A stretch of DNA of 49,593 nt from a virus, in IMG/VR virus record IMGVR_UViG_3300032174_000010, positions 1 to 49,593 of that record; one strand, given 5' to 3'. This document shows, piece after piece, positions 1 through 49,593 of the stretch (position 1 is the first letter of the stretch; each line of letters opens with the position of its first letter). The notes below the pieces were generated by a model. The model saw nothing but the letters and a program-made list of their open reading frames with translations, was not told where the DNA came from and made no database searches. The position numbers and the translations under genes were made by a program.

Positions 1-127
1 GTTGTCGGAAATCAGGTCATAGACGACGTAGGGGTGAATGACAGAGAAGAAGTAGTTGTCGAACCTTGGGCGTACATTAATGCCCAAAAGCAACGCGACA
101 TTGGACTTAAAGTCTGCCGCCGAGAGA
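1..127. repeat. Terminal direct repeat, left copy
   Basis: These 127 bases are identical to 49467-49593. A repeat of exactly this odd length at both ends is typical of a circular molecule closed by an assembler with k=127, so it is probably one physical copy rather than a biological terminal repeat. The capsid reading frame continues through it without a break, which supports circularity or circular permutation. Confidence 0.95.
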
Positions 128-684
128 TAGGCCCCAAGGGTAACGACCTTGGCCGAAGAATTGGAATCAATCTCGGTGCGGATTATGGTATCGACCGTCC
201 CAGAAGCCCGGTAGGAAAGGTCATCCGCCATGCGGTCATTGGTCGGATTAATGTCAGTTTCAGTTAGCAACGCAGAGGCCGACATGAAATCTGAATACTG
301 CTCAACCGTTGCCGAAACCGTGGTGGTCTGCTGTGGAACCGGAGCACCGATTACACCTTCTGCCGCTGGCACGGTGTTGAATCCCGGCAGCACATAACGG
401 TTCATCTGAATCGTACGGCCTGCCCCTAATGGGATGTCGTGAGGTTCGCAGACCTGATAGAAGCGGAACATCGCCTCCAAGCGTTCTAGAGAACGCCGCT
501 CATAGTAAACCGTGGCAAGGTGGGTAAAGCCGGGGCTTTGAGTTGTCATCCCGGCTGGCGCATAGTCGCCGCGCTCGGAAGTCAGCAACTCAAGAACTGA
601 AAGGAAACTGCCCTGTTGAGCAATGAACTCAATGGTATGCAGGGCTAGGCCGATAGCGAGAACTACTAATAGGGCTGTAAACAC
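1..684 (-). CDS. Major capsid protein, N4-gp56 family (N-terminal part)
   Basis: This is the 5' part of the capsid gene; it continues in the same frame at 49466 and ends at 49080. The core (from the ATG at 549) has features of N4-gp56-type capsids: an N-terminal helix around YYERRSLERLEAMFRFY, a GAGRTIQMNRY segment, an AEGVIGAP turn and a QYSDFM strand. From that ATG the protein is 311 residues. A GTG at 684 in the same frame has a much better ribosome site (GGAGG, 5 bases away) and gives 356 residues, but adds a hydrophobic N-terminus (FTALLVVLAIGLAL). I give the longer start because of the ribosome site; the start is uncertain. A strong promoter lies just upstream (809-837). Confidence 0.85.
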   Translation of the reverse strand, partial: MFTALLVVLAIGLALHTIEFIAQQGSFLSVLELLTSERGDYAPAGMTTQSPGFTHLATVYYERRSLERLEAMFRFYQVCEPHDIPLGAGRTIQMNRYVLPGFNTVPAAEGVIGAPVPQQTTTVSATVEQYSDFMSASALLTETDINPTNDRMADDLSYRASGTVDTIIRTEIDSNSSAKVVTLGAYLSAADFKSNVALLLGINVRPRFDNYFFSVIHPYVVYDLISDN

Positions 685-808
685 ACACGCCTCCGTAATG
701 ATTGGGTGTGCTCGATCAGCGTGGAACTCACGAATCGGGCGATCCGCTATTCAGTTGCCACGCTGGAACTCAGGTGGGACATTCGCAGGGAATGCCTGCT
801 TGAAACTA

Positions 809-837
809 GCTATACATCAAACAACAATGCCCGTCAA
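809..837 (-). promoter_or_regulatory. Sigma70-type promoter for the capsid gene
   Basis: On the minus strand there is TTGACG (837-832), a 17-base spacer and TATAGC (814-809). The start point would be near 802, leaving a leader of about 118 bases to GTG 684 or about 250 bases to ATG 549. It lies over the last codons of the FN3 gene upstream. A dedicated promoter for the most abundant virion protein makes sense. Confidence 0.65.
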
Positions 838-1125
838 GGACAAAGGTGATGTAGGCGCTCCCGGCCATACCGCATGGAACTCAGAGCCGTAAGAACTCTC
901 TCCATCAACCGTTACGGCAGAGACAACGTAAAAGTAGTCCACCCCATTCACCAGATTCCCCGGCCCATCCGTGTACGTCGTCACGATGTTTGCCGATGCC
1001 GAAGTCATGCCGGGATTTGGGTTGGACTGGCCGATGATCAGATAAGGCCCACCAGACGAAGTGCCCCGATACACCTTGTAGAACAAGGCATTCGGGACAC
1101 TCGCCCAGTTAAGCGTAACCTGCAT
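817..1125 (-). CDS. Small fibronectin type III domain protein
   Basis: The 102-residue product reads as a single FN3 fold: an early LNWASVPNALFYKVYRG strand pair, then YTDGPGNLVNGVDYFYVVSAV and a closing GESSYGSEFHAVWPG. There is no signal peptide. FN3 modules on phage virions often mediate weak carbohydrate or surface contacts. The gene sits directly before the capsid gene and its ATG overlaps the stop of the 66-residue gene, so it is probably a capsid decoration or other head-associated protein. That role is inferred from position. Confidence 0.7.
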   Translation of the reverse strand: MQVTLNWASVPNALFYKVYRGTSSGGPYLIIGQSNPNPGMTSASANIVTTYTDGPGNLVNGVDYFYVVSAVTVDGESSYGSEFHAVWPGAPTSPLSLTGIVV

Positions 1126-1325
1126 TAACCACCTAGGGCAGTCTTCACCTGTGCATCAAGGGCATTGACCGAAGTCGTTACCGCCTGAATCTGGGCATCG
1201 GTGGTTCCGGCTGGCTTCGCAATCAAAGCCTGAACGTCAGTTGAAAGCTGAGTGACCGCTGCGGTGAGATCGTCAATGGCTGCCATAAATCGGTTGAACT
1301 CCTTTTCGTGAATGAATAAAAACAT
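1125..1325 (-). CDS. Small coiled-coil protein of the head operon
   Basis: The product is 66 residues, almost all helical, with the pattern AAIDDLTAAVTQLSTDVQALI followed by TDAQIQAVTTSVNALDAQVKTAL, typical of a short coiled coil. An internal ATG (MAAIDDL) behind GGAG is an alternative start and would give 53 residues. It is coupled to the FN3 gene. No specific function is recognised; small helical proteins of this kind are common next to capsid genes. Confidence 0.6.
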   Translation of the reverse strand: MFLFIHEKEFNRFMAAIDDLTAAVTQLSTDVQALIAKPAGTTDAQIQAVTTSVNALDAQVKTALGG

Positions 1326-1362
1326 TTAGACCTTACATCCTAATGTGATACCATGCTCAATC

Positions 1363-1465
1363 ATGGACAGTAAATCTCTCACTCGTTTCATGGCCAAAGT
1401 CAACGTAACCAAAGGTTGCTGGCTTTGGACTGGGGGAAAACACATTCTGGGTTACGGGGTATTCT
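1363..1465 (+). pseudogene. HNH homing endonuclease, 5' fragment (transposon-interrupted)
   Basis: The frame from ATG 1363 gives RFMAKVNVTKGCWLWTGG followed by GYGVFW, the standard N-terminus of phage HNH endonucleases. The similarity stops at 1465, where the inverted repeat of a transposon begins. The rest of the gene resumes in frame at 4222. 1363-1465 (103 bases) plus 4222-4580 (359 bases) make 154 codons with no stop before the end. The gene lies antisense to the head operon, between the 66-residue gene and the ferritin-like gene. Confidence 0.9.
1458..1465. repeat. Target site duplication, left (GGTATTCT)
   Basis: The octamer GGTATTCT directly precedes the left inverted repeat and recurs directly after the right inverted repeat (4214-4221). 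IS1-family elements typically duplicate 8-9 bases. Confidence 0.9.
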
Positions 1466-1481
1466 GGTACTGGTGCCGTTT
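1466..1481 (+). repeat. Transposon left terminal inverted repeat
   Basis: GGTACTGGTGCCGTTT is the exact reverse complement of 4198-4213. The GGT-A/G-TG start resembles the ends of IS1-family elements. Confidence 0.93.
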
Positions 1482-1531
1482 GATTTGCACAGGGGTAGCG
1501 GACGCGCCTGACCTTGTGGGACACTTGAGGC

Positions 1532-1756
1532 ATGGCGAAGTACGTTCCCAAATCTGGCGACATCGTTTTCATGGACGGCAAAGGATTCGTTCGATTCGTG
1601 GTTGTGTCCGCCAATGCTTCCAAGAAGACCGCTGATGTGCAGGGCGTGGCCGCTCCAATCGTCTTGACCCATGACGTGCCGTGGTCACAACTGCACCATC
1701 TAGACGAGAGCCAAAACGCCCTCCGCATCGTGCGAGAAGCTACCGAAGGCAAGTAG
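1532..1756 (+). CDS. Passenger protein of unknown function (74 aa)
   Basis: The product begins MAKYVPKSGDIVFMDGKGFV, continues with a strand-rich FVVVSANASKKTADVQG segment and ends DESQNALRIVREATEGK. No catalytic motif is visible. The ATG lies 50 bases inside the left transposon end, with only a weak GAGG before it. Its 3' end abuts the convergent Phd-like gene with no gap. It looks like a small host-derived gene, but I do not recognise a named family. Confidence 0.6.
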   Translation: MAKYVPKSGDIVFMDGKGFVRFVVVSANASKKTADVQGVAAPIVLTHDVPWSQLHHLDESQNALRIVREATEGK

Positions 1757-1963
1757 CTACTCATCTTCCCCCATCCGTTCTTGCATCGCTAGAAAGTGCT
1801 CGTATTTTAGAAGCACTGCCAGCGGTTTGTCGTTGTCCTGAATCACCAGCGTTTTGTCGAGTTCCCGAAGCTGCGTCACATTCAGCGCCCGTAGGCGACT
1901 TATTCCCACATGCTGCACGCTCGGGTCGAGATACGGAATTTCTACATGATTCGCTTTCGCCAT
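1757..1963 (-). CDS. Phd/YefM-like antitoxin-type protein
   Basis: The 68-residue product contains VGISRLRALNVTQLRELD followed by TLVIQDNDKPLAVLLKYEHFLAMQ. This is the pattern of Phd/YefM antitoxins: a short DNA-binding strand-helix region, then the I-x-x-x-x-P-x-A-V-L strand. No toxin gene accompanies it. The ATG sits 9 bases after the transposase stop behind AAGGGG, so it is cotranscribed with the transposase. It could serve as a transposition or promoter regulator, or be a relic of a toxin-antitoxin pair. Confidence 0.65.
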   Translation of the reverse strand: MAKANHVEIPYLDPSVQHVGISRLRALNVTQLRELDKTLVIQDNDKPLAVLLKYEHFLAMQERMGEDE

Positions 1964-1971
1964 AAAGCCCC

Positions 1972-2859
1972 TTAGTTGGCGCGTGCCAGCGCCTTGAGTA
2001 CGAGTTCCTTATCTGCTTTCGCATTCGGTTTGCGCTGAGGCAGCAGAGCGCACAATTCAGCGAGACTCCAAACATGGTCAGTTAGCCCCGCTTCCATCGC
2101 GGGAGTCACGCGCAACGATGAATGCACGCGGCAGAAATTGTAGTGCATGAAGTACAGCGCGACCTGATGCCCGTGATTCTCAACTTTCTTGCTGTGCCCG
2201 TTCGTGAGCCGCGTAAAACGCCGCATCCCCATCCGCATCGAAAGGTTCTGCCGCTCAACGAAGCTAGTCGAGATGTACTTCGGGTCAGGCGTGCCGCTCA
2301 ACACTCCAGTGCGGCAACCAATACACGTTGCAGGACTGTAGCGTGATTCGGGATTATCATTTGATGCACCGTAGATTTTCACCAGCATCGCATAATCAAT
2401 CTCAGAACCGAAGGCATTCTCGACGGCCTCAGCATAGACACGGTGCCCATCCGTCGTTAGCTGGATTCGATTGCCGATGCGCGAAGCAACATCCTGCATG
2501 AAAGCTTGCGCTGTACTTGCGCCACGATCCCCAACCATGTAAGAAATAATCAACTTTGAATCGGAATCAATCGCCGTCCACGTCCAGACGCTACCGAAAC
2601 CCGCCTGTACTTGTTCCAGAGTGAGGTTCTTGTCCTTGCCCAACACAAATGCCCAGATTTCGTCACATTGGACGCGGTTCACGCTAAGACCGCGCACCAT
2701 CACATCGTGATACGCAGCACAGGCGCACCCGGCATCTTCAAGCAGTCTTAACACGGTATGTTTCCCCACTCCGAGCATCCTGCACGTCGCGTTAATCGAA
2801 TTGCCCTCTACCAGAGCCGCTATGATCTGGCACCGCTTGGTTGTGCTTAACTGATTCAT
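1972..2859 (-). CDS. IS1-family DDE transposase
   Basis: The 295-residue protein starts MNQLSTTKRCQIIAALVEG with a helix-turn-helix (SINATCRMLGVGKHTVLRLL). The DDE core follows: CDEIWAFV (first Asp), LTTDGHRVY (second Asp) and FVERQNLSMRMG (Glu). The C-terminus has YNFCRVHSSLRVTPAMEAGL, usual for this family. The frame is uninterrupted and needs no frameshift, unlike classical IS1. I chose ATG 2859, not the upstream GTG at 2907, because a consensus promoter occupies 2879-2907. The gene lies in the middle of the transposon, transcribed toward its left end. Confidence 0.92.
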   Translation of the reverse strand: MNQLSTTKRCQIIAALVEGNSINATCRMLGVGKHTVLRLLEDAGCACAAYHDVMVRGLSVNRVQCDEIWAFVLGKDKNLTLEQVQAGFGSVWTWTAIDSDSKLIISYMVGDRGASTAQAFMQDVASRIGNRIQLTTDGHRVYAEAVENAFGSEIDYAMLVKIYGASNDNPESRYSPATCIGCRTGVLSGTPDPKYISTSFVERQNLSMRMGMRRFTRLTNGHSKKVENHGHQVALYFMHYNFCRVHSSLRVTPAMEAGLTDHVWSLAELCALLPQRKPNAKADKELVLKALARAN

Positions 2860-2878
2860 TGCCGTTCCGCCTAGGCAC

Positions 2879-2907
2879 AATATAGGCAGTATAACAGCAA
2901 TTGTCAA
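2879..2907 (-). promoter_or_regulatory. Transposase promoter
   Basis: TTGACA (2907-2902), a 17-base spacer and TATATT (2884-2879) lie on the minus strand, a near-perfect sigma70 promoter. It would start RNA near 2872, just before the transposase ATG at 2859, and also serve the Phd-like gene downstream. Confidence 0.75.
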
Positions 2908-3012
2908 GCTTTTTATTGACTCTTTATTGATTTTTTATAGACGTACTCCCTTCTCAATGCTAGGATTATTAAAGCTAATCCGTAGCCTAAAGGGAGCACA
3001 AAAAGAGCGAAC

Positions 3013-4146
3013 GTGATTTTAGCCAACTTCGCCTCACTCCTGCCGACTGATACTTCAGCGTTAGAAAGCTCCATCTCCGCATTAGAAAGCTCCATATCTG
3101 CCCTTGACAGCGCCATCCCAGCCCTAGATAGATCAGTGAAGTCTTGGGAGTATGTCGGTTTTGCTGGCGCTTTGCTGGTTGTCGTTGGCGTATTGCTGGA
3201 GCTACACGACATTTGGCATCGACATGGGGAGGAGATTACAACATGGGCGTTGTCATATTTCGGCGTGTCTCGCTCCGTCGAAAGACCGAAGTTTTTCAAG
3301 AAGTTCGGGGTAGAAGTTGCCAGCGTGATTCTTGTTGCAGGGGGGGTTGGTTGCGAGCTTGGAGCTGGTTTTATGATCGAATCGAAGAATGTCGCGCTTC
3401 GGGCCATCGACATCCAACTGCGAAGTAAGAATGCTGCATTGCGAAGCGCAAGCGAACAATTGCTTGCACTTGTGACGCAACAGGCAGGCGAGGCTAAAGA
3501 TAACGCAGGCATCGCCAAAGAATCTGCAAAGGAGGCTAAGAGGTTAGCACTGGAAGTAAACGGCATTGCATCCGCCGCACGAGACAAGGCTAACGGAGCG
3601 GAAGATGTGGCGCGGAAGGCCGAAACAAAAATAGAGGCGGTTGATAGACGAGCAGTAGAGCTACGAGATGCCGTAGAAGCGCTCGGCCCCCGTAGTCTTA
3701 GCTTAGAGCAGCAACGCGACATCGCTTGGGCCCTAAAGTCGTACAGACTACACCCCACCGTAGTCGAGTCATATGGAATGGATGGCGAAGGAACCGCGCT
3801 GGCTTGGCAGTTAATCGTAGTCCTCCATGCAGCCACTGGGCTTCCCGTGGCAGATTCAAGAGCCAACAAGATCGTGTCGGGAGGGTTTGAGTGGGGAATC
3901 TCAATACGCGGCCCTGAGTCGGAACGTGCGTTTATGGATGCTTTGCAAAATTCATTGACCTTGATTGGCCATCTAAAAAACGTCACCGTAAATGGCCCGG
4001 AACGAAGAGGCTCAGCAATGGTTGGGGGCGCAGCGATGACAGGGGGAGGCGGCCAAGTCCAACCGCCCACAATTCCGGCGAGCGGCCCAGTTCTAGTAAT
4101 GGTTGGGATTAAGCCGCCCGTAATTCCGCCAGCTATCGGCAAGTAG
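3013..4146 (+). CDS. Passenger membrane/coiled-coil protein (377 aa)
   Basis: The product has N-terminal repeats of SALESSI/SALDSAI type (residues 15-40), a first membrane helix (YVGFAGALLVVVGVLLEL, about 47-64) and a second (EVASVILVAGGVGCELGAGF, about 100-120). A long charged Ala-rich coiled coil follows (about 125-220) and then a globular tail containing YGMDGEGTALAWQL and HAATGLPVADSRAN. The C-terminus is Gly/Pro-rich. The start is GTG. I do not recognise a named family; the layout (two membrane helices, coiled coil, sensor-like tail) would fit a membrane-tethered sensor or defence-type accessory protein. The opposite strand is also open but has no protein-like composition. Confidence 0.75.
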   Translation: MILANFASLLPTDTSALESSISALESSISALDSAIPALDRSVKSWEYVGFAGALLVVVGVLLELHDIWHRHGEEITTWALSYFGVSRSVERPKFFKKFGVEVASVILVAGGVGCELGAGFMIESKNVALRAIDIQLRSKNAALRSASEQLLALVTQQAGEAKDNAGIAKESAKEAKRLALEVNGIASAARDKANGAEDVARKAETKIEAVDRRAVELRDAVEALGPRSLSLEQQRDIAWALKSYRLHPTVVESYGMDGEGTALAWQLIVVLHAATGLPVADSRANKIVSGGFEWGISIRGPESERAFMDALQNSLTLIGHLKNVTVNGPERRGSAMVGGAAMTGGGGQVQPPTIPASGPVLVMVGIKPPVIPPAIGK

Positions 4147-4197
4147 GCAATGATAAACAAGCTTACGGACAACGCCATTCGTGCGGCTGAGGACGCG

Positions 4198-4213
4198 AAA
4201 CGGCACCAGTACC
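4198..4213 (-). repeat. Transposon right terminal inverted repeat
   Basis: AAACGGCACCAGTACC is the perfect complement of the left end and is followed directly by the second copy of the target octamer. Confidence 0.93.
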
Positions 4214-4221
4214 GGTATTCT
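4214..4221. repeat. Target site duplication, right (GGTATTCT)
   Basis: This is the second copy of the octamer at 1458-1465. The base after it (4222) continues the interrupted HNH reading frame exactly. Confidence 0.9.
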
Positions 4222-4580
4222 GGAATAATGGACGGCTTCATGGTGCTCATCGTGTCTCTTTTGAGCACTGGCGCTTTCCAATACCCGCCGACAAAGAACT
4301 CGATCATCTGTGTCGAGTACCCTCTTGTGTCAACCCAGAGCATCTAGAACCAGTATCCCACGCCGAGAACGTCGGCAGAAGTCGAAAATCCAACAAAACC
4401 CATTGTAAGCACGGCCACAGTTTAGATGACTGCTATCTCCAATTCAGGCCCCATGTAAAAACTGGCCGCAAGGTTAGCCGTAAGTGTCGCACCTGCATGT
4501 TGCAGCACGCCCACAACCAGCGTGAGCGTATTAAACTTTCGAGACTCGCGCAAGGTAATTCTGTAGTCCAAGCGTCTTAA
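4222..4580 (+). pseudogene. HNH homing endonuclease, 3' fragment (transposon-interrupted)
   Basis: Read in frame with 1363-1465, this part gives [18 protein letters not shown], then [14 protein letters not shown] with the catalytic [18 protein letters not shown] with the Asn/His positions of the fold, and a tail zinc ribbon (THCKHGH and CRTC). These are the ordered landmarks of phage HNH endonucleases. No stop or frameshift occurs before TAA 4578-4580, so the gene was probably functional until insertion. Its last 50 bases overlap the 3' end of the ferritin-like gene on the other strand. Confidence 0.9.
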
Positions 4581-5001
4581 TCAGATTTTGTTGCTTCTCT
4601 AATTCCGCGACATGAACCTCATCGTCTTTTACACAGTGCTCTATCATGCGACGGAGCGAGTCTTCTCCTGCCGTTCTCGCTGCCGAGAGAAACGTATTTA
4701 GGGAATCGACGCAGTGCTTCTCGTTTTCAAGGTCATTGGCAATCTGTGTCGGCACGTCCGTGCCTACATCGGCATCATCCTTCTGATTCATGTTCGGGAT
4801 CATGTCTCTCTGGGCCATGTAGTGCATCGTGGCCTTCATATGATCCCGCTCTTCGTCCAGAATCTTCTTGGTCAGTTTCGCCAGTTTGTGATAGCCCCAG
4901 CGTTTTTGCAGGACGTGATGCGCCTGAAACTGGGCAATATAACCCTGTTTCACCTTGAGCATATCTTGCAAGCCTTTTTCTAGGCCGGAGTTGAGTTTCA
5001 C
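4531..5001 (-). CDS. Bacterioferritin-like protein
   Basis: The 156-residue length and four-helix layout match bacterioferritin. The C-terminus ([21 protein letters not shown]) closely follows the family's C-terminal signature. By eye, the E. coli Bfr numbering carries over directly: Glu51, His54, Glu94 and His130 are kept. The ferroxidase ligand Glu18 is Lys, Glu127 is Asp, and the haem ligand Met52 is Arg. It may therefore bind iron poorly or serve structurally. Its ATG overlaps the scaffold stop, so it belongs to the head operon, an unexpected place for an iron-storage fold. Confidence 0.8.
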
Positions 5002-5708
5002 TTGCGACTCAATTCCTGCTGAATGGCAGCATTGCGAAGATCATTCAAGGGCATCTTGTAAACATCGGGATTGCCAGCCATTGTTTCCGGGTTGTTGCTG
5101 CGCAGCATTGGAGGCGGAGCCTGTCTATTCGCCGCCGACATGTTATTCGCCCATGTTGAGTTGATCTGCTCGGCAGTCAGGGGCGCATAGCCCTTGGTCG
5201 CATCCGTAGAGTGTTCCCTAACCAAAAGGGCATGTGCCGCTGTCATGGACTGCGGGGTGAAGTCCCATTTCATTTCGTCAATCTTCTTGCTGAGTGCGTC
5301 GATGGCTTCCGGGGTGTTCGGGAAGTCCTGATTCAGGTTCATGAACTCCGTGGCGACCAATTGATTGTTGACCTTCTCAGTCGTGCCCTTCACCCGTTGG
5401 AGATCGGCCTTGAACTCATCGCCGCTGTTATAGCCGAAGCCCTTGGCAACCTGCGTAACGAGGTAGTTCTGGAGTTGGGCTTCATTCGGGTCGGCAGCGG
5501 GATTAGGGTTGGGATTATTGGGTGGAGCGGCTTGTTGGGCCTTCAGGGTTTCGACTTCGGCCTTGAACCCCTGTCCCCACTTTTTCGTGTTTACTTGTGC
5601 TTCGGCAAGTTTGGTTGTTACTTCCAGCGGATCGCCGCTGAACTTTTCTCCCGTCTCCAGTTCGACATTGTAATTTCCATCAGGCAACTTCTCGATCTTG
5701 TTGGGCAT
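4998..5708 (-). CDS. Putative capsid scaffold protein
   Basis: The 236-residue product is acidic and mostly helical, with a Pro/Asn-rich hinge (about residues 60-75) and a basic C-terminal end ([16 protein letters not shown]). This composition, and its place between portal and capsid genes, is typical of scaffolds. The start MPNKIEKLPDGNYNVELETG resembles the N-terminus of phage scaffolds of this head type. It overlaps the ferritin-like gene by four bases. No protease motif is seen. Confidence 0.65.
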   Translation of the reverse strand: MPNKIEKLPDGNYNVELETGEKFSGDPLEVTTKLAEAQVNTKKWGQGFKAEVETLKAQQAAPPNNPNPNPAADPNEAQLQNYLVTQVAKGFGYNSGDEFKADLQRVKGTTEKVNNQLVATEFMNLNQDFPNTPEAIDALSKKIDEMKWDFTPQSMTAAHALLVREHSTDATKGYAPLTAEQINSTWANNMSAANRQAPPPMLRSNNPETMAGNPDVYKMPLNDLRNAAIQQELSRK

Positions 5709-6018
5709 ACTCCTCCGTAGGAACGCTACGTTGTGCTGACATCTGTACTAACAGTTTTTTCTCATCTAAGCAAGCGTTTACATATTTCTCCACTCCGCGA
5801 AGCATGGAAACTCTCTGCTGCCATCGGGTCTGGAGTCCAGCCTTAATCTCCGCCGCCGCATAGCCAGCGCCAATCATGTCCTCTTGCGCTTCATCCACCC
5901 ATGTCCTCATCTGCTTGAGGATGCGGTGCCAGCCTGCCGTGTTTGCCGTGTTGCAGACTTCCCTGATTTCAGAGAGATGGTCGAGTTCTTCTGTGGTTAG
6001 AACTTCATTGTCCGCCAC
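5680..6018 (-). CDS. Hypothetical head-module protein (112 aa)
   Basis: This helical, acidic protein (TTEELDHLSEIREVCNTANT, then WVDEAQEDMIGAGYAAAEI) starts with a GTG behind a clear GGAGG. It overlaps the portal stop by 14 bases and the scaffold start by 29 bases, so it is translationally coupled to both. I do not recognise a family; a small assembly factor is the likeliest role from position. Confidence 0.6.
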   Translation of the reverse strand: MADNEVLTTEELDHLSEIREVCNTANTAGWHRILKQMRTWVDEAQEDMIGAGYAAAEIKAGLQTRWQQRVSMLRGVEKYVNACLDEKKLLVQMSAQRSVPTEEYAQQDREVA

Positions 6019-8182
6019 TAGAACCTCCAGGAGCCGGAGGAGGAATATCGCTTGGCAAGGTCAGCCCCGCGCCAGCATATTCATTCAGGAGCTTATGAGC
6101 TACATCGGGCGTCATAATTCGATCAATCAGGCTCTTGATGAGCGTGGTTTCGTCCTTCTCGTCTGCAACCTGTTTGTGGCTGTCGAGTCTGGCCTGCTGC
6201 TCCTGCATCTTTTGCATGAAGGGGATCATCTTCAACTGCATAATCTCCTGCTGTTCTTGAGGCTGCATCTGCCTAAATAGAGCCATTGGAGCCAATCCAA
6301 ACGTATCATTGATGAGCCTTTGCACCTGCGAGAAATCAATGGTCATGCCTTGCTGGAAGGCAATCTGATCCAGTTCGGGATTCAGAATCGTCTGCAACAG
6401 AAGCCCGATGCCGCCTTGAGCCAATGCCTGCTTGATCTTCATTTTTGAGGAAGCGTTCATCCTAAACCTGACCGAGGCATTCATAATGTCTACAGGGTCA
6501 ATTTGCACAAACTGGGCTTCTGGGCCAAGAACCTGCTGCATCTCATCGGGCGGTAGAAATATCTGATTCAGCGAGTGAATGATGTTTAACGCAGGGACAA
6601 GGAACTGGTCTTCGGCGTTCTCGACGTGGTATTGGATTCGCTTCCCAGAAGCGCCTTCCTGAGACGAGACGCCTGTTGCTGTCCGATTCGCTGAATTCCC
6701 CCCAGAGGAAGGGGTGCCAAGGACAGCAAGATCAGTGACTCCGGTTTTCTTTTGCACTCGTCTTTCAAGGGCATCGACTTCGATGTAGGCGTCTTGGGTG
6801 ACGGGCTTATTGTCCATCCATTTGACATCGTTTTGGGGGTCTTCGACTTTCCAGACCACTCCGGGGCGGATTCGCTGTTGAGATGCACTGAAAGCCCTTC
6901 CTTCCTTCACCACCAAGGGGCGGTGAATCATCAGGTTTAATTCATCAATCCGGGCGTTAATAATCGCTTCTGCTAACTTCTGGTCGCCTTCCACGAGATC
7001 GCAAATCGACAGGCCGGCAAAGCGCCCCGGAACGTCTACATAGAATGCATCAAGAAACGGAAGGATGCCATACTGATTCTGCTGATTGTAGGTAACCCAT
7101 TGCCTTCCCAGCATCCAAACATGCCGATTAGCCTGCCAGTAACGAATGACTTCCACTCTCGCCAAGGCCGGGTCGTTTGAGTAGTCAATCGACGGCTGGT
7201 AGGTCATGCCACGGAAGGACTCCTGATTCTGTTTTGAGGAGTCGCCTTGCGTCATGCTCTTGATCTGGGCTAATTGCAGGAGTTGTCTGGCGTCGGGAAT
7301 ATTGAATCCATCCGTGCCTTGATACTCCAAAAGCTGATTCACCGTAAGAAGGTGTCTCGTAGCGCAGAATGAGCCGTCGTTAATATTGTGCGAATTGCAG
7401 TTCGGATCCCAATAGAAGTCTCGCAAGTCGATGTTCGTTAACATCGGCCTGACGACGTGCTGGGTCTGCATGAACTTCTGCACGATGGAGCGCATTTGCC
7501 CGGTGGGGACTGCAACAGGTTCTCCGGTGAGAGGATGGGCTACGGTTTGCCGTACAGGTACGTTAGTCCTTGTGAAATGGTTGCGCACGATATTGCGGTC
7601 GAGGACTCCAAATTCCACAATACCGTTGCCGTAGATGTAAGATTGCTTATAGGCACGGCGGGCGATTTCCCGGAGAGTAAGGTAGCGTCCGGGTTCTCCG
7701 AGGTCTTGCAGTTGCCATGAGATGAGGTCGCGGACTGCTGAGGCTTGGGCGGGTAGGGTTCCGGGTTCTGGTTCGACATCGAATGGCAGACGATTGTTGT
7801 CCGGGAAAAGAGAAAGTACGACGCTAGGCAAAAGAGCTTCAATCTGTTCCAGAGCAAGAAATATCCCAACTGAGGACCGAGGTATTTTAGTGCCTTCCCA
7901 CGTTTTGCGCTGCGTCCAAGCAAGATAAAGTTGATCTGAAATGCGGAAACGCCAGTCATGGTTGATGGTTCGGTAGCCTTCGGCCTTCTTGAAGTCGGCC
8001 ATTGCAACTTTGGCAGCATAGGAATCACTCCATGTTTCTGTGGGTAATTTGGGCTGTTCGCGCTCTTCAAGCGTCATCGCCTGAATCCCCGGCCCTCCGG
8101 GAATGTTCGTAGGCGCATTGGTGGCCGGAGTCGCGGCCATCGAAGCGTTTGTCAGACTGCCCTGAGCATCATTGTCCGGCAT
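6005..8182 (-). CDS. Portal protein
   Basis: The 725-residue length suits podoviral portals. Recognisable parts are an N-terminal Pro/Ala/Thr-rich arm, a wing segment with NIDLRDFYWDPNCNS, a VEVIRYWQ strand, a FAGLSICDLVEGDQKLAEAI helix typical of the portal stem/crown, and a Gln/Met-rich C-terminal helix (around QPQEQQEIMQLKMIPFMQKM) like a barrel. It forms the dodecameric DNA channel at the head vertex and lies just downstream of TerL as usual. Confidence 0.85.
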   Translation of the reverse strand: MPDNDAQGSLTNASMAATPATNAPTNIPGGPGIQAMTLEEREQPKLPTETWSDSYAAKVAMADFKKAEGYRTINHDWRFRISDQLYLAWTQRKTWEGTKIPRSSVGIFLALEQIEALLPSVVLSLFPDNNRLPFDVEPEPGTLPAQASAVRDLISWQLQDLGEPGRYLTLREIARRAYKQSYIYGNGIVEFGVLDRNIVRNHFTRTNVPVRQTVAHPLTGEPVAVPTGQMRSIVQKFMQTQHVVRPMLTNIDLRDFYWDPNCNSHNINDGSFCATRHLLTVNQLLEYQGTDGFNIPDARQLLQLAQIKSMTQGDSSKQNQESFRGMTYQPSIDYSNDPALARVEVIRYWQANRHVWMLGRQWVTYNQQNQYGILPFLDAFYVDVPGRFAGLSICDLVEGDQKLAEAIINARIDELNLMIHRPLVVKEGRAFSASQQRIRPGVVWKVEDPQNDVKWMDNKPVTQDAYIEVDALERRVQKKTGVTDLAVLGTPSSGGNSANRTATGVSSQEGASGKRIQYHVENAEDQFLVPALNIIHSLNQIFLPPDEMQQVLGPEAQFVQIDPVDIMNASVRFRMNASSKMKIKQALAQGGIGLLLQTILNPELDQIAFQQGMTIDFSQVQRLINDTFGLAPMALFRQMQPQEQQEIMQLKMIPFMQKMQEQQARLDSHKQVADEKDETTLIKSLIDRIMTPDVAHKLLNEYAGAGLTLPSDIPPPAPGGSSGGQ

Positions 8183-8317
8183 CTACATATATCTCAGAAG
8201 TGTTGGGAAATTGTATTTCGCCCAATACTTAACATCAGTCGCAAGCAAAACGTGGTGGAATGACAAGTTTCTTTCCAGAACTTCTAGCACTCGCTTGTCG
8301 TAATAAACAGCCGCCAT
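8183..8317 (-). CDS. Small protein resembling the capsid N-terminal helix (44 aa)
   Basis: The ATG at 8317 follows the TerL stop by two bases, and the stop abuts the portal start. The peptide AAVYYDKRVLEVLERNLSFH lines up with ATVYYERRSLERLEAMFRFY of the major capsid protein with about half the residues identical. It may be a capsid-interacting peptide, a duplicated fragment or coincidence. A longer frame from 8377 exists but would run into the TerL coding sequence. Confidence 0.5.
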   Translation of the reverse strand: MAAVYYDKRVLEVLERNLSFHHVLLATDVKYWAKYNFPTLLRYM

Positions 8318-8319
8318 AT

Positions 8320-10077
8320 TCACCAACCCGTAATCAAGTCTACAGCATTCGTATTTTCCGGCTCTTTCACGCCCCAAAGGCGATCCATCAAATCTTTGAG
8401 GTCTGGGTTGATGGGCCTGCCTTGGGGATTCGCCATCGTCTTTTCCATCGGCTGCACATCCGATACGACTCCGCCCTCGCGGTTCTGCATGGCATCGGCA
8501 ATCGTATCGAGGATGTCATCATGGGCATATTTGGGGAAGCGCATGATCTCGTTGATGATCGCTAGTTTGTGGGGCTGGTTGTCGGCAAATTTGATTGAGC
8601 CGTTGCGGAACCACGGCTGAAGTCCTTTGATGCGCTGCTGCTTTGAGGTTCGATTATCACGGCGAATCTCCACCACCGGAAGCCACTTGCTACGTTTTGC
8701 CATTTCCCGTTTAAGAAACGGGAGTAGGACACGAGCGTGAGCCTCTTTTTCGACTTTGACATCCATGACGCGAGGATGTATGGCAACCAACTTGAAAAGC
8801 AGGTCGATAACTTCAAATGGCGTATACCTTCCTCGCAAGACTGAAAGAATGAATAGCGTTCCATCATGTCCAAATCCATGCAGGTTGATGACGGTGTAAT
8901 CGTTATCCGCCAGTTTATTTGTGGATGGCTCCATCCCCGCCAAGTCCACAGTAATGTGCAATGAGAGGTAGGCATATAGCTCCTTAATCGCCTTCGGAGG
9001 CACCCAGACAATCTCATCCATCGACTCCACAAGCCCCGCCTTGTCTGGGATCGGATTCATCAAATACTGCGAACTCAGCACCGACCAGCCCTGCAAAGGG
9101 TCTTCCGCAATCGCCAAAAGCCCTTCCGCAGGCAATCGGGCAGGCCACAGGACTTTACAGTGCTTGTACAGCATGTGCGGCTCTTTAATCCCGCAGTCTG
9201 CCTTGCACAAGTCTTTCGTTAATTCCCCTTCAAGGACTGCCGATTGCTTATAGATGAAGTAGGTCTTCGTTTCTTTCTTGTCTTCTTCGTCTTGGACGGT
9301 GGCATAGGCATCTGAAAAATCGTATGTTGTGCCCACGAGATACCACCACCCTCTTTGGTATCCAATAGGGCGAGTATCGCTGTTAGGCGCAGTTTCGAGA
9401 AGAGGCCATAGCATTCCGAGATGCTGTTTAACTGTGAGGATTTGTTCTGGGGTTCTGACATTTTCTTTGTCCACTACATCGTCGTTGTCGATTACATCAT
9501 AGTGTGTTGACGCGACGACTGCACCAACACTAACCGTTCCGACCGTAGGTTCTTTGGCGTTCGGCCTTCTACAATTAGGAACTGTAAATTGATCTTGATT
9601 ACCGAAGTCTTTACTAGTTTTCGCAGGTGGGCAAAATTCCGGATACAGGAATCGAAACATGTCATTGTACTGGAAGTGCCCTTTAATCTCTTTGAGGAAG
9701 CCATGCACCTGATCTCCCGTTCCCGAAGATAGCAGAATCCTGATATTTGGGTAGTTCAGAATCCATTGAATCATATGGGCCATCATCACCGTGCTCTTGA
9801 GATGGCCTCTCGGCATCAAAATGAGGGTCTTTCTCAATCCATGCGGAGTTTCCAAATCCCAGAAGTTTGGGACTTCCGGTTCATAGCCTTCGACTAGTTC
9901 CTTAAAAGTACCCGGTGACAGCTTGTCACCAACATGTCGAGTGTTCGTCCAATCTCTTCCACCTTTGAACTTCTGGAGGCATCTAATCAGCGGCCCGTGA
10001 ACCTCTTTGGAAACGTCCTTGTAGCCTAAAACGTTGTTCGAGAGATAAAGTAGCGAAGTTCTCCCATACTGCCGCAT
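8320..10077 (-). CDS. terL: Terminase large subunit
   Basis: The 585-residue protein has the ATPase Walker A variant LILMPRGHLKST (about 85-96), Walker B with YDVIDNDD (about 193-200), a WYLVGTTYD coupling region (about 245-253), and a RNase H-like nuclease with Asp378 in ITVDLAGM, an acidic KVEKEAH (about 441-447) and HDDILDTIADAM (519-530). It cuts and pumps DNA through the portal. The frame stays open upstream of ATG 10077 with protein-like residues (NLPPNFTVEEWRK) but without a standard start codon, so a longer N-terminus from an unusual codon is possible. Confidence 0.93.
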   Translation of the reverse strand: MRQYGRTSLLYLSNNVLGYKDVSKEVHGPLIRCLQKFKGGRDWTNTRHVGDKLSPGTFKELVEGYEPEVPNFWDLETPHGLRKTLILMPRGHLKSTVMMAHMIQWILNYPNIRILLSSGTGDQVHGFLKEIKGHFQYNDMFRFLYPEFCPPAKTSKDFGNQDQFTVPNCRRPNAKEPTVGTVSVGAVVASTHYDVIDNDDVVDKENVRTPEQILTVKQHLGMLWPLLETAPNSDTRPIGYQRGWWYLVGTTYDFSDAYATVQDEEDKKETKTYFIYKQSAVLEGELTKDLCKADCGIKEPHMLYKHCKVLWPARLPAEGLLAIAEDPLQGWSVLSSQYLMNPIPDKAGLVESMDEIVWVPPKAIKELYAYLSLHITVDLAGMEPSTNKLADNDYTVINLHGFGHDGTLFILSVLRGRYTPFEVIDLLFKLVAIHPRVMDVKVEKEAHARVLLPFLKREMAKRSKWLPVVEIRRDNRTSKQQRIKGLQPWFRNGSIKFADNQPHKLAIINEIMRFPKYAHDDILDTIADAMQNREGGVVSDVQPMEKTMANPQGRPINPDLKDLMDRLWGVKEPENTNAVDLITGW

Positions 10078-10115
10078 CTTCCGCCATTCTTCGACCGTGA
10101 AATTTGGAGGCAGAT

Positions 10116-10679
10116 TTAGTTCATCCCTTCCTGATAAACAGCGGCACGAGCCTGATAGTTGGGAGCATTGACTACAGTCACGCTGTATTGCACGTTGGTT
10201 CCCGTGGCAATCATTACACCTTGTTCAAGGTTTGCAATCGAAGTTGAGCCTAACGCCGTACAGGTTGCAGTGGCCAAAGTAACTGTCTGCACAGTGCTCC
10301 CGGGGTCGGTATACTTGATGACCATGATGGCTGTCGCCGCCGCCGTAGTTCCCGTGCAGGCTACCGAGGCATTGATCCTGTAAAGTGTAGTAGCTGAAGT
10401 CGTAAAGAACGTGGTTGCACTCGAAGCACAGGTGGCCTGCATACAGGAGACAAACCCAACCTGCCCCAACCCAAGATGCCATACGTTATCCGCCCCGCAG
10501 TAATACATTCTGGCGCTATTCACATCTGCATTGAGCAAGGGCGGGGTGCAAGCACCAGAGGGCGTTCCTGAAATAGGCTGCATCGACTGGAATGAGGCGT
10601 TAGTTCCGCGAGGAAGTATCAACAGAGCAACAAGAACTACTCCCGCCGCAGCAAGGAAAATAGCCTGTAAAGTCTTCAT
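10116..10679 (-). CDS. Fibre-associated protein with N-terminal signal/membrane segment
   Basis: The start is ATG 10679, which overlaps the preceding fibre stop (ATGA). The first 25 residues (MKTLQAIFLAAAGVVLVALL) form a signal peptide or anchor. The mature part has four or more cysteines and a C-terminal beta domain (Y-TDPGSTVQTVTLATATCT, then GTNVQYSVTVVNAPNYQARA) that resembles the ends of the two fibre genes at 10676-11995 and 44524-45723. It is likely a receptor-binding or fibre-tip type protein. Confidence 0.6.
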   Translation of the reverse strand: MKTLQAIFLAAAGVVLVALLILPRGTNASFQSMQPISGTPSGACTPPLLNADVNSARMYYCGADNVWHLGLGQVGFVSCMQATCASSATTFFTTSATTLYRINASVACTGTTAAATAIMVIKYTDPGSTVQTVTLATATCTALGSTSIANLEQGVMIATGTNVQYSVTVVNAPNYQARAAVYQEGMN

Positions 10680-11995
10680 TGCAGCCTCTCGATCACGGCG
10701 GACATCTTCGCAGTTGTCGTACCACCCCCCACCCACTTCACGATTATTCCAGCCGCCGCATTGTTTACATCAATGACGGTGCTTCCGCTGTAGTTCCCAG
10801 CTGCCGAGGTTGTAAAGGTCAAAGCTGGGGAAGCCGTACCCAACTGGAAAAGAGATTGTGCGATGTTTGACTGGGCGTTTCCATTGGAATCTGTCCAGCT
10901 TAGAGTCCACCCAATCACTCCCGAAGTTGCCGCCGAAACGCTAATGACCACATTGACGCGATAAGTGCCGACTGCCGCCGCTGGAGTCACGGTCAGGACG
11001 TTGGCATCGGCGGTAGTGGTTTCTGACTTTTGGGAGGTCACGCCGCGAACATATGGTGCGCCTAGTCCTGCGGTAGTTTCGCTGTTGTAAGTTGCGAAAA
11101 ATGCTTTGGTGGCGTCTAGTTTTATCAGCGCGGTGCCCTGAATCTGATTGGCTGAATTTCCTGTAATAATCCCCAAAGCCCCCAAAGCCCCGGAGGTAGA
11201 AACCATAGAAGACGGGTTTTGCAATACCCATTCCGTGCCGTCATAGATGGCTTGATAAATGCCGGAGGTATTCATGTCTCCAGCCGTACCCAAGGCGGCA
11301 ACTCCCGCCGTGGTCTGTTTCATCAGATTCTTTACGCCCAAACTGCTGACATTGATGGTTGATGCCCCAGTAGGGGCATTGAGAACCTTGAAGAACACAC
11401 TAGCCCCAGTAGTCAAGGCGACAAGTGCCGGAGTTGGGGAAACCACATAGGCATTCACCGCCCCAGTATCGACGGCATACCAGTTCACAGAAGTGTCGCT
11501 TGAGCCAATAGAGGATGCTGCCGGGGCCACCGTAGAACTTGTATTATTTCCAAACCACTTATTCCCGGCAAAGGTAGCGGCCCCGCTACCTCCATTTGCG
11601 ATTGGAAGAACTCCACTCACATCGGCAGTAGCCAAAGCCACGGCGGAACTGGTAACGGTCTGGGTAGAGCCTGCAAAGTGTGCTAGACCAACTCCCGGAG
11701 AAGAAGCCACGACCGCATTGGAAATGTTTAGACTAGCCCCATCCGTGCCTGAAAGTGTTACCGTATTGCTGGCCGTAAGGGTCTTTCCGTCCGCAATCGT
11801 CAGGGTGGCTCCCGTGGCAGGCGCAGTCAGAGTCAGTTTATTGATCGTTCCCGGGAGGGTAATGGCAGGATCAAGCGAGATTACGGGAGTGGTTGTTCCG
11901 GTGGCTACGTCAATCTGATTGGCTGTCCCGGAAACACTGGTGACCGTTCCCGCCCCACCGCCGCCAGAAACCAATCCAATGAATCGTCTAGACAT
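10676..11995 (-). CDS. Tail fibre-like protein
   Basis: The 439-residue product starts with a Gly-rich linker (VSGGGGAG) and TVTSVSGTANQIDVATGTTT, a segment seen in many fibre/appendage proteins. Thr/Ala/Val-rich beta repeats follow, then a linker with VLPIANGGSG at about 130-140, another recurrent fibre motif. The C-terminus (YRVNVVISVSAA, LSWTDSNGNAQ, GIIVKWVGGG) looks like a beta-sandwich head. It is probably part of a trimeric appendage for receptor recognition. Confidence 0.7.
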   Translation of the reverse strand: MSRRFIGLVSGGGGAGTVTSVSGTANQIDVATGTTTPVISLDPAITLPGTINKLTLTAPATGATLTIADGKTLTASNTVTLSGTDGASLNISNAVVASSPGVGLAHFAGSTQTVTSSAVALATADVSGVLPIANGGSGAATFAGNKWFGNNTSSTVAPAASSIGSSDTSVNWYAVDTGAVNAYVVSPTPALVALTTGASVFFKVLNAPTGASTINVSSLGVKNLMKQTTAGVAALGTAGDMNTSGIYQAIYDGTEWVLQNPSSMVSTSGALGALGIITGNSANQIQGTALIKLDATKAFFATYNSETTAGLGAPYVRGVTSQKSETTTADANVLTVTPAAAVGTYRVNVVISVSAATSGVIGWTLSWTDSNGNAQSNIAQSLFQLGTASPALTFTTSAAGNYSGSTVIDVNNAAAGIIVKWVGGGTTTAKMSAVIERLQ

Positions 11996-11998
11996 AGG

Positions 11999-12442
11999 TC
12001 ACTCGTAGAAACTGCCGAATAATTGGAAAGTAAAGACCGGGCTAGTTCCGCCAACTACATACTTGATCTGCCATGTATTGCCAATGTGATCCTGCTTTAC
12101 GGTATTCGCCGCCAAGGTCGCATTGGTCGCGGTGTAAGGATTGGCGGTCTGAGAGATAAGAGAAGAGCAGGCATTTATACTGACGGTTGTGTACTGCCCG
12201 AAGTGAACCAAATCAGTAAACGTTACCCCATCTGCGCACAATTTTTGCACATACACGTCTAGGGTCGGATTTGTGCCCGAAGTTGCGGTTACCACCAAAA
12301 ATAGCTCACAGGAGGTAAAGCGGTCGATTCCGGGCAAGGTTCCCGTAATGACTGTTGTTCCCGAGGCCGAGGTCGTAATGGCATCGAATAAAGGTATGCT
12401 ACGGGCGCTATAGTTCGATACGTCGATCGTCTTCAATGCCAT
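11999..12442 (-). CDS. Beta-rich virion protein (147 aa)
   Basis: The protein is strand-rich (ITGTLPGIDRFTSCELFLVV, then TLDVYVQKLCADGVTFTDLV and SPVFTFQLFGSFYE). The pattern of a deviation from a theoretical value recalls a small jelly-roll. It resembles in style the 153-residue protein at 47788-48249. It lies three bases from the fibre gene and four bases from the next gene, so it is tightly operonic. The exact role is unknown. Confidence 0.6.
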   Translation of the reverse strand: MALKTIDVSNYSARSIPLFDAITTSASGTTVITGTLPGIDRFTSCELFLVVTATSGTNPTLDVYVQKLCADGVTFTDLVHFGQYTTVSINACSSLISQTANPYTATNATLAANTVKQDHIGNTWQIKYVVGGTSPVFTFQLFGSFYE

Positions 12443-12445
12443 GCG

Positions 12446-13021
12446 CTACTCCTTGAAGGGGTTTTTCATCCCCGGAATCGGTTCGGCATTCCCCGGCTCC
12501 ATCTCGGAAGTCACTGTCAGTTCATCCCTTAACCAAGGATGAGAGCCTAGTGTGGCCACAGGTTGATGATACCCATAAGCATTCATCAGGTCAGCATGGG
12601 AGTTGATGCAGTCTACCGCCTGCCTGACCAGTTTCTTCGGGTCTCCTTCCTTGTCCGAGGAGAACTGCTTGGAAGGCACGGAGTCAGGCACCATATTGTC
12701 GCCGGAATAATATCTTCCCAAGGTCATCGAAGGGTTGACCTGACCATACTCTCCGCCACGGCTCCCACCATGAGAAGTGTAGTCTTCCGCTGGGCCTGTG
12801 GCAGGAATGGCTGTGAATACCCTTTGAGGATACAAATCCGGTGAGCTTGGTTCGGAACCTGCCTGCGAATCATAAACCAGAGGATAACTGCCTGCCGAAG
12901 GCGCTGGAAGTCCTCCGCCGATCTGCGGCTCAATCCCTCCGCTCATCTCGCGGTCGGTCTGCTTATAGGTTTCATCCTGCTGGCCGAATCTGACATCGGT
13001 GAATTCATTCCCCGTGGGCAT
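12446..13021 (-). CDS. Hypothetical protein (191 aa)
   Basis: The first two thirds are disordered and Gly/Pro/Ser-rich with several Tyr-containing motifs (GRYYSGDNMVPDSV). A short ordered block (KKLVRQAVDCINSHADLMNA) follows, and the end is MKNPFKE. Length, disorder and location between fibre genes and a string of small genes suggest a virion-associated or packaging accessory protein. No family was recognised. Confidence 0.55.
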   Translation of the reverse strand: MPTGNEFTDVRFGQQDETYKQTDREMSGGIEPQIGGGLPAPSAGSYPLVYDSQAGSEPSSPDLYPQRVFTAIPATGPAEDYTSHGGSRGGEYGQVNPSMTLGRYYSGDNMVPDSVPSKQFSSDKEGDPKKLVRQAVDCINSHADLMNAYGYHQPVATLGSHPWLRDELTVTSEMEPGNAEPIPGMKNPFKE

Positions 13022-13166
13022 TATTGAACTCCTCGCAGGTCATAGTTTTTCCTTCAACTTTGACCCAATGGTTACCTCTTTTATCATCGGTAGGTAGCAT
13101 CGTTCCATCCTTGAACCCCCACCATTCCGTATAGAAGTTGGCATATTGCCCAATGGTGACTTCCAC
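13005..13166 (-). CDS. Hypothetical protein (53 aa)
   Basis: A GTG at 13166 follows the stop of the preceding gene by one base, behind GGGGAAAC. The product (IGQYANFYTEWWGFKDGTM, then RGNHWVKVEGKTMTCEEF) is aromatic-rich and overlaps the next gene by 17 bases. Longer frames upstream would lie inside the neighbouring gene. Function unknown. Confidence 0.5.
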   Translation of the reverse strand: MEVTIGQYANFYTEWWGFKDGTMLPTDDKRGNHWVKVEGKTMTCEEFNNAHGE

Positions 13167-13167
13167 C

Positions 13168-13395
13168 CTAGTTTCCCCACTTCTGCCCAGTCTGACGGGC
13201 TCGCTTGGCTCTCGAAATCGCCGCACTCAAGGCTCCGGGATTCTTCACCCCCGCCCCAAATGGCTTCCTCTTCTTTAGTATCTGCGGAATCGGACTTGTT
13301 CCGCTCGGAACATTCACAGGAGGCGTAGAGGTTGTATCGTCAGAAGACGGCTCATTGAAGGATGACCCGAGGGCTGGAATCGAGGGGCTGCTCAC
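13168..13395 (-). CDS. Small basic protein (75 aa)
   Basis: The N-terminal half is Ser/Pro/Thr-rich. The C-terminal half (KKRKPFGAGVKNPGALSAAI, then SRAKRARQTGQKWGN) is strongly basic and could bind nucleic acid. Its GTG start overlaps the preceding TGA (GTGA), showing translational coupling. No named family. Confidence 0.6.
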   Translation of the reverse strand: MSSPSIPALGSSFNEPSSDDTTSTPPVNVPSGTSPIPQILKKRKPFGAGVKNPGALSAAISRAKRARQTGQKWGN

Positions 13396-13562
13396 TCTTC
13401 ATCCTCATAATCGTATTCACAGACTATGCGAGGACGGGCAAGCAACTCTTGATAGGCTTCTTCGCCCATCAAATCCCGGAAGGCATAAGGGTGGATGTAT
13501 CCGCCCCTAAACTGAACGGAGCCGCCCACGGTCAAATGAACGTCTTCAGCTAGTATGCTCAT
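13392..13562 (-). CDS. Hypothetical acidic protein (56 aa)
   Basis: The product begins MSILAEDVHLTVGGSVQFRG and ends in an acidic tail EYDYEDEE. Its ATG overlaps the stop of the DUF6496-like gene (ATGA) and its own stop overlaps the next GTG. The coupling on both sides and the protein-like composition support a real gene despite its size. Confidence 0.6.
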   Translation of the reverse strand: MSILAEDVHLTVGGSVQFRGGYIHPYAFRDLMGEEAYQELLARPRIVCEYDYEDEE

Positions 13563-13705
13563 TTGGCTTTCCTTGCCTCAGACAATGCAATCGCAATGGC
13601 CTGTTTATGGGAAGTCACCACCGGGCCTTTCTTCGATCCGGAATGAAGCTGGCGCTGTTTCCATTCGTGCATGACCTTGGCCACTTTGGACGGATTCCTG
13701 TCCAC
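13559..13705 (-). CDS. DUF6496-like small protein (48 aa)
   Basis: The product contains KVMHEWKQRQLHSGSKKGP followed by KQAIAIALSEARKAK, which I recognise as the DUF6496 pattern found in many small bacterial and phage proteins. It starts at GTG 13705; no clear ribosome site is seen. Function of the family is unknown. Confidence 0.7.
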   Translation of the reverse strand: MDRNPSKVAKVMHEWKQRQLHSGSKKGPVVTSHKQAIAIALSEARKAK

Positions 13706-13740
13706 AAAGGCGTTATATCACGAAAGACCCGAGTTGCAAG

Positions 13741-13830
13741 CTAAAATCCAAACCACCACGACACGACCAGCACCATTGCCATGCAACCACAGGCCCCGGC
13801 CAGAATAAAACAGGTGTCTCTAGAGGTCAT
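13741..13830 (-). CDS. Single-pass membrane peptide (29 aa)
   Basis: The ATG overlaps the TGA of the preceding zinc-ribbon frame (ATGA). The peptide has a short charged start (MTSRD) and a hydrophobic span with CFILAGACGCMAMVLVVSWW. Such coupled mini membrane proteins occur in phages as lysis or inhibition peptides, but nothing specific can be assigned. Confidence 0.45.
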   Translation of the reverse strand: MTSRDTCFILAGACGCMAMVLVVSWWFGF

Positions 13831-14294
13831 CTGCCATATCTCCTTTCCCGCATCGCTCGTAAGGCATCTGATGGACTCATGCCGATAAAGTCCGCCGCTC
13901 CGCCGCTTTCGCGTTTTCCTTCCCCTTTTCGATCTTTTGGTGTGCTCCCACCCACTGCCCCGCTGTCGGCGCGTGAGTTGCCATGTGTTCCGAGTGGCCG
14001 AAGATGTCCTCCTTCTCGAACTCCGCCCCGCAATCCGGGCACACCCGATTCTTGGGGTAATCCTCCGGTCTCATTTCCAGAAATCGCTGTCTTTTCAATT
14101 CGTACTCGGTCATCGGTTCCTTTGCCAGAATCCTTTTCGACGCCTCGCGCTGTTGCTCCTTGCTCATTGCCATTGTTCCACCCTCGCTTTCTGCATTTTC
14201 GATTCGGACACTGCTCCCGCTTCTCGCCCTCCCGTGGTATCCATTCCCACCCGCACCATCGGCACTTCAGTACCGCCCTATACACCGTTGGCAT
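13827..14294 (-). CDS. Zinc-ribbon protein, long frame overlapping another gene
   Basis: The first 40 residues are convincing: MPTVYRAVLKCRWCGWEWIP and CPNRKCRKRGW form a C-x2-C...C-x4-C zinc ribbon. After about residue 45 the frame becomes Gly/Lys/Glu/Arg-rich because it overlaps the 98-residue gene at 13877-14173 in another frame. The end (SPSDALRAMRERRYGR) again looks protein-like. I chose ATG 14294 because a promoter with its -10 box six bases upstream suggests a leaderless start; a start at 14327 would lie inside that promoter. Confidence 0.5.
   Translation of the reverse strand: MPTVYRAVLKCRWCGWEWIPREGEKREQCPNRKCRKRGWNNGNEQGATARGVEKDSGKGTDDRVRIEKTAISGNETGGLPQESGVPGLRGGVREGGHLRPLGTHGNSRADSGAVGGSTPKDRKGEGKRESGGAADFIGMSPSDALRAMRERRYGR
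13877..14173 (-). CDS. C2H2-type zinc-finger protein (98 aa)
   Basis: The product has a basic helical N-terminus (KEQQREASKRILAKEPMTEY) and a single finger CPDCGAEF...HSEHMATH with the C-x2-C...H-x3-H geometry, followed by a basic tail (KGKENAKAAERR). It probably binds DNA or RNA. It lies entirely within the longer zinc-ribbon frame but has the better amino-acid composition of the two over that stretch. Confidence 0.65.
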   Translation of the reverse strand: MAMSKEQQREASKRILAKEPMTEYELKRQRFLEMRPEDYPKNRVCPDCGAEFEKEDIFGHSEHMATHAPTAGQWVGAHQKIEKGKENAKAAERRTLSA

Positions 14295-14300
14295 GAGGTA

Positions 14301-14329
14301 ATTGTACACAATGAGCGCAATGTACACAA
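14301..14329 (-). promoter_or_regulatory. Promoter built from two TGTGTACA repeats
   Basis: The minus strand has TTGTGT (14329-14324), a 17-base spacer and TACAAT (14306-14301). Each box lies in a copy of TTGTGTACA; the two copies are about 20 bases apart, two helical turns. The -10 box ends six bases before ATG 14294, so the transcript would be leaderless. The paired repeats look like operator half-sites for a regulator. Confidence 0.55.
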
Positions 14330-14330
14330 G

Positions 14331-14659
14331 GACTATTTTGGATTATCTGTCATTTCGGGGGTTACCGCCGCCAAACGCGACCGGGGAGGGGTGATCTCAC
14401 GGGGGCTATCGTTGAGTCTCATGCTTACTCGTTGAAAACACAGCTTGTTAGCGGCAAACATACCCATGAGTGAGGCGTGATAGCGTGCCGAATGCGTGGT
14501 AGGGCAGGGTAGGGGCAGTGGTGTGTGCCAGATCGCAAGCAAATGGGCCTTGTGAGAGCGAGTGCAATGCCAATGTAACGCCTTTGCCGGGCAATGACTT
14601 GCGCCTGATTCGCTTCGTTGATGAGCGTTTGTTTTGAGGGCGCGAGAGAAGAAGAAAAC
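14331..14659. other. Divergent intergenic region
   Basis: About 330 bases separate the minus-strand late arm from the plus-strand small-gene arm. Several short frames exist on both strands but none has a ribosome site or convincing composition. Short G-rich runs (around 14497-14520, GGTAGGGCAGGG) are visible. This is a plausible control or origin-type region; I see no tRNA or clear terminator. Confidence 0.5.
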
Positions 14660-14688
14660 GTGACAATCTTGGCTGTAAGTGCTAGATT
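14660..14688 (+). promoter_or_regulatory. Promoter of the plus-strand small-gene arm
   Basis: GTGACA (14660-14665), a 17-base spacer and TAGATT (14683-14688) preceded by TGC form an extended -10 promoter. It leads into the ATG at 14719, which has AGGAG nine bases upstream. Confidence 0.6.
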
Positions 14689-14718
14689 CGCAGCGAGAAA
14701 GCACAGGAGCGACATTGA

Positions 14719-15126
14719 ATGCATTTCACTGAGAGACATCACAAACTAGCTGAATCAATTGAGAAGATGAATCCGGGAGATTCATTGAAGCAGGTCTTGA
14801 TGGGTGCAGGGTATTCGGAGCAGACCTCGAACCACGGTTGGGAAGCTGTGCCGAATCGCGTTGTCAAGCTCTTATCTCGTAAAGGTTTGCGACTAAAGGC
14901 TTTAGGTGAAATAGATGCGGACACACAAGAGAAATTAACGCGCGGTCGGTTGGTCTACAACGTCATCAAGGGAAGCGATAAAGGCGTATTGAGCGCCAAA
15001 GCCCTTGGATCAGATAAGCGTATTTCGATGTTCGCTCCCGATATTCAAGCTGGGGTCATTGTCTTGCAAATGCCTACACCTGTTTTGGAGCAGAAGGATA
15101 AGCTTTTGACTGAGCCCGAGGATTAG
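14719..15126 (+). CDS. Putative terminase small subunit
   Basis: The 135-residue protein has an N-terminal helical DNA-binding-like part (SLKQVLMGAGYSEQTSNHGW) of the kind found in small terminases. Its C-terminal pattern (SAKALGSDKRISMFAPDIQ then GVIVLQMP) matches that of many TerS proteins. It would recognise the packaging site and regulate TerL. It is far from terL, on the opposite strand, so the assignment rests on sequence only. It has its own promoter. A regulatory HTH protein is the alternative. Confidence 0.55.
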   Translation: MHFTERHHKLAESIEKMNPGDSLKQVLMGAGYSEQTSNHGWEAVPNRVVKLLSRKGLRLKALGEIDADTQEKLTRGRLVYNVIKGSDKGVLSAKALGSDKRISMFAPDIQAGVIVLQMPTPVLEQKDKLLTEPED

Positions 15127-15301
15127 AGCACCAGCGGCAAGGCTGATTTAATCCCGCCAGATCATGCTCGCATCCGCCCATATTGAGCATTTTCGCTAAA
15201 CACCTGTCTAGACTCGACATAGCCGCACGCTCTCTTTGATTCTGCTCCATATGGTAACGCTCAATTCCGGTTAGTTCATCATGTGGCTGTGGGATTCTCA
15301 T
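15074..15301 (-). CDS. Hypothetical Cys-containing protein (75 aa)
   Basis: The product begins MRIPQPHDELTGIERYHMEQ and has a Cys/His cluster (GGCEHDLAGLNQPCRWC) that could bind zinc. Its ATG overlaps the stop of the 67-residue gene (ATGA). It converges with the TerS candidate and overlaps it by 53 bases. Confidence 0.5.
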   Translation of the reverse strand: MRIPQPHDELTGIERYHMEQNQRERAAMSSLDRCLAKMLNMGGCEHDLAGLNQPCRWCSNPRAQSKAYPSAPKQV

Positions 15302-15501
15302 TGATTCGCCTCTGCGGGTCTCGCTATGTCTCGGGTGTCTGGGGTTGGATGTGATTTAGGTCTGCCAAGCCTGTTATTCGTTGCGGATCGTCTGCAAAAC
15401 GTGTTTGAGCACCGTGCTGGCATAGTTTTGCCGCGAGTGACGTGATTGCACTCCGAACATCGGTACAGCTTAACGTGCTCACTCCCAATGAGTTGCAGCA
15501 T
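15298..15501 (-). CDS. Zinc-ribbon protein (67 aa)
   Basis: MLQLIGSEHVKLYRCSECNH followed by PARCSNTFC gives two cysteine pairs as in short zinc ribbons; the tail is basic and Pro-rich. I chose ATG 15501 because AGAGGA lies five bases upstream; an ATG at 15522 is in frame but less supported. It is coupled to the 75-residue gene. Confidence 0.5.
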   Translation of the reverse strand: MLQLIGSEHVKLYRCSECNHVTRGKTMPARCSNTFCRRSATNNRLGRPKSHPTPDTRDIARPAEANQ

Positions 15502-15558
15502 CGCATCCTCTTTGTAGCACACTGCCGAAAATAAATCAATAGCTGAATCATTATTTCC

Positions 15559-15588
15559 TTGACAAACTAATCCAATTGCGAATACTAT
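15559..15588 (+). promoter_or_regulatory. Strong sigma70-type promoter
   Basis: TTGACA (15559-15564), an 18-base spacer and TACTAT (15583-15588). The RNA would start near 15595, thirty bases before ATG 15625, which has AGAGAGGA in front. It heads the run of small genes from 15.6 to 18.3 kb. Confidence 0.7.
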
Positions 15589-15624
15589 TCATCTTGTTGA
15601 GAGGCAAGTTTAAGAGAGGACAAA

Positions 15625-15750
15625 ATGCCCAACGAGAACACAATCGAGCACAGGATGATAGGCAACGATGGGGCGATGGTTGCGCTGATTACGCGGTATG
15701 ACCCTTTTGCCCATCGTGAGGTGTTCACTGTCTCGCCCATCGCGGTTTGA
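15625..15750 (+). CDS. Small protein (41 aa)
   Basis: The gene is first after a strong promoter and has an excellent ribosome site (AGAGAGGA, five bases). The peptide MPNENTIEHRMIGNDGAMVA, ending REVFTVSPIAV, is strand-like. No family recognised. Its 3' end overlaps the next small frame. Confidence 0.6.
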   Translation: MPNENTIEHRMIGNDGAMVALITRYDPFAHREVFTVSPIAV

Positions 15751-15865
15751 ACTCGCTAAACTGCTAATAAATCAAGAGTTTCTAACATACGAGCAGGCAA
15801 ATGAGTTGCATGATCTCATCGAGCGTAGATTGCAGAATGAGCGGTGCTTTGAAGGCGGCAGGTGA
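15716..15865 (+). CDS. Small helical protein (49 aa), possible frameshift continuation
   Basis: From GTG 15716 the frame reads RFELAKLLINQEFLTYEQAN and ELHDLIERRLQNERCFEGGR, which is clearly protein-like, but no ribosome site precedes the GTG. It overlaps the 41-residue gene by 35 bases in another frame. It may be a coupled gene or be reached by ribosomal frameshifting from the upstream gene. Confidence 0.4.
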   Translation: MRCSLSRPSRFELAKLLINQEFLTYEQANELHDLIERRLQNERCFEGGR

Positions 15866-15870
15866 CGCTG

Positions 15871-15884
15871 TAGCTTTGCAATCC
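15871..15884 (+). repeat. Intergenic repeat TAGCTTTGCAATCC, copy 1
   Basis: The 14-mer lies between a stop codon and the ribosome site of the next gene. It is identical to the first part of copy 2 (16084-16106). Confidence 0.7.
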
Positions 15885-15900
15885 ACAAAGGAGCACGAAA

Positions 15901-16086
15901 ATGACGATTCAACAAGCACGAAAGGCGCTTCCGAAGTTCGCTAAATCACTCGCGCCAGAGGCTAAGACGGTGGCCGAATTGCGCGGCGCGGTTATGGACG
16001 AATTGAACGCTTGCAGGCGTGGCGAGAATCCCCTTGAGCCGATGCAGATTGAGCGTTTTGGAGAATGGTTAGCAGAAACCAAGTAG
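15901..16086 (+). CDS. Hypothetical protein (61 aa)
   Basis: The helical product (MTIQQARKALPKFAKSLAPE, then VAELRGAVMDELNACRRGEN) has GGAG eight bases upstream. No motif is recognised. It is flanked on both sides by copies of the TTGCAATCC intergenic repeat. Confidence 0.65.
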   Translation: MTIQQARKALPKFAKSLAPEAKTVAELRGAVMDELNACRRGENPLEPMQIERFGEWLAETK

Positions 16087-16106
16087 CTTTGCAATCCCCC
16101 TAATCA
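16084..16106 (+). repeat. Intergenic repeat, copy 2
   Basis: It combines TAGCTTTGCAATCC (shared with copy 1) and TTGCAATCCCCCTAATCA (shared with copy 3). It begins at the stop codon of the 61-residue gene. A small hairpin (CGTCG-GGTCA-CGACG, about 16112-16126) follows. Confidence 0.75.
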
Positions 16107-16145
16107 CAAAATCGTCGGGTCACGACGTTAAACACGGAGGAAAGT

Positions 16146-16583
16146 ATGCCAAACACAAAGATTAACAAGCTGTGGAATCAATTCCGAGCGTCAATTGATG
16201 CAGCGGACGCTGATGGCAAAAAGCTCAACAACGCAGACGGGCACGCAGAGTGCAACGCTCTACATGATTACACTTCTGACCGAAACTGGCGTCTTTTCAA
16301 TCTTCTAGGCCGGGAGCAAGCCAACGAGCGCCAACATAGAGGCGTGCCGTACTACGGCAACAATGCTAGGCTCAGCGTTCGAGATGCGGCAATGCTCCAA
16401 TTGATGCAGCAAGCCAGTTACGGAGCTTCGCAAGGCGTTATGCCATCCGCCCATCTCTTTCTGACAATGCGCGTCACCGCTGTAGAGGCTTGGGTAATTG
16501 GCTTTCTATGCCGCAAGCATTTAGGGAAGGAATGGCACGAAGCTCTGGCAAAGCTCGACTATTCCGAACTCATGGCCGCATAA
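16146..16583 (+). CDS. Hypothetical protein (145 aa)
   Basis: The ATG has GGAGG six bases upstream. The protein is helical with His/Cys and aromatic residues (NADGHAECNALHDYTSDRNW) and a hydrophobic stretch with TAVEAWVIGFLCRKHLGKEW. I do not recognise a family. It is part of the small-gene operon. Confidence 0.65.
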   Translation: MPNTKINKLWNQFRASIDAADADGKKLNNADGHAECNALHDYTSDRNWRLFNLLGREQANERQHRGVPYYGNNARLSVRDAAMLQLMQQASYGASQGVMPSAHLFLTMRVTAVEAWVIGFLCRKHLGKEWHEALAKLDYSELMAA

Positions 16584-16585
16584 AC

Positions 16586-16603
16586 TTGCAATCCCCCTAA
16601 TCA
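16586..16603 (+). repeat. Intergenic repeat, copy 3
   Basis: TTGCAATCCCCCTAATCA is identical over 18 bases to 16089-16106. It starts just after a stop codon and its last bases run into the next ribosome site (AGGAG). Confidence 0.75.
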
Positions 16604-16616
16604 GGAGAAATCGCCA

Positions 16617-16847
16617 ATGACAACCGAACAGATCGAAGCCCTAAAAGCCCTCGCAGACGCAATCATCGAAAGCGTGCGCGCCGCTGGACCTCTTGGCGCT
16701 CCGGGTGGTCACCTCTATGCTGCGCTGATGACTTACGGAATCGACCTCAACCAGTTCAACCAGATTATGTCCGGCTTGTGCAGGGTAGGAGTTTTACGAA
16801 AGCAGGGCGAGTGCTACCACATCGCCAGGATTTCGGCAGGGCGTTAA
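16617..16847 (+). CDS. Winged-helix-like small protein (76 aa)
   Basis: The product reads IESVRAAGPLGAPGGHLYAA, then a LNQFNQIMSGLCRVGVLRKQ segment and GECYHIA. This fits a small winged helix, with a recognition helix and a beta-wing. It resembles a family of short phage proteins without known function. It has AGGAG ten bases upstream. Confidence 0.6.
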   Translation: MTTEQIEALKALADAIIESVRAAGPLGAPGGHLYAALMTYGIDLNQFNQIMSGLCRVGVLRKQGECYHIARISAGR

Positions 16848-16933
16848 CTGCTGACCGCCATCCTGAAGGGCTTTCTTGGCGATTGTCCGCGCAGGGTGGT
16901 GGCGAGCGGTTAAATAAAATGGAGGGTATTCAA

Positions 16934-17260
16934 ATGCCAACTAGCTTAGCGATTGTGAAGAAGTTTTTCCCAAATGTTTCGACTGTCTCGGATGCCAAGA
17001 AAACCGTCCGAGTTGAAGTCACCAAGAAAGATTCCAACTCCTCAACCGTCAAGAATCACAAAGGCTGCGCGATGGCTGTCGCCTGTAAGCGCACCTTCGA
17101 CCTAAGTGGGGTAGTCATCTCCCGGGATCGCGCCTATCTCGTTACTGGAGAGAAGGCCGTGCGGTACGCCCTGCCGGAGTCTGTGAGCCGGGAGGTTGTC
17201 TCCTTCGACCGCAACGCTGGCTTCGCGGAGGGGACGCACCAAAACTCACGCCGAGATTAA
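16934..17260 (+). CDS. Hypothetical protein (108 aa)
   Basis: The start at 16934 is chosen for the GGAGGGT six bases upstream. The product MPTSLAIVKKFFPNVSTVSD has a basic strand-rich middle (KKTVRVEVTKKDSNSS) and a segment DRAYLVTGEKAVRYALPESV. It may be a small regulatory or DNA-associated protein; no family recognised. Confidence 0.6.
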   Translation: MPTSLAIVKKFFPNVSTVSDAKKTVRVEVTKKDSNSSTVKNHKGCAMAVACKRTFDLSGVVISRDRAYLVTGEKAVRYALPESVSREVVSFDRNAGFAEGTHQNSRRD

Positions 17261-17293
17261 GTAGTTTTTGGGAGACGGAAGGGAGCCGGGAAA

Positions 17294-17458
17294 ATGAGTA
17301 ACCTGATAGCGCAAGATGCACGGTGCCAGGAATGCGCCGCGATGTACGCTCGAATCGAGTGTGACAAGTGCCATAAGCCAATCTGTCTGCATTGCGCTCA
17401 CGCCGTAAGCGACAACGTAGTGCTGTGCGGCGACTGCAACGCAAAGGAACACGTCTAG
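17294..17458 (+). CDS. Treble-clef/B-box-like zinc protein (54 aa)
   Basis: Four C-x2-C pairs occur in 37 residues: CQEC (11-14), CDKC (23-26), CLHC (31-34) and CGDC (45-48). This spacing suggests two interleaved zinc sites as in B-box or RING-like folds. GGGAG lies eight bases before the ATG. The target is unknown; protein-protein interaction is the usual role of such folds. Confidence 0.65.
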   Translation: MSNLIAQDARCQECAAMYARIECDKCHKPICLHCAHAVSDNVVLCGDCNAKEHV

Positions 17459-17482
17459 GGTCAGACAAAGGAGCGCCACAAA

Positions 17483-17821
17483 ATGAACGCTGAAAGCAAA
17501 GCAGTTATGGGTTATGACATCATTAAACGCGACACCCTAAAAGCAGGAGATGTAATCGAGTTTCGCGGTGAACGCCCGAATAAAGGGACATTGGTGATAA
17601 ACGGGCTGGAGTTACATCCACCGATTGATCCATACCTTTTCTTGGGCGATGTCAAACTGCATCTGGCAAACAAAGTCATGGAAGCCGGGGATGTGCAAGC
17701 GTGGCACATCTGCGAAGATGCCCAACAAGCACTGGACGAGAACACGCGCAACGTGATGAGGCGGCTGGATGCCTATCACGAATGGCGTGGCGGGTGCGAG
17801 CGAGAGGACTTCGATGCCTGA
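17483..17821 (+). CDS. Hypothetical protein (112 aa)
   Basis: The protein begins MNAESKAVMGYDIIKRDTLK and has a beta-barrel-like part (AGDVIEFRGERPNKGTLVIN), then a helical acidic tail (CEDAQQALDENTRNVMRRLD). AGGAG precedes the start. Function unknown. Confidence 0.6.
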   Translation: MNAESKAVMGYDIIKRDTLKAGDVIEFRGERPNKGTLVINGLELHPPIDPYLFLGDVKLHLANKVMEAGDVQAWHICEDAQQALDENTRNVMRRLDAYHEWRGGCEREDFDA

Positions 17822-17880
17822 GCGTTGTCTACACCCGTGGATCGTTGCCAACCGCCAGAATACGATTCTTAGGAGGCCGC

Positions 17881-18141
17881 ATGGCTTATATCAAAGCACC
17901 AAAACCACAGGAGCAAAAGTATTACGACTTCTTGGAGGATTTGCGGCAATCGGGCGATACCAACATGTTCGGAGCGCCGCCATATCTCCAAGCCGCTTTT
18001 GGCATTACCAGAGACAAGGCAGTTAGCATCACAAGCGATTGGATGAGGGGCCATAATGACCCGACGAGGAAAATGGACGGCCCTGTAACGAATGCCAAGG
18101 CCGGGAATATGGTCACAACCTACGAGCCTGCGGAGGACTAA
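17881..18141 (+). CDS. Hypothetical protein (86 aa)
   Basis: A consensus AGGAGG lies five bases before ATG 17881, which decides the start over longer frames. The product (YYDFLEDLRQSGDTNMFGAP, then YLQAAFGITRDKAVSITSDW) has a small helical fold reminiscent of a DNA-binding or adaptor domain. No family recognised. Confidence 0.65.
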   Translation: MAYIKAPKPQEQKYYDFLEDLRQSGDTNMFGAPPYLQAAFGITRDKAVSITSDWMRGHNDPTRKMDGPVTNAKAGNMVTTYEPAED

Positions 18142-18143
18142 CC

Positions 18144-18311
18144 GTGTCAATCATTTACGGCAAACTGCCCGACCCTGACTTCTGGGAAACTCTCTCCGAA
18201 TCCCGCAGAGAACGGGAACGCAAAGGACGTTTCAAGGATGCTGCCCTGATATGCGGGATCGTCTTTATGTACATCATTCTGCTGTATTTCTTCCCGGATG
18301 TGCAGCCATGA
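18144..18311 (+). CDS. Small single-pass membrane protein (55 aa)
   Basis: The GTG at 18144 has GGAGGA upstream. The N-terminal half is charged (SESRRERERKGRFKD) and the C-terminal half is a membrane helix (ALICGIVFMYIILLYFF). Positive residues before the helix predict an inside N-terminus. The role is unknown; holin accessory or superinfection-type peptides have this shape. Confidence 0.6.
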   Translation: MSIIYGKLPDPDFWETLSESRRERERKGRFKDAALICGIVFMYIILLYFFPDVQP

Positions 18312-18481
18312 CCCCACAGAAGTGGCAGAAGTTCCGCCCCATCCCTTCCCCTGCACGGTCACAGCAAAAGGCCATACATCGTCTGGAAAAAGCAGGGAGA
18401 ACGCTTCCGATGACCCCGCGCATCGACTTCACCTACCGCAGAAATTTTAGCATTGACTACACCTCCAAAATTCGCCTATAA
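18308..18481 (+). pseudogene. Small gene interrupted by an HNH gene, 5' part
   Basis: ATG 18308 overlaps the preceding stop (ATGA). The basic product (TPQKWQKFRPIPSPARSQQK) reaches PRIDFTYRR and then ends in a non-homologous tail. The same RIDF-YRR motif reappears after the HNH gene (about 19056) followed by a different sequence, suggesting that one gene of about 95 codons was split. Confidence 0.55.
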
Positions 18482-18482
18482 T
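18453..18482 (+). promoter_or_regulatory. Consensus promoter of the HNH gene
   Basis: TTGACT (18453-18458), an 18-base spacer and a perfect TATAAT (18477-18482). The -10 box ends eight bases before ATG 18491 and no ribosome site exists, so the HNH mRNA is predicted to be leaderless. Confidence 0.7.
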
Positions 18483-18490
18483 GTTCCCTT

Positions 18491-19063
18491 ATGCCGCCCG
18501 AGATCGACCTCACGGGGAAAAGATATGGTTTCTTGGTTGCCTTGTCGAGAGCGCCTAGCTTCGTAACTAGTGGTGGCTATCCTGTAACGATGTGGGAGTT
18601 GCGCTGTGATTGCGGCTCTTTGATAAGGGCGCAATACTCTAACCTAGTGAAAGGAAGTGTTTTAACTTGCCAAAGAAAGGTTTGTAAATTCCGTACTCTA
18701 CTTTGGAAGCATACGCTTTTAGGCCATCCCAAGAACCTAGATTTAGCTCCACAGCAAGTTTTTAAGGTGTACCAAAAACATGCTCGAAAGAAACATATAC
18801 CATTCACTATAGAGTACGACCATTTTAAGGAATTGATTTTGGGGAATTGCTATTATTGTGACGCCCCGCCGTCCAATTGTTACAAGGTTCGTTTCCACGA
18901 TTTTAGGTATTCTGGAGTTGATAAATCGACTCCCAGCCTAGGCTACATTCCTACAAACGTTGTCAGTTGTTGCTGGACGTGTAATCGCATGAAGGGAGTT
19001 TTGACCCATGATGAGTTCATCGCCAAGATCGCGCAACTTGGACGGAAATGGATCAAGAATTGA
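18491..19063 (+). CDS. Free-standing HNH homing endonuclease
   Basis: The 190-residue protein has an N-terminal zinc module (LRCDCGS...C...C), a KHIPFTIEYDHFKELI helix, the HNH start NCYYCDAPPSN, the SGVDKSTPSLGY strand, NVVSCCWTCNRMKG (second Cys pair) and a C-terminal DEFIAKIAQLGRK helix. This matches phage homing endonucleases that nick or cut DNA at a target. The coding sequence is clearly more AT-rich than its neighbours, a sign of recent acquisition. It has its own promoter and sits between two halves of a small gene. Confidence 0.88.
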   Translation: MPPEIDLTGKRYGFLVALSRAPSFVTSGGYPVTMWELRCDCGSLIRAQYSNLVKGSVLTCQRKVCKFRTLLWKHTLLGHPKNLDLAPQQVFKVYQKHARKKHIPFTIEYDHFKELILGNCYYCDAPPSNCYKVRFHDFRYSGVDKSTPSLGYIPTNVVSCCWTCNRMKGVLTHDEFIAKIAQLGRKWIKN

Positions 19064-19235
19064 TTTCGTTTACCGCCGCCCCTTGAAGCTCACAGACGGT
19101 ATAAACGCACGAATGCGGGAACTGACCCTAAACCACTACCACGGGGCTTGGAATGCGCCTGAATGCGCCCTAGCGTCATGGCGGGGCATTTTAAGCGCGG
19201 TCTCCAAGGCTTTAATCCTCCGCAGTCGTATCTAG
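19056..19235 (+). pseudogene. Small gene interrupted by an HNH gene, 3' part
   Basis: The frame reads RIDFVYRRPLKLTDGINARM and continues HYHGAWNAPECALASWRG to a stop at 19235. It has no start or ribosome site of its own at the proper place (the first ATG is 19113). The RIDF-YRR codons repeat those at the end of the 5' part with mostly synonymous changes. Confidence 0.5.
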
Positions 19236-19444
19236 GGCAACTTCTGCACTGGTACCTGAGCCTCAAAAGGAACCTTGGTTACGTCTAAGGGAGAGCCAGC
19301 CGCTGCCTCATAAGCCAAAAGTCCTTGCTGCAAAATCTTCGTGAAGGCTGTTGCGATAGTGGCATCTACGCTCGTTGCCGGGATGGCCTGCAAGGTCGCA
19401 AGAGCAATCTGGATAATCGCCAAGATGTTGATAACGCTATTCAT
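19232..19444 (-). CDS. Small hydrophobic protein (70 aa)
   Basis: The product starts MNSVINILAIIQIALATLQA, a signal or membrane helix, and continues with a Thr/Ala-rich helical segment. It may be a small membrane-associated or periplasmic protein. Its ATG overlaps the stop of the 97-residue gene. No family. Confidence 0.55.
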   Translation of the reverse strand: MNSVINILAIIQIALATLQAIPATSVDATIATAFTKILQQGLLAYEAAAGSPLDVTKVPFEAQVPVQKLP

Positions 19445-19734
19445 ACGGTGGCCGTCTCTTTCTGATTTGGCACCAGCGCGATTCTCTTGAGAAAATCAGG
19501 GTGCGTATCGGCTAGAACGCCTTCTTGAGGAGGAAACATCGCCAACACATCATCAACGTGCAAGCATTCCTTGAGGTTTGGGCAAGCATCGTTGGGCTTC
19601 GTAACCGCAATCTTGCCGTTGCAATAGTCGTTACCCGCAGTCGCATCGTACAGGATTCCGATGGCAGGCCCGCCGTATCCGAGGAATACAACCTTGTCAC
19701 CGTTCTTCGCTTCTCTTCCATTTGCGTAATGCAT
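19441..19734 (-). CDS. Hypothetical protein (97 aa)
   Basis: The product (MHYANGREAKNGDKVVFLGY) looks like a small beta-barrel/KOW-like start followed by NGKIAVTKPNDACPNLKECL with two cysteines. The ATG at 19734 overlaps the lipoprotein stop (three or four bases), so it is coupled. Longer upstream frames would lie inside that gene. Function unknown. Confidence 0.6.
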   Translation of the reverse strand: MHYANGREAKNGDKVVFLGYGGPAIGILYDATAGNDYCNGKIAVTKPNDACPNLKECLHVDDVLAMFPPQEGVLADTHPDFLKRIALVPNQKETATV

Positions 19735-20099
19735 TATTTTTGTCCTTTCGCCGCCGTCAGGTTGGCGGTCTTGGTATTGACTACGGCCATCGCGTTCGCA
19801 ACTTCCGTCTGCTGGGTTGAGGTCGTATTTCCGCCGTGGTATGCAAGCCACGCGGCCCTCGCTGCATCGTAAGCCGCTATCAGGTCATTCAGGGCCGTTG
19901 TGATCCTTGCAGTTACGTTTGGCGGGAAGGCATTCGCGGCCAAGTCTGCCTTCGTGCCCTGAATAATCCCGTCTGTCGTTGCCAAGGTGACGTAGGTGTT
20001 GGAATCAAATGAGTTTATGGAGCCTTGCACAGGTCGGTTCATGCAGGCCGTTAAGACCAAAAGCAGCGCGGTGACTGCGGTCAACTTCTTAGTTCGCAT
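19734..20099 (-). CDS. Lipoprotein
   Basis: The N-terminus MRTKKLTAVTALLLVLTAC is a classical lipoprotein signal with a lipobox (L-T-A-C, Cys19). The mature part is a Thr/Ala-rich helical domain with YDAARAAWLAYHGG. Phage lipoproteins of this size can act as outer-membrane spanins or exclusion proteins. It is not next to the lysis genes, so the role is open. Confidence 0.75.
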   Translation of the reverse strand: MRTKKLTAVTALLLVLTACMNRPVQGSINSFDSNTYVTLATTDGIIQGTKADLAANAFPPNVTARITTALNDLIAAYDAARAAWLAYHGGNTTSTQQTEVANAMAVVNTKTANLTAAKGQK

Positions 20100-20108
20100 T
20101 TTTTCCTC

Positions 20109-20531
20109 CTAGAACGGAATTTGTGAATCTTCTGGGATGCTCATGTATTGCGACTTCGACGGCGGATCGGCCATCAGTTCCTCGTACAAATCTTTAACGC
20201 GGACCTTCGGATTAGACTGTAACACTTTCGTAATTCTCTCCCATCTTTCAGGCCACTTTTTAGAGAAGAAATCGAAGGCCAAGCCGGGATTGTTCGTCCA
20301 CCAACAATGACAAGACTTGCATAGAATTTTGCTGTTATCGTCATCCCACCTAAGGCAATGATGCCGCCGCGAATGAACGTGACTCCACTGTAAAGGGCTT
20401 CCATCCACTGAAACCGTTCTCCCGCATCTCTGGCAGCACCCATCTCGCTCCATCACGCGCTCACGGCAGGCTTTATCCAATGCAAGGACCATACGACGCT
20501 GACTCAGGGCTTTCTTGCTGGACTTAATCAT
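20109..20531 (-). CDS. HNH nuclease, NinG-like
   Basis: The core reads CQRCGRTV...QWSHVHSRRHHCLRWDDDN...ILCKSCHCWW, the Cys-pair, His and Cys-pair order of NinG-type recombination nucleases. The region after it (FDFFSKKWPERWERITKV) is typical of the same family. I chose MIKSSKKALSQRR at 20531 with AGGTGG upstream; a longer frame would overlap the neighbouring gene. Such proteins process recombination junctions, fitting the ERF/exonuclease module in the same operon. Confidence 0.72.
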   Translation of the reverse strand: MIKSSKKALSQRRMVLALDKACRERVMERDGCCQRCGRTVSVDGSPLQWSHVHSRRHHCLRWDDDNSKILCKSCHCWWTNNPGLAFDFFSKKWPERWERITKVLQSNPKVRVKDLYEELMADPPSKSQYMSIPEDSQIPF

Positions 20532-20583
20532 GCTTCCACCTGTTTGCGCGGGGGAGAACGTCTGCGGACTGGCTTGCGAGGTT

Positions 20584-21003
20584 TCAATGATCTGCCTCCC
20601 ATGCTGCTTCCAAGCGCCCGTCACGAATCTCTAGCGGCACGCCAGTAACCCGAGCAACAGCAAGCTGGTGCGCTTGAATTGCTGCCTGTTCATCCATAAA
20701 TTCTTCCCACTCGCGCTTATCTTCGACTTCTTTGATGTTTGCCATGTAGTAGGCTTGCAGGGCCGAAACCCAGCCGTGATCTTTCTCTCCCATGATGAGC
20801 AGATTCCAGTATCGAGGATCAAGTTTGTCATTGTTGCGATGATGAACCTGCTCGTCTTTCGTCAGTTCTCGCCCCAGCATAGCCGCTGCCACGAGACGAT
20901 GAACGTACAGGTTCTTACATGGGCCTTTGCCAACGCGCAAGTACCCCTTGGAATGAACATGCGTCCCTGTGCCGCGCTTACGCCGTTTGCTCTTTGTGTT
21001 CAT
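20584..21003 (-). CDS. HNH endonuclease
   Basis: The protein has KGYLRVGKGPCKNLYVHRLV, then a QVHHRNNDKLDPRYWNLLIM segment with the HH, N and N positions of HNH_3-type endonucleases, and an acidic tail. It may be a homing endonuclease that has become part of the operon. ATG 21003 overlaps the stop of the upstream gene. Confidence 0.78.
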   Translation of the reverse strand: MNTKSKRRKRGTGTHVHSKGYLRVGKGPCKNLYVHRLVAAAMLGRELTKDEQVHHRNNDKLDPRYWNLLIMGEKDHGWVSALQAYYMANIKEVEDKREWEEFMDEQAAIQAHQLAVARVTGVPLEIRDGRLEAAWEADH

Positions 21004-21178
21004 CTATTGGGCAGTATGGCACGCGGGTTACAGTCATGGGACGGTAATTCGTTGAACTAACTACCGAGAAATTAACGATGCACTTGCACTCATCTGCCAG
21101 AATGATTTGCCCGTCATTCTGCTCGTAAACCGACCGTACATGCTTTCCTACCTTCTGAAACTGCGCGCCTTTGCTCAT
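20978..21178 (-). CDS. Hypothetical protein (66 aa)
   Basis: The start at 21178 has GAAAGGGA upstream. The product (MSKGAQFQKVGKHVRSVYEQ, then NDGQIILADECKCIVNFSVV) is a small mixed alpha-beta protein with Cys residues. Not recognised. Confidence 0.55.
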   Translation of the reverse strand: MSKGAQFQKVGKHVRSVYEQNDGQIILADECKCIVNFSVVSSTNYRPMTVTRVPYCPIDEHKEQTA

Positions 21179-21200
21179 CGGTTCCCTTTCACCACTCGCC

Positions 21201-21440
21201 TCAATCCTCTTTCCCGCGAAGCCCATATTTATCCAGCCAATGAACAACCGTCGTTCTGTGCGCTTGCAGGAGTTTTGCCGTTTCCGTGATGTTTCCTTCG
21301 CAGTGATTCAAGGCCCATGAGAGCACCGTATTTTGGAACCTGTCCATGATCTCGGTCATGCCGCGCTTGTGCTCCAAAAGGTTGCGTTCTATCAGTTCGT
21401 CTATGCTGCGCTGCGTCACTTTGGGAAACGTCGTATTCAC
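21201..21440 (-). CDS. Fis-like helix-turn-helix DNA-binding protein
   Basis: The C-terminal segment ALNHCEGNITETAKLLQAHRTTVVHWLDKYGL matches the Fis/NtrC C-terminal helix-turn-helix. In full-length Fis this domain bends DNA. Here the protein is 79 residues, near Fis size, with an N-terminal dimerisation-like helix. The GTG start overlaps the preceding TGA. It is a good candidate for an early or late gene regulator. Confidence 0.75.
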   Translation of the reverse strand: MNTTFPKVTQRSIDELIERNLLEHKRGMTEIMDRFQNTVLSWALNHCEGNITETAKLLQAHRTTVVHWLDKYGLRGKED

Positions 21441-21574
21441 AGGTATTTCTCCCGAATATCCCTTTCCACTACTCCGCTCTCATCCTTAAGAATCACGCGA
21501 TACCACGACGGGAATCCTCTTCGTGCCGCGATGACTGAGAAATGTTGTCCATGATACGCTCCGCCAGAAACCAT
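21437..21574 (-). CDS. Small protein (45 aa), overlapping frame
   Basis: From ATG 21574 the frame gives HFSVIAARRGFPSWYRVILK and ESGVVERDIREKYL, with protein-like character, ending at the Fis-like start. It overlaps the 77-residue gene by 82 bases in a different frame. It may be a separate gene or the continuation of the upstream one through a frameshift. Confidence 0.45.
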   Translation of the reverse strand: MVSGGAYHGQHFSVIAARRGFPSWYRVILKDESGVVERDIREKYL

Positions 21575-21726
21575 GCCTGTTTGCGAGACTGCCGAGCACA
21601 CGGCTTCTTTCTTCCTTTGAGACTCCAGACTACCAAGTACGAATGACGGCTCCGCCATATTCTCTCTCCTGTTACGTGCGCCCGATCAGCCACCTTCTTA
21701 ACGAAAATGCAACTGTCGGCATCCAT
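21493..21726 (-). CDS. Hypothetical protein (77 aa)
   Basis: ATG 21726 follows the previous stop by one base. The product (MDADSCIFVKKVADRAHVTG, then SYLVVWSLKGRKKPCARQSR and KQAWFLAERIMDNISQ) is basic and appears nucleic-acid-binding-like. It overlaps the following small frame. Not recognised. Confidence 0.55.
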   Translation of the reverse strand: MDADSCIFVKKVADRAHVTGERIWRSRHSYLVVWSLKGRKKPCARQSRKQAWFLAERIMDNISQSSRHEEDSRRGIA

Positions 21727-21727
21727 G

Positions 21728-22081
21728 TCACATTGGCCCCCGCCAAACTCCGACGTTTGCCTCAGCCTGCATCCGCATCTGATGCTCCTCTTGCGGCGTA
21801 GTTCTAAACCATTCAATCTCGTGGTCAAGATAGCGGGATTGATTAAAAAACGTGGTTGGATGAGGGGTAAGAGAGCCGCGATTGCCTGCCGGGGAGTCTG
21901 AATACTGCCGTGTTTTCGTTATCAGGAACTTGTGTGCATCTTCCCAGGCCATCGGCTTTTGGTTTACTTCGCCATCGCGAATTCTGGTCAGGGCGTAGAC
22001 GATTGCTTTGATTGCGGCTCTCCGAGCTACTTTGCGGGGATACAGGTTGTACACAGTTCCAGCCATTTCTTCGGGAGTCAT
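21728..22081 (-). CDS. Small replication-protein-like domain (117 aa)
   Basis: The motif YPRKVARRAAIKAIVYAL, followed by HPTTFFNQSRYLDHEIEWF, is the C-terminal domain found in several phage replisome-organiser or helicase-loader proteins. Here it stands alone without the usual N-terminal DNA-binding domain. It may recruit host replication proteins; the phage has no polymerase of its own. Function inferred from this weak motif. Confidence 0.5.
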   Translation of the reverse strand: MTPEEMAGTVYNLYPRKVARRAAIKAIVYALTRIRDGEVNQKPMAWEDAHKFLITKTRQYSDSPAGNRGSLTPHPTTFFNQSRYLDHEIEWFRTTPQEEHQMRMQAEANVGVWRGPM

Positions 22082-22275
22082 AGCAGCCTCAATTGCTCGT
22101 CGTCCTCGCGCAATTCCAAATCGGGATACGCTTCCTGAACTGCGCGGCGATAATCTTCTCGAATCACCTTATCCGCAGTTCCATCTTGCCACTGCTGGCC
22201 CGTGAACCATCTTTCAGGAAGATTGAGTTCGTGATCGTGAATCTTAAATAACGCTTCGCCTAATGTGATAGACAT
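22078..22275 (-). CDS. Hypothetical acidic protein (65 aa)
   Basis: The product (MSITLGEALFKIHDHELNLP, then DYRRAVQEAYPDLELREDDE) is acidic and helical. Its stop overlaps the start of the replication-like gene (four bases). No function known. Confidence 0.55.
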   Translation of the reverse strand: MSITLGEALFKIHDHELNLPERWFTGQQWQDGTADKVIREDYRRAVQEAYPDLELREDDEQLRLL

Positions 22276-22681
22276 TTAATCCCCTCCCCGCCCGCAAGGT
22301 TTCCCGACAGCAAAGGCTGGGTGATTTTTAAGGTCAACAAGCTCTTGCTTGCAGAAGTAGTGGCGGCTTGGCTATTTTCGGCTCCCGCAGAAGTCGAATC
22401 CCCTAACGATGGCCCCGGTCTACTCACCCGCTGGCACCGACCCAACACTCCTGAGCGCAATCTCAGTTGTCTGGGCAGAGGTCGGCCAGCGATTGCAGAA
22501 TTCTCGAATTGTTTGAGGATTGCATGATCGGAGCCGAAATCTTGTAGTTGCTGGGGGCAGGTGGCCCCGATCAAGAAGTTCCCTGCACGCCCAGCACCTA
22601 AAGACAATCTGAGTGAATCATACATAGCATCTCGATTGCAAGAACAAAATACAGATTTTTACTGACGCCTAGCGCACAGAA
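22276..22681. other. 406-base region without a secure gene
   Basis: On the minus strand an open frame (22422 to about 22617) encodes FRCWACRELLDRGHLPPATT and continues protein-like with C-x2-C and further Cys residues, but has no start codon. A second frame (22260-22625) has an ATG but poor composition. It may hold a decayed gene or an RNA. A tRNA-like GTCGAATCCCC on the plus strand does not fold as a T-arm. Confidence 0.4.
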
Positions 22682-23518
22682 CTACAGAGTTCTCAAATCA
22701 AGGTGCCAAGCAATCAGGAAGCTCACGGGCCGACCGCCGCTATAGCCTTGTTTAGGCGAAAGAACCTGCCCGACAATCAAAGGGTCTGGATCACGGCTGG
22801 GAGGTAGTTGCGTTTTCCGCCAAGTACTCGCCCGGAGTCCTTTCGCGGGGCAAATTCCAATCTGATCGAAAATCTTCAAGGCCATAGCCTCAGCGGTCGC
22901 ATCCATCACTTGAGGCACAGCTACGGCCACAGGGAATTCCATGTCCTTGAGCGAGGTCGCACGAAGCGAATAGCGAGTTTCCCGCTTACCGTTGATATCC
23001 TCCGTGTATTTGCGGCGTACAACGTTGGGATCGGGAGACACGTAATCCCCTTGTCCTGCGGATAGGGATTGGTCTGCTTTTTCCGCTACGACATTGATTG
23101 GTATGGACTGGTTCCACCCTTCCTGCCTCTCCATGTCGGATGGGCCGAAGTCTTTGTCCATTACCTTCACGGCAATGAGGTCAATCGGCAGGTTGGGAAT
23201 AATCGTGTACCCGGCCTTGGTCGCTTCGAGCAACTTTTGGTAAAAGTCATGCTGCTTGCGAAACTTGAGGATCGCGCTATTAAAGGACGAAGTTTTCCAC
23301 TTGTGCTTCTTGGCCTCGTCTCGCGCCAGTTCCATTTCGTGAACATCGGCCAACAATGAGTCTCGCTTCCCTTGCAGCCACGAGGTCAGGTCTGCCTGTG
23401 CCGCTGCCATCTGTTGGGGGTTGCGTGCAACTAGATGCACGGTCGGAGGCGGCAATTCAACGGGTTTCACTGCCTCAATCTTTTCAGGTTCCAACACTGC
23501 CAATGCTTCATCTGCCAT
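22682..23518 (-). CDS. Hypothetical protein of the recombination/replication operon (278 aa)
   Basis: The protein has a Pro-rich start, a helical block with long charged helices (LLADVHEMELARDEAKKHKW, about 55-75), a middle with RRKYTEDINGKRETRYSLRA and a C-terminal RDPDPLIVGQVLSPKQGYSG region with VSFLIAWHLDLRTL. The last part recurs in many phage early proteins of unknown function. It lies downstream of the exonuclease genes. Confidence 0.65.
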   Translation of the reverse strand: MADEALAVLEPEKIEAVKPVELPPPTVHLVARNPQQMAAAQADLTSWLQGKRDSLLADVHEMELARDEAKKHKWKTSSFNSAILKFRKQHDFYQKLLEATKAGYTIIPNLPIDLIAVKVMDKDFGPSDMERQEGWNQSIPINVVAEKADQSLSAGQGDYVSPDPNVVRRKYTEDINGKRETRYSLRATSLKDMEFPVAVAVPQVMDATAEAMALKIFDQIGICPAKGLRASTWRKTQLPPSRDPDPLIVGQVLSPKQGYSGGRPVSFLIAWHLDLRTL

Positions 23519-23573
23519 AATTTTCTCCTTTTGTCCCCGATTCCCTCTTGAACCTCATCGGCCCATCGAAGAA

Positions 23574-23744
23574 CTACTTAAAATTCTGAAGTTTAGTGGG
23601 CAACTTCTCGACAGGCCTACCCTTCCGCTTGAGCGGGATTTGTCGGTTTACCTCTTCCAAGACAGCCTCCCATACATCAGGGCGATGTACGCGCACCCAG
23701 CGATACGTCAAGGTACGCGCCAGAACAACCCGCGATTTTGTCAT
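23574..23744 (-). CDS. Small basic protein (56 aa)
   Basis: A strong GGAGGAG precedes the ATG. The product MTKSRVVLARTLTYRWVRVH continues with RPDVWEAVLEEVNRQIPLKR; it is basic and could bind nucleic acid. Not recognised. Confidence 0.6.
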   Translation of the reverse strand: MTKSRVVLARTLTYRWVRVHRPDVWEAVLEEVNRQIPLKRKGRPVEKLPTKLQNFK

Positions 23745-23757
23745 TACTCTCCTCCAC

Positions 23758-23979
23758 TCACAATCGCCGCAATAGGTTAACCTTCACGTTCTCTGGGCCG
23801 TAATCTGTGAACGGGAGGTCGGGTAGGTGTGCGGCAATCAATCGCGCCAGCCTTGTCCTTACCTGCCGAACTTCACTCAATACCAAACCGTTGATTGAGA
23901 CAAACTCCACGGAAATGCTTAATTTGTGCCCATCCCCGTCATTAGCCTTTATTCTTGCGGCCCTTCGGTGTTTTTCCAT
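23758..23979 (-). CDS. Hypothetical protein (73 aa)
   Basis: Starting at ATG 23979 the product is MEKHRRAARIKANDGDGHKL, then SVEFVSINGLVLSEVRQVRT and a KVNLLRRL end. It overlaps the upstream gene by 38 bases. Longer frames upstream would lie in that gene. Function unknown. Confidence 0.55.
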   Translation of the reverse strand: MEKHRRAARIKANDGDGHKLSISVEFVSINGLVLSEVRQVRTRLARLIAAHLPDLPFTDYGPENVKVNLLRRL

Positions 23980-24166
23980 TTTCAACGCTCCATGAGTCGA
24001 ATTTCCCGCGAACGGGGTTCTTGAACCATGCTTGAATCGCAGCCATGACGCCAACCCAGCCGCACCTCTCTTCCAAGTCTCTGAGTGTGTGGTATACGGC
24101 GGCAATTTGTGCCGTCCGTGCGCGTCGAACCTTCTGCTGCTCCGCTTTTATCTGTCGTAAGGTCAT
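23942..24166 (-). CDS. Hypothetical basic protein (74 aa)
   Basis: The product (MTLRQIKAEQQKVRRARTAQ, then HTLRDLEERCGWVGVMAAIQ) has a basic helix and a Lys-rich tail. The ATG overlaps the exonuclease stop (ATGA), so it is translationally coupled to it. Possible accessory to the nuclease. Confidence 0.6.
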   Translation of the reverse strand: MTLRQIKAEQQKVRRARTAQIAAVYHTLRDLEERCGWVGVMAAIQAWFKNPVRGKFDSWSVENGKTPKGRKNKG

Positions 24167-24870
24167 GGCACTATTCCCTCATAAGTCGCTACAATGCCCT
24201 CGTCCTGCGCTCCAGATGCGATATGAGCCGACTTTTTGAGCCGGGTGACCATTTCCTCCACTTCCGCAAGAAAGGCCCGTACCTCGTCCTCAAGCGCTGA
24301 AATCAGCTTTTCGTCCCTTTCGAGCCGCTGAATGAAGACTTTCAGGCCAGCAGGCATCCGGGGGTCAAAGCTTACAAAATCGCACCATTGTCGCTCTGCA
24401 CAAGACATCTCTGCCAACATCTGGGGCAAAAACTCCTCTGGAATGGTCTGCGACTTCAAGATTTCCAGATGGTTGATGGTTTTTAGACACTTGATCTCCA
24501 GCAGGCCATGCTGTCCTATGAGGGAATCAGGGCTGGCACCAAACCAGTTAATAGTCGGGTGCATGGCATACCCTCCCGGCAGAACCTCGTCGTCGCACTG
24601 GAGTTCGTAGGCAGCACGCGCAAACGGCTCATTTTCAATGCCTTCCTCCATGTATTGAGTGACGTAATGGTCTGCCGATCTTCCGGTGAACCTTTCAGCC
24701 ACAAGTTCCATCATGTAGTCGTAATGGGCCTTGGAATACTCGCCCTTATCGGCATCCTTGGTCTTGCGCTTGAGCCGCTTCACCACATCGCTCATCCGAG
24801 AGGCGGTACACATGCCTATTCTCATCTTGAGCCATTCGTCCGACTGCTGAGCCACGTCAATTAGCGGCAT
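24163..24870 (-). CDS. YqaJ-type viral exonuclease
   Basis: The 235-residue protein has the lambda-exonuclease/YqaJ landmarks: RIGMCTASRMSDV near the start, a MEEGIENEPFARAAYE helix, then FGASPDSLIGQHGLLEIKCL with the Asp and Glu-x-Lys of the active site. It resects double-strand ends 5' to 3' for strand annealing by the ERF protein encoded just upstream. I chose ATG 24870 with AAGGAG seven bases away; it overlaps the ERF gene. Confidence 0.85.
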   Translation of the reverse strand: MPLIDVAQQSDEWLKMRIGMCTASRMSDVVKRLKRKTKDADKGEYSKAHYDYMMELVAERFTGRSADHYVTQYMEEGIENEPFARAAYELQCDDEVLPGGYAMHPTINWFGASPDSLIGQHGLLEIKCLKTINHLEILKSQTIPEEFLPQMLAEMSCAERQWCDFVSFDPRMPAGLKVFIQRLERDEKLISALEDEVRAFLAEVEEMVTRLKKSAHIASGAQDEGIVATYEGIVP

Positions 24871-25645
24871 GGGCAAGCTCCTTCTTTCGGGCATTCTTGG
24901 CCTTGCTCAGCAGTCGGTAGGATTCGATGTCGTTGACATCAAGAGCGACCTTTCCAGCCGACCGGAAAGCAGCCTTCAATCCCTCTTCTGTCTCACAACG
25001 CCCGATCTCGGCAAGTTGTTCCTTGAGCCAATCCTTGTCAACGCTACCCTCTTCCCCGTTGCCGTCATTGTCCACCCCGACCGGGATGTTGAAGATATTA
25101 AGCACGATATAGCGTCTGCCGTAGGAGTTCCCTGCCCCGGTCGCATGGGTCGCACTCATCACCCCACCACCCTTGGCTCCTTTGCCATCTGCTGGCAAGT
25201 CCATCATGTACCTGCGGGTATGCCCTGCCCTGTGCGAGACGTAGCAGAGCATCCTGACCATTTCAGGTCTGGGATGTTCGCCATTGTCGAACGACAGGCT
25301 GAAACCATGACGAAGGTATACCGGGCGCACGATCTTATCCACAGACTTGTAGGAAGCGTACTTGCTATTCGTCTGCGGATTCGTCAGGTCTGGCGCGATA
25401 AGGCCGATCTCGCTCTGACATGACTGCATTGCCTCATTGAATTGGACTTCGGCATCCTTCGCCATCGCCCGTTCCTGTAAAGCTGACAGCCGCTCAATCA
25501 CGTCGATTGCCGCCCCATTGCTCAAGGCCAGTGAGAGTAGTTCCATTGGGGTGTGGGCCACTAAAGCCTGCTGTTGCGGGGATTCACTGCCTTTCGGCTG
25601 AATAGAGTTATCGGGCACCACGAAGTCTAACTGGTTGGCGGTCAT
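24857..25645 (-). CDS. ERF-family single-strand annealing protein
   Basis: The 262-residue protein contains NSKYASYKSVDKIVRPVYLR (the ERF Y-x-s-l-d-x-v motif), SFDNGEHPRPEMVRML and MSATHATGAGNSYGRRYIVL, which together are diagnostic for ERF. It pairs complementary single strands. The neighbouring YqaJ exonuclease completes a classic phage recombination pair, useful for circularisation or concatemer formation. Confidence 0.9.
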   Translation of the reverse strand: MTANQLDFVVPDNSIQPKGSESPQQQALVAHTPMELLSLALSNGAAIDVIERLSALQERAMAKDAEVQFNEAMQSCQSEIGLIAPDLTNPQTNSKYASYKSVDKIVRPVYLRHGFSLSFDNGEHPRPEMVRMLCYVSHRAGHTRRYMMDLPADGKGAKGGGVMSATHATGAGNSYGRRYIVLNIFNIPVGVDNDGNGEEGSVDKDWLKEQLAEIGRCETEEGLKAAFRSAGKVALDVNDIESYRLLSKAKNARKKELAHAAN

Positions 25646-25812
25646 TTGGCACGTCCATTCTTTGCCACGGCAAGATAGTAGCGGCGTATTGCCTCCCGGA
25701 TCACATCTCCGGTCTTGAAGATTCCAGTCTTGGTCTTGAGCGCATCCATCAGCGCCCAGTCCTCTCCGCTGGCCGTCATACCCATTGTTTTAGGTCTCTG
25801 TTTTGTAGCCAT
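25642..25812 (-). CDS. Ribbon-helix-helix regulator (56 aa)
   Basis: MATKQRPKTMGMTASGEDWA is followed by LMDALKTKTGIFKTGDVIRE and AIRRYYLAVAKNG; this has the size and helix pattern of Arc/CopG-type DNA-binding proteins. It is the first gene of the early-type operon. A promoter with its -10 box seven bases upstream suggests a leaderless message and possible autoregulation. An in-frame ATG at 25821 is less likely, as it lies on that -10 box. Confidence 0.65.
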   Translation of the reverse strand: MATKQRPKTMGMTASGEDWALMDALKTKTGIFKTGDVIREAIRRYYLAVAKNGRAK

Positions 25813-25819
25813 GCGAAGC

Positions 25820-25848
25820 ATCTTGGCACACTCTTGAAAAATTGTCAA
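25820..25848 (-). promoter_or_regulatory. Promoter of the recombination operon
   Basis: TTGACA (25848-25843), 17 bases and CAAGAT (25825-25820). The -35 box is perfect, the -10 box weak. Transcription would start at about 25813, at the ATG of the regulator. Confidence 0.5.
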
Positions 25849-25857
25849 ATTATTTTC

Positions 25858-25886
25858 TTGCATTTTTCTGGAACATGGTTTACTGT
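25858..25886 (+). promoter_or_regulatory. Possible divergent promoter for the 50-residue gene
   Basis: TTGCAT (25858-25863), 17 bases and TACTGT (25881-25886) precede the plus-strand ATG 25926. Both boxes are weak, but some promoter is required here. Confidence 0.35.
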
Positions 25887-25925
25887 GCAAATCGACAGCA
25901 GTAATCACACCAAAAAGGAGACACA

Positions 25926-26078
25926 ATGAGTACGAATCCAGTTCCCAACCCACCCAAGGTCAGCGATACTATAGCCAAAATTGAGGCACAACTGAAAGAA
26001 GACGAAACCGAACTGAGCAGTGAGGCACAGACACTTTGGGCCAAACTTAAGGCCGATTTGGCATCGGCAGGGCTTTAA
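25926..26078 (+). CDS. Small helical protein (50 aa)
   Basis: AAAAGGAG lies five bases before the ATG, the best ribosome site in this arm. The product has a Pro-rich start (MSTNPVPNPPKVSD) and a charged helix (IAKIEAQLKEDETELSSEAQ). It is divergent from the regulator. Not recognised; a small anti-host or antitoxin-type peptide is conceivable but unproven. Confidence 0.65.
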   Translation: MSTNPVPNPPKVSDTIAKIEAQLKEDETELSSEAQTLWAKLKADLASAGL

Positions 26079-26294
26079 CGTCCAAGGTCAGACGCAAGGC
26101 ACGAGTCTTGCGTGCTGGGCATCATGGGACAACGGGAACTTGGCTTGGGCGGCATACCGGGCCAATAGTACCGAGTGAGTACCGCGAGGACATGCCTCAC
26201 CAGCGGTCAGGCTGATACCGGTGCTCGGCACGGAAGGCTCTAGTGAGTTTCCGGGGGCAGCAAGAACAACGCTTTTTAGTCTAGGAGGGGGAAG
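26079..26294 (+). other. 216-base non-coding stretch with strong RNA structure potential
   Basis: No frame of useful length occurs. A hairpin ACGCAAG (26092-26098) with CTTGCGT (26107-26113), extendable by CAG/CTG, is prominent. Further downstream are GTGAG...CTCAC and GTGC-TCG-GCAC pairings and a duplicated GTACCG. It could be an untranslated structured RNA or a leader of the following gene. No known RNA family was recognised. Confidence 0.4.
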
Positions 26295-27065
26295 TTGAGC
26301 AAGAACAAGGCAATGGTTGGGGTGGAGAAGAATTTCACAGATAGGGAGCGCATTCTCATCAACATTGCTGCCTTGCTAGCTTCGGAATTGGCCCATCTTC
26401 AATCCCGTCCTGACGTACAGCGATACATGGCTAGTCCGCATTCCTTGAGTCGCATTTTTTGTGAATGGGATTTGTTCAACAAGAAACCTTTCCGCAAGGG
26501 CGAACTGGTTGTATGCCAGAGCAGCACTGGACGCCAACAGAATCCTTGGCTGGTAAGTTTCGTGGAGCAACAGGGGTTTGCAAACGAGCCGCGCGGTTTG
26601 GTACTGCGTGCTATCGGCTCTCGTGATTTATGCAACTACGGGAACGAAAGTTTTATTCGCATCAATGGCATCGCTGAGCGATTGCTGTGGGAAGGAGAGA
26701 AGCACGCCTTCTCTAGGAAGTTGCACAAAGCGCTGCGGGTGCTGGACAACTACGGGCACAGATTCCGAGGTTTGGAGTTCCCGGAAGATGGAGTAGCCAC
26801 AGTCTATATCGGTCAGGTATTCGGCGGTCTGGGCAAGCCCACCAAGCCATATTCGGTGAGCATCGCATTCAATAAGCGTACTAGCGTCAAAGGGATTATT
26901 TCCCAGTTAAAGGCGCAGGGATTCGGTACGCGAGAGTTTGAGTTGGACGATGGAACCTATAGCGGCCCGATGGAAGGCTTTGCTACGTTTACACGTGAAA
27001 GCCTGATTCAAACGTTGCAAGCAGAAGGCGTTGAATTAAAACCAGAAGTGACTGCACCTCGCTAG
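26295..27065 (+). CDS. Hypothetical protein (256 aa)
   Basis: It starts at TTG 26295 behind a strong GGAGGGGGAAG. The sequence contains FFNKKPFRKGELVVCQ-like strand segments, RDLCNYGNESFIRINGIAER and a C-terminal alpha-beta part (KGIISQLKAQGFGTREFELD). No known domain. The long structured leader upstream may regulate it. It begins a plus-strand accessory arm. Confidence 0.6.
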   Translation: MSKNKAMVGVEKNFTDRERILINIAALLASELAHLQSRPDVQRYMASPHSLSRIFCEWDLFNKKPFRKGELVVCQSSTGRQQNPWLVSFVEQQGFANEPRGLVLRAIGSRDLCNYGNESFIRINGIAERLLWEGEKHAFSRKLHKALRVLDNYGHRFRGLEFPEDGVATVYIGQVFGGLGKPTKPYSVSIAFNKRTSVKGIISQLKAQGFGTREFELDDGTYSGPMEGFATFTRESLIQTLQAEGVELKPEVTAPR

Positions 27066-27139
27066 GTTCAGGGGGACACTGGGGTAGACACTAAAGGGCT
27101 TTGACTTTAAGGCGCGATTACGGGATTGAGGGCTAAACG

Positions 27140-27325
27140 ATGGCACTTAGTAAATTGATTGATTTGGCGCAAGGGGCAATTGATGACGTATTCTCAGACA
27201 GAAGCGTAAAGCCGCAACGAACCTTGGACGCGCTATCAGATTTGCGCTCCTTCATTGATTTCAAGATGGAAGCTATCAAGGCGGACATGAAGCGCAAGGA
27301 AGTCGAGGGGCGAGGGCGGGGATGA
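27140..27325 (+). CDS. Small helical protein (61 aa)
   Basis: The product MALSKLIDLAQGAIDDVFSD continues with LDALSDLRSFIDFKMEAIKA and a basic end; it looks like a small coiled-coil or adaptor. The stop overlaps the next ATG (ATGA). No family. Confidence 0.55.
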   Translation: MALSKLIDLAQGAIDDVFSDRSVKPQRTLDALSDLRSFIDFKMEAIKADMKRKEVEGRGRG

Positions 27326-27486
27326 GCCCAGAGAAGAAAACGCGGCGTGACCGGAAGATGAATGCGGCAGCGCATGAGATTACTGACAGGTTTGTAAATC
27401 CCCACTGGAGATGGGGGCAGCGGCGCAGAAATACGATCCGCAAGATTGTTCGGATTATAAAGCGGCATCTTGACCGAGGAGACTGA
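27322..27486 (+). CDS. Small very basic protein (54 aa)
   Basis: The product is rich in Arg and Lys (EKKTRRDRKMNAAAHEITDR, then GQRRRNTIRKIVRIIKRHLD) and may bind nucleic acid. The ATGA overlap with the preceding gene indicates coupling. Not recognised. Confidence 0.55.
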   Translation: MSPEKKTRRDRKMNAAAHEITDRFVNPHWRWGQRRRNTIRKIVRIIKRHLDRGD

Positions 27487-27491
27487 TACCC

Positions 27492-27890
27492 ATGCCCAGC
27501 AAAGCCGGACAGATCGAGGAACTGTACACAGCGCACGATGAATTGCTCGATGATCCGATCCGTAAAGGCGACCGTAACCTAGCAGATGCCACCTCATTTC
27601 GTCGTTTGTTTGCGTGGCAGTACTGCGAATATTACGGCTTGCTGAGAAGGTGCATGGAGATCGCGGGCGAAGATTATCCCGAGTTCAAGGCGGCGAGAAA
27701 GGCTCTTCGGGATGCTGAATTCACCGCCAAGGGCCGCGAAGGTGATCTACGGTTGGCTACGGCAAAGGCTGAGATCGCGATTCAGTTAATTCACAAGTGG
27801 CTAGACAGGATTAGAGCCAACCCACAACCAAAGCCAAAGTCTCACAGAACGGGCTTACGTGCCCACACGAGAATACAGCGATGGCAATGA
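27492..27890 (+). CDS. Hypothetical helical protein (132 aa)
   Basis: The product (MPSKAGQIEELYTAHDELLD, then FAWQYCEYYGLLRRCMEIAG and KALRDAEFTAKGREGDLRLA) is entirely helical with a basic C-terminal tail. A GAGGAGACTG sequence precedes the start. Function unknown. Confidence 0.6.
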   Translation: MPSKAGQIEELYTAHDELLDDPIRKGDRNLADATSFRRLFAWQYCEYYGLLRRCMEIAGEDYPEFKAARKALRDAEFTAKGREGDLRLATAKAEIAIQLIHKWLDRIRANPQPKPKSHRTGLRAHTRIQRWQ

Positions 27891-27930
27891 AGGCGGAGGC
27901 CCCGTCCGGTTGGCCAAGAAGGAGGAAAGA

Positions 27931-28218
27931 ATGCCAACGATAAATGATGCGACAGGGTTGCCGGGAGCGCATGAGTGCCGCTATTTTGGTTCGTACTCCG
28001 GCGCAGTCAAGGTACTTCGTGCGGGCCTCGTGGCAATCGCGGCCAGCGACAACGGCAGTATCTCTTTCTGGCGGCGCTCCGATACAGGCAAATTGCGCGG
28101 CGGATTCTATCGCTTTCAGTCTACGCTGGACGAGCGCGACTTCGCCAACCTGAAAGAGTTGCGGCAGTGGCTTGCGAAGTGGTATCCGATAATGGATGAG
28201 CCAAGGAGTGCGCGATGA
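27931..28218 (+). CDS. Hypothetical protein (95 aa)
   Basis: AAGGAGGAAAG just before ATG 27931 decides the start. The strand-rich product (CRYFGSYSGAVKVLRAGLVA, then DNGSISFWRRSDTGKLRGGF) resembles a small beta-sandwich with a C-terminal helix. It is the last intact gene before the transposon fossils. Confidence 0.6.
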   Translation: MPTINDATGLPGAHECRYFGSYSGAVKVLRAGLVAIAASDNGSISFWRRSDTGKLRGGFYRFQSTLDERDFANLKELRQWLAKWYPIMDEPRSAR

Positions 28219-28289
28219 CCTCTTTCCCCAGCAAGAAGCCTAGCGGGAAAGAACCAATTACCCCGAGAGCCAAAGACGGCGCTCTATGA
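28215..28289 (+). CDS. Possible 24-residue peptide before the transposon fossils
   Basis: ATG 28215 overlaps the preceding stop, and the stop overlaps another ATG (28286) whose frame runs into the TnpB fossil. The peptide (MTSFPSKKPSGKEPITPRAK) is Lys/Pro-rich. It may be an intact mini gene or the start of a gene broken by insertion. Confidence 0.3.
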   Translation: MTSFPSKKPSGKEPITPRAKDGAL

Positions 28290-28293
28290 CCAA

Positions 28294-28481
28294 TTACCCG
28301 AGGGTTTGCGACTGCGAACAGAGCGCCGCGATTGGCCGATTGGTGACGGCCCGACTCGCTATGACATGAGCCGCGTTGTAATCAGCGTTGCAAGTGAAAC
28401 CGCATTGCTGACACGACAATTTAGATTGTTTCCGTATGACCACAAGCCGAACATTCCCGAGAACTGTTGCGTGGATCGACT
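28294..28481 (-). pseudogene. tnpB: Remnant of a TnpB (IS200/IS605-type) nuclease, C-terminal zinc ribbon
   Basis: In one frame the minus strand reads VDPRNSSRECSACGHTE; after a shift the next frame reads KLSCQQCGFTCNADYNAAHV. Together these are the two Cys pairs of the TnpB zinc ribbon plus the NAD-x-NAA segment with the last RuvC Asp. The rest of TnpB is missing and a stop interrupts the ribbon, so this is a decayed fragment. TnpB is an RNA-guided nuclease in living elements. Confidence 0.75.
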
Positions 28482-28486
28482 TCGGT

Positions 28487-28727
28487 GACCGGGACTCCGG
28501 CCAGCGCAGCCTTGTAGAGAATATACAGCTTGAGTTGAGGATGGGCGTTCGACGATTCACGCGGCTCACGAATGCTTTTTCAAATCTATCATGCGTTCTA
28601 CAACTTTTGCCGAGTGCATCAAACGCTGCGCGTGACGCCTGCAATGGAAGCTGGCCTTGCAGATCACGTTTGGAGTTTGGAGGAACTTGTGCGAGTATGG
28701 GATAGCATGACCGCTCAAGCAGCCTAG
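28487..28727 (+). pseudogene. Remnant of an IS1-type transposase, C-terminal part
   Basis: The plus strand reads SLVENIQLELRMGVRRFTRL and, after one frameshift, HAFYNFCRVHQTLRVTPAME followed by AGLADHVWSLEEL. These align with the Glu-containing end of the intact transposase at 1972-2859. The N-terminal two thirds are absent. It is a second, older IS1-family event, directly upstream of the DUF5678/protease pair. Confidence 0.85.
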
Positions 28728-28793
28728 AATTTTGCACCGCCGAATGTTATATTTTTCAGTCCCCACACTCCAACGCCAGGGGAGGAAACGGAC

Positions 28794-29072
28794 GTGATCA
28801 CCGTGGAGAAAAATCCCCAAGAAGCGGCCAACAAGGGGATGGCCATTTATCGAGAAAAATATCAGCAAGCCTACGAACGCGAACACCCCGGAAAGTTTGT
28901 TGCGATTGATATTACGACGGGAGAAGCATGGGTTGCGGACACGCCAGAAGCTGCGCTCGAAATGGCACAGCGGGCGAATGCCAACGGGTTTTTCCATTTG
29001 ATACGAGTGGGCTCCCCCGGTGTGTTCCGCGTTGGCTATACCCAGCACAGCGCACGTGAATGGTTCACTTGA
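28794..29072 (+). CDS. DUF5678-like protein
   Basis: The 92-residue product has YEREHPGKFVAIDITTGEAWVADTPEAALEMA, the pattern of DUF5678 proteins, and ends GVFRVGYTQHSAREWFT. It starts with GTG behind a strong AGGGGAGGAAA. In bacteria such a protein is often encoded just before a retropepsin-like protein, as here. The function of the pair is unknown. Confidence 0.7.
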   Translation: MITVEKNPQEAANKGMAIYREKYQQAYEREHPGKFVAIDITTGEAWVADTPEAALEMAQRANANGFFHLIRVGSPGVFRVGYTQHSAREWFT

Positions 29073-29601
29073 TCCTACCTCGGGATGTCCGATAGTTGAG
29101 ATTGAAGTACAGGGCCCGTTCGGTCAGCCGCAGAAATTCACGGCAATGGTTGACACCGGATTTAGCGGGTACCTGTCCCTGCCAATCTTAAAAGCCTTTC
29201 CTCTTGGGCTAATTCTCCAAGGAACAATGGGGATCACTCTTGCCGATGGCACGACTCATGCACGCCTGACTGCTCGCGGCATGATCAAATTTGACGGCAA
29301 GGATGAAGTTGGTTTGGTGCTACTGGAGTGGCAAAACACGGACATTTTGCTAGGAATGGACTTCTTGGCAAAGTTTGGCAAGAAATTAACAGTGGACGCG
29401 GTGAATCGCACTGTGGAGATTGTCGATGTGCCTGCTCCACCGCCAGCACCTCAGCCTTCGACTACGATCACTCCTACACCCATACCAGTACCCGCCCCCA
29501 CATCGACGGCGCCAACGCCGACTCCGCCAACAACTCCGCCGATCCCACCTCAACCCAAGAAGAAAAAACGGAGCCAGATTCCTAACCTGCCATCAGCTTA
29601 A
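29056..29601 (+). CDS. Retropepsin-like aspartic protease (clan AA) with Pro-rich tail
   Basis: The catalytic motif VDTGFSGYLSLP (Asp-Thr-Gly) is at about residues 31-42 and the family's flap/hydrophobic Gly segment DILLGMDFLAKF at about 96-107. The last third is Pro/Thr-rich and basic (PPQPKKKKRS), unusual for this family. The GTG start overlaps the DUF5678 gene. It is presumably a homodimeric protease; the substrate is unknown. Because it follows transposon fossils it is likely cargo of a mobile element rather than a core phage gene. Confidence 0.75.
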   Translation: MNGSLDPTSGCPIVEIEVQGPFGQPQKFTAMVDTGFSGYLSLPILKAFPLGLILQGTMGITLADGTTHARLTARGMIKFDGKDEVGLVLLEWQNTDILLGMDFLAKFGKKLTVDAVNRTVEIVDVPAPPPAPQPSTTITPTPIPVPAPTSTAPTPTPPTTPPIPPQPKKKKRSQIPNLPSA

Positions 29602-29716
29602 GTTCAAAACCGCCCACTACCCAAGTCTCGCCAAATGTTACGCCGTAGCCTAGCTCCGCAGCCTTCTGAATTAGCTTTGCGGCGCTCTGGGCGAATTCCT
29701 CTTGAAGGGCACTCAT
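29582..29716 (-). CDS. Truncated M15-type endolysin (N-terminal fragment, 44 aa)
   Basis: FAQSAAKLIQKAAELGYGVT FGETW corresponds to the N-terminal helix and strand of phage L-Ala-D-Glu/D-Ala-D-Ala carboxypeptidases of the M15 family. These continue with zinc-binding His and Asp residues that are absent here: the frame ends after VVGGFELKLMAG. Its ATG overlaps the XhlA-like stop, so it sits in the expected endolysin position of the lysis cassette. The missing part coincides with the cargo insertion on the other strand, with which its 3' end overlaps by 20 bases. Confidence 0.5.
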   Translation of the reverse strand: MSALQEEFAQSAAKLIQKAAELGYGVTFGETWVVGGFELKLMAG

Positions 29717-30000
29717 TTTCCTGCCGCCGTGATTCTCAGTTCAAGCGAGTGCTGTGATTCCCTCAAAGTCTCTAACTGCCGGATCAGGTCATCATGCCTG
29801 TGGTCGTACTCTTCGCGGTTGATGTAGCGCTCTGCCATGCGCTGCTCAATGATGTCCAAACGCCGGGAATGGTCAGTGATCTGCGCGGAGACCACGCCCC
29901 ACTGGATCGCAGCCGTGATGATGACGGCAGCGACTGTGACGATAGAAGTGCGCCAGTCAAACTTAGAGCGCCCGTTGCCGTTGCCGTTGGTTTCGGTCAT
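29713..30000 (-). CDS. Holin/XhlA-like membrane protein (95 aa)
   Basis: The protein has a hydrophilic Asn/Gly-rich start, one membrane helix (IVTVAAVIITAAIQWGVV, about 21-38) and a long coiled coil (SRRLDIIEQRMAERYINREE, then LIRQLETLRESQHSLELRIT). XhlA-type proteins have this coiled-coil plus anchor layout, though usually with the helix at the C-terminus. It starts in a TAATG overlap with the preceding gene. Confidence 0.55.
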   Translation of the reverse strand: MTETNGNGNGRSKFDWRTSIVTVAAVIITAAIQWGVVSAQITDHSRRLDIIEQRMAERYINREEYDHRHDDLIRQLETLRESQHSLELRITAAGK

Positions 30001-30176
30001 TAGCTTGTGTAGTTGCCCACCAGCAATGCCGCCCAACCATTCGGACGTTGCATAAAGCCAGCGATTGTCCATCCTCCACGCGCAGCGGTATCGAGGTTGG
30101 CAGAGTCCGTGGTATCTACCCCGGTCATGTAGAGCCACTGAACTTTATCCGGTGGGCCAGATTGATAGATTGTCAT
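30000..30176 (-). CDS. Small protein (58 aa)
   Basis: MTIYQSGPPDKVQWLYMTGV is followed by RGGWTIAGFMQRPNGWAALL. AAGGAG precedes the ATG and the stop overlaps the next start (TAATG). Trp- and Gly-rich; function unknown. Part of the lysis/membrane cassette by position. Confidence 0.55.
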   Translation of the reverse strand: MTIYQSGPPDKVQWLYMTGVDTTDSANLDTAARGGWTIAGFMQRPNGWAALLVGNYTS

Positions 30177-30177
30177 T

Positions 30178-30570
30178 TCACCACTCCTTTACGTTCCCAA
30201 GTTCGTCTCGTTCCCAAAAGAAACCGAGTCCGTTGCCGCGAATGCTTTTACACTTCCCTCGCTCTTCCCACTTGGCCGTGTGAGCGATGTATCCCGGCCA
30301 AATTACCGTTCCGCACGGGAAGTCTGGGCAGCAGTTCCACTCCGTAAGGGGCAGGCCATCTCCGCTCATTAGCCATGTGTCTGTCGTTCCCTTGACTTGA
30401 CTCCAGACGTAAACGTGGTGATGCTTCTCAATGGGAAAGTCCTTTGGATGTGTAAAGGCGTAAGAAACAACAACCACCACTGACCCCGTGAAGCATACCC
30501 AGAACATCGTATAGAGCCGCACAAGCCCCTTACGTTTGGTTGTCGTCTTCGTAGCGCGGTTTTCTTTCAT
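30178..30570 (-). CDS. Membrane-anchored protein (130 aa)
   Basis: A basic start (KENRATKTTTKRKGLVRLYT) leads into a membrane helix (MFWVCFTGSVVVVVSYAF, about 22-39). The rest is predicted outside, with CCPDFPCG and another Cys (WEERGKCKSI), suggesting disulphides in the periplasm. An inner-membrane spanin-like role is possible. An alternative ATG at 30507 exists. The upstream part of the same frame is shadow of the next gene. Confidence 0.55.
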   Translation of the reverse strand: MKENRATKTTTKRKGLVRLYTMFWVCFTGSVVVVVSYAFTHPKDFPIEKHHHVYVWSQVKGTTDTWLMSGDGLPLTEWNCCPDFPCGTVIWPGYIAHTAKWEERGKCKSIRGNGLGFFWERDELGNVKEW

Positions 30571-30928
30571 CCATTTTGCCACAATAGTATGCAAACGCTT
30601 CCCGGATAGCTCCCAGACCTTTAACCAAGTCTCGCCCCAAGGCGTCATCTTTTTCGCGGCGAATATCGGACTCTCGGGCATCGGAAGCTCTTCGCTCTTC
30701 GGCCTCGGCTGCGATTTGTATACCAAGGCCAGCAATTCCCGCCTCCACTCTCTTGCGCTCTTCGTGGTCAGCCAGTCGTTGTAATCTCTGCGCTTCATCT
30801 CTTGAAGTAAGATGGCGCTTAAACAGAACAAGAATAACGCCACCAAAAACAGTAAGGAGTGAGCCAAATGCAAGAGGCCACCACTCCGTACTGCCGGGAT
30901 CGAGAAAAGCAGCGAGTGCGTCATTCAC
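30530..30928 (-). CDS. Membrane protein with cytoplasmic coiled coil (132 aa)
   Basis: After a short start, residues 16-35 (WWPLAFGSLLTVFGGVILVLF) form a membrane helix followed by a long charged coiled coil (EAQRLQRLADHEERKRVEAG). This matches the layout of small phage membrane proteins sometimes called holin-like. It overlaps the next gene by 41 bases. Confidence 0.6.
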   Translation of the reverse strand: MNDALAAFLDPGSTEWWPLAFGSLLTVFGGVILVLFKRHLTSRDEAQRLQRLADHEERKRVEAGIAGLGIQIAAEAEERRASDARESDIRREKDDALGRDLVKGLGAIREAFAYYCGKMDERKPRYEDDNQT

Positions 30929-30997
30929 TTCCGCCCCAGTGTGAATCCTATTCCGCGAACCGTAACGAAGTCCACGGGAAATTTACGAAGTACGAAA

Positions 30998-31156
30998 TTA
31001 CCTCCAGTGCTGCGCTAGCCCCGCAGAACCTAGGAGCAGGCTTAGGAAGTAGCAGGCCATCGCAGCCCAACCGAGTGACCAATTAGGGGCACCTACGTTC
31101 TTGGCAGCCAGTGCAGCGAGTACGAAACTAAATACCAACAGAATCAGTGAAATCAT
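30998..31156 (-). CDS. Small two-helix membrane protein (52 aa), holin candidate
   Basis: Two membrane helices are visible: MISLILLVFSFVLAALAA (1-18) and LGWAAMACYFLSLLLGSA (about 27-44). GGAGGGAAACC precedes the ATG, which overlaps the preceding stop (ATGA). Size and topology fit a class II holin. Confidence 0.55.
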   Translation of the reverse strand: MISLILLVFSFVLAALAAKNVGAPNWSLGWAAMACYFLSLLLGSAGLAQHWR

Positions 31157-31431
31157 GGTTTCCCTCCGCCGTTCTTAGGTGCAGTTTGTGCTGCCGCTGA
31201 TGGCTGGGTTCCGCTGCCCGTCGAAAGGCTTGGATAGAGCGTGCTCCTGCCATTTAGGGCGATGTAGCCGACAATGTAGACCAGCAGTTTGTAATACTTC
31301 TGAACTGCCGGAAAGTCATTGAATGCCTCCCACGGAGGCATGACCGTATGTAAGAAGGAGCATATGGTCACCGTGCTCGACACGACCGACCAGAACCCAG
31401 CCATCGTTAATACGATCAGCGCGAGGTACAT
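31153..31431 (-). CDS. Membrane protein (92 aa)
   Basis: MYLALIVLTMAGFWSVVSST forms one helix and KYYKLLVYIVGYIALNG a second; the C-terminus is Ser/Gln/Ala-rich. It could be a holin or anti-holin. I chose ATG 31431; a longer frame to 31500 overlaps the end of the FN3 gene. Confidence 0.55.
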   Translation of the reverse strand: MYLALIVLTMAGFWSVVSSTVTICSFLHTVMPPWEAFNDFPAVQKYYKLLVYIVGYIALNGRSTLYPSLSTGSGTQPSAAAQTAPKNGGGKP

Positions 31432-31438
31432 AATCCCC

Positions 31439-31810
31439 CTATTTGACTTGAATGATAATCGTCTGCGGTGTGCCCGGTACGTCATCCCCTGTCGTTCCAC
31501 TCACTTGCGTGCTCCCGGCAGATTCCCCTGTGGCATTCACCCCTGTCACCACAAAGTAATACGTCGTGGTCTTAGTCAAGGGCGAAACCATGTAACTCGT
31601 TGTTACGGTTGACCCTGCCTTGGTACAGGTCGTTGCTGTTAAGGTGGCGCAGCCGCCATTCGTTGTGGACTGGTAGACGTTGTAGCTTGTGGCCGTCCCT
31701 CCAGTTCCAGCCGTCCATGAGACATTGGCGCAATGGTTTACTCCTGTGGGGCAGGTGATCTGGGCCGAACAAAGAGCCGAAGCGAAGAGAATAAATGTAG
31801 CAAGTTTCAT
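31439..31810 (-). CDS. Secreted FN3-domain protein (123 aa)
   Basis: MKLATFILFASALCSAQ is a Sec signal peptide with cleavage after Ala-x-Ala-type SAQ. The mature part is one FN3 domain (HCANVSWTAGTGGTATSYNV, YYFVVTGVNATGES) with paired cysteines. It lies after the 1503-residue gene. A secreted adhesin-like or fibre accessory role is inferred. Confidence 0.65.
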   Translation of the reverse strand: MKLATFILFASALCSAQITCPTGVNHCANVSWTAGTGGTATSYNVYQSTTNGGCATLTATTCTKAGSTVTTSYMVSPLTKTTTYYFVVTGVNATGESAGSTQVSGTTGDDVPGTPQTIIIQVK

Positions 31811-31821
31811 AGAAAGTCCTT

Positions 31822-34800
31822 TCAATGGTTCACTATAGCTGATCCGGGAAGAATAATCCCGCCTTGCGTAATGATGACTGCTGGGGCCGTTGGGGGCGGT
31901 GGAGGCCCAAGGAAAGCAGCCGTCGCCGCTACCGGGGAGCTTCCCATTGTGAAACTACACGTCGCCCCGCTGCATATCCCACTCCATGTCACGAAGGTGA
32001 AACCTCCGTTCGGAGTTTCGGAAAGCGTAATAGGCGTCCCGTTTGTGAAGTTCGCCGTGCAGGTTCCGGGGCAACTGATCCCCGCAGGGGCGCTAGTAAT
32101 AGTTCCCCCGCCAGTGGGAGTAATGGTCACCGTAACCGAGTTTGTAGCCACGGGCGCGAAAGTGGCAGTCACGGACACGGGAGAGCTTCCCATTGTCAGC
32201 CCACAGCCTCCAGAACCGCCGCAAACCCCACCCCAGCCGACGAAGGTATTGCCGATAGCGGGAGTTTCGGTCAGCACAATGGGTGTGCCATTCGTGAAAC
32301 TTGCTGAACATATAGGAGTACAGGCGATTCCCGCAGGGCTAGACGTGACTGATCCTGAACCTGTAATGGAAACCGTTAAGATTCCAGAAGATGTACCCGG
32401 CGCTGGGTTCCCGGCCAAAACTGAGGCTAAAGTCGTGAGATTTGCACCCGGATCACTGCCGTCGTTCGCCGCACCTTTGCAGGCCCCCGCCGCAATCGTG
32501 TAGTCTCCTCCGTTGCCGGAATTGTAGTTGTTGAACACCGCCGTATAGTTCGCTACCGATGTCGTGTTGCCTCCCGGCCAAGTGTGCGAACCGTTATTTA
32601 CAAAGCAGTTTCCGGTAAAGACGTAGTTTGTCCAGCAGGCGTTAATCATCGGCAAACCTACGCCGATGCCGTTAGCGCAATTCAAGGGCTGAGAGCCGCC
32701 GATCAGATTGAGTGTACCGCCATAGGTCTGAACAACGTTATTTGTGAAGGTTTCATTGTACTGATTCATTCCGCTAGCGATCGTGGGATTCGTCAAGCCG
32801 AGCACGGAATTCGGTGTTGCCGCTGGGACATAGACCCAAGTGTTGTGATTCACAGAGACATCATGCTGTGTCTGGGCAGCACTTGTAATTCCGACGTTGG
32901 TGGTCATCTGCACTATAGGATTTGACGTTGGGCAGGTGGGCTGGCAATAACCCATATTGTCCGCCACATTGTCATGGATGCTGTAGTGATTATGCCCCGC
33001 CGCAATGAACCCCCCATTGCTGGCCATGTCCAGTTCTGCAAAGAAGTTGATGCTGTTGCAGGTGTTGTAACGGGCCGTGAAGTCTGTCACGACGGCGGTC
33101 GGAGATAGGCCAGATTGATTGACTGGGGTAATGGCCCAGCACTCTCCGCCTTGAGAAAATCCGCCCCAGTTGTTCTGGAAAGTGTTTCCTTCAAGCAGAA
33201 CTTTCGAGGCGTTCTTTAACTCGAACAGATTCTTAACGACGTAAGCATGACCACCCACTCCGCCGTCATAACACCCCGCCGAGGGATTCCAGCACGGGTT
33301 CTTAAAGAAGGTGTTGAGGCGAATCTCCAAGTTGTTGGGGGTTGTGTTCGTCCCGCCACCACCGTGCAGCATGTTCTCGCCTGCTGATTCGTCGAAGTTG
33401 TTGACGTACTTCAAAACGTTCTCTGTGACGGAATTGGTGATATTCACACCGCCAAAGAACATGTGGGAGTCCGTGCAATGCCCGGTGGAAGAGATGCAGT
33501 AGAAGTTGTTCCCGTAGTTGTCAGTCGCCGCTACATAGGAAGTTGCGCTGTTCGAGAAGGCTAGGTTAGTTTCGTCCTGCTGTTCGTTGCCGTGCATCCA
33601 GTTGCGGTCAAAGATGATATGGTCTATGTTTCCGATATTCCCCAGTCCAATCAAGGCACCCACAAGGCCCGTTCCATTAGCGCGGGTAATCTCTAATCCC
33701 ATGACGCGCACACCGGAAGTTCCGGTAGTAAAGGTTAGAGCCGGAGATGTATTTGGGGTGATGATCTGGGCTGTATACGTCCCCGGAGTTCCGGGGCAGG
33801 CGTAAGCAGGGCGATTCGGCAAACTGGTTACACCTGAATAGCATGGGCTGGTACGAACACCTTCAGATGGAAGACTCGCCAAACCAGATGTAGTGATCCA
33901 GAGATAATTATTGGCAGCACAGTGAACGGCTGGAACGGTGAAGTTTCCCGAAAATACATTGCCTGCCTGTAAGGTAATCTGCTGTCCACACGCAGCCGCA
34001 GCCAATGCGGTTGTCAACTGCCCTGCGGTGGTCACATTAACCACAGCCCCCGGAGCAGGGGTATTCGCCGTTGCCGTGTTATAGCAGGCCGTGGGAAGAT
34101 TTGCGGGGCCATCGGTCGCTGGCCATGTCGGGATTCCGGTGGATGGACAGTAGATATTGTCTCCGCCAGTCCCTACTGAAATCTGCTGCAAGAGAATCGG
34201 CTTCCAGCCTACCGAGGCCACTCCGCTTGAAAGACTTGTCACAGTTCCAGTGAGGTCAGTTGCCTTTGTGTAGAGTGCGCTAAAGGTCTGATTTGCGGGG
34301 GCCACACAACACGGCTGGGAATATTTGGATGTGTCCCAGACAATCAATTCGGTGATGCCGCCCTTGGTAAGGCCCATCTCGTAGAGATTTCCTACTAGAG
34401 TCAAAGGTGAAGTGATGGTCGCTCCAGTGAGCCATCCTGCCATTGTGTCCCAAGCCGTGCCTTGTAATGTACTATTAAGGCCGATGGTCGCAGTGTCCCA
34501 CTGATACCAATAGAGCTGTGTCACCCCAAGAGAGGCGACAAAGGCTTCCTTCTGGGCGACATAAGCCGAATAACCGTCCGTGTTGCCTCCGCCTTCCGTA
34601 GTCGAGTTGTAGCCGTCTTCATCGTCAAAGATAACGGTCGGATTCGGCAAAGAGTCGTTGGCGATTTCCGTTTGAGTATTCGTGATGGCCGTGATCGTCG
34701 CTGCCGGGTTCCAATTGCCTGCGACGTTCGGATAAGCTACCTGCGTTCCTCTGGCATGGACGTTGACATAATCATAGGTCTGTTTTCCAGTTACCGACTG

Positions 34801-36333
34801 CGATGCGATGACCGGACACCCTAGAGGATACCCGTTGACTCCGGGATTCATCGCAGGGGCCGTGATCGTCGTGATGTTATAGTTATGGAACCACGTTAAG
34901 GCCGTGCCCACATGGAAAGAAGGAGAAAGAATCTTTGCTCCGGGATCAACGCAGGCTGCAATCTTCTTCAGGTTCCAGCCCATTAAGACCAAATTGTTCA
35001 ATGAAGGAACATTAGCATGGAGAGCAGGGTTATTTGCACTCCCCGAACCGCCGCAAGCCGTATTGTCATTCCAGCACCAGAAGTTAGAAGAATCTGCCTC
35101 GTTCCAAATTTCGTAGTAGCGAGTCCCGGCAAAGGTCTTGTAGCGCGTAATCACGTCCGCAGCGAAGGTAGAATATTCGACATCCGTTCCCGTGCCGTCT
35201 CCGTGCAAACTTGCAGGTGCCGTACAGGAATACTGAGTATTTGGGGAAGCGCAGTTGTTCGCAGCAATCGCTCCTGCCGATGCCCATTGTGGAGTATCCC
35301 CAAAGGTGTAGATGAATGCCATCGGAGTTCCCGGACACGGTGCGCCGATGGCAATGTTCTCTCCTGCTTGTGTGTTGTTTCCTCCGGCGCGGGTGTTGAT
35401 GTGATTGTCTAAGCCCGTGAAGGTAGGGGCTGTATTCGAGGTCTGAATCTGTCCCCATTTCTGCCCGTCATCCCAGATGCGATACCCGTAAATCTGCGCC
35501 GCAACGTTGTTACCATCCTTCGGGCACCAAGGACTACTGCCTTGATTGAACCCGGCATTGAACAATGTAGGCAGCGGATTCAGGGTGTCGTAGCCAGTCA
35601 GCGAGGCTTCGTCAATGTACTCGGTCAGCATTCCGCCGCTACCGTTGGTATCCAATTGGAAGTTTAGTCCCGTTTGGTCAGAGAATGATCCCGGAAGAAT
35701 TCCAGCAGGGTAGGTTGTATTGATAGCATATGCCGTACCGTCCACCGTTAAAGTGTCGTAATACATGCAAGGGTGGCCTTGGCAAGCTGTCTCTCCTGCA
35801 ATTCTATGTACGTCCCAAACAATGTGGTGGAACGTGTTTAGCGGCAGCGTGCAGGTTACGCTCGTGTCATGCCATGCCCCGTGCAGAGAGTCCCAAATCT
35901 GCCACTTTCCTCCGATGTGACACTGCGAACCGAACATGAATTCATCAAGTGAGGCATGGATATATTGGTAAGTGTCGAACTCCGCATCATTCAACCCTGA
36001 GCCTGTAATCTCAATTTGATAATCAGCATGAAAACGAATGGCCGTATTGTGTGCCCCACCTTGATAGTAGCAGAGGAAATCAGCAAATGCTGTTCCAGTA
36101 AAACCGCAGGAGATAGAAGCCCCATCAAGCGAGGGTGAGGCGTTGTTGATGGTCTGTACAGGACTAGAAACGGAACCCGATCCTCCCGGGGAGCAAGAGT
36201 GAACTCCAGAACCACCCTGATAACAGTAATTCCACGGAGTCACAGTTGTGTCGTCAACGGCTTGATTGTCGAACACCTGCGCTAGTGCGGGGAGAGCGCA
36301 GAGCACGAGGGCGAGAAGAAGGTATCGCTTCAT
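31822..36333 (-). CDS. Giant secreted multidomain protein, likely glycan-active fibre/depolymerase
   Basis: The 1503-residue protein begins with a Sec signal peptide (MKRYLLLALVLCALPALAQ). Residues about 20-250 are a beta-sandwich with lectin-like strands; about 255-690 carry YYEIWNEADSSNF (about 405-420, Asn-Glu pair of clan A glycoside hydrolases) and VIFDDEDGYNS; about 750-1270 form Asn-rich parallel beta-helix repeats as in pectate lyases; about 1310-1480 contain two InlB-type repeats (TFVGWGG, TFVTWSG). It probably binds and degrades a surface polysaccharide. A signal peptide on a virion protein would be odd; it may instead be exported from the infected cell. Confidence 0.7.
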   Translation of the reverse strand: MKRYLLLALVLCALPALAQVFDNQAVDDTTVTPWNYCYQGGSGVHSCSPGGSGSVSSPVQTINNASPSLDGASISCGFTGTAFADFLCYYQGGAHNTAIRFHADYQIEITGSGLNDAEFDTYQYIHASLDEFMFGSQCHIGGKWQIWDSLHGAWHDTSVTCTLPLNTFHHIVWDVHRIAGETACQGHPCMYYDTLTVDGTAYAINTTYPAGILPGSFSDQTGLNFQLDTNGSGGMLTEYIDEASLTGYDTLNPLPTLFNAGFNQGSSPWCPKDGNNVAAQIYGYRIWDDGQKWGQIQTSNTAPTFTGLDNHINTRAGGNNTQAGENIAIGAPCPGTPMAFIYTFGDTPQWASAGAIAANNCASPNTQYSCTAPASLHGDGTGTDVEYSTFAADVITRYKTFAGTRYYEIWNEADSSNFWCWNDNTACGGSGSANNPALHANVPSLNNLVLMGWNLKKIAACVDPGAKILSPSFHVGTALTWFHNYNITTITAPAMNPGVNGYPLGCPVIASQSVTGKQTYDYVNVHARGTQVAYPNVAGNWNPAATITAITNTQTEIANDSLPNPTVIFDDEDGYNSTTEGGGNTDGYSAYVAQKEAFVASLGVTQLYWYQWDTATIGLNSTLQGTAWDTMAGWLTGATITSPLTLVGNLYEMGLTKGGITELIVWDTSKYSQPCCVAPANQTFSALYTKATDLTGTVTSLSSGVASVGWKPILLQQISVGTGGDNIYCPSTGIPTWPATDGPANLPTACYNTATANTPAPGAVVNVTTAGQLTTALAAAACGQQITLQAGNVFSGNFTVPAVHCAANNYLWITTSGLASLPSEGVRTSPCYSGVTSLPNRPAYACPGTPGTYTAQIITPNTSPALTFTTGTSGVRVMGLEITRANGTGLVGALIGLGNIGNIDHIIFDRNWMHGNEQQDETNLAFSNSATSYVAATDNYGNNFYCISSTGHCTDSHMFFGGVNITNSVTENVLKYVNNFDESAGENMLHGGGGTNTTPNNLEIRLNTFFKNPCWNPSAGCYDGGVGGHAYVVKNLFELKNASKVLLEGNTFQNNWGGFSQGGECWAITPVNQSGLSPTAVVTDFTARYNTCNSINFFAELDMASNGGFIAAGHNHYSIHDNVADNMGYCQPTCPTSNPIVQMTTNVGITSAAQTQHDVSVNHNTWVYVPAATPNSVLGLTNPTIASGMNQYNETFTNNVVQTYGGTLNLIGGSQPLNCANGIGVGLPMINACWTNYVFTGNCFVNNGSHTWPGGNTTSVANYTAVFNNYNSGNGGDYTIAAGACKGAANDGSDPGANLTTLASVLAGNPAPGTSSGILTVSITGSGSVTSSPAGIACTPICSASFTNGTPIVLTETPAIGNTFVGWGGVCGGSGGCGLTMGSSPVSVTATFAPVATNSVTVTITPTGGGTITSAPAGISCPGTCTANFTNGTPITLSETPNGGFTFVTWSGICSGATCSFTMGSSPVAATAAFLGPPPPPTAPAVIITQGGIILPGSAIVNH

Positions 36334-37910
36334 TTCAGCGTAATGGTTGCCCAGTAGTCCGTAGCCGAAACCGCATTTGCGGTATTCTTATTGTCGCCTA
36401 CCCAGAAAGGCATTATCTTAATGACGGACGTAGCAGGTAAGTTCGTGATTATAGGACACTTCAACGCACCGTCAATGAAGAAGTTTGCAGTTGTTCCGTC
36501 ATAAGTAAACTCAAACAAATGTGCAGTGGTGGTATCTGGAGTAACACCCGTATCGCAAGTGGATTGCGACCCTCCTGTTGTCTGCGCCGTCCCAACCCAG
36601 TGTGTATCGGTAGATGCTGAATATCGAAATGCAATTGTTGAGCGGTTCGGCGTGTCTGTGGCAAAACTAGTAGTATTGAAAACAGAAGCCGTCTCTCCTC
36701 CTGTCCCGCCTGTGTCAAATTTGGTAAAACCCATCCAATAGCGGACATTTGTGGTCTGGCCGGGGGTGAACAATAATCCCCAGCGATAGAACACTCCGAA
36801 CCCGTACTCGCCAAAGTTGGCCCCTACGCCGAAATTAACCCCGATGACGGTACTAGTTGAAGCTGAGGCAGATGATGTGCAGGTTTCGCTAGCGGCGTGG
36901 GTAGAAGTTGGAAAGTTTATGACACAGGAACCGCCAGTCGATAAACTGTTTGACGTTCCGAAACCAGTATTCGCTCCATAGATGGGAGATGTTCCACTTA
37001 CTTTAGTGTGGTATGCCGTGACGCTCAGGCGGGACGTTCCCTGAGAAGTTTCCCAGTTTCCGCTGCCATTCACATTATATTGTAGGGCGTCCCCAGTCTG
37101 CGGATTTGGCGGCGCTAGAATACCCCCGCTGGGAGTTGTGTAGGTTCCGATTCCATTTAAAAAATGTGCCGAATTCCCATCGCCTACAATAGCTGCGCTC
37201 ACGCTATCTGTGCCAGCGGCAGTACTCTTTGCCCAAATAACATTTAGGCCGTTTGTCGGTGCAGTGGGGGTGGTATTGTTGAAATTTACTGTGTCGCCAA
37301 TAGTCAAGGCCACTCCCGCGATTTGAAGGGCATAGCTCAACGATGCGGGCGTGATGAAGTTCCAAGGAATGCAAGTGACGGATGATCCCGTACACGGAGC
37401 GGGTGTGCCAAAGCTAGAAATCTGCCCTGCTGCCGGTGGGGTAGCATTGGGAACCAAAACATAACTCGCCGCAGAACTTGAATTAAATCCGATGATGCCG
37501 AACATTCCCGTGGACGGAATTGTAGTAGGCGGTAGACTATTTCCAGCAGCCGTGAATCCACCCGCATGGTTCCCGTCATTTTGGGTACTTACTGTCCCAA
37601 AGAACAATGAATTTATCCCAGAGAAGTTGGCAGGTGCACAGCCGAGAGTTGATGTTCCAATCCAGCCAGAAAAGTTGTTGGGAGTGCAGTTCCCAGTGAG
37701 TGTTCCGTTCCCTCCGCCTCCACTTCCAAAGTTGCATGGCGCTCCATGAAATAAGCAGTTGCCGTTGATGTCGAGATTCTGCACGAAGGCGTTCCATCGC
37801 TGGTTAGAGTGGCCGAGATTTAGACCTGTGCTGGCTGGCAAAATATCGGTATTGACCTGTTGCGCGAAACAAGGGACGGCCAACAATAAAATGAGGAGCA
37901 ATCGCTTCAC
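36330..37910 (-). CDS. Fibre-like protein with Sec signal peptide (526 aa)
   Basis: A signal peptide (MKRLLLILLLAVPCFAQQ) is followed by NTDILPASTGLNLGHSNQRW, a module also seen in the fibre at 44524-45723 but there without signal peptide. The middle is Gly/Thr/Asn-rich beta repeats and the end (HLFEFTYDGTTANFFIDGAL) looks like a concanavalin-type domain. A four-base overlap couples it to the giant protein. Confidence 0.65.
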   Translation of the reverse strand: MKRLLLILLLAVPCFAQQVNTDILPASTGLNLGHSNQRWNAFVQNLDINGNCLFHGAPCNFGSGGGGNGTLTGNCTPNNFSGWIGTSTLGCAPANFSGINSLFFGTVSTQNDGNHAGGFTAAGNSLPPTTIPSTGMFGIIGFNSSSAASYVLVPNATPPAAGQISSFGTPAPCTGSSVTCIPWNFITPASLSYALQIAGVALTIGDTVNFNNTTPTAPTNGLNVIWAKSTAAGTDSVSAAIVGDGNSAHFLNGIGTYTTPSGGILAPPNPQTGDALQYNVNGSGNWETSQGTSRLSVTAYHTKVSGTSPIYGANTGFGTSNSLSTGGSCVINFPTSTHAASETCTSSASASTSTVIGVNFGVGANFGEYGFGVFYRWGLLFTPGQTTNVRYWMGFTKFDTGGTGGETASVFNTTSFATDTPNRSTIAFRYSASTDTHWVGTAQTTGGSQSTCDTGVTPDTTTAHLFEFTYDGTTANFFIDGALKCPIITNLPATSVIKIMPFWVGDNKNTANAVSATDYWATITLK

Positions 37911-39001
37911 TGCTGGCCCCCTTGAAGTGCAATCTTGACTTGCTGGCCGGGAGTCGGTTTTACCCTGCCCACCAGATCAGTCGTGTATCGGCCCTTGATG
38001 TTGTTTGAATGAAAGCTGCCTTGAGACTCTGAGCCGGAATACTGATCGAAAACTTTCTGCGGCACACCTGAATAGCGGTAGATGTTCCCGTTCTTGAATT
38101 GCACGAACATCTGCTGCTTGACAGGGTCATAGCCGTGCTGGAGAATCGTTGTGGATTGGGCAGGTTGCATCTCTGGCAGATTCGGTGTCTGACCTTGGAC
38201 AGTTGGGGTCTTTGGGCCTGTGAGTTGCACGACCTGATAGGGACTTTCAGGCTGCGGCTCGGGTGGTGCTCCTTCTGGCCTCATCGTCCTGGGGCGGTTA
38301 GCCATGCGCTGAAGCTGTGCCTGAATCTCTTCTGGGGTGCTGCCTTGTAACTTAAACTCCTGCACGGGCTGAGGATTGGCTTGCCATGCCGGAGTTCTCG
38401 CTGGAGTAGTTGCCTCGCTAGGCTGAATACGGCTTGGGTAGACAACGCGATTAGATTGTGGAGGAGCGGTTTTTTCAAATACAGATGGAACTTCAGTGCC
38501 AGCGGAAGGAGCTTGTTTCCAAAGCGGCACCCGAGGAACAGGAGCTTCAAAAGGCTTTGGAGTAAATCCTCCGGTTACCGCTGTGGTCAATGCCGCCGTT
38601 CCAATGTCGCCAGCCCCCGCCGCTGGATCACCTTGGAAGCGGCGATACAAAGCGAGGATGTCTCCGGGGCTTGTTGTCCCGCCCATTGCTGCGCTTGCTG
38701 CTCCTCCTCCCGTTGTAGACATTGCCATACTTTTGATTGTATCGACGGGATGATTCATCATGTTTCTCAAGTTCTCACCCATGTAGCTTGTAGCCCGATC
38801 AAGGAAGTGGCCTGACGGCCTCATGCTTCCATCAGTCGCGTAGCCTTGGGAGTATTGCATACCCGCAGAAGGACTAGGTGCAGTCCCACCCGCGCTGATT
38901 GTTGCCACGTTTCCCGTGATCGTACCCGGCGCGGTCTGCTTGTATTGGGCAAACTCATCCTGTCCTGCCGGGATTTTATACTGATCGAACTCATCTCCCA
39001 C
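37907..39001 (-). CDS. KTSC-domain virion protein (364 aa)
   Basis: The N-terminus repeats DEFDQYKIPAGQ / DEFAQYKQTAPG. A Pro/Gln-rich disordered region follows. The C-terminus (ILQHGYDPVKQQMFVQFKNG, then YRYSGVPQKVFDQYSG and the end of the KTSC fold around IKGRYTT) is a KTSC domain, a fold related to lysyl-tRNA synthetase C-terminal regions, of unknown function. Probably an internal or ejected protein. Confidence 0.65.
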   Translation of the reverse strand: MGDEFDQYKIPAGQDEFAQYKQTAPGTITGNVATISAGGTAPSPSAGMQYSQGYATDGSMRPSGHFLDRATSYMGENLRNMMNHPVDTIKSMAMSTTGGGAASAAMGGTTSPGDILALYRRFQGDPAAGAGDIGTAALTTAVTGGFTPKPFEAPVPRVPLWKQAPSAGTEVPSVFEKTAPPQSNRVVYPSRIQPSEATTPARTPAWQANPQPVQEFKLQGSTPEEIQAQLQRMANRPRTMRPEGAPPEPQPESPYQVVQLTGPKTPTVQGQTPNLPEMQPAQSTTILQHGYDPVKQQMFVQFKNGNIYRYSGVPQKVFDQYSGSESQGSFHSNNIKGRYTTDLVGRVKPTPGQQVKIALQGGQQ

Positions 39002-40604
39002 TTGGCACCGCCTGTGGATGTTTGGCCTTAAACGCCTCTACTTTGTCTGCCGGGATATTGTAGGTGTCTGACCCCTCTGTAAACCGTATCGCAGGAGCGT
39101 TTCCTGCCCCGCCTGAGGGGTTTAATACATCCTGCGCCCTTTGGATACCCGGCATTCGTGGAAGGCCCTGTCCGGCAATGTGGATGTTCTGCTTGAATTG
39201 GTTAATACCATTCTTGGTGAAGTTATCCGGCATGATCGGATCGGGCATAGCCTGAAGGTTTAATTGGAGATTCGTTTCATTCGACCGTCCTGAGCCTGTG
39301 AGAACTCGGGTATACCCGGTCATAGCCTCCCGAACGTTGTAATAGTTGATAAGGCGATCCTGTGCCGCCTTAGACAATCCACCTACGCTCATAGCCTGCG
39401 TCAGTTTCGTTAGCCAATCGGTAGGAAGATGCGCCCCGAATGCCCCAAATTGGAGTTTGTCGGTTCCAAGCAGATCGGCAATCTTGGCACGGTCTACGTC
39501 CGAAATCGGGGTATTGATCGACTGCTCATAACGTTGCACCTTGGCAGCGACATCATAAAGGCGATTGTTAAGTTGACGGTCGTTCTCAATGTTCGCCTGC
39601 GTGACCTTGCGAGGATTACTGTACCCGTTTGTCGCCGCCTCCTGTGGGGTAGTCATCACCGTTTCATTTGTCTTCGGGTCAAAGGCATAGATCGTCCCCC
39701 CGCCATGAACAGGAGCAGGTAATGAACTCCGTGGGCCAGCCCCTTGAGTTGGCGAAGAAACTCCTATACCTCTTGTCGTTACAGACTTAGTGGGTAATGG
39801 TTCCCATGTGCCCGGACTGGTTTCCTTCCACTCAAAACCCGTCTTGGTCTGTGGCATCATAAAACCCATCGCCCGGATGAAACTTGTGGAAGGAATAGAT
39901 GTAACGCCAGCAGGCAAGTGGAGCATTGCCCTAATATCGTCGGTCACGGGAATTGTGGCCGCCTCCTTGCCGGGAATGCCTGCTGCTTGACTTAGCGTCC
40001 TTACGGTGGTTGTGGGCGGTAGGCCAAGAGTTTCCTGTAGGTTCTGAGGAGTGTTAACTGTCGGCCCTGCCTGAATCTGGGCAGCTTGGACTCTTGAAGC
40101 AGCCGCTGCCTGCCCTGCGTAGAATGTCTGGGCATGATTGGCTGGAAGTTGAATCACTTTACCCGTGGTTGGGTCGGTAATTGGCTTGCCATCCATTCCG
40201 ACTAACGGTACGGGAGTGAATTGTCCCGCCATTGCCTTATGTAGTTCAAGGTTCTGCTGGGCAACCGTAACGCCTTCAATCCCTCGCATAGCCGCCTGCT
40301 GCTTATCGTATGGGGTTGGCAGGCCAGCTTCGTGCATCATGGATTGCCCCATGCCGGAAAAGAAGTTCTGTAGCAGGGAACGGATCGGCCCTCCTGAAGG
40401 AGGCTTAGGAGTATTCGCCTGATATTGCTGGACAAGGTTCTGCTTTAAGGTTTCAAGAGCGTCAGGTGGCTGTGCTTGTGTAGGTTGCTGAGGCGGAGGC
40501 TGCTGAGTAGGTGCTTGTTGGGAAGGCGAAGGACTTCCTTGATTCTGAAGCAGCGCCTGAATTTTGTCAGGCGAATTCGGAAATGGAATTGTCCCATCGC
40601 CCAT
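38991..40604 (-). CDS. Putative internal/ejection virion protein (537 aa)
   Basis: The product starts MGDGTIPFPNSPDKIQALLQ, has a Gln/Pro-rich linker (about 25-50), a region RGIEGVTVAQQNLELHKAMA and a C-terminal part with INQFKQNIHIAGQGLPRMPG. Length, composition and position between the 217-residue and KTSC genes suggest one of the podoviral ejection proteins. No catalytic motif is seen. An ATG at 40652 would lie in the upstream gene. Confidence 0.55.
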   Translation of the reverse strand: MGDGTIPFPNSPDKIQALLQNQGSPSPSQQAPTQQPPPQQPTQAQPPDALETLKQNLVQQYQANTPKPPSGGPIRSLLQNFFSGMGQSMMHEAGLPTPYDKQQAAMRGIEGVTVAQQNLELHKAMAGQFTPVPLVGMDGKPITDPTTGKVIQLPANHAQTFYAGQAAAASRVQAAQIQAGPTVNTPQNLQETLGLPPTTTVRTLSQAAGIPGKEAATIPVTDDIRAMLHLPAGVTSIPSTSFIRAMGFMMPQTKTGFEWKETSPGTWEPLPTKSVTTRGIGVSSPTQGAGPRSSLPAPVHGGGTIYAFDPKTNETVMTTPQEAATNGYSNPRKVTQANIENDRQLNNRLYDVAAKVQRYEQSINTPISDVDRAKIADLLGTDKLQFGAFGAHLPTDWLTKLTQAMSVGGLSKAAQDRLINYYNVREAMTGYTRVLTGSGRSNETNLQLNLQAMPDPIMPDNFTKNGINQFKQNIHIAGQGLPRMPGIQRAQDVLNPSGGAGNAPAIRFTEGSDTYNIPADKVEAFKAKHPQAVPSGR

Positions 40605-40608
40605 AAAA

Positions 40609-41262
40609 CTAGAACGGATTTGCTGTTGGAATCGCCATACCGACTCCGCCAAGCGCAGCCGTGCCCAGCCCTTTACCTAAAGCTCCGCCCAATCCGGTCG
40701 TAAAAGCATTTCCGAAACCCTGATTTGCAGCCGTGATATACGAATTCAATGCGCTCGATGCGCCTGCTCCCGCCACACCCTGAGTTCCCGTAAGAGTTGC
40801 GGCGTTCCCGCTCAATAGATTGCCAGCATTGAACTTGTTGGTATTGGCTAATAGTGCATTCTGTATGTCGATCCCCGTCAAAGTTTGGGATTGGGCCTGC
40901 GCTCTGCCGCCAAGCAATTCTGCGATGCCTTTGGCGTAGTCGCCGCCTACGGGTTGACCTCCCGTGTTACCGCGTGCTCCCAGCGCTTCTCTTACCTGCT
41001 GGCCTGCCTGATTGAAGGTGCTGCTAACCGTATTCAGCCCCGCCGCTTTCATGGCTGCTAGGGTTGCGGGATCAAAGCCGATATTGCCCGTTGTATACTT
41101 TGAAAATGCCGCTTTTAAGTCTGCAATCTGCTGCTGCTGCGTGGCGAAGGCTTGCTTCTGCATCGCCAGTTCATCCTTGCGTTGTTGATTGGCAGTATCT
41201 GATCCCTTGCCGCCAGAGACAGTGCGGAATTCCAGAGCGATGAGTGCCCATGCCTTTATCAT
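40609..41262 (-). CDS. Internal virion protein (217 aa)
   Basis: An N-terminal coiled coil (ELAMQKQAFATQQQQIADLK) leads into Ala/Gly-rich helices and a low-complexity glycine-rich C-terminus (GLGGALGKGLGTAALGGVGM). This is typical of small ejection proteins that insert in membranes. It overlaps the next gene by four bases. Confidence 0.55.
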   Translation of the reverse strand: MIKAWALIALEFRTVSGGKGSDTANQQRKDELAMQKQAFATQQQQIADLKAAFSKYTTGNIGFDPATLAAMKAAGLNTVSSTFNQAGQQVREALGARGNTGGQPVGGDYAKGIAELLGGRAQAQSQTLTGIDIQNALLANTNKFNAGNLLSGNAATLTGTQGVAGAGASSALNSYITAANQGFGNAFTTGLGGALGKGLGTAALGGVGMAIPTANPF

Positions 41263-41672
41263 CCGAGTCTCTTTCGGTAAACCTTGAACTTCATTTCCTC
41301 GAAGCCCAACTTCTCAGCACCTGCCGCCGTCACATCATCGCTGGCAAGAAAGTACAACTCCCTCATTCCATTGGCATAAGCCATTAAAGCAGCACCCTTA
41401 CACATCTCCATAACGCCGGAAGCAACCTGTAGCGGACTAGCATCAGGATTGGGGCCAATCGACTCCAGCATCGCAGCGCCTTGCACAGGCATGTAGGCAT
41501 AGACGGTTCCATTCGTGTGCGCGGCCAAAACCTTTGTGGAAGGATAGGTAAGAACGTCCCGGTCAAAAGCGTTGCGCTGGGAATTAGCTTGGCACCAGTC
41601 GATGACGGGTTCTGTCTCTGGGTCGGCCAGCCTTACATCCACTCGATTACGGATTTGCTCTCCGATGCTCAT
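41259..41672 (-). CDS. GNAT-like acetyltransferase-type protein (137 aa)
   Basis: The pattern VYAYMPVQGAAMLESIGPNP, then KGAALMAYANGMRELYFLAS and AEKLGFEEMKFKVYRKRL resembles the last strands and helix of a GNAT fold. The acetyl-CoA pyrophosphate loop is not recognisable, so activity is doubtful. GNAT-like folds occur in virion gene clusters of podoviruses without known substrate. Confidence 0.55.
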   Translation of the reverse strand: MSIGEQIRNRVDVRLADPETEPVIDWCQANSQRNAFDRDVLTYPSTKVLAAHTNGTVYAYMPVQGAAMLESIGPNPDASPLQVASGVMEMCKGAALMAYANGMRELYFLASDDVTAAGAEKLGFEEMKFKVYRKRLG

Positions 41673-42694
41673 ATCAAAGGCTTTATATTGTGCGATAGAA
41701 ACCCGTTAGCCCAGAATAGATGCCCTTTCTCCATAAGCACTTTATGCTTCGAGCACTTCCGATGAAAGAATTTTCTGACCGTGATCTCCTGTTCTCCGAT
41801 GTCTGTGATGACCAAATCTCCTTCGGTCAACTCGTCTGCCCTCACCTTTCCTCTTTCGGCATGATACAACGGGTGGTCATAAGTGCAACATAATTCACGC
41901 CCATCCTCAATGCGAAGCTGAACCCACTGGGTTTCCGGTAGGACTTCCAGACTGAAAGGCAAGTCCCCCAGCGCAACAATGTCGGTTCCGCTCATTACGC
42001 AGGCATGACCTCCACCCCCTCCGCCTCCTGCCCCTCCGCCTCCACTTCCCGCTGCCGTTGTAGCTGCCGTCATAAACCCTGTGCTTAAAGGCTCATTTGA
42101 TTGAAGGGTCTGCTGCATAGCATAGAATGGGGCATTCACGAGATCAGTTGTGTCCGCCACGACAAAGGCAATCTGTGGACTTCCGGTAGTACCTTGCACC
42201 CAACCGATATTGCAGAGGTTGTTAATATTCCAAAAGGGCAGGAAATAGTATGTCGTCGCTGCCGCCAATCCTGAAATGGTCAAACCTGAGCCTGCGGTTG
42301 GGACGGTGAACCGTGAACCATCCGCTCTTGTGATTACTGGCACATGAGAGCCGTTAGTCCCGTCCCAGAACCAAGTGATTGAACCTGTATCCGAAGTGTA
42401 GGCAAAGCCGGAGGTATTCGCCGCGATGGACGATCCGCCAATCTTGCGGATCAGGACTTTGCTGATGTCGATAGACTGCTTCCCATTTAAGGGGTTAGTG
42501 TAGAGAATATCCTGCGGAAGTCTTGTAAATGTCCCAGAAGTAGGCCGAAGACCGCCCCTCTGAAACCTCTGCGTTCCCTTTTCAAGTCTTTGCACCCTGC
42601 CGAATCCGGGAGGAACCGTTGCATAGAATCCGGGGTAGATAGCAGTCCCTTGGCGTTCAGGAACAGGCATTAGTTTTCCCGGCTGTTTCGGCAT
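41669..42694 (-). CDS. Virion protein with FN3-like and C-terminal Hint (intein-like) domains
   Basis: The N-terminal 200 residues include an FN3-like segment (SGLTISGLAAATTYYFLPFW). A Gly-rich linker (GGGGGGG, about 222-229) leads to a Hint domain: Cys232 in HACVMSGTDIV, TYDH (271-274), and the end EKGHLFWANGFLSHN (322-336) with His335-Asn336. The residue after Asn336 is Ile, not Cys/Ser/Thr, and only IKPLI follows, so protein splicing is impossible but autocleavage is conceivable. Its genes lie between the nozzle and ejection genes. Confidence 0.82.
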   Translation of the reverse strand: MPKQPGKLMPVPERQGTAIYPGFYATVPPGFGRVQRLEKGTQRFQRGGLRPTSGTFTRLPQDILYTNPLNGKQSIDISKVLIRKIGGSSIAANTSGFAYTSDTGSITWFWDGTNGSHVPVITRADGSRFTVPTAGSGLTISGLAAATTYYFLPFWNINNLCNIGWVQGTTGSPQIAFVVADTTDLVNAPFYAMQQTLQSNEPLSTGFMTAATTAAGSGGGGAGGGGGGGHACVMSGTDIVALGDLPFSLEVLPETQWVQLRIEDGRELCCTYDHPLYHAERGKVRADELTEGDLVITDIGEQEITVRKFFHRKCSKHKVLMEKGHLFWANGFLSHNIKPLI

Positions 42695-44523
42695 TATCCT
42701 CCTGCGGGATGAAAGCCCATATCTAGATTGTAAAGATGGAACTGCTTACCGCCTGCCCAAATCATCTTTAGCGAAACATACGCCGCCGATTCAGGAGTGG
42801 CAGGATAGCGCCAACTCTGAAGAAACTGCCCTTGATGGGCAAGTAGGGGCGATGGTTCCTGTCCCGGCGTAAGGTCTTCGTAAGTCCCTTGCGTTGGATC
42901 ATCGTCCACCAGTTGCAAAACCTGCGACGGCGGTACAGAGTCAGTCTTGATTTCTGTCCAATCATGCGTTCCCTGCCACGAGGGATTGCCATCCGGGGTG
43001 ACGGGAAAGAGATTTGTCTGGGCGGTGGAAGAATAATCGTTCCCGTCATCACCATAAGTTCCTGCTGTTAGCTTGAGGACTTTGGTCTGATTTCGCGCAA
43101 GTACGAGATCAACCACTCCAAGGGATGTCTCCCCGCTTGCCAAAGCCGATGCAGTCGTACCCACAGTCCACGGCGGGAGCCAATGCTGCAAATCCAGATC
43201 GTACACATAGAGAATGCCGTTTGAACCGTCGAGCACTACAACCCAGTGGTACGTCCCGGAAATGTGGATCGTGATCCAGCAAGTTAAGGGATTGATCTTT
43301 TGCGTATCGGGCCGGATCGGAATGCCTATTTCTCCCAAATCAGAAAGCCAAATCGTATTTGACGTGTCGAGCCAAACTACAGAACCTCCAAGTGCCGCTA
43401 CGCTCGTTCGGCTCCTAGTTCCTCGTTTCTGAAGCAGGGTATAGCGCCGAAAAGTATCAAGAGAATCTCCTTCCACTTTCTCGATCTTCTGTGGAAGTAG
43501 AACGGCAATCCCGTCAATCAAAGGGGCTTGCCCTCCCACTTCATCTGACCATGGATAAAAGTTCCCTGTCAGACCTGAAGGCCAGCACTCTTCGGGGACT
43601 CCATTGGCTATTTCCTCAAAACCGGAATAAAACGTCGTGTTGTTTAGAAACCCCCATATTCTACCCCCGTAAGTGATGAAGCCCTTAGTTGGCGGAGGTG
43701 GATCATTACGAAAGAACTCTGGGGCTACGCGGATCGAAAGGTTAACATCCAAAGTTGAATCAGTCACATTCCCAGTGACGTTAGGGAATGGAGAGCCTGT
43801 AATCTCCTGCATCAAGGCCGGGTCTTGCGCCCCACCGTCAGGAGTGCGGTAAACCCGGATTCCAGTCACGCGGGGATTTGTAGAAGCCACGAGAGGAAGT
43901 TGCACGTTCTTATTCTGAAATATTCCCGAGCAAGTCGAGATGCCAGAAGGCGAGGATTCGTGACTATCATTGGCATCCCAGTAGGTCGAGCAGTAACAGA
44001 AAGATGTATATGCACTCAAGACCCCAACCACTAAGGTGGGCGCTCCCATTGCAGGCGGTGCGACAATACCCCACGTCTTCAGGGTCTGGCTGTCCCACTT
44101 TCGCATGTCCGTGCCATTGCCGAAGAACAGAGTATTGTTGGAAACTACGAAGTCGAACGGCTCTGCGGAAGTCGAAGTGAACAGAAGCTGGGCCTGAGTG
44201 TCAGTTCCCAGTTGCAATTTGTAGACCTTCGCTACTCCGCCCGTGACATCGCAGAACATCCAAATAAAGGCTCCGCCGTTAGGCGAACTCCCAACCCATC
44301 TACGCCATTGAAATGCCCGTTGCAGGTTCTTGAATGACGAGACTGCCGTTTCGAGGGTAGTAGAGAAGCCCGGTCGGTTCTCTGACCAGTTCCGCAGAGA
44401 GGTCAGGATATTGTTAGAACCTTGCAGGAAGTGCGGGTCAGTTGAAGTCAGGGAAGCATTCGAGATGTAAGGTAGGGCCGTATTGGTAACTATGCGGTGC
44501 TCAGTTCTCGATGCTGGGGGCAA
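42694..44523 (-). CDS. Tail nozzle/beta-propeller protein (609 aa)
   Basis: Repeated blade-like motifs (GGAFIWMFCDV, PFDFVVSNNTLFFGNGTDMR, GFITYGGRIWGFLNNTTFYS) suggest a beta-propeller as in podoviral nozzle proteins (T7 gp12 or P22 gp10 type). The length is in the usual range. It is next to the fibre and adaptor genes. It would close the tail below the adaptor ring. Confidence 0.68.
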   Translation of the reverse strand: MPPASRTEHRIVTNTALPYISNASLTSTDPHFLQGSNNILTSLRNWSENRPGFSTTLETAVSSFKNLQRAFQWRRWVGSSPNGGAFIWMFCDVTGGVAKVYKLQLGTDTQAQLLFTSTSAEPFDFVVSNNTLFFGNGTDMRKWDSQTLKTWGIVAPPAMGAPTLVVGVLSAYTSFCYCSTYWDANDSHESSPSGISTCSGIFQNKNVQLPLVASTNPRVTGIRVYRTPDGGAQDPALMQEITGSPFPNVTGNVTDSTLDVNLSIRVAPEFFRNDPPPPTKGFITYGGRIWGFLNNTTFYSGFEEIANGVPEECWPSGLTGNFYPWSDEVGGQAPLIDGIAVLLPQKIEKVEGDSLDTFRRYTLLQKRGTRSRTSVAALGGSVVWLDTSNTIWLSDLGEIGIPIRPDTQKINPLTCWITIHISGTYHWVVVLDGSNGILYVYDLDLQHWLPPWTVGTTASALASGETSLGVVDLVLARNQTKVLKLTAGTYGDDGNDYSSTAQTNLFPVTPDGNPSWQGTHDWTEIKTDSVPPSQVLQLVDDDPTQGTYEDLTPGQEPSPLLAHQGQFLQSWRYPATPESAAYVSLKMIWAGGKQFHLYNLDMGFHPAGG

Positions 44524-45723
44524 TCAGAGTTGCTCCAATCTAATAAATAGGGAATAGGCCATCTGGTTAGCGGTGTTGGAAGCATAGGCCATCGCATAGA
44601 CGATGTTCGTACTGATCTTGCAATTCATCAGGATCGGTATTCCTTGCAGAACGGTTCCAACGGTATTCGCTGCGCTACTTGTTGCAATCGTCCCACCCGC
44701 GATCTGAGCACCAGCCGTTAGCGTTACGACATTATTACTCAAATCGGTATATGTGATCGTCAATGGCCCAAGCGTGGAGGTTGCTGCCCCAGTAGTAGCT
44801 GCCACAGTCAAGATGGCATACCAGTTCAACCGGAACATTCCCGGCGTAGAAGAAAATAGGGTGGTGCTTCCAATCGCCGCCGTTTGTGCGGGGGCGCTTA
44901 CTAATGCCACTTGCAGCGGAACTCCATTACCCACCGCTCCGGGAAAAATTAACCCAGCAGTGCCAGTAGAAAGAGTGAGGCTACTAGCCGTCAGTGGAGC
45001 ATCTGCGGAGTCATCCGCCAGCCTTACGTTGATAGCTGTGGCAGTCCGCTTCAGCATCGGGAATGAGGCGGTGGGAGTTCCGAGAATTAACTTGGGATTA
45101 GACCCGAAACTGATTGCCGCTCCACCGCTGGTGGTGATGACAAAGCGATCCCCGCTATCTACTGAGATTCCTTCATCAGCATTCCCTGCGGCATTGCGCC
45201 AGTTGATGCCATCCAGATTAGCCAGCCGCACGATCCCACTTTGGGCGGGACTAGCCGTACTACTCAAAATGATGGACTGCTTAATCCCGACAGCATCGCC
45301 TACCGTGATCGTATCGTCAGGGTTGTGGGCTAAACCTACAAGGTCTGCGGAGTTTGCATTGTTGCGGAAGTTGATTGAATCGGTGGCGGAGAGACGTAAA
45401 GCGCCTGACACGGAAGGGTTCAGACTATTGCTGAGAAAGTCTCCCAAAAAGCCGCCGCCAGCGAACGATAGACAATCCGCAGGAAGCGTGCCGCTTGCCG
45501 CCCCGGTCAAGGACAGGAGAAGGTCAGCGTTATTCGCATTGTTCCGCCATGCGATTGAGTCTGTATTGGCAAGGCGGATGGTTCCGGTTAAGGCTGGATT
45601 AGGCGCGATGGACTGGAAGGTTCCTGCGAAGACATTTGAGAGGTAGGCGATCCACTGCTGGTTAGCATTGCCTAGAGTCAGGCCAGTGGTGCTTGGGTAG
45701 ATATTTGCGTTGAAGGAACCCAT
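44524..45723 (-). CDS. Tail fibre-like protein (399 aa)
   Basis: The N-terminal ANIYPSTTGLTLGNANQQWI is a virion-attachment-like module, followed by repeats around NTDSIAWRNNANNADLL and NLDGINWRNAAGNADEG, each near 40-50 residues. The C-terminus has beta-sandwich character (LTITYTDLSNNVVTLTAGAQ). The start ATG 45723 overlaps the adaptor stop (TAATG). It is a likely receptor-binding appendage. Confidence 0.68.
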   Translation of the reverse strand: MGSFNANIYPSTTGLTLGNANQQWIAYLSNVFAGTFQSIAPNPALTGTIRLANTDSIAWRNNANNADLLLSLTGAASGTLPADCLSFAGGGFLGDFLSNSLNPSVSGALRLSATDSINFRNNANSADLVGLAHNPDDTITVGDAVGIKQSIILSSTASPAQSGIVRLANLDGINWRNAAGNADEGISVDSGDRFVITTSGGAAISFGSNPKLILGTPTASFPMLKRTATAINVRLADDSADAPLTASSLTLSTGTAGLIFPGAVGNGVPLQVALVSAPAQTAAIGSTTLFSSTPGMFRLNWYAILTVAATTGAATSTLGPLTITYTDLSNNVVTLTAGAQIAGGTIATSSAANTVGTVLQGIPILMNCKISTNIVYAMAYASNTANQMAYSLFIRLEQL

Positions 45724-46460
45724 TATCCACCCCACCCGAAAATGTTCAAAGAGTTGCTGTCCCGCCCAACCCCCATCGGTTCACTCGGAAACACGCTATC
45801 CGTGAAACCGAAGTCCTCCGATGCCTTCATCCTCCCCAATGCCCCTTTGTAGGTGCCTAGCTGCCCCGTATAGCCCGTTACTCGGTTGTAGGCATCCGTA
45901 GTAGCCGAACCTGCTCTAGTGTCATCTCCGAGCTTGTAAACCCAGTACAAAAGCCCTTCTAGGGCAACAATGGAAAAGCGGTCATCAAACCAGATGATTT
46001 GGTTTAGGGAAGTGACTTTGATGGGGTCGATTTGGTAATCAACGCGCAGTTCTAACTTCATGCCTGTTGGGACATTAACAGCCGCATTGAGACGAAACAA
46101 TCCGACTGCCTGTTGAAGGGAAACCTGCGAGATTCCCATGTAACTTCTGGGCAGGAGGTCAACCGACAAATCCCGCACAATGGTTAGGTCGCGGGAATCC
46201 ATTGGCGTTACGTCTGTTCGGCAGATTGCAGCCTTCAAGGGCCGCATGATGTTCGGGGCTACGCAGGGATAATCTTGCGTGGAATCTAGGAGTGGGATGG
46301 TTCCGTTGGCCGTGTTGGTGATGGTCTGCTTCCACGGATACTCTTGGTACATGTCCTGAGAAACGAAGTCGCATATCTGGGCATTCACCTTGGCAAGAGG
46401 GATACCCTTGCCATAGGTTGAGCCAACGTTTATCAAGTCAGACCACGAATAACTATACAT
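45723..46460 (-). CDS. Head-tail adaptor-like protein (245 aa)
   Basis: MYSYSWSDLINVGSTYGKGI is followed by QDMYQEYPWKQTITNTANGT and a helical end with EGLLYWVYKLGDD. This resembles P22 gp4/T7 gp11-type adaptor proteins that ring the portal. The position upstream of the nozzle and fibre supports it. Confidence 0.6.
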   Translation of the reverse strand: MYSYSWSDLINVGSTYGKGIPLAKVNAQICDFVSQDMYQEYPWKQTITNTANGTIPLLDSTQDYPCVAPNIMRPLKAAICRTDVTPMDSRDLTIVRDLSVDLLPRSYMGISQVSLQQAVGLFRLNAAVNVPTGMKLELRVDYQIDPIKVTSLNQIIWFDDRFSIVALEGLLYWVYKLGDDTRAGSATTDAYNRVTGYTGQLGTYKGALGRMKASEDFGFTDSVFPSEPMGVGRDSNSLNIFGWGG

Positions 46461-46461
46461 C

Positions 46462-46968
46462 TCACGCTGCCTGCAACTCCTCTATCGGATGGTACTTAGC
46501 CCACTCGAACAGCTTGTCGATGTCCTGCTGGCCGTACTGGTCTAGGTTTATGCCATTTTGAAGTTGGTCGGTTGTTGCCATAATCTTACCGGAAGGCAGA
46601 TTGAATAGCGCATTCCACGGCGTCCCGCACTGCGTACAGGTGGGGCAGAACCAAGGCTTCTCTCCGTCCGGGGTATGAATCTGGGCACGCCATTGATGCG
46701 TAAAGGCTTTGGTTCCGGGATGGGTCGTACCGTGAGGACAATATTTGGCCCGGTTCGCCTTGGCCTTCTCTTCGGCCATTGCCAACTTTGCGGCGTTTGC
46801 AATCCGCTCTCGGGTCTTGGCCTGTTCCTTGTCGAACTTCTCTTGCTCCTCTGGTGAACGTTTCTTGAGTTCCTGAATCGCCAGTAGAAGGTTCTCTTGG
46901 TTTCGCTGGGCCTGACGATCCATCAGTTCCAGCATCTGTTCCATCGTAAACGTAGGCTGTGTACTCAC
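46462..46968 (-). CDS. Hypothetical protein with coiled coil and zinc ribbon (168 aa)
   Basis: A GTG at 46968 has AAGGAG six bases upstream. A long charged coiled coil (LAIQELKKRSPEEQEKFDKE) is followed by CPHG-x-H...CPTCTQC, a zinc-ribbon-like set of residues, and by KIMATTDQLQNGINLDQYGQ. No family recognised; structural role likely. Confidence 0.55.
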   Translation of the reverse strand: MSTQPTFTMEQMLELMDRQAQRNQENLLLAIQELKKRSPEEQEKFDKEQAKTRERIANAAKLAMAEEKAKANRAKYCPHGTTHPGTKAFTHQWRAQIHTPDGEKPWFCPTCTQCGTPWNALFNLPSGKIMATTDQLQNGINLDQYGQQDIDKLFEWAKYHPIEELQAA

Positions 46969-46979
46969 AGGTATCTCCT

Positions 46980-47210
46980 TCAATTTTGGCGGTCGGCCAC
47001 GACGGGGGCGCTCAGGCTCTCCATGACTGTCTTGAGCATCGCTCCCAGAAGTTGCGGGTCGTTCGTCTCCGAGCATAAAACCTCCACTCCTGAACCCATC
47101 GGTCTTGATGTGTCGCCCTTCTGGTCGAGCATGACAATCAGCACCATATAGCCTTCGCGCTTGAGTTCATCCACGGCGGTATCGAGTGCGTGTTTGGTGC
47201 TTTTCATCAT
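46980..47210 (-). CDS. Hypothetical protein (76 aa)
   Basis: The product MMKSTKHALDTAVDELKREG continues with YMVLIVMLDQKGDTSRPMGS, a compact alpha-beta fold. Its start overlaps the stop of the 186-residue gene by four bases. Function unknown. Confidence 0.55.
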   Translation of the reverse strand: MMKSTKHALDTAVDELKREGYMVLIVMLDQKGDTSRPMGSGVEVLCSETNDPQLLGAMLKTVMESLSAPVVADRQN

Positions 47211-47767
47211 GTTGTAAATCTCGCCCAGTTCTCCGAAGCCCTTGACGGTGGCCCAAACATAGCATAAGCCCCGCTCTCTGTGATAATGTTTTTGCGGATC
47301 AGGCGCATTAACAGCCTTCGCCAGCCGGAGATTATGCCCTTGGCTGTGCCGTCCTCGTTCTTGATTCGCAAAGAGAATTCAGGGCTGAGGTCAGTTTGCA
47401 TCCCGCACAGGAACTCTTTTACCTGCCCACCTTTGAAATCATTCTTCAGAAGGTAAATGCCCATCTGATCAGGGGCAGCGTGGGACACTTCAAACCAGAG
47501 ATTAGAATTGAGTTTCTTTAGTCGCTTGATGATCTGGTGACCGTACAGTGGAATGCCCACCACTTGCTCCCAGTCGGTTGTTTCGATTGTGCCATCATCG
47601 GCTAGCGCCGCTGCTTCTTTCTCTGCCGCATCCCGCTGTAGAGCTTTCTGGTAGAGATAGCGAAGTTGGGTTTCGGTGATGGCCCGGCGTTTTTCAGGTG
47701 ACAAGGAGGGAAGGCCAGCAGTGACCTTCCCCCTGTCGTTTGCGTAGTGTTCGAGTTGTGGTGCCAC
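47207..47767 (-). CDS. Hypothetical basic protein (186 aa)
   Basis: A GTG start is eight bases after a TATAAA -10 box, so the message may be leaderless. The protein has a helical start (SPEKRRAITETQLRYLYQKA), a HQIIKRLKKLNSNLWFEVSH segment and a C-terminal GWRRLLMRLIRKNIITESGA. It could be a virion assembly or nucleic-acid-binding protein. Not recognised. Confidence 0.6.
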   Translation of the reverse strand: MAPQLEHYANDRGKVTAGLPSLSPEKRRAITETQLRYLYQKALQRDAAEKEAAALADDGTIETTDWEQVVGIPLYGHQIIKRLKKLNSNLWFEVSHAAPDQMGIYLLKNDFKGGQVKEFLCGMQTDLSPEFSLRIKNEDGTAKGIISGWRRLLMRLIRKNIITESGAYAMFGPPSRASENWARFTT

Positions 47768-47775
47768 GTTAGGCC

Positions 47776-47784
47776 TTTATACCA
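47776..47784 (-). promoter_or_regulatory. Extended -10 promoter element
   Basis: TGGTATAAA on the minus strand (47784-47776) is an extended -10 box with no good -35. It is eight bases from GTG 47767, which would be transcribed leaderless. Confidence 0.5.
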
Positions 47785-47787
47785 CAA

Positions 47788-48249
47788 CTATTCGCTGCCA
47801 GTGCCACCCGCACGCGGCCAGCATCCCACATAGAGCGTGAAAGCATCCGGCCCGGTGGCAATCGTGTACTTGACCTTCATATTCAGCGGATCGACCACGG
47901 CTTGAAGGTTCAGCGCTCCGCCCGTGTCCGCGATGAGAGTAGCCGTTCCGGTCGCTGCCGTCACATCATAGCTAGACCCACCAACACCACTACCGCAATT
48001 CAGCACAAAACAGCCAGTCGTGGTGGCGATCTGGGCAAAGCGCCACGGGATATTGACGAATGTGGTTCCCCCATCCACCGAGGTCTGGAACACGACATCG
48101 CAGGTTCCCGCCGTGGCAGTGGTCACATTCATAAAGAACGTGTAATTGTCTGCCATTGGGATGGTAAAGATAGGCGAAGTAGCCGTGGTTGAGGTTGAGG
48201 CTACAGTAAGAAGTTTAGTGAAAAACGGCTTGTTTAGGCTTGGGGGCAT
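47788..48249 (-). CDS. Beta-rich virion protein (153 aa)
   Basis: The product has strand-rich sequence (PMADNYTFFMNVTTATAGTC, then VVFQTSVDGGTTFVNIPWRF) that fits a jelly-roll or galactose-binding-like fold. It resembles the protein at 11999-12442 in style. Probably head decoration or an appendage subunit. Confidence 0.6.
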   Translation of the reverse strand: MPPSLNKPFFTKLLTVASTSTTATSPIFTIPMADNYTFFMNVTTATAGTCDVVFQTSVDGGTTFVNIPWRFAQIATTTGCFVLNCGSGVGGSSYDVTAATGTATLIADTGGALNLQAVVDPLNMKVKYTIATGPDAFTLYVGCWPRAGGTGSE

Positions 48250-48250
48250 G

Positions 48251-48817
48251 TTACATGACCTCCAGAATGAACTCAGACAGTGTTACCACATTGGAGGCGT
48301 TTGTCGAACCAAAGTGCGCTCCCACAATGAACCCCGGCCCCGGAACCGACAGGTCAATGGTCGTCAACTGCGTAGTTACCGCAGGTGCCGCCAAAGTTGG
48401 CGTTGGGCTGCTTAGGGTGTCGAAATACCCATTCAACTGCTGGGACTTAAAATCCCACAAGAACGTCGCCTCAATCATCCAATTGCCCGATGCCGTGGCA
48501 ATCGCACCTGAAGTCAAGGTCGCTCCAGTTGTAGATACACCCGTACCGTTAAAAGTGATCGAAGTCCTTGCCGTGGGTGAATAGTACAGAGTCACAATCA
48601 GGGTTGAGGACGTGCCCGTGGTAACTTTCCCAGTGGCTCGTACATAGAAGGCTTTACCATCCAGTCCTGACTGCCCGGAAACCATCCCTTCCTGATAGGC
48701 TGAAACGAAGGCCGACAGAGAGGAACTGTCCGTTTGCAGGAAAATAGAATCATTGGTGATGGGGTTGGTGAGCGCAGCCGCTTTCTTGGCTACATATACT
48801 GATCTGCCTGACGCCAT
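48251..48817 (-). CDS. Beta-rich virion protein (188 aa)
   Basis: MASGRSVYVAKKAAALTNPI leads into Thr/Ser-rich strands and ends NVVTLSEFILEVM. AAGGAG precedes the ATG. It lies two genes downstream of the capsid gene and could be a capsid-stabilising protein. No family recognised. Confidence 0.6.
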   Translation of the reverse strand: MASGRSVYVAKKAAALTNPITNDSIFLQTDSSSLSAFVSAYQEGMVSGQSGLDGKAFYVRATGKVTTGTSSTLIVTLYYSPTARTSITFNGTGVSTTGATLTSGAIATASGNWMIEATFLWDFKSQQLNGYFDTLSSPTPTLAAPAVTTQLTTIDLSVPGPGFIVGAHFGSTNASNVVTLSEFILEVM

Positions 48818-48831
48818 GCGGTTCTCCTTCG

Positions 48832-48877
48832 CCCTTTCGGGACTTGGCAGCCGAAGCTGGGTTCCTTCGGGGAACCA
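48832..48877 (-). promoter_or_regulatory. Three tandem RNA hairpins between capsid-operon genes
   Basis: On the minus-strand transcript: GGTTCC-CCGAA-GGAACC (48877-48861), CAGC-TTCG-GCTG (48859-48848) and CCC-GAAA-GGG (48841-48832). The last two have very stable UUCG and GNRA loops. No T run follows, so it is not a classic terminator. It may protect or partly attenuate the RNA downstream of the capsid gene. Confidence 0.6.
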
Positions 48878-48883
48878 ACCGTA

Positions 48884-49063
48884 TTAGTAAAACTTCTGCT
48901 GCGGTAGTGATGTCGTAAATAACATGTACCGCCTTACCCAGTCCGGGTCTTTCAAATCCCTTGGCCCCGGATCGGGATACACTGGGCCGGGAGGAGAAAC
49001 AGCAGTGTCGGATTCTCCGAACCCTGATGTTTCCCCGTTTCCGTTATTTTTCTTTCTCGCCAT
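48884..49063 (-). CDS. Small Pro-rich protein after the capsid gene (59 aa)
   Basis: MARKKNNGNGETSGFGESDT is followed by SPPGPVYPDPGPRDLKDPDW, and the end is MLFTTSLPQQKFY. It lies 16 bases from the capsid stop. Disordered; a capsid accessory peptide by position. Confidence 0.55.
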   Translation of the reverse strand: MARKKNNGNGETSGFGESDTAVSPPGPVYPDPGPRDLKDPDWVRRYMLFTTSLPQQKFY

Positions 49064-49079
49064 ATATCACATTACAGAT

Positions 49080-49593
49080 TTAAACAAGTGACGCATCTGC
49101 TGTGATAATTTTGAATCTTAAATTCGTGGTGTCGAGCGTTTTCGCCGCGAACACAAACCGATAACTGACATAGCTGGCAATCTCGCCAACCGGATCAGCA
49201 GGGGATGGCCCGCCCTTGACCATATTCAAAGTGAATCTCTGCTTCCGGGGATCAACCACCTGATCTGGGCCTTTGCCAGTCAGGTTGATGATTCCGATTC
49301 CACCCGAACCCATGATGTAGGTCGAGTACAGAACGTTCGGAGCGGTTCCTGAAGTGCCGACATTGGTCGATGTCAGCAGGCGGCACATGCCAATTTCCCC
49401 GACCTCCCCCTGAAGCACCTGACGGCCTGCCATGTATTTCAAGGCGTCAATGAAGCCTCCGGCAGTGTTGTCGGAAATCAGGTCATAGACGACGTAGGGG
49501 TGAATGACAGAGAAGAAGTAGTTGTCGAACCTTGGGCGTACATTAATGCCCAAAAGCAACGCGACATTGGACTTAAAGTCTGCCGCCGAGAGA
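49080..49593 (-). CDS. Major capsid protein, N4-gp56 family (C-terminal part)
   Basis: This is the 3' part of the capsid gene that begins at 684 (or 549) and crosses the circle junction. The segment HPYVVYDLISDNTAGGFIDA, followed by GEVGEIGMCRLLTSTNV, is the C-terminal signature of the N4-gp56 capsid family (Y-D-L region, then E-I-G-x-x-R-x-x-x-T-x-N). The end (RFKIITADASLV) is intact. Bases 49467-49593 duplicate 1-127. Confidence 0.9.
   Translation of the reverse strand, partial: LSAADFKSNVALLLGINVRPRFDNYFFSVIHPYVVYDLISDNTAGGFIDALKYMAGRQVLQGEVGEIGMCRLLTSTNVGTSGTAPNVLYSTYIMGSGGIGIINLTGKGPDQVVDPRKQRFTLNMVKGGPSPADPVGEIASYVSYRFVFAAKTLDTTNLRFKIITADASLV
49467..49593. repeat. Terminal direct repeat, right copy
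   Basis: These 127 bases are identical to 1-127; see the left copy. The true genome length is therefore about 49,466 bases. Confidence 0.95.

Follow-up and report, generated by a model that had tools for sequence, protein, structure and literature searches.

A bacterioferritin-fold protein with altered ferroxidase and haem ligands, encoded in the head operon of a clade of related phages

In E. coli bacterioferritin (Bfr), Glu18 and His54 are described as holding the first iron of the ferroxidase centre, Glu94 and His130 the second, and Glu51 and Glu127 as bridging ligands, while an inner-surface site consists of His46 and Asp50, and Tyr25, Tyr58 and Trp133 are reported to be required for mineralisation (PMC4691338). 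Subunits of this superfamily that have lost such a centre are on record. Bfr2 of M. gryphiswaldense, a haem-binding subunit with the Bfr fold, is described as lacking Glu18 and other ferroxidase residues (PMC6529640), and in the animal L-ferritin chain a Lys62-Glu107 salt bridge is reported in place of the iron site (PMC11396501). As published, the virus-borne members of the superfamily are iron or oxidative-stress proteins: the bacterioferritin gene of a Bathyarchaeia virus is reported as a likely functional auxiliary metabolic gene (PMC10904782), and Dps-like proteins are described from phages (PMC8008677, PMC6669764), the gene in Lactobacillus phages lying near DNA metabolism and replication genes (PMC6669764/PMC8008677). 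In the open-access literature searched, we found no report of a phage head operon that encodes a bacterioferritin with a dead ferroxidase centre.

The locus considered here lies in the virus record IMGVR_UViG_3300032174_000010, the whole of which (49,593 bases) we refer to as the window. Its minus strand carries, in order, the genes for the terminase large subunit, the portal, a 112-aa protein, a 236-aa protein, a ferritin-like protein, a 102-aa protein and the major capsid protein. The module resembles that of Escherichia phage SU10, with the same order of terminase, portal, small protein, scaffold and capsid genes and the same type of portal, except that nothing separates scaffold and capsid in SU10. 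The relevant features are as follows.

8320..10077, minus strand: terminase large subunit (phrog_38, 3.6e-55)
6005..8182, minus strand: portal protein of the SU10 type (PF23899)
5680..6018, minus strand: small conserved head-module protein, 112 aa, in the same place as SU10_07
4998..5708, minus strand: putative capsid scaffolding protein, 236 aa (SU10 synteny and homologues in five related contigs)
4531..5001, minus strand: bacterioferritin-fold protein, 156 aa, GTG start, with altered ferroxidase and haem ligands (profile, fold and ligand alignment)
3013..4146, plus strand: putative coiled-coil ORF, 377 aa, sharing an insert with the transposase below
1972..2907, minus strand: IS1-family transposase, between the ferritin and capsid genes
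817..1125, minus strand: 102-aa protein, fibronectin/Ig-like by eye, found beside the capsid gene in L003, L005, L007 and L012
1..684, minus strand: major capsid protein, N-terminal part, start approximate (phrog_1357, 3.8e-12)
49080..49592, minus strand: major capsid protein, C-terminal part, which carries on from 684-1 over the junction of the record ends (127 bp in common; unbroken in contig L016)

The two ends of the record (1-127 and 49467-49593) are identical over 127 bp and fall inside the capsid gene. Because both ends match a contig from the same sample, L016, at 100% identity, and this contig bridges them through the major capsid gene, the genome looks closed or circularly permuted, though the record is classed as linear. 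The 236-aa protein gave no match in family profile searches (Pfam, PHROGs) and is named a scaffold because of its synteny with SU10 and its alignable homologues in the relatives; the 102-aa protein likewise gave no match in a Pfam search. At 4531-5001 the plus strand is interrupted by stops, and the ORF proposed there by an earlier, sequence-only reading of this DNA proves to be a real one on the minus strand. No iron-related family came up among the 20 other window ORFs that were scanned.

The window protein is a member of the ferritin superfamily with the bacterioferritin fold. The profile search that the sequence-only reading had named as able to overturn this assignment upheld it, with PF00210 (Pfam Ferritin) at an E-value of 3.2e-18 and 66.4 bits, well above the cut-off of 24.5. 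The bacterioferritin equivalog TIGR00754 (NCBI) also matches, at 4.5e-18, but its 65.7 bits lie under the cut-off of 125.55. Both encapsulin cargo ferritin profiles fall well short (NF058679, EncB, 16.5 bits against 90; TIGR04535, 9.8 against 125), and PHROGs has no family for the protein at an E-value of 0.1. An AlphaFold model built from a seven-row alignment (pLDDT 93, pTM 0.85) shows the four-helix bundle of the superfamily. Its best solved match in Foldseek is 9h1u_M, from a mixed bacterioferritin (TM 0.97, rmsd 0.9), and VIA-align superposes all 156 of 156 residues on P. aeruginosa BfrB (Z 25.6, rmsd 0.9); the best 50 solved matches listed by each structural search are bacterioferritins or bacterial FtnA/Ftn. 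The fit of the numbering to Bfr, judged earlier by eye, is borne out by an almost gap-free alignment with Salmonella Bfr, and the C-terminal signature is present as GLQNYL. Against E. coli Bfr and P. aeruginosa BfrB/FtnA, the five-helix fold is retained over 156 residues at about 15-29% identity in the alignments compared, with H28, W35, G36, P69, G80, E94, H130, G145, N148 and Y149 kept.

Dps proteins form 12-mers with the ferroxidase centre between subunits and are not known to carry a C-terminal fifth helix on the bundle. The predicted model has such a helix, at 146-153, and does not fit the Dps type. The Dps/ferritin-like proteins of other phages (PMC8008677, PMC6669764, and matches in the viral structure library BFVD) belong to the same superfamily but to the Dps or Mn-catalase families, and the structural match to them is weaker. 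The two best BFVD rows reach a query-based TM of 0.83 and 0.88; the latter row is from a non-phage virus. Ferritin-like folds also occur within long proteins of uncultured tailed phages annotated as 'prohead protease' (A0A6J7XDU5, A0A6J7WIS1 and A0A6J7WPK9), possibly another link of such folds to head assembly.

The same gene occupies the same place in four related phages, all known from metagenomes: L007, L005, L003 and the pair L006/L012, the last two being counted as one phage on the strength of an identical 81-aa overlap and a common sample. The relatives were found via a portal search and by alignment. No close relatives came from searching viral contigs with the single ferritin protein, none from a search of genome contigs, and a search of viral contigs with the Bfr C-terminal pattern, which would miss a distant viral Bfr, returned four contigs, all already known. 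PF00210 matches, every one above the cut-off, are present in 5 of 12 relative records. Short pieces around the terminase or portal gene (L002, L004, L104 and L105) were set aside in scoring presence and absence, and L106 and L107, with a portal identity of 19%, were covered by the PF00210 search only. Five matches came from a phage collection. Of its two Acinetobacter and two Salmonella records, the one of each pair that was opened is a bacterial chromosome contig with an ordinary bfr; these two, CAKLQH020000007 (L021) and AFYI01000003 (L022), are labelled as phage or filed in that collection, and have the gene orders smc-zipA-ligA-bfr and tuf-bfd-bfr-rpsJ. The fifth such match, MT835709, is an unannotated, unverified fragment labelled 'Bacteriophage sp.', with 22.5% identity.

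Throughout, we give the phage residues in the order window, L007, L012, L005, L003, the five sequences known. Position 18, a glutamate in Bfr, is K,K,K,K,Q, and position 127, by which we mean the residue three before His130, is D,D,N,D,N, with Glu in none of the five. H54, E94 and H130 are each kept in all five, and position 51 is E,E,E,E,V, such that E51 is lost only in L003. The intra-subunit di-iron ligand set of TIGR00754 is therefore incomplete in every member. Met52, the haem ligand, is replaced by R in 5/5; the inner-surface position 46 is K,N,G,G,K rather than His; and the aromatic trio is gone, position 25 reading F,F,M,M,M, position 58 T in all five, and position 133 E,K,D,D,D. The Lys18, Asp127 and Arg52 that the sequence-only reading had picked out in the window, along with the C-terminal signature, are thus as claimed, and the alterations are common to the relatives. 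With Lys or Gln in place of E18, and a shorter or uncharged residue in place of E127, these proteins are very unlikely to form a di-iron centre, although a one-metal site built from E51, E94 and H130 is possible in four of the five. With ligands replaced and the fold kept, the proteins have the character of a ferroxidase-less, L-chain-like subunit. L003, the sole member without Lys18, is also the one without E51 and has Asn127; the joint absence of Lys18 and E51 fits a pairing of the two, yet amounts to one evolutionary event.

To place these changes, we drew on two sets of bacterial sequences. The first consists of the best 80 of 417 bacterial matches and leans to Proteobacteria. Within it, E18 is present in 79/79 readable proteins, E51, H54, E94 and H130 in 79/80 each, Tyr25 in 80/80 and Trp133 in 74/80, and the residue three before His130 is Glu in 73/80 and Thr in 7/80. 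Two positions are less telling in these best 80 of 417: Tyr58 is found in 0/80, making position 58 a poor marker, and Met52 in 11/80, its scarcity reflecting that the best matches are mostly haem-free subunits. The existence of such haem-free subunits in bacteria also means that loss of Met52 alone does not exclude Bfr. The second set adds 40 loci, taken from 4 genomes that had been located and from samples of 100 Actinomycetota and 97 Bdellovibrionota genomes, and comprises the matches above the TIGR00754 cut-off; matches under that cut-off and second copies without a given locus were left out. Here His54 is less constant (His 27/40, Asp 10/40). Together the 120 loci give 109 distinct proteins, position 18 being readable in 107, with no Acidobacterial Bfr in the sample. 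E18 is kept in 105 of the 107; the other two have Gln18, are without several other ligands and keep Met52, so that loss of E18 is not unique by itself. Loss of both E18 and Met52, however, is seen in 0 of the 109 distinct proteins (107 readable at position 18) against 5/5 phages. Bacteria in this sample make ferroxidase-less and haem-less subunits, but never both in one protein. A bacterial parallel, Bfr2, is alike in having lost E18 and other ferroxidase residues but is described as a haem-binding subunit (PMC6529640), whereas the phage proteins keep neither centre.

The surface has changed as well. Net charges of the phage proteins are 0, +2, +3, -1 and +4 (pI 6.8-9.3), compared with -19 to -7 (pI 4.45-5.38) for the best 80 of 417 bacterial proteins and -21 to -5 (pI 4.24-5.28) for the 40 further loci. 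The shift is mostly on helices A and B and is not a genome-wide trend, as other proteins of the same phage have both signs; the scaffold-position and small head proteins are at net -6 each. In the tree, the phage proteins group as a single clade with full support (100/100), set apart by a very long branch. They have in common 32 residues that each occur in fewer than 8 of the best 80 of 417 bacterial proteins, and many of these residues lie near the former haem pocket, on helices A and B (Q26, K45, R52, D53, K56, H60, Q64). The gene is free of stop codons in all five phages. As dS is saturated in most pairs, we compared the proportions of altered nonsynonymous (pN) and synonymous (pS) sites: pN is 0.14-0.31 against a pS of 0.69-0.93 in all 10 pairs, and purifying selection on the phage ferritin gene is clear.

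In the five phages that have it, the ferritin gene always lies between the scaffold-position and capsid genes, and the place within the head operon proposed earlier for the window is therefore a feature of the clade. So too, in part, is the coupling to the scaffold-position gene that was claimed with it. In the window, the GTG start runs into the stop codon of the preceding gene (GTGA), and the corresponding overlap is ATGA in L005, L007 and L006. In L006 and L003 a small ORF separates scaffold from ferritin and is the one directly upstream; that of L003 is 62 aa long and shares 11 bases with the ferritin gene. This overlapping arrangement suggests late production in ratio with the head proteins. 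The stretch around the gene is more variable. SU10 (KM044272) has no gene between scaffold and capsid. A distant relative, L103 (portal identity 41%, 43,886 bases), has homologues of the terminase, portal, small-protein and scaffold genes, followed by two unrelated genes (201 and 205 aa) and the capsid gene, and PF00210 has no match in its whole 43.9-kb record. Among the ferritin-bearing phages the neighbours differ. Upstream of the gene stand the 62-aa ORF of L003 and one of 68 aa in L006, whereas L005 has a 103-aa ORF downstream of it. The window carries an insert made up of the IS1-family transposase and the plus-strand coiled-coil ORF, neither of which has a match in the related loci. With SU10 empty, other genes in L103 and differing neighbours within the clade, the scaffold-capsid stretch is an accessory slot, of which ferritin is the constant occupant in this clade only.

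Several further observations concern the mobile elements at these loci. The closest plasmid relatives of the window transposase, with 51-57% identity, come from Hoeflea, Mesorhizobium, Acidiphilium and Methylocapsa. The insert is flanked, at 1461-1481 and 4198-4218, by an inverted repeat of 21 nt (90%) whose left arm lies inside an HNH-endonuclease-like fragment (ORF 1345-1635, by eye); what stands there, on opposite strands, may be left over from a homing endonuclease gene. In L103, the capsid gene is apparently interrupted by a LAGLIDADG-like ORF at 12820-13374 (by eye, an intron or intein-type insertion), the C-terminal part of the capsid following just after it at 13428-14171. A guess by eye that the two slot genes of L103 encode glycosyltransferases was dropped, Pfam and PHROGs giving no confirmation.

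From its sequence, the phage protein has probably been put to a new use. The explanation we favour, and hold about as strongly as we doubt it, is that it is a former bacterioferritin subunit, now non-catalytic, haem-less and L-chain-like, which is made with the head proteins and acts by binding rather than by iron chemistry. Lys18 would fill the space of the first iron, held by the acidic old-site residues E51 and E94, the same device as the Lys62-Glu107 pair of L-ferritin; the two have in common a lysine at the metal site in a predicted non-catalytic subunit (PMC11396501), although the animal chain belongs to another ferritin branch and the phage salt bridge is deduced from the alignment. The positions assigned to the haem pocket at the two-fold interface are now polar and charged (Q26, K45, D49, R52, D53, K56, H60), and dimers should therefore form without haem. 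Translational coupling to the scaffold-position gene would place synthesis late. The formerly acidic surface is now neutral to basic, and the protein, as an oligomer, would bind a polyanion or an acidic partner, such as packaged DNA, the scaffold, the small head proteins or host bacterioferritin, instead of storing iron. It would then be an accessory of this phage clade, with SU10-like phages in general not needing it for their heads. A more specific version, in which a ferritin cage without iron chemistry and with a neutral-to-basic charge is a dedicated head part or assembly aid, in or on the virion or condensing or protecting packaged DNA, we put forward only tentatively.

Two other readings carry some weight. 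The protein may be a dominant-negative or regulatory subunit that enters mixed cages with the acidic host Bfr, lowers their ferroxidase activity or haem content and so frees iron or changes redox state for the phage. We regard this as somewhat unlikely, although a host-iron modifier had been proposed before and a modifier of host bacterioferritin is possible. Mixed 24-mers with one subunit lacking a ferroxidase centre are described for M. gryphiswaldense Bfr2 (PMC6529640), mixed cages with haem-free dimers are on record in bacteria (PMC12120770), and chains from mixed cages (9h1u, 9iig) are among the best solved matches of the window protein. A net charge opposite to that of bacterial Bfr would favour mixing, and the residues kept include E128, N148 and Y149 at the C-terminus, and a basic one at 33. 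Set against these points, the two-fold interface is remodelled, positions 45, 56 and 60 being changed in 5/5 phages; all three are on the five-residue list given as critical for E. coli Bfr oligomerisation (PMC6529640), of which the remaining two are kept or similar. Late co-expression with head genes would also be odd timing for a modifier of host iron. The other reading, a virion component in which the ferritin fold serves purely as an oligomer, whether it decorates the head, lies inside it or helps to assemble it, we consider unlikely. In its favour are the constant place between scaffold-position and capsid genes in five phages, the start/stop overlap with the upstream gene, the purifying selection and the contrast of a neutral-to-basic protein with acidic scaffold-position and small head proteins. 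The same type of head module nevertheless does without ferritin in SU10 and L103, and identity to the window copy is 60-71% for the full-length ferritin copies, as opposed to 91-96% for the C-terminal part of the capsid protein. The structural shell component of the sequence-only reading is accordingly improbable as an essential part in the wider phage group and possible as a virion component specific to this clade.

The remaining readings are harder to reconcile with the data. An auxiliary metabolic gene for a working iron-storage or detoxification protein, its site unusual or binding a single metal, would be in keeping with the half or more of the ligand set that is kept, with the virus-encoded Bfr judged functional (PMC10904782) and with the Dps-like proteins of other phages (PMC8008677, PMC6669764). 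Yet E18, E127, His46 and the Tyr25/Tyr58/Trp133 trio are missing in 5/5 phages, and E51 in one, and E18Q is among three substitutions reported to jointly inactivate a bacterial Bfr centre (PMC6529640). We consider it very improbable, and with the haem ligand also gone, the iron scavenger suggested earlier becomes unlikely. The lost ligands and the changing slot neighbours could also be those of a decaying passenger gene taken from a host, but the intact reading frames and a pN far below pS already contradict this, as do the novel residues that are invariant across the five phages and seldom or never found in bacteria, and we give it almost no credence.

Viral ferritin genes are usually taken as helpers in iron metabolism or oxidative stress from annotation alone. 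Here annotation would mislead: iron site, haem site and acidic surface have all been lost, yet selection on the gene is strong and it is linked to the scaffold-position gene. The ligands of such genes should be checked before they are named iron-metabolism genes. The clade offers a testable case of a virus either reusing a cage protein for another purpose or making a poison subunit for the cage of its host.

Follow-up and report, generated by a model that had tools for sequence, protein, structure and literature searches.

The window (the whole 49,593-nucleotide stretch of viral DNA that was analysed, from a soil phage) carries on its minus strand a late block with a terminase, a portal/head-tail adaptor and, at 49080–49559, a weak match to a major head protein. 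The same block includes a 341-aa open reading frame that runs on the minus strand from 42694 to 41669, the plus-strand reading of 41669–42694 being full of stops, and that ends in a Hint domain. The features at this locus, with the grounds for each, are the following:

41669–42694, minus strand: gene of the 341-aa predicted virion protein with a C-terminal Hint (open frame and translation; homologues)
42047–42694, minus strand: N-terminal part, residues 1–216 (66% identity to L001)
Within residues 1–216, minus strand: FN3-like domain, residues ~95–210, TWFWDGTNG...TTYYFLPFW (fold neighbours and weak Pfam matches)
42002–42046, minus strand: Gly-rich linker, residues 217–231, SGGGGAGGGGGGGHA (translation; a Gly-rich linker in the family members read)
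41687–42001, minus strand: Hint domain, Cys232–Asn336, 105 aa (sequence, profile and fold matches; catalytic Cys232, Thr271/His274, His335 and Asn336)
41672–41686, minus strand: C-flank IKPLI, five residues (I337–I341), without Cys/Ser/Thr at +1 (translation)
42694–44523, minus strand: 609-aa structural protein, directly upstream, a conserved neighbour (beta-propeller/nozzle-like by eye)
41259–41672, minus strand: 137-aa gene, downstream, overlapping the stop codon of the Hint gene (ATGA) and acetyltransferase-like by eye only

The polyglycine linker, GSGGGGAGGGGGGGHA, has Ala231 as its last residue and is followed in order by CVMSGTD, TYDH and ANGFLSHN, and then by IKPLI and the stop. The sequence-only reading had placed intein blocks after this linker, and Cys232, T271-Y-D-H274 and A329-NGFLSHN336 are all present in the translation; it had also noted the lack of a +1 nucleophile, and Ile337 indeed follows Asn336, with five residues in all before the stop. 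Its assignment of a C-terminal Hint was backed by phmmer, profile and fold matches. The window protein matched the NrdJ-1 intein by phmmer (E = 1.4e-8), and a five-sequence profile matched NrdJ-1 (1e-8), gp41-1 (8e-6), T. thermophila BIL2 (1.3e-4) and a C. thermocellum BIL (5.9e-4), in addition to PhoCDC21-1 and VidaL. An AlphaFold model of the 341-aa protein, made from a 17-sequence alignment (pLDDT 59.9 overall and ~75–87 over most of the Hint), found inteins, BILs or Hedgehog proteins in all of its best 50 PDB fold matches, headed by the Tetrahymena BUBL1 BIL2 domain (1.1e-5). Residues 232–336 are a real, unusually short Hint domain, matched far above chance, and the NrdJ-1 alignment makes it ~30 residues shorter than typical mini-inteins from block A to block B. 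Its score with Pfam Intein_splicing was 18.6 bits versus a cut-off of 35.8 bits, and the NCBIfam score was also below its cut-off, which means that the Hint would escape automatic annotation. Pfam Hint_2, searched against the window, gave no passing match, the domain lying below the curated cut-offs. A split intein or a second Hint in the window was ruled out, as there was a single Hint match in the whole record.

The arrangement of an FN3-like domain, a Gly-rich linker, a Hint and a 4–9-residue tail was found in 14 other viral contigs and ~15 Acidobacteriota prophage-like genes (with the window, 15 viral contigs and ~15 genomes, each counted once), and the tail kept this length in all Hint-bearing family members. 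Group I includes L001 (68% identity), L004, L006, L007 and L008. Group II is formed by genes from both Acidobacteriota assemblies and viral contigs, and in one acidobacterial order 15 of the 95 genomes have near-full-length copies; the AlphaFold model of a group-II protein was poor (pLDDT 53.5) and was set aside. In the four cases of group III (L023, L208, L210 and L211), the FN3-Gly-Hint module closes long tail proteins at their C-terminus: L023 (1410 aa) matched PF13550 (1.6e-23) and also J-like tail families, and the other three are similar to it in size and layout. The same ending was seen on the unrelated or distant scaffolds L038, L039 and L056, the last with ANGFLSHN followed by KLMLL, and a terminase with a full intein (L010) was rejected as a relative. 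No relatives of the whole 341-aa protein were detected in the phage and plasmid collections. Among the fold matches, A0A6J5NYB8 is labelled 'Fibronectin type III', and public viral proteins of similar shape may exist. When poly-Gly followed by C-x-x-G-T was tried as a marker, 81 translated matches were obtained in viral contigs and the Hint was present in none of the 81, so a Gly-rich run before a Cys means nothing alone. Gly-rich proteins with GGGGGxCxxGT (L062–L141) are very common in viral contigs, with no Hint in those read.

Several bacterial copies are broken by in-frame TAG, frameshifts or a linker deletion (L027/L048, L054, L055/L058), as expected of decaying prophage genes. In G002, a major-head-like gene and the Hint cassette lie amid bacterial-looking genes, and a prophage-type terminase (query L216:7632-9197) was present in 49 of the 95 genomes of the acidobacterial order of G002 (L031, L214, L215), mostly at one locus each; a fixed or domesticated prophage is possible in this order.

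Only four Hint columns, those of Cys232, His274, His335 and Asn336, are invariant in alignment A6 (17 rows, 26–69% identity to the window protein). At +1, all of group II has Tyr; the residues in the other members are I, N, F, I, K, L, V, L and G. Within the family, Thr was found at this position in L208 only, where TPHE replaces TxxH and the usual His is missing; it also occurs in the unrelated L039. As a yardstick, viral Hints were collected through the ANGF(L/F)SHN motif: those with a long C-flank have C, S or T at +1, except L184/L194/L203 (K), and the sole short-tailed one is the family member L197 (= L006), with Ile. The tail is unconstrained and not conserved in group I, and reads Y-[TN]-F-[STN]-S in the intact copies of group II. 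Median dN/dS values in group II (Nei-Gojobori), rough because synonymous sites are near saturation, were 0.15 for the N-part, 0.045 for the linker, 0.13 for the Hint and 0.075 for the tail. The catalytic residues, the Gly linker and the absence of a good +1 nucleophile are conserved family-wide.

Regarding the context, the 609-aa upstream protein gave weak matches to phrog_8040 (head closure Hc3, 8e-6) and phrog_511 (internal virion protein, 4.6e-3), and its homologues stand directly upstream of the Hint gene in L001, L004, L006 and L007. The 137-aa downstream protein had no Pfam match, and counterparts of its gene stand downstream in relatives, most of which, the Hint-less L018 included, have one with the module. 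The label of virion protein given in the first reading is backed by the late-block position, by the adjoining structural gene and by the fusion to a tail-tip J-like protein in relatives; from gene position and relatives, we infer that the 341-aa protein is a virion component. The small and the acetyltransferase-like neighbour genes were dropped as Hint partners, since Hint-less homologues (L018, L021) have them too.

Two other proteins of the virion block, large and fibre-like (31822–36333 and 36330–37910, both on the minus strand), show apparent N-terminal Sec signal peptides, MKRYLLLALVLCALPALA followed by QVF and MKRLLLILLLAVPCFA followed by QQV (by eye only), which is unusual for phage structural proteins. 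Apparent signals were likewise seen by eye in L001 (11720-15160), L015 (6944-7681), L019 (4447-6051), L021 (6106-8229) and L023 (5087-6406).

Five homologues have no Hint (L018, L019, L021, L212 and L213), four of them ending in a Gly-rich stretch. In these four, the FN3-like domain is followed only by the Gly-rich stretch and a few more residues, the C-termini being GGFGGKGRFA (L018), GAFGTGGRLV (L019), TGLGGTLRKV (L021) and SGTGGGSGGSGGGHQIF, with GGGHQIF at its end (L212), whereas L213 has another domain in place of the Hint. With most of them ending at the Gly-rich stretch, the Hint-less homologues look like the processed form that would be expected of a Hint precursor. The tree of the FN3 part required two or three label changes in most bootstrap replicates, and a single Hint origin remains compatible with it.

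Fold, sequence, the block A Cys232 and the block B T271-Y-D-H274 all assign the domain to the Hint superfamily. Type A BILs end in His-Asn, are without a +1 nucleophile and mostly cleave (PMC4031507). In the window protein, the H335-N336 end is present and the +1 nucleophile absent (Thr in one family member, L208), and with the type A BILs of C. thermocellum (2lwy) and Magnetospirillum the domain shares the Hint fold, Cys1, TxxH, the His-Asn end and the lack of Cys/Ser/Thr at +1. Structure 2lwy is also the only convincing PDB sequence match of group II (E = 0.004) and a fold match of the window model (3.8e-5). Group II is nearer in sequence to the type A BIL (2lwy only), whereas group I, shorter (105 aa) than type A BILs, is nearer to the phage-type mini-inteins NrdJ-1 and gp41-1. 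Moreover, unlike the BILs described so far, which belong to variable regions of bacterial proteins, the Hint is here the last domain of a predicted phage tail/neck protein, between a Gly-rich linker and a 4–9-residue tail.

NrdJ-1 and gp41-1 are true inteins, each with a nucleophile at +1 and a C-extein. Although they are the closest sequences (1e-8 and 8e-6), the Cys/Ser/Thr at +1 and the functional C-extein of a class 1 intein are replaced in the window protein by Ile337 and a tail of only five residues. In Tetrahymena BUBL1 BIL2 (6tmm, 6y75), the Hint is also downstream of a domain, which BIL2 conjugates through its C-terminal end, but there, in a ciliate polyubiquitin locus, ubiquitin-like domains flank it on both sides, whereas in the phage only a short peptide comes after the Hint. 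In Hedgehog proteins, too, a Hint at the C-terminus (Hog) detaches from the partner on its N-terminal side by way of a thioester. Hog, however, lacks the His-Asn end and works with cholesterol and a sterol-recognition region, for which the five residues after the phage Hint leave no place, and the Hog structures 6tyy and 1at0 rank low among the fold matches. Finally, phage tail spikes have auto-cleaving C-terminal chaperones of the Peptidase_S74 type. They resemble the phage Hint in their C-terminal place and in the expected self-removal from a tail protein, but their fold and chemistry are unrelated, and no S74 match appeared in the Pfam scans.

The Hint identity, the recurrent architecture, the invariant catalytic residues, the purifying selection, the Hint-less homologues, the tail-tip fusion in relatives and the precedent of the type A BILs make it fairly probable that the window encodes a phage neck/tail protein with a built-in autoprocessing Hint, similar to the A-type BILs, at its C-terminus, which would remove itself. 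In this reading, a retired intein probably serves the phage for trimming the end of one of its tail proteins or for attaching it. The conserved residues fit an N-S acyl shift and an Asn cyclisation, and self-cleavage at the N-terminal side of the Hint, the C-terminal side or both is likely. The precursor would join or fold with a virion part, and Cys232, helped by Thr271/His274, would attack the preceding peptide bond, leaving the Gly-rich end as a thioester. Asn336, helped by His335, would cyclise and cut off the five-residue tail. Because there is no +1 nucleophile, the thioester would mainly be hydrolysed or taken by an amine, so that the Hint would leave and the structural part would keep a Gly-rich C-terminus. 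Against self-processing, the short span from block A to block B could weaken the N-terminal step, the Hint-less homologues show that the module can work without a Hint, and L208 is without the usual TxxH His. We judged self-removal with hydrolysis the likeliest outcome, followed by ligation to an amine, weak splicing and inactivity.

Ligation would mean that a lysine or N-terminal amine, on a neighbouring virion protein or on the host surface, takes over the thioester at the Gly-rich end, which we regard as rather unlikely. The best PDB fold match of the model, BUBL1 BIL2, is itself a Lys-conjugating domain, which makes isopeptide bonds with Lys acceptors and conjugates its ubiquitin-like domain to lysines without ATP (PMC8616854). 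The layout is as in BUBL1, with a domain and its flexible Gly-rich end before the Hint, and the Gly linker is strongly conserved in group II (dN/dS 0.045). However, the conserved downstream neighbours are also found beside the Hint-less L018 and L021, and four Hint-less homologues have a normal carboxyl end, so ligation would be dispensable. The specific form of this proposal, in which BIL chemistry would be put to phage-specific use as an ATP-free ligase and an isopeptide bond would weld the Gly-rich end of the tail protein to either a neighbouring virion protein or the host envelope at the tail tip, seems unlikely.

The first reading overstated the case in saying that splicing cannot occur: type A BILs, which also lack a +1 nucleophile, can ligate their flanks weakly, the amine of the freed C-flank attacking the thioester (PMC4031507). 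Here, cyclisation of Asn336 would free the tail (IKPLI; YTFSS in group II), whose amine would attack the thioester to join linker and tail, and the Hint would have been inserted like an intein a few residues ahead of the former stop codon. A class 1 intein sits at a conserved site, with intein-free homologues of its host protein; here, Hint-less homologues do exist (L018, L019, L021, L212), but the insertion would have to fall just those few residues before the stop. Their C-termini, where a short tail of comparable length (HQIF, GRFA, GRLV, LRKV) closes the Gly-rich stretch, and the purifying selection on the group II tail (dN/dS 0.075) favour weak splicing. On the other hand, the group I tail is not conserved, conserved tails could equally serve catalysis, and a Magnetospirillum BIL with Tyr at +1 showed no splicing until this Tyr was changed to Cys (PMC4031507), so that we consider weak splicing quite unlikely. 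An inactive Hint, either the remnant of a dead intein or a domain kept as a folded, non-cleaving cap, could be suspected from the shortened N-terminal half and the missing +1 nucleophile but is very unlikely, as a dead domain would not keep Cys1, the block-B His and His-Asn as its sole invariants at 26–69% identity, with a dN/dS of 0.13.

Phage inteins have usually been treated as parasites of replication and packaging enzymes. A search of open-access papers for Hints or BILs in structural proteins of phages brought up nothing but inteins, in terminase, ribonucleotide reductase and similar proteins. A BIL-like Hint is known in kind; as far as those papers show, the place is new and the use likely new, although similar sequences may already sit in databases. 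What the family presents is a Hint without a splicing partner, kept under selection as the last domain of predicted virion proteins on at least three scaffolds: a podovirus-type neck gene, an acidobacterial prophage gene and a siphovirus tail-tip protein. A Hint that cuts would serve phage tails as a maturation device and be a compact (105 aa) cleavage tag, and one that ligates would weld proteins without ATP during virion assembly or attachment.

In addition to this family, L184, L194 and L203 encode another phage protein with an internal Hint that ends in ANGFLSHN, has Lys at +1 and is followed by ~200 residues, which from its sequence is a further candidate BIL in a phage protein.
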